From a virus: a stretch of DNA of 21,936 bases. The DNA lies in IMG/VR virus record IMGVR_UViG_3300038701_000684, positions 1 to 21,936 of that record; one strand, written 5' to 3'. Within the stretch, counting starts at the first letter, position 1, and each line of letters begins with the position of its first letter. This document shows, in pieces, positions 1 to 21,936 of the stretch. The translations under genes were made by a program, and so were the position numbers. The notes below the pieces were generated by a model. The model made no database searches, had not been told where the DNA came from, and worked only from the letters and a program-made list of their open reading frames with translations.

Positions 1-1277
1 AGAGGCCCAGCAGCACCAGTAGGCCCAGCAGCACCAGTAGGCCCTGTGGCACCAGCAGCTCCGTCTGCTCCTTCAGTAGCCCAGCTCAATGACTGAACTC
101 TAGTAATTGTTAGTAGACCCTCTACATCAAGCTCATAAGAAACTGAAGAAGGGCTTGCTAATGCTGTATTGTGGTCTGCTATTACGGCAGGAGTACCGGT
201 TACATTTACTGCACCTGGTGTAATATTTGTTCCTGTAGGGGTTACTGTAAATTCACCTAATCCGGGTGTAGCAGCAACACTATCTAATTGCGTTGTTCCC
301 TTAAATACAGAAATAGTCGTTCCTGACCCGTTATAAGTAACAGAGCCTCCTGCTGTTCTAGGAAGAACATGAGAGTCGTTTGTTAGTATAACAGTATAAG
401 AATCTGTAGAAACCCAGTTAGTATTGTCCCAAACATATATACGATTATCGGTGCTTAATAATACAGTTTCCCCAATAAACGTACCTGCTACAGGTAAAGA
501 TGTTACAATACGAATTGGTAGGTTATCTTGGTTATGTACACTATAATATTGTTCAAAAGTGTAATCACTCCCATTTTTATTAATCTTACCAACAATAGCA
601 GCATTTTCTACATCACTTACATACAATAGTCCAAATAGGTCATATACTGGCGCCACTTTCAATCGTGCGCTACCAGCTGCTGTTACCTCAATTGGGTTAG
701 CATTACTTGTTGTTGAGGAAAGAGTAAAAGTATCGCTTGTAGGAACAGTACCAATATAATAAGTAGTGTTTGCCTCAATACCACTATCAGCAGTTCCGTC
801 TCCTCTAGGGTATGCTTGTCCATCTGGGTTCCAAGTCGACACTATCTCTACTGGATCATTAACTGAAAATCCGTGGTCTTCATCGGTCGTGAACACGGCT
901 GTAGATGCTTCGGTAACATTAGTAATTGTTATGTCACTAATATTTCTATCTACAGCAATTGTATCAGCATCTACATAGCTATCAACAGTTACCCAATTTG
1001 TACCAACTAAGAATATACTTCTGTCAGTCGGAATAGTTCCTGTTTTCTTGTATAAAGTATTGCCCCGTACAACAACAGTTGCGTTAGCGCTATCAACTAC
1101 ACCATCACTACCGCTATCAGTAATGTCAATATCCCTAAAGAAAGTGACATTATCATTAACAACAGGTACAAGTAACCTAAAACCGTGGGTAACGTCATAT
1201 GCTAGATATGCATATCCCTCTGTTCCAGATAGGTTGTTTGCTATATTTGTTAATGAAAGGTTTGTATTATATGCCAT
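1..1277 (-). CDS. Tail fibre protein with collagen-like repeats (partial, 3' end outside window)
   Basis: I translated this frame by hand from the ATG at 1277 to the window edge: 425 codons with no stop. The ATG directly abuts the TAA of the J-like gene (stop 1280-1278), which suggests translational coupling. The product begins MAYNTNLSLTNIANNLSG and is rich in Thr, Val, Asn and Asp. Around residues 110-200 it has the pattern common in phage fibres: a 'DHGFSVNDPVEI' turn, then 'TYYIGTV' and 'DTFTLSS', resembling an FCCH-type beta module. From residue 403 it becomes strict Gly-X-Y (GAD GAA GAT GPT GAA GPT GAA GP), so a collagen-like triple-helical shaft starts just before the edge. Position after J and the repeat type indicate a side or central tail fibre that binds the host surface. 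The receptor-binding end is not visible. Fibre role is inferred from context; the collagen repeat is seen directly. Confidence 0.85.
   Translation of the reverse strand, partial: MAYNTNLSLTNIANNLSGTEGYAYLAYDVTHGFRLLVPVVNDNVTFFRDIDITDSGSDGVVDSANATVVVRGNTLYKKTGTIPTDRSIFLVGTNWVTVDSYVDADTIAVDRNISDITITNVTEASTAVFTTDEDHGFSVNDPVEIVSTWNPDGQAYPRGDGTADSGIEANTTYYIGTVPTSDTFTLSSTTSNANPIEVTAAGSARLKVAPVYDLFGLLYVSDVENAAIVGKINKNGSDYTFEQYYSVHNQDNLPIRIVTSLPVAGTFIGETVLLSTDNRIYVWDNTNWVSTDSYTVILTNDSHVLPRTAGGSVTYNGSGTTISVFKGTTQLDSVAATPGLGEFTVTPTGTNITPGAVNVTGTPAVIADHNTALASPSSVSYELDVEGLLTITRVQSLSWATEGADGAAGATGPTGAAGPTGAAGP
3..59 (-). repeat. 18-bp tandem repeat encoding Gly-X-Y collagen triplets
   Basis: Plus-strand positions 3-20 and 21-38 are identical 18-mers (aggcccagcagcaccagt), followed by a diverged third copy at 39-56. 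Each unit encodes six residues (two Gly-X-Y triplets) of the fibre on the minus strand. The array runs to the window edge and probably continues. Exact repeats of this kind can expand or contract by slippage, so the shaft length may vary between isolates. Confidence 0.85.
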
Positions 1278-4200
1278 TTATGTCACTACTTCCCATACTC
1301 CGCCAGTGTCCTGGCTTGCCCATTCTTTGAGCTGTGTGTTACCAGTATCATACCATAGTGACCCATCAACAGGATCAGCGGGTGCTGTACCACTAACTGT
1401 AATTTTCTTTCCTCCTGGTAACCTATATGTATACTCTGAAGGAACAATAACCTCTGTAGGGCCTGTAGCAGATGTAGCTGCTACTCTGATAGGTGTATCG
1501 AATACGCCTCCTTGAGGTAATCCATTCTTTTGAATTACTGGCGCACCATTTATGTTTCCAATAAATATTGATGCCTCTACAGGTTTTGATCTAGAACCGC
1601 CACTTCCAATTGCGCTAATTTTAAACAAGTGGTCCCCTGTCTCTGTTGAACTAAAGTTATACCATGTTCTGTCTTCTGGGACATTAACAACTGTTATATC
1701 TCCGTCTGGATCAATGTGTAATAGCTCATACTCTGCAATATCTTCATAATATTGTGATCCTGTTTGAGTGGGTCTTGACCAAGCTGTTGCCAGTGTTATT
1801 TTCGGATTAACAACGTTATCTGTAGCATACGAGTTTTTCTTAACTACTCTAAAATTCTCTACAGGAGGTAAGTCCACATAACGATCAACATTACGAGGAG
1901 CAGCAGATAAAAACTCTTCATCAAGTATATCAAACTTAGAGTTAACATGTTCTGCCGCACTAATACCATAAACACCTGGAGACTCTTCTCTAATACCCAG
2001 TATTTTATAGTTCTTAGCTGATCCACCTACCAGCTCCCCATCAATTTCACTAGTGATAGCCCAAACAAAATCTGCTTCTGGAGTTGAGCTAAAAGCTGAG
2101 ACAGTAATTACACTGCCTGTGTAAGGTAAGCTATTAGTAATTGGACGCTTTTCTAGGTGCATATCTGGGGAGAATTGTACTACGACAGGGTCTCCACTAT
2201 CATCAGTCAAAACTTCTGCGGCTTCTTCAGTTACCACGCCGGGAATAATATCCCCTAGTGTATAATCAACTGCACTTATAGTTGCGGACTCTTGTGCAAG
2301 ATAAGTTGCTGGTCCATCCATTTGAATATACATAGTATGATCTTGTCCAGCGGCTAGTGTTACATTTGCATCCAAAGCAATAGTTGTAGTACTAGCGCTT
2401 TGAACACGCCCAGAATAACGAACTGCTGTTCTGTCTGCATCTTGAATTGCAATAATACTTCCCGGCTTTAAGAAACTACCATTCTCACCAGTTCTAAAAG
2501 AAACAATCTCTTTTTGAAGCTTAGACGTTAAAAGCTTCCACTTACCATAGCGAATTGCTTGGCCTCTAGTAGTTGCTCCAAAAGCTACAACCTCTTCTGA
2601 GAAAACCCTATTATTAACAACCATATCTTGTATATCGTCAACTAGTTCAATATCTTCATCATAGAAGTTATCTTTATCATTAAATCGAACTACAATTTGA
2701 TTAGGTCGGCTTTTATTACCAGTACCTTCATAACTAAATATCCCATCAATAATATTGCCTTTAGTAAACGTATATACTGGCTCTCCGCGTCTATCCCCTT
2801 CCAAGATAATTTGTCCGTCTACCCAGTATGGAATAGCTAGCATTGTTGAAGCAAAGTCTTTGATAACCTTATATGCTTCTGTTGCTTTTGTTAGATAGGC
2901 TGCTCCAGTAAATCTTGGTTCAGTTCCACCGTTGCCATCGGGCACCAACTCATCACAGTATCGAGCAATAGAATATAGGGAGTAATCATTGATATTCTCT
3001 GCGCTAAGCCAGTGCCCCAGGCCCCAGCGTTTATTCAGAAGTATCTCTCTGAATATCCAGACCGGGTTATTGGTATAGCCCCTTACAAAGTTGCCATCCC
3101 AAACTTGATATGTACTTTCAACAGCACCAGTGGAAACGTTTCTAGTATATGCTGCCACTCCATCCTCGGCTTCTTCCCTAGTAACATAATTTGTAGGGAT
3201 ATCTACTTCTACACCATAACAGTGATAAGCCCTGTCCGGGAATTCACCATTAAGCTGCTGTGACGGAAATGAAAGTGCTGCATATGCACTATGTGGGTAA
3301 GATAGTTTATCATTAATAACAGTAACTACTTGTTTTACAACACTATCTGCAATGTAATTTTGTTGTCCGCCGCGATAAATCAAGCGATCTGGAGTAATCT
3401 TTTTTACACGTATGCGCCAGTCTGTAAAAGGTTTAAACTGTTCTATAGACCATCTTAAATCAAAATCAATTGCATTTTGGCTGTTTGACCTAAGCTCTCC
3501 GCTAACTCTAGGTCCGTTTTTCCTAAACGTACCAGTATTTGCCGCTACAATTATGCTAGCAGCATTAATTTGTGCTGTTGTTGGCCCATACATTTGTACA
3601 GTCTTAAAAGAGCCAGTTCCAACCTTGTAATCAAAGAATACTTGAAATATAGCTCCATAACGTTCTTTATAAACATCGTTACCAAAATCACCAGCACTGT
3701 ATAAACCAGAAGGGAAGCTAATAGTTAAAATAAGTTCATCAATAGCTGAGTCATCACCTTGAGAAACGTCGGCAGCATTAATAGTTACTTCCCCACCTCC
3801 AGTCGATCCGTCAGGATACTCAAGTTTATACTTACCCCAAAAGTTATTTAATTTCGTGTTTGCGCCAAAGTAGTCTGTGTGTTGCTTAATCGTTGTGCCA
3901 ATCTTCGTAGAGTTAGTCGCTGAAGAGATAGATGGAACAGACGATTGTGGCGTCTGAGACGCTGAGCCAGGTTTAAAAGCTACCTTAACACCATCAAAGT
4001 TTAGATCATCGCTATTGGCCGTTAGTCCGGGTTCAGTAGCTCCCTGCATTGTTACATACGTAGTTATGTTCCTTTTTGCAGTATTTGGGATTGCAGAAGC
4101 TAGTGTTGCAGAAGTAACTGTTATAAATGATGAACTATATACAGTAACTGTCCCCGTTGTAAGAAAGTCATATGTAATCTTGGGAGATCCCGTAAGAGCC

Positions 4201-4709
4201 TTCGTAATTTTAGGTGTTACTTTTGCAACTGTACCACTTGTAACTTCAGTTACGCGGCCTATGTATTCCTCTCCACCTGGCCCGTAGCCAACAATCCTAA
4301 TTTTCTCTGCGAGTACTCCTACACCGTCAGGCGTTAGCATCGCAGAAGTGAAAAAGCTAGAACTAACTGTTACAGTTGACTCATCAGAGCCAGAAACAGC
4401 AGCAATATTTGTGATAGTTGCCTCATCCTCGCCGCCGTGTACTAGTATCTGGTTACTTGAAGAGCCACTTTGTTGCAAAGCCATTCCCGAATTATTTCTG
4501 TTTAACCTCTGGTTAAGTGTAATGATCGTACCTGCCGAATTGACAGTACCACGCAAATAAGAATTCATGCTTGGTACAGAAGCTGACGCATTGGCAAGAG
4601 GAGTTCTATTGAAATAAATAGAGTTTAGACCATTCACTAACGAAATTGGTCCTTCACTAATTAAATCAAAGACAATACCTGTTGAGTTGTTACTTCCTGT
4701 TACTGACAT
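1278..4709 (-). CDS. Tail tip / central host-specificity protein (lambda gpJ family)
   Basis: 1143 residues, about the length of lambda J (1132). The N-terminus has the J signature DLISEGPISLVNGL (residues 15-28). The best-conserved block is at 490-650: YHCYGVEVDIPTNY, YQVWDGNF, NPVWIFREILLNKRWGLG, ARYCDELVPDGNGGTEPRF. It is followed by the VSF-type barrel region (FGATTRGQAIRYGKW, FLKPGSIIAIQDAD). A fibronectin type III-like segment follows at about 940-1050, and the end carries the fibre-like motif DGSLWYD. The protein forms the trimeric tail-tip hub that engages the receptor and later opens for DNA passage. About 190 residues (roughly 45-235) lie between the N-terminal signature and the next J-like segment (DGVKVAFKPG); lambda J has only a short connection there. 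Start ATG 4709 lies 3 nt after the I-like stop; an AGGAGA sits at 4730-4725. Confidence 0.95.
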   Translation of the reverse strand: MSVTGSNNSTGIVFDLISEGPISLVNGLNSIYFNRTPLANASASVPSMNSYLRGTVNSAGTIITLNQRLNRNNSGMALQQSGSSSNQILVHGGEDEATITNIAAVSGSDESTVTVSSSFFTSAMLTPDGVGVLAEKIRIVGYGPGGEEYIGRVTEVTSGTVAKVTPKITKALTGSPKITYDFLTTGTVTVYSSSFITVTSATLASAIPNTAKRNITTYVTMQGATEPGLTANSDDLNFDGVKVAFKPGSASQTPQSSVPSISSATNSTKIGTTIKQHTDYFGANTKLNNFWGKYKLEYPDGSTGGGEVTINAADVSQGDDSAIDELILTISFPSGLYSAGDFGNDVYKERYGAIFQVFFDYKVGTGSFKTVQMYGPTTAQINAASIIVAANTGTFRKNGPRVSGELRSNSQNAIDFDLRWSIEQFKPFTDWRIRVKKITPDRLIYRGGQQNYIADSVVKQVVTVINDKLSYPHSAYAALSFPSQQLNGEFPDRAYHCYGVEVDIPTNYVTREEAEDGVAAYTRNVSTGAVESTYQVWDGNFVRGYTNNPVWIFREILLNKRWGLGHWLSAENINDYSLYSIARYCDELVPDGNGGTEPRFTGAAYLTKATEAYKVIKDFASTMLAIPYWVDGQIILEGDRRGEPVYTFTKGNIIDGIFSYEGTGNKSRPNQIVVRFNDKDNFYDEDIELVDDIQDMVVNNRVFSEEVVAFGATTRGQAIRYGKWKLLTSKLQKEIVSFRTGENGSFLKPGSIIAIQDADRTAVRYSGRVQSASTTTIALDANVTLAAGQDHTMYIQMDGPATYLAQESATISAVDYTLGDIIPGVVTEEAAEVLTDDSGDPVVVQFSPDMHLEKRPITNSLPYTGSVITVSAFSSTPEADFVWAITSEIDGELVGGSAKNYKILGIREESPGVYGISAAEHVNSKFDILDEEFLSAAPRNVDRYVDLPPVENFRVVKKNSYATDNVVNPKITLATAWSRPTQTGSQYYEDIAEYELLHIDPDGDITVVNVPEDRTWYNFSSTETGDHLFKISAIGSGGSRSKPVEASIFIGNINGAPVIQKNGLPQGGVFDTPIRVAATSATGPTEVIVPSEYTYRLPGGKKITVSGTAPADPVDGSLWYDTGNTQLKEWASQDTGGVWEVVT

Positions 4710-4712
4710 TTT

Positions 4713-5498
4713 TTATCCTACAAATCTCCTCTCGAATGCGTACGAGGTGTAAATTTCTGATGTTGGGAATACTGTGTTAGATGAGCTAACACTTCCCCCT
4801 GTTCTGTCTCCGCCTGATGCCGAGGCTAGTCCCCAAGTAGGAGCATAAGTTGGTTGTGTTACTGTTCCTGCAACTGTTGCTGTACTAATTAAAACTCCTC
4901 CTACAATCATTTCACCAAAAAGAACTGGCACAATGTTGTTTTGAGCAATAGTGTTTTCTGCTCCATCAAACAAATAGTCATCATTAGCTCCGATATCATC
5001 AACACTTGGGTCAGGGGCCATGATCTGTTGTAGGCCTGTAATGGCCAGGTTTGTTGCAATACCGGCTAGTGCTAGACCCGCTAAGTTAAGTGTTCCTCCA
5101 AATGCTAAACCCGCTGCCGCTGATCCACCGGCAGTTGCTCCCATAAAGCTACCAGAAGTGGCTAGTAGTGCTGTAGAACCCGGTAAAAAGAACGATGCGG
5201 CAATAAGGCCTGCAAGTATAAGTTTTGCTCCGCCGCCTTTAGCACCTGCTGGTAGTGGTGTAATAACAATTGTATCAGGTCCAATACTATACATAAACTC
5301 ATCTGGATCTTCTACATACTTATCTCCGTACATAACGGAAACATCTCCACCAGATTCTGCGAAGTCAATCATATCCTTTCTAAAGTCAGGATAGTTACAC
5401 TCTATACAAGCAAATACGTCGCCAATTCTGTTTGCTTTAATATTCCATTTAGTGCCATATTTCTCACCAAGGAATCCGTTTAATATTACCTCTTTCAT
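4713..5498 (-). CDS. Tail tip assembly protein (lambda gpI family)
   Basis: 261 residues. The N-terminal third is a small ubiquitin-like fold by family (MKEVILNGFLGEKYG... through PDTIVITPLPAGAKGGGAK). A long Gly/Ala-rich hydrophobic stretch follows at about 88-157. The C-terminal segment 'NNIVPVLFGEMIVGGVLIS' matches the conserved P-V-L-Y/F-G-x-M-x-V-G end of lambda gpI relatives. In lambda, gpI is needed to build the tail tip with J, K and L, though it is not a major part of the mature tip. The gene overlaps the K-like gene by 35 nt and ends 3 nt before the J-like start, giving the canonical order L-K-I-J. Start ATG at 5498. Family assignment comes from motif plus order; the hydrophobic stretch is glycine-rich linker rather than a clear membrane helix. 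Confidence 0.9.
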   Translation of the reverse strand: MKEVILNGFLGEKYGTKWNIKANRIGDVFACIECNYPDFRKDMIDFAESGGDVSVMYGDKYVEDPDEFMYSIGPDTIVITPLPAGAKGGGAKLILAGLIAASFFLPGSTALLATSGSFMGATAGGSAAAGLAFGGTLNLAGLALAGIATNLAITGLQQIMAPDPSVDDIGANDDYLFDGAENTIAQNNIVPVLFGEMIVGGVLISTATVAGTVTQPTYAPTWGLASASGGDRTGGSVSSSNTVFPTSEIYTSYAFERRFVG

Positions 5499-6195
5499 AT
5501 TTGTAAGTGTTCCTTATAAACTTTCCCCAAAAGGGGTATAGGTTTTCTTTGCATGACAATCTATGTACTGCGTGGTGAAAAAATATGTCGTTATCTAAGT
5601 AAATTCCTAGATGGTTTTCTATATCTGACTCTACTGCGAAAGTGACTAGTGTTCCGTATTCGAGTCCGTTGGAAGGGGTAAAGGGCCAGACTTTATCTAA
5701 ATCTTTTATATAATCATGGCCCTCTAGCCACCAGTCATCTATCCAGTCCCCTCTTTTGGGTATTGGCACTCCGTGCATAAGGTACCAATTTCTTGCTGAT
5801 TCAAAGCAATCATTGACACCAAATTCATAGCTTACCCCAGATAATAATCTATAATTACTAGGCTTGACCACGTTGTAGCTGTAATCATTCCTGTTAAAAA
5901 TAATATATGGGATGTTACAACTATTGCAGGAAGCAATATCGTACTCACTAGGGACAGAATTATTATGATGTCCATGAATAACATATGTTATTTCTCCTTT
6001 TAACTGTAATTGAGCGAAATCCTCTCCTAAAACAAAGTAATTAACTGGGTCATCGGAGTGGTTTTTTAAAGGTACGAGCTGGGCCTTTCCTTTTCTAACA
6101 AGAATTGCTGCTACAGGCTCTTCTTCTTGGGTTTGGTTCATAAGCCAAACTATACATTTATCTATTATATCGCTTTGCGGCTGGAAATCCACCAT
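5464..6195 (-). CDS. Tail tip peptidase, JAMM + NlpC/P60 domains (lambda gpK family)
   Basis: 243 residues with both domains of lambda gpK. The N-terminal JAMM/MPN-like metallopeptidase motif is HGHHNNSVPSEYD (H74, H76, S83, D86), with a plausible upstream acid at E68. A C-terminal NlpC/P60 domain follows: catalytic Cys130 in GVNDCFESARNWY, and His195 in ENHLGIYL, followed by DNDIFFHHAVHRLS. NlpC/P60 enzymes cleave peptidoglycan cross-bridges, so the tip may locally open the cell wall during infection, while the JAMM domain may process a tip protein. All expected active-site residues are present in both domains, so both may be active. It overlaps the L-like gene by 38 nt and the I-like gene by 35 nt, long overlaps that imply coupled translation. 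Confidence 0.95.
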   Translation of the reverse strand: MVDFQPQSDIIDKCIVWLMNQTQEEEPVAAILVRKGKAQLVPLKNHSDDPVNYFVLGEDFAQLQLKGEITYVIHGHHNNSVPSEYDIASCNSCNIPYIIFNRNDYSYNVVKPSNYRLLSGVSYEFGVNDCFESARNWYLMHGVPIPKRGDWIDDWWLEGHDYIKDLDKVWPFTPSNGLEYGTLVTFAVESDIENHLGIYLDNDIFFHHAVHRLSCKENLYPFWGKFIRNTYKYERGNIKRIPW

Positions 6196-7297
6196 AGGGT
6201 AATACTGCCTCTCTGTTTTCTGTGGTTGCTGATGGTATAGTAACTCCTGATTGGCCGGTGAATTTTACACCGCTAAAACGGGATGCACAACTAGAAAGTC
6301 GCTTGCCGCACACATCAATCCGTTCCCATACTGTATCATCTGTTCCTGGTGTCACATTGGTATTATCCTGTATAGCTACCCATATCTTTTCATCGTATAG
6401 TACACACGGGTTATACACCCTTCCTTCTTTATATGTTTTATAGCTTGTACCGCTATTCCAAGTGGTGTACACTCTAACTCTTCTAAAGTTGGCAGAGTTA
6501 AAAGGGTTGGCCGCTAAGGCTCCAAGCGCCTGAAAATACTCACTAGTGTTATTTGTTCCGCTTTCATCTGTATAGTTTAGAGTTATTGATTTACTGTACA
6601 AATGGTTTGCTGTAAGTGTTCCAGAACCAGGCATTGTCGTTGCACTACCTGCATTGCTGTTATTTAGTAATACTCTATCTGCAATGTCAAAGTAGAATGG
6701 TAAAGAAGAATCTCCATTTAAAATATTATCTTCTCTCCAACTACACCCCCCAAGTGGCTCGCCGGAAGATAAATCGTCGGCGGCGCCTTGGTAGAGCCAA
6801 GTACACACATTGGCTAGGATGTAACGATTGGGTACTCTGACATTTTGTAAGTCAAAAGCAGTAGTTAATTCAAATGTTACTATAACTGCGTTCTCTTCTA
6901 CTACTCTGTCAAAGTAAAATACTTGTTGAGGTAATTCTGTTGGAGCAGGCCCTGTTCCTGAAGATTGTACAGGTAAGTGCTTACTTATTGTTCTTCGTCT
7001 AGTGATTTTATTACCTATTAAGGCATCATTTGTTGTTAAAATTCCTGGTAATGTTCTTAGAACGTTACTAAAAGTTACTTGTGGTCTTGCATAAGCGCCT
7101 TCTGCTTGTTGTTCAAATCCACTAAATTCAATAGGTAACGCTACGTATTCGCGTCGTGTGTACGGAGAGTTTCTATCTGCAAACCACAAATTTGACTCAT
7201 AGTTAGTAAAATAACTATATGTAGAAGTTCCTGTTTGTACTTCATATAACTCAATATAATCATATGCTACTCGCTGTTTATTAATATCTAATAGCAT
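6158..7297 (-). CDS. Minor tail tip protein with Fe-S cysteines and CBM-like insertion (lambda gpL family)
   Basis: 379 residues, much longer than lambda gpL (about 230). The N-terminal two thirds of the L fold is recognisable: YIELYEV, 'YVALPIEFSGFEQQAEG', and NVRVPNRYILANVCTW. Four cysteines sit where the L family has its cluster ligands: C165 (NVCTW), C185 (GGCSW), C330 and C337 (DVCGKRLSSC). Lambda gpL binds a [4Fe-4S] cluster in its C-terminal part. The extra length lies between C185 and C330. Its second half (about 278-327) has the pattern of a carbohydrate-binding module of the CBM5/12 type: W-x-S-G-T-x-Y..., NPCVLYDEKIWVAIQ, then W. That module carries a fifth cysteine, C298. The start codon shares one base (TAATG) with the preceding M-like stop. 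Confidence 0.9.
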   Translation of the reverse strand: MLLDINKQRVAYDYIELYEVQTGTSTYSYFTNYESNLWFADRNSPYTRREYVALPIEFSGFEQQAEGAYARPQVTFSNVLRTLPGILTTNDALIGNKITRRRTISKHLPVQSSGTGPAPTELPQQVFYFDRVVEENAVIVTFELTTAFDLQNVRVPNRYILANVCTWLYQGAADDLSSGEPLGGCSWREDNILNGDSSLPFYFDIADRVLLNNSNAGSATTMPGSGTLTANHLYSKSITLNYTDESGTNNTSEYFQALGALAANPFNSANFRRVRVYTTWNSGTSYKTYKEGRVYNPCVLYDEKIWVAIQDNTNVTPGTDDTVWERIDVCGKRLSSCASRFSGVKFTGQSGVTIPSATTENREAVLPYGGFPAAKRYNR

Positions 7298-7674
7298 TAG
7301 TACACAACCTCCATAGTTAGTCTAAGGTTAGAATATAAAGAGTTGAGATAAGTTACATCCCAACTATTGACAACTAAGTCTTTAGTACTCGCGTCAGGAT
7401 AAGTAACAGTAATTGGTGTTGCACCCTTAAGAGACCTTAGGTAATACTCAATGTCAAGGTGATCGCTTTCATTACGAACTTTAATTGTTCCATTTACCGT
7501 AATTTCTCTAGTATTAATTCCATCGGCTACTTGCTCTTGGCGTGGCCAATCTCCTATAGAGCTAGCATGTAGTCTTACTTCGATGTTCTCATTTAAACCA
7601 CGGTCAAACTTCACAACAGTTTCGCTAACTGTTCTACCCTCATATGTTCCTGCTGGTATAGTAAAACTAATCAT
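7297..7674 (-). CDS. Minor tail protein, M-like (second copy)
   Basis: 125 residues. It sits between a clear M-family protein and the L-family protein. It has a similar size and a similar order of elements to its upstream neighbour: a start of the type MI-x-FTI, 'VKFDRGLNENIEV', a central IGDWPRQEQVADGINTREI, 'YYLRSLKGATPITV', and a strand-rich end (LRLTMEVVY). The neighbour has INFDRNVRIQNV, FELLNGASFDI and ATLQEYY in the same order, so the two look like diverged tandem copies of the small tip-ring protein. In lambda the single gpM links the tube end to the tip with L. Overlap with the upstream gene is 8 nt; it shares one base with the L-like start (TAATG). The M-like assignment for this copy is an inference from position and pattern. 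Confidence 0.75.
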   Translation of the reverse strand: MISFTIPAGTYEGRTVSETVVKFDRGLNENIEVRLHASSIGDWPRQEQVADGINTREITVNGTIKVRNESDHLDIEYYLRSLKGATPITVTYPDASTKDLVVNSWDVTYLNSLYSNLRLTMEVVY

Positions 7675-8023
7675 AGTACTCCTGTAGCGTAGCTGTTATA
7701 GTGTGTATACCTTCCTGAGGGTAAGTTTTTTGCCACTGTGCGCAAACAACAGTTACTGTTTCTCCTCTTAAAGTAATATCAAAGCTAGCTCCGTTTAATA
7801 ATTCGAAATATGTTTCTATAATATTTCCATTGCTTCTATTAGTAAACGATACGTCTATACGTCTTTTGCTTGAACCGATAGGGAGATGGCTTTTATAACC
7901 ATCCCCAAATTTACTTACACGTTTTGGAATAACATTTTGAATTCTGACGTTACGGTCAAAATTAATCGTAGTCCCAGACTGTGCTGGATAAACTGATCCA
8001 TTTATTGTAAATCCTGCTATCAT
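7667..8023 (-). CDS. Minor tail protein (lambda gpM family)
   Basis: 118 residues, close to lambda gpM (109). The family hallmark is visible: SKFGDGYKSHLPIGSSKR (compare the V-x-FGDGY-x-Q/S-x-x-P-x-G motif), then a strand, 'ETYFELLNGASFDITL', VTVVCAQWQKTY and a final ATLQEYYD. gpM-type proteins form part of the distal tail ring between the tube and the tip and follow the tape measure gene in lambda, exactly as here. The ATG shares one base with the tape measure stop (TAATG at 8025-8021), so translation is probably coupled. Confidence 0.85.
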   Translation of the reverse strand: MIAGFTINGSVYPAQSGTTINFDRNVRIQNVIPKRVSKFGDGYKSHLPIGSSKRRIDVSFTNRSNGNIIETYFELLNGASFDITLRGETVTVVCAQWQKTYPQEGIHTITATLQEYYD

Positions 8024-16340: not shown

Positions 16341-16905
16341 CTTTGTAGCGATCCAACACACGTTTAATGTGTTCTGGGAAGTTTGCCTCTGGGTCAGCTC
16401 TTCTTATAGTAAAGCTAGCGTGGTTTAGTTCCGGTTTATGTTCGTCGTTCAAATAGTAGGTGATAAGGTCAAATACGGCTAATCTTAAATCTTGGGGAGT
16501 AGTCTCATACCCTGCCGTATAAATTACTTCAACACTATTGATTCCTATTGGGAAATCTTTGCGTACCCCTTCTTCAACGCGGTACAGTGCGTCCAAATTA
16601 GTATCATACTCATACTGACTTGCTGTTAGTGTTGTATAATCGGAGTCTTCTAAGTAGCTCGACGATTCTTTGACACTAGTAATAGTGTTAAGCGGAAATT
16701 CGCTTAAGAAAACTACATCTTGAGGATACTTAATTGTAAAGTATTCCGTCTTTTCTGTAGAATAATTGTCTATTAAAGACCTACCACAATAGCCTTTTAC
16801 AAGCTCACTAAGTGCAGGTATAAGTACGTTCAGGCGCGTATCTTCAGTATCACCTGTAATACCTCTGTACGTCTTATACTGATTGACTGTAACCAAGTCG
16901 GCCAT
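16333..16905 (-). CDS. Head-tail connector (HK97 gp6-like adaptor)
   Basis: 190 residues. The start MADLVTVNQYKTYRGITGDT followed by TRLNVLIPALSELVKGYCGRSL is the classic opening of gp6/gp15-like adaptor proteins (short helix, D-x-x-L-x-x-L-I-x-A, then E-x-Y-x-G-R). A beta region follows (VVFLSEFPLNTITSVKE), then SVEVIYTAGYETTPQDLRLAVFDLITYYL, another strong family signature (YTAGY...P-x-x-L-x-x-A). Adaptor rings of this family sit below the portal and receive the neck proteins. ATG 16905 is preceded by GGAGA with 9 nt spacing. The last 8 nt overlap the next gene. Confidence 0.9.
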   Translation of the reverse strand: MADLVTVNQYKTYRGITGDTEDTRLNVLIPALSELVKGYCGRSLIDNYSTEKTEYFTIKYPQDVVFLSEFPLNTITSVKESSSYLEDSDYTTLTASQYEYDTNLDALYRVEEGVRKDFPIGINSVEVIYTAGYETTPQDLRLAVFDLITYYLNDEHKPELNHASFTIRRADPEANFPEHIKRVLDRYKDV

Positions 16906-16926
16906 TGTGATAAATCTCCATAGTGT

Positions 16927-16948
16927 GGGAGCCCCCGAAAGGGCTCCC
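16927..16948 (-). other. Strong GC hairpin after the capsid gene (not a typical terminator)
   Basis: An 8-bp perfect stem (GGGAGCCC / GGGCTCCC on the minus strand) with a 6-nt loop (TTTCGG), placed 8 nt after the capsid stop and 21 nt before the connector start. No T-run follows, so it should not terminate efficiently. It could protect the 3' end of capsid mRNA after cleavage, or lower expression of downstream genes. Confidence 0.7.
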
Positions 16949-16956
16949 TAACTAGC

Positions 16957-18930
16957 TTATGTAGCGCTAGCTGAGTAGTTGCGTCCTACAACTGCTGTTG
17001 CACCAGTAATAATCTCACTGAAGCCTAGGCGTTGTGTAGCAATAAGCTCACGGTGCTGTAGGCGTGGACGGTAATCAGTTTCTAGTGTTGTTCCGCGTAG
17101 GCGTGGAACAACAAAGTTACGTGGGTTAACCGCAACTGCGTGGAACTGAGATACTGCAGGTGTGTTGAACTCGTCAACTAGGATAACTGGAGAGTTAAAT
17201 ACTCGTCCAATTTCACCTGTTAGTTTGGTCGCTGTGTTCTGACCAACTAGGTTAGCATCTTGGTACTCTGGGTCTTCTAGTAGCTCGAAGTATGCGCGTT
17301 CTGAAACGATATACACAACTTCTTGTGGGCGCACACCGTACTTACCTAGTGCTTTACGCATTGTAAGTAGGTTAGCTGCTGTTAGAGCGTCAGAGTTGAA
17401 CGCTGTTGTTGACTGAACGTTGGTAGAGTTGTCTTTACCAATTTCAATTAGCCCATCAAAACCACCTGTATTCACTGCTGTAGAGTGTCCACCAAGTAGG
17501 ATTGCGTGCTCAACAGAACGAGCGTGTGAGCGAACCATAGACTCTTGTAGTAGAGGTAGGATCGGAAGAATCATATCTTCTTCTGTGTCGTTCGCTAGGA
17601 ACGTAACACTCATTAGCTTGTGAGTTGTAAGCACTTTTTGGCCTAGGTCAATACCATTTGCTGGTCCAGTTAGTGCATCGCCACGTGCGCGTAGGTTACC
17701 CTTACCACCTGTGTATGAAGCACCACCTGCTGCTGTAGTAAACTCAGCGTATCCTGCGTCTGGTAGGATAGGTAGTGTCATTGTTGCACTGTTCATTGCG
17801 ATCTCACGGAAAAGAGGTGCAAGCATTAGAGCATTTTGAATGTCACGCTCGATGCTTGTAGACGCAATGTGTTCGAATACTGCTGTTGAAGCAGCCGCAG
17901 GCGCCTCAATAGAAGACATTTCGTTCACTTTTTCTTTAATGTCGTTAGCAAAGTTAGTGTCCCAACCTTTTTCTGTAACAACACCTAAGATATACGCGTC
18001 AGTAATATCTTTTTCGTGTGCTTTTTTCCAGTCTTTTTCGTTATTAGCAAAGAATTGACGCTTAGAGTTTTGGAAAGCAGAAACCTGCTCTTTATTTTCA
18101 ATAAGGTCTTTCTTTAGTTGCTCAATTTCTTCTGCAGTTGTCTGTGCTTTTTCATCAAACGCTTTTTTAACTTCTTCTAGAAGTGCTTCTGCGCCCGACT
18201 TACCGGCTTCTACTGCTGTTTTTGTTACTGCTTCGTTTGCTGCTGCTTTTGCCGCTGCCTCTTCTGCTGCTTTCTTATCTGCTGTTTCTTTTTCAGCTAG
18301 TGCCATCTTTACGGCTGCTGAAGTTTGCTTTGCGATAAGTTCTTTTAGTTCTTTTTCGTCCATTTCAAACTTTCCTTCTGTGGTTTTTTCCACCTGAGTG
18401 GATACTTCCACTGACTTGCCAGTAGCTGGCACTTTTAGTCCTTGCTTAAAACTTTTAAACTCATCTGGACTAAACATTTTTACGACTTCAAAAGTAGCCG
18501 CTTGGTTAGCGGGAACAGAAACTACTGAAATTTCAAATAGCTCTGCTTCTTTAATCAGCAGGCCACCAGTTTCCTTCATGTAGTCTGCATCCTTCACTCT
18601 AAATCCAACACTGAATGTAGAGAGAATCCCGTCTTTGACTAGGCTAGCAACAGCAGGATCAGCTTTACTGATATGTGCTTCTACTTCTAGTCCGTTTTCA
18701 ACAATCTTTACATCGCTGCATTTCCCAATTGGTCTATCGTAGTCATGATTAAACAGAACAATTGGATTGTTCATGTAGTTAACCAGACCCCCTTTAGTCC
18801 AGCAATCGGGTTCCATTACGTCTCCCATGCGGTCAATGTCGTCTGTCGATGCCATTCCGCGAATTTTCACGTAATCATCTGTCTCTTCCGACTTCTTAAC
18901 CACAAAGGATAGTAGACCGATTTTATTCAT
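16957..18930 (-). CDS. Fused prohead protease - scaffold - major capsid protein (HK97 fold)
   Basis: 657 residues from ATG 18930. This start has an AGAGGAAA site (AGAGG 18944-18940, 9 nt spacing) and overlaps the portal stop by 8 nt. A GTG at 18954 would add 8 residues and is less well supported. Residues 1-155 are an HK97-type prohead protease: His62 in VLFNHDYDRPIGK, Ser107 in ILSTFSVGF, and the acidic motif ELFEISVVSVPAN. Residues about 160-300 form a highly charged Ala/Lys/Glu helical region, like the HK97 delta domain that acts as internal scaffold. From about 330 the HK97 capsid fold follows (ALMLAPLFREIAMNSATMTL, 'GLIEIGKDNSTNVQ', 'EVVYIVSERAYFELLEDP', and a C-terminal VVGRNYSASAT). 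HK97 encodes protease (gp4) and capsid (gp5) separately; here they are one frame. An internal start at 18363 could give capsid without protease. Confidence 0.93.
   Translation of the reverse strand: MNKIGLLSFVVKKSEETDDYVKIRGMASTDDIDRMGDVMEPDCWTKGGLVNYMNNPIVLFNHDYDRPIGKCSDVKIVENGLEVEAHISKADPAVASLVKDGILSTFSVGFRVKDADYMKETGGLLIKEAELFEISVVSVPANQAATFEVVKMFSPDEFKSFKQGLKVPATGKSVEVSTQVEKTTEGKFEMDEKELKELIAKQTSAAVKMALAEKETADKKAAEEAAAKAAANEAVTKTAVEAGKSGAEALLEEVKKAFDEKAQTTAEEIEQLKKDLIENKEQVSAFQNSKRQFFANNEKDWKKAHEKDITDAYILGVVTEKGWDTNFANDIKEKVNEMSSIEAPAAASTAVFEHIASTSIERDIQNALMLAPLFREIAMNSATMTLPILPDAGYAEFTTAAGGASYTGGKGNLRARGDALTGPANGIDLGQKVLTTHKLMSVTFLANDTEEDMILPILPLLQESMVRSHARSVEHAILLGGHSTAVNTGGFDGLIEIGKDNSTNVQSTTAFNSDALTAANLLTMRKALGKYGVRPQEVVYIVSERAYFELLEDPEYQDANLVGQNTATKLTGEIGRVFNSPVILVDEFNTPAVSQFHAVAVNPRNFVVPRLRGTTLETDYRPRLQHRELIATQRLGFSEIITGATAVVGRNYSASAT
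18361..18379 (-). promoter_or_regulatory. Internal ribosome site and ATG inside the protease-capsid gene
   Basis: In frame at codon 190 (ATG 18363, protein starting MDEKELKELIAKQ) there is a well-placed AGAAGGAAA upstream (AAGGA 18377-18373, 9 nt spacing). It lies exactly at the boundary between the protease domain and the scaffold helix. Initiation here would give a 468-residue scaffold-capsid protein without protease. This resembles the nested scaffold of lambda C/Nu3 in principle, but with the abundant subunit as the short product. It is unproven. Confidence 0.5.
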
Positions 18931-20119
18931 CGTCGTTTTCCTCTGGTCTACCACCCTCGGATGGATTGACCGCTGACCCAGCTATATTCTGGGGAACTCG
19001 TAGCTCATCTTGTCCGTCGATATCGTCGTATGTAAGTGCTCTACGTGCCTCGTTAATAGTAATAATACCAGCGTTAACTAGTGTACTATAGAAAGTTGCC
19101 TGTTCTCTTAGTTCTGGCTGCATGCCCGGAACATCGTTGTCCGGCATTAGCTTAAATCCAAAATAACGCTCAAAGGCTTTAAGTGTTTTATCAACAAAAG
19201 GAACAACAGTTTCAACGTAAAATAGTCGTTGGTTTGGCCTAATGTTTGCGTTATTTCCACCAGCAAGGAGAATTGGAGGGATACCAAGAGTAGTTAAGAT
19301 TGCTTTTTCTTGGTTAATAGTACTGTTTTCAAAGTCTAGTTCTTTAAAGCTAATATTACTAACAGTATCAAGCTCTAATCCACCATCAAGAATAAGAGGT
19401 CTTCGTCCGCCTTTATTGGGAGAGTAGGCCCTAAGCCAACCTTCAATCATTCTTTCTTTTAGCTTATCGCTAAGAGCGTTTGGTGACTTTAATACAAGAC
19501 TAGGAACGGCGCCATTTTCAAAGAATGTGTCCTGAAAATTGATCATGCGCCATAAAAGATCCATGTTCTTTTGAGCACCTTTTAGTCTTGATGAACCACG
19601 ATAAACATTGCGTAGTGCGTTGTCTTTAATATGTATAATTTCGTCTGCATCATATAGTACAGTTCGTACTTTGTACCCTGCTAGATATGTATTGTTATCT
19701 GGTAAAATTTCAACCATATGTGCTGGAAGGTGATATATATGCACACCATCAAAATAGATAAAGGCGTTACCTTCAACAAGCAAATCTGTAAATACTAACC
19801 TTCTAAATGTACCAATGTCCATAAAAGGATTAGGCTCATGATTAAGAAGCTTAACTACTCGTTGTCTTTTTACACCTTTTGCAAGCCTAAAATCTTGTGG
19901 TATCGTTTCGTTATCAACAACAATATCAATTTGGCTAGCATCATCTACGATCATATTGACCGCTCTATTTACAATACCTAAATTTTCAAAATAAGCCCAA
20001 TAGCTTTTTACTGATGTTGCAATGTTTGTACCAGCGTCTTGCTTGATAAAAGGTTGACTAGGGTTTAGCTTTTCGCGGATTCCTAGTGTCTCTAGTGTAC
20101 TATTCCAAATGTTTGCCAC
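18923..20119 (-). CDS. Portal protein (HK97 family)
   Basis: 398 residues, near HK97 gp3 (424). The family signatures occur in order: 'GIVNRAVNMIVDDASQ' near 50, HEPNPFMDIGTFRRLVFTDLL, 'VEGNAFIYFDG', a beta region ending DADEIIHIKDN, 'YRGSSRLKGAQ', 'FFENGAVPSLVLKSP', then 'ILTTLGIPPILLAGG', 'RLFYVETVVPFVDKTLKAFE' and an acidic C-terminus (NPSEGGRPEENDDE). The portal is the dodecameric ring through which terminase packs DNA. The start is a GTG at 20119 backed by AGAGGTG (AGAGG 20130-20126, 6 nt spacing). It overlaps the HNH gene by 20 nt upstream and the capsid gene by 8 nt downstream. Confidence 0.95.
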   Translation of the reverse strand: MANIWNSTLETLGIREKLNPSQPFIKQDAGTNIATSVKSYWAYFENLGIVNRAVNMIVDDASQIDIVVDNETIPQDFRLAKGVKRQRVVKLLNHEPNPFMDIGTFRRLVFTDLLVEGNAFIYFDGVHIYHLPAHMVEILPDNNTYLAGYKVRTVLYDADEIIHIKDNALRNVYRGSSRLKGAQKNMDLLWRMINFQDTFFENGAVPSLVLKSPNALSDKLKERMIEGWLRAYSPNKGGRRPLILDGGLELDTVSNISFKELDFENSTINQEKAILTTLGIPPILLAGGNNANIRPNQRLFYVETVVPFVDKTLKAFERYFGFKLMPDNDVPGMQPELREQATFYSTLVNAGIITINEARRALTYDDIDGQDELRVPQNIAGSAVNPSEGGRPEENDDE

Positions 20120-20462
20120 GTTGCACCTCTACCCACTTTGCTTGAGCCTTTGCGGTGCTTATAGCTGGTGTTTTGCCAAAAAATGAATGCAGCCGCATAT
20201 GATGATCTGCACACAGAGTTACGACGTCTTCGTATATCTGTTTACTGTGCTCTTCAATGAACTGATCCCTTAAATCTAGTATCTGTTCATCGGTTGTTAT
20301 TTTGTATTTGTTTTTACGACACCAGATATCAAATAGATCGGTTAATGCATAGTAGTGGTGAAGTTCAAGTTTTTGATCTGTTCCACAAATATAGCATTTA
20401 TTATCTTTTTGATAGGCGCGCTTTGCTTTATCTCTTATATACTTAACAGGAAGACGTTTCAT
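20100..20462 (-). CDS. HNH endonuclease
   Basis: 120 residues. It has a zinc-binding pair C23-x2-C26 (NKCYICGTD), the ELHHYYAL element with H35/H36, then VVTLCADHHMRLHSFFG with C84, H87, H88 and H92. This is the usual phage HNH layout: beta-beta-alpha-metal core plus structural zinc. HNH proteins encoded next to terminase or portal genes are known helpers of DNA packaging and cos cleavage (HK97 gp74 type). The position immediately before the portal, with overlaps on both sides (ATGA with the upstream gene, 20 nt with the portal), favours that role over a free-standing homing enzyme, but the adjacent GIY-YIG gene leaves homing possible. Basic N-terminus (MKRLPVKYIRDKAKR) may contact DNA. Confidence 0.9.
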   Translation of the reverse strand: MKRLPVKYIRDKAKRAYQKDNKCYICGTDQKLELHHYYALTDLFDIWCRKNKYKITTDEQILDLRDQFIEEHSKQIYEDVVTLCADHHMRLHSFFGKTPAISTAKAQAKWVEVQRGKHLE

Positions 20463-20992
20463 ATTTTATAGGTTTCTGTATTTCCAGACGTCAATAGACC
20501 TGTGTTAATCATAGGTAAAATACTTTTATAGTACTTCTCTAGTTTTAGGGCCTTATCAGTCTCCATCTTTACGCAGGACATTATCTCAGCCTTATATCCA
20601 AAATGCTTTTTTCTAATCTGAGGATCATTACTTACCCCTATTTTATAGATACCTATATCAGGAAAGTACATATTGTAGATATAAGTAAAGTCTTCTTTAG
20701 TGACTAGTCTTGTTATGCCCATTCTACAAGCCTTAACCTGTATTGTGGCCCAAGATCGATTAAGAATCTCTACCATCTTATCCTGACATTCAGTAGGGTA
20801 GTACTCTATTAAATAACTCTCTTCTGCTCTAGTCCACCTCTTGGCGACTATCTTTAGACCCCGAGCTTTGCCTTTAATAGAGTCTTTGCTTCTGCCAAGC
20901 ATCTGGCATATCTCTTCCAAAGGTAGGGACCCATAGTGCTCTTTTAATAAAGCACACTCTTCAGTTGTCCACTTCTTTTGTATTTTAGCCAT
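20459..20992 (-). CDS. Putative GIY-YIG endonuclease with two Myb/SANT-like helix-turn-helix repeats
   Basis: 177 residues. Residues 7-48 and 53-93 are two similar repeats: W-T-x-E-E...L...YG/P, then EICQMLGRSKDSIKGKARGL or VEILNRSWATIQVKACRMGI. These are Myb/SANT-like DNA-binding modules with conserved Trp. Residues about 104-173 fit the GIY-YIG superfamily (T5orf172-like type): YIYNMY, then IYKIGVSNDPQIRKKH (with R127 as the expected catalytic arginine), ALKLEKYY (E152 as the metal-binding acid) and a terminal SGNTETYKI resembling the G-x-T-E-W-F end of that family. The order is the reverse of T4 I-TevI, where the nuclease comes first. It could be a homing endonuclease or a site-specific nuclease for packaging or exclusion. 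ATG 20992 is preceded by AGGAAGGG at 12 nt. The stop overlaps the HNH start (ATGA). Confidence 0.8.
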   Translation of the reverse strand: MAKIQKKWTTEECALLKEHYGSLPLEEICQMLGRSKDSIKGKARGLKIVAKRWTRAEESYLIEYYPTECQDKMVEILNRSWATIQVKACRMGITRLVTKEDFTYIYNMYFPDIGIYKIGVSNDPQIRKKHFGYKAEIMSCVKMETDKALKLEKYYKSILPMINTGLLTSGNTETYKI

Positions 20993-21055
20993 AAATAAAT
21001 ATTACCCTTCCTACGTTTGACAGTCAAGCAGAATTTTTGGGAAGTGTATGAAAAC
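20993..21055. other. Intergenic gap between the exported-protein gene and the nuclease genes
   Basis: 63 bp. It holds the palindrome TTGACAGTCAA (21017-21027) with the possible promoter described separately, and an AGGAAGGG ribosome-site-like sequence (21012-21005). I see no intrinsic terminator for the upstream genes here: no GC stem followed by a T-run. It marks the step from the GC-richer right end to the low-GC nuclease genes. Confidence 0.6.
20999..21027 (-). promoter_or_regulatory. Possible sigma70-like promoter before the GIY-YIG gene, overlapping a palindrome
   Basis: The minus strand has TTGACT (21027-21022), 17 nt, then TAATAT (21004-20999; 4 of 6 matches). The -35 is one arm of the palindrome TTGAC-A-GTCAA (21017-21027). 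Predicted start would be close to the ATG at 20992, giving a leaderless message and leaving the AGGAAGGG (21012-21005) outside it. That conflict lowers confidence. Confidence 0.35.
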
Positions 21056-21400
21056 TTAGTAGAAAACTTTATGGCTAAAATCATTAAAATGATATATTTG
21101 GTATACATGGCACTCTGCATGGTTTCTTATGTCCAGGTACTGTCTTTCTGTCAAAAATGCTGGGTCTGGCATGTGTATAATGATACCTCGTTCATCGCTA
21201 GTTACACATTCTATGGCGGGAAGCCCACATTCTTTACTAGAGGCCAGCATTGTGGTGAAATTAATTTGGTGTGGAATGCCGTCTGCTATGCACCATTCAG
21301 GAGCATTCCACTGGCCTGCTAGGCGGTTGGTAACTTCTGCGTCATATGCGAATAAAGTTGTGCAACCGCCTACGGCTAATATACTAAGCAGCAAGCGCAT
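21056..21400 (-). CDS. Small exported, possibly lipid-anchored protein of unknown function
   Basis: 114 residues. The N-terminus MRLLLSILAVGGCTTLFA is a clear short export signal: Arg2, a hydrophobic core, then AVGGC, which resembles a lipobox with Cys13. The cysteine is closer to the start than usual, so cleavage by ordinary signal peptidase near 'TTLFA' is the alternative. The mature part has four more cysteines (C37, C58, C65, C95), spaced in a way that would allow two disulfides, and motifs WNAPEWCIADGIPHQINF and CVTSDERGIIIHMPDP. I do not recognise a family. It overlaps the preceding LamG-like gene by 17 nt, so the two are probably translated together. Small lipoproteins beside receptor-binding genes block superinfection in some phages (T5 Llp next to pb5); that role here is a guess. 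Confidence 0.7.
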   Translation of the reverse strand: MRLLLSILAVGGCTTLFAYDAEVTNRLAGQWNAPEWCIADGIPHQINFTTMLASSKECGLPAIECVTSDERGIIIHMPDPAFLTERQYLDIRNHAECHVYQIYHFNDFSHKVFY

Positions 21401-21936
21401 AAGTCGGGTCCATCTTCTTGACGATTTGTTCAGCGCGAGCTTCTGCTAGGGCTTGGGTGGCTGTGCTGTCGGGGTAGATTGAGATAGCGGCTATGTCGCC
21501 CTCAACGTTGTTTGAGTTAGCGTTACTGACATGTAGGGGTGTGACTTCGGAAGCAGAGCTAGCGTCCACAGTCTCGAATGTGACAACATGCCAATCACCG
21601 TCCGCTATGGCCGCATGAAGATCATCCCAAGTTCCCGTAAACACGACACCATCAACCCAGATAGTCGGACTGCCGACATTAGCCGAAAGCGTCGTGGAGG
21701 TGCTGCCGTCTTGGTAGCGCCCCACATAGTACGTTGAGCCACCAAACGGTAAAAGCATCCCCTGCGTATCACTCGTTCTAACAGCCATCGTGATGGACGT
21801 GTCAGCGAGGTGATCGGAGGTTATACGTTGGTAGTCTGTGTGGTCGGCTTCTTCGTGTTGAGGCGCGCATATGTAGACATCCTCAAGCGTGCCATACCTA
21901 AAATCTACAGCGTAAAAAGTGGAGCCGCCAGTCTCG
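21384..21936 (-). CDS. C-terminal part of a LamG-like structural/adhesin protein (5' end outside window)
   Basis: I translated the frame by hand to the window edge: it stays open from the TAG at 21386-21384 to 21934 (183 codons), so the ATG at 21788 is internal and the gene starts outside the window. The visible 183 residues look like the end of a concanavalin/LamG beta-sandwich: FYAVDFRYGTLEDVYICAP, 'TSITMAVRTSDTQG', 'PTIWVDGVVFTGTWDD', and especially DGDWHVVTFETVDAS, which matches the W-H-x-V strand of LamG domains. A short Ala-rich helix ends it (ALAEARAEQIVKKMDP). Such domains bind sugars or proteins and are common at the ends of phage appendages. Hand counts of two 60-nt lines in it give about 53% GC, higher than most of the window. 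Its role as an adhesin or virion decoration is inference. Confidence 0.7.
   Translation of the reverse strand, partial: ETGGSTFYAVDFRYGTLEDVYICAPQHEEADHTDYQRITSDHLADTSITMAVRTSDTQGMLLPFGGSTYYVGRYQDGSTSTTLSANVGSPTIWVDGVVFTGTWDDLHAAIADGDWHVVTFETVDASSASEVTPLHVSNANSNNVEGDIAAISIYPDSTATQALAEARAEQIVKKMDPTYALAA

Follow-up and report, generated by a model that had tools for sequence, protein, structure and literature searches.

It is an old question how the right small number of proteases enters a shell of hundreds of subunits, and the locus analysed here appears to hold its answer within a single frame. The nearest annotated phages are T5-like (Demerecviridae), at ~31–38% identity. In T5 itself the S78 protease pb11 is encoded directly upstream of pb8, a 458-aa capsid precursor with an N-terminal scaffold, but the two genes are distinct, and each is bounded by a start and a stop codon; prohead I is built from 775 copies of pb8, and pb11 is the protease that removes the scaffold (PMC5292684). 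In lambda and Mu, an in-frame start within the protease gene yields a protease-free partner: lambda C and Nu3 overlap (Shaw and Murialdo, 1980, as cited in PMC8508860), and in the Mu-like phage PaMx73 a plausible Shine–Dalgarno (SD) sequence lies 9 nt before the internal start (PMC4378225). In these phages the short product is a scaffold on its own, with the capsid protein encoded elsewhere by another gene.

In-frame starts inside protease genes have precedents, and the fusion of an S78 protease to a capsid protein has likewise been annotated before, in phage PAJU2, where the record carries the note ‘prohead protease fused capsid protein’. Gifsy-2 reportedly holds protease, a scaffold-like middle and capsid protein in one tripartite gene; unlike the protease studied here, that of Gifsy-2 is ClpP-like and belongs to another family. 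Nested 3′-coterminal products are also made by herpesvirus UL26/UL26.5, which supply few protease–scaffold and many scaffold-only molecules, although these arise from separate transcripts and have no capsid protein in frame.

Protease, scaffold and capsid in one frame

The window (the whole stretch of DNA analysed, 21,936 nt) has no DNA match among cultured phage records. Its head genes run from portal through the fused gene to a head completion protein and the tail genes (Table 1), and the fused gene is a single uninterrupted frame of 657 codons. The ATG at 18930 is the likelier start of this frame, since a GTG further upstream at 18954, also in frame, has a weaker SD (−2.4 versus −6.0 kcal/mol).

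Table 1. Positions of the fused gene, its neighbours and its internal signals in the window.
Feature	Position	Strand	Basis or remark
Portal gene	18923..20119	-	Phage_portal E 8.1e-52; overlaps fused-gene start
Fused S78 prohead protease–linker–scaffold–T5-like HK97-fold major capsid gene	16957..18930	-	657 aa; Pfam, phrog_80, phrog_617, phrog_267
Third stem-loop TGCCAG-CTA-CTGGCA, palindromic	18417..18431	-	terminator-like match, reported on + strand
Second stem-loop AGTGGA-AGTA-TCCACT, 6 bp	18397..18412	-	sequence and hairpin search
Stem-loop GTGG-AAAAAA-CCAC, 2 nt upstream of SD	18380..18393	-	window copy of conserved junction hairpin
Internal Shine–Dalgarno AAGGA, 9 nt before ATG	18373..18377	-	conserved in 96/97 distinct junctions
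Internal in-frame ATG (codon 190), predicted to begin a 468-aa capsid precursor without protease	18361..18363	-	
Strong hairpin GGGAGCCCTTTCGGGGGCTCCC just 3′ of capsid stop codon, before next gene’s SD	16927..16948	-	
Head–tail adaptor / head completion gene	16333..16905	-	downstream; HCP E 1.6e-14; phrog_442

Pfam places Peptidase_S78 at residues 13–151 (E 5.9e-15) and Phage_capsid at residues 386–589 (E 1.7e-5); the protease part covers approximately residues 3–155 and the scaffold begins at residue 190. The Pfam match and the kept catalytic His and Ser assign the first part to the S78 prohead proteases (HK97-type/T4 gp21 fold), and His62, Ser107, E130 and E133 are invariant in 30/30 diverse relatives compared. 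Over its whole length the scaffold–capsid part matches the T5/DT57C capsid protein in a profile search against the PDB (8ho3, E 1.2e-82; 5tjt, E 4.6e-71), and a Foldseek search with an AlphaFold model of the fused protein recovered both this capsid (8ho3, E 2.8e-13) and the T4 gp21 protease (5jbl, E 6.4e-7), with herpes proteases as weak fold matches. By these profile and fold matches the second part is a pb8-type HK97-fold capsid protein with an N-terminal scaffold. The model, with a mean pLDDT of only 55 and too poor for detail, has a beta-rich domain at residues 3–138, pLDDT <50 over most of the linker (139–214) and a long helix from residue 192, an arrangement which places codon 190 at the domain border. 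The initial annotation had read protease, scaffold and capsid as joined in one frame, and the Pfam domains, the 657 codons and the four invariant residues bear this reading out. Whereas T5 has two genes, the window has no stop between them, so that protease is joined to capsid; the T5-like head module, with protease and capsid as two genes, was found neither in the window nor in any intact relative.

To place the fusion among its relatives, IMG/VR was scanned with protein, alignment and DNA-pattern queries, which returned several hundred loci. Protease and capsid form a single-frame fusion in every one of the 146 distinct capsid sequences that have both domains; three T5-like records alone are split. 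The same open frame in 146 relatives rules out a frame broken by sequencing error. A capsid-only query, which cannot favour fusions, recovered 23 further intact relatives, every one of them fused; those that include the junction all have SD, ATG and hairpin there. The junction recurs at five loci of metagenome-assembled bacterial genomes, the most distant at 41% identity; in one of the five (L318) the frame ends within the capsid part. Judged by these loci, the fusion arrangement is common to a large aquatic phage lineage, a breadth that the initial annotation overlooked. The open frame of every intact relative, together with the conservation of the protease residues, suggests that the full-length protein is made and needed.

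Two variations of the frame were observed among these loci. On one short contig (L274) it is interrupted inside the scaffold region, which may reflect misassembly or a genuine split, and this locus was excluded from the counts. In nine others (L004:1305-4064, L005, L006, L096, L177, L178, L180, L182 and L211) the frame extends 260–370 aa upstream of the protease, giving frames of 919–1009 aa with an upstream module that contains a phrog_2859, DUF5824 or TUDOR-like part. The protease of the L004 group is preceded by a very strong internal SD of its own (−11.6 kcal/mol), which suggests a third nested start.

The internal start signal at codon 190

An ATG stands at the protease/scaffold border in 146/146 distinct fused relatives. 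Defined as at least 4 nt at a spacing of 4–10, an SD precedes it in 96 of the 97 distinct junctions (the remaining one has no SD in that spacing), compared with 101 of 1362 (7.4%) other in-frame ATGs of the same genes, and the SD–ATG signal is preserved in >160 related genes. It takes three forms, AAGGA-N9, AAAGGA and GGAG-N6. The window has the first of these, and the duplex of its AAGGA (−5.7 kcal/mol) is similar to those of other genes of the window, an ordinary strength that by itself predicts no large excess of the short form.

The codons of the GGAG-type junctions separate selection on the ribosome site from selection on the peptide. The Glu codon is GAG in 85/85 of these junctions against a background of 25%, while the residue before it varies (Met, Thr, Gln, Lys, Pro) yet is invariably encoded with G in third position: Thr is ACG in 30/30 cases (5% elsewhere), Gln is CAG in 9/9 (24%) and Lys is AAG in 4/4 (30%). 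On a quick tree of the capsid part this residue changed at least 17 times, with the terminal G kept each time. A varying residue beside a constant G and GAG shows that the target of selection is the ribosome site in the DNA rather than the encoded peptide. In the window’s own clade, GGAAAGTTTGAAATG is DNA-identical despite the diverged linker that precedes it, and between the window and L004 synonymous conservation at codons 186–212 reaches 19/23 codons versus 51% overall, which is weakly significant (13 of 407 windows of the comparison are equally high). The junction loci share ancestry, only 28 junctions lying below 85% identity, and their conservation is proof that the site is selected but says nothing of the product ratio.

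The internal Met is homologous to the starts of separate capsid genes. The start of T5 pb8 aligns with Met190, and in the PDB profile search position 192 corresponds to residue 16 of the pb8-type chain. An in-frame ATG with an SD, under selection at the protease/scaffold border, places the locus with lambda C/Nu3 and Mu; the short product of those phages is a free scaffold and no capsid protein, whereas the one predicted here would be the scaffold–capsid itself, capsid fold included.

A comparable site occurs in the PAJU2-type fusions (PHROG_617), which likewise have S78 protease and HK97-type capsid in one frame with an internal ATG and a good SD. Such an ATG is found in PAJU2, IME307, Rhizobium phage RHph_X2_26, Salmonella phage FSL SP-016 and an Enterobacter plasmid prophage, preceded by AGGAGG, AAAGGAG or AAAGGA, and that of PAJU2 (AGGAGG) pairs at −10.8 kcal/mol; E. 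coli phage vB_EcoS-569R3, of the same type, has only a weak internal site. In a Stenotrophomonas relative a separate capsid gene begins with MKTYAEQIADLEATRE, a peptide nearly identical to MKTTAEQIAEFEATR at the internal Met of PAJU2, so that the two starts coincide. The PAJU2 type nevertheless differs from the window in its distant sequence, in having terminase before and portal after the fusion, and in lacking a clearly conserved hairpin before the SD. The fused protein of the window is not a full-length PHROG_617 member, as only residues 19–304 match (E 2.1e-34) and its capsid half matches phrog_267 instead, whereas a true member (L320) matches over positions 1–638. An internal start in two such distant families suggests that a protease–capsid fusion is workable provided that the capsid start is retained, and perhaps only then. 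We also observed that the records of the PAJU2-type loci L320–L325 (an Enterobacter plasmid prophage and Salmonella, E. coli, Rhizobium and Pseudomonas phages, with a mostly strong internal SD–ATG) label the fusion variously as capsid, protease, ‘capsid and scaffold’ or ‘structural protein’.

A kept SD–ATG that coincides with the starts of separate capsid genes is the trace expected of a working start. The initial annotation had placed an AAGGA 9 nt before the ATG at 18363, at the protease/scaffold border, and proposed that this start supplies protease-free capsid subunits; the coordinates and the structure model agree with the placement, and the proposal gains support from an SD kept through amino-acid changes and coincident with stand-alone capsid starts. 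Two other mechanisms were considered and rejected: a separate capsid promoter, there being no sigma-70-like promoter on the coding strand from 18930 to 18363, and a programmed frameshift, for which there is no conserved slippery site and the structure is on the wrong side.

RNA hairpins flanking the capsid part

This analysis adds two RNA structures that the initial annotation overlooked, a stem-loop closely preceding the SD and a hairpin beyond the stop codon. In relatives the junction stem typically lies within ~10 nt upstream of the SD and has a loop of 3–7 nt, and 97/97 junctions fold at −3 kcal/mol or below (30-nt windows starting −45 to −36). Against synonymous-codon shuffles, 28 non-redundant junctions have a mean z of −1.7 to −1.9, compared with −0.5 to −1.0 for other stretches of the same genes; the window’s own junction hairpin, of 4 bp at the conserved position, has weak support (z −1.4, p 0.10).

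The stem-loop is itself under selection. In a set of 39 gap-free sequences, chosen for their shared 4-nt loop, the three inner stem pairs are formed in 39/39, double changes are seen in four of five pairs, and the loops vary; the stem covariation score is 0.349, versus 0.092 for shuffled and 0.026–0.075 for slid stems. On the tree the innermost pair switched between C-G and A-U at least 10 times, with amino acids altered on both sides (Ala..Ala to Glu..Ser), and another stem pair changed at least 15 times. As these compensatory changes alter amino acids, RNA pairing appears to drive protein change. T5-like junctions fold too, with covariation unsupported there. Further upstream of the SD, relatives have a second structured stretch that overlaps conserved protein sequence, so that RNA selection is unsupported at that position. 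Beyond the capsid stop codon, a strong hairpin is present in 27/27 non-redundant sequences with enough DNA, its stem sequences varying.

The junction hairpin is without a T-run, which rules it out as a transcription terminator, and terminator-like matches of the type of the third stem-loop in Table 1 are no more numerous than in shuffles. As a general mark of all starts the hairpin holds only in part: of 53 other SD-bearing starts of these phages, 55% fold at −3 kcal/mol or below, versus 100% at the capsid junction. The major tail protein start has a hairpin in the window’s clade and generally none in the GGAG-type clade; in the window it is CTAGC-GAAA-GCTAG (14091–14104), immediately before the SD that serves this gene (12896–14077). 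Rfam gave no match at gathering threshold in the window, and the stem-loop was found in no family library. In the portions of the lambda and Mu literature covered, a conserved stem-loop upstream of the internal SD of the nested genes is unreported.

Proposed expression and assembly of the capsid precursor

We propose that in this marine phage the internal start very probably makes most capsid subunits, as a 468-aa protein, while the protease reaches the procapsid as part of a full-length protein made less often. Translation from 18930 would give the 657-aa protease–scaffold–capsid, and translation from 18363 a scaffold–capsid equivalent to T5 pb8. With most shell subunits derived from the internal start, the rarer full-length subunits would co-assemble with them, the protease thereby entering the procapsid covalently. 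After assembly the protease would release itself and then remove the scaffold; T5 pb8 is cleaved after K159, and the aligned site here is probably near Lys334, which would leave a mature shell protein of ~323 aa. The two hairpins probably mark the capsid part as an expression unit of its own, by keeping the internal SD accessible and/or by stabilizing the mRNA segment. We suggest, more tentatively, that the stem-loop may act with SD and ATG as a dedicated cis-acting RNA element which, inside a frame that ribosomes also read through, determines how many subunits bear a protease relative to those that do not, so that the protease dose per procapsid would be fixed by RNA structure; in one clade of the relatives with the upstream module, one frame would give three nested products.

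Were the 657-aa protein instead the sole product, all subunits would bring a protease and be cleaved afterwards, and the internal ATG would be a relic of a formerly separate capsid gene. The full frame, open in every intact relative with its protease residues conserved, is consistent with this, as is the single-gene arrangement of Gifsy-2 on one reading of that gene. A relic, however, would not retain GGAG while the residue giving the first G of this motif changed at least 17 times, nor hold ACG and GAG codons against backgrounds of 5% and 25%, and the ATG is invariant in a linker that is variable; we regard a lone polyprotein as very unlikely. We rate as highly improbable that SD and stem-loop act without initiation, as a pausing or frameshifting signal that separates protease folding from scaffold folding. 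SD-like sites and hairpins can slow elongating ribosomes, and the site does lie at the domain border, yet pausing needs no ATG and one stands at SD spacing in 146/146; moreover, the hairpin is upstream of the SD whereas classic frameshift sites need downstream structure, and split relatives begin a real gene at the same place. Coincidence in a lysine/glutamate-rich linker has next to no probability: AAGGA arises readily from Lys, Glu and Gly codons, and 7.4% of the other in-frame ATGs have such an SD, but the site is kept in relatives in its three SD forms and recurs in a second fused family, and the comparison refutes chance.

Processing of the RNA would modify our explanation, in that the flanking hairpins would define a stable capsid mRNA from which the short protein is mainly made. 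Every non-redundant relative with enough sequence has hairpins on both sides of the capsid part, and the stems covary while the loops vary; on the other hand, the hairpins correspond to no known Rfam family and also occur upstream of some other genes (about half of the starts compared, against all junctions here), and we think such processing rather unlikely.

Genes of this kind should be annotated as two nested products, not as one long ‘capsid protein’. Three elements appear to be new as far as our searches reach: an internal start from which the capsid protein itself would be made, the lineage-wide conservation of this start and the covarying stem-loop. A literature search covering few subscription papers returned no description of a protease–capsid fusion with an internal start in T5-related phages.

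Three further features of the window lie outside the fused gene. A good sigma-70-like promoter (TTGACA, 17 nt, TACACT; minus strand, 12850–12878), followed by a long hairpin, is located just after the major tail protein gene, inside the structural cluster. A 602-aa frame (14553–16361) has as its only match a weak tail-completion/Neck1 similarity in its last 80 residues, the ~500 residues in front of this part matching no family. At the edge of the window, a tail-fibre-like frame (3–1277, minus strand) that runs off it ends in collagen-like Gly-X-Y repeats (GATGPTGAAGPTGAAGP).
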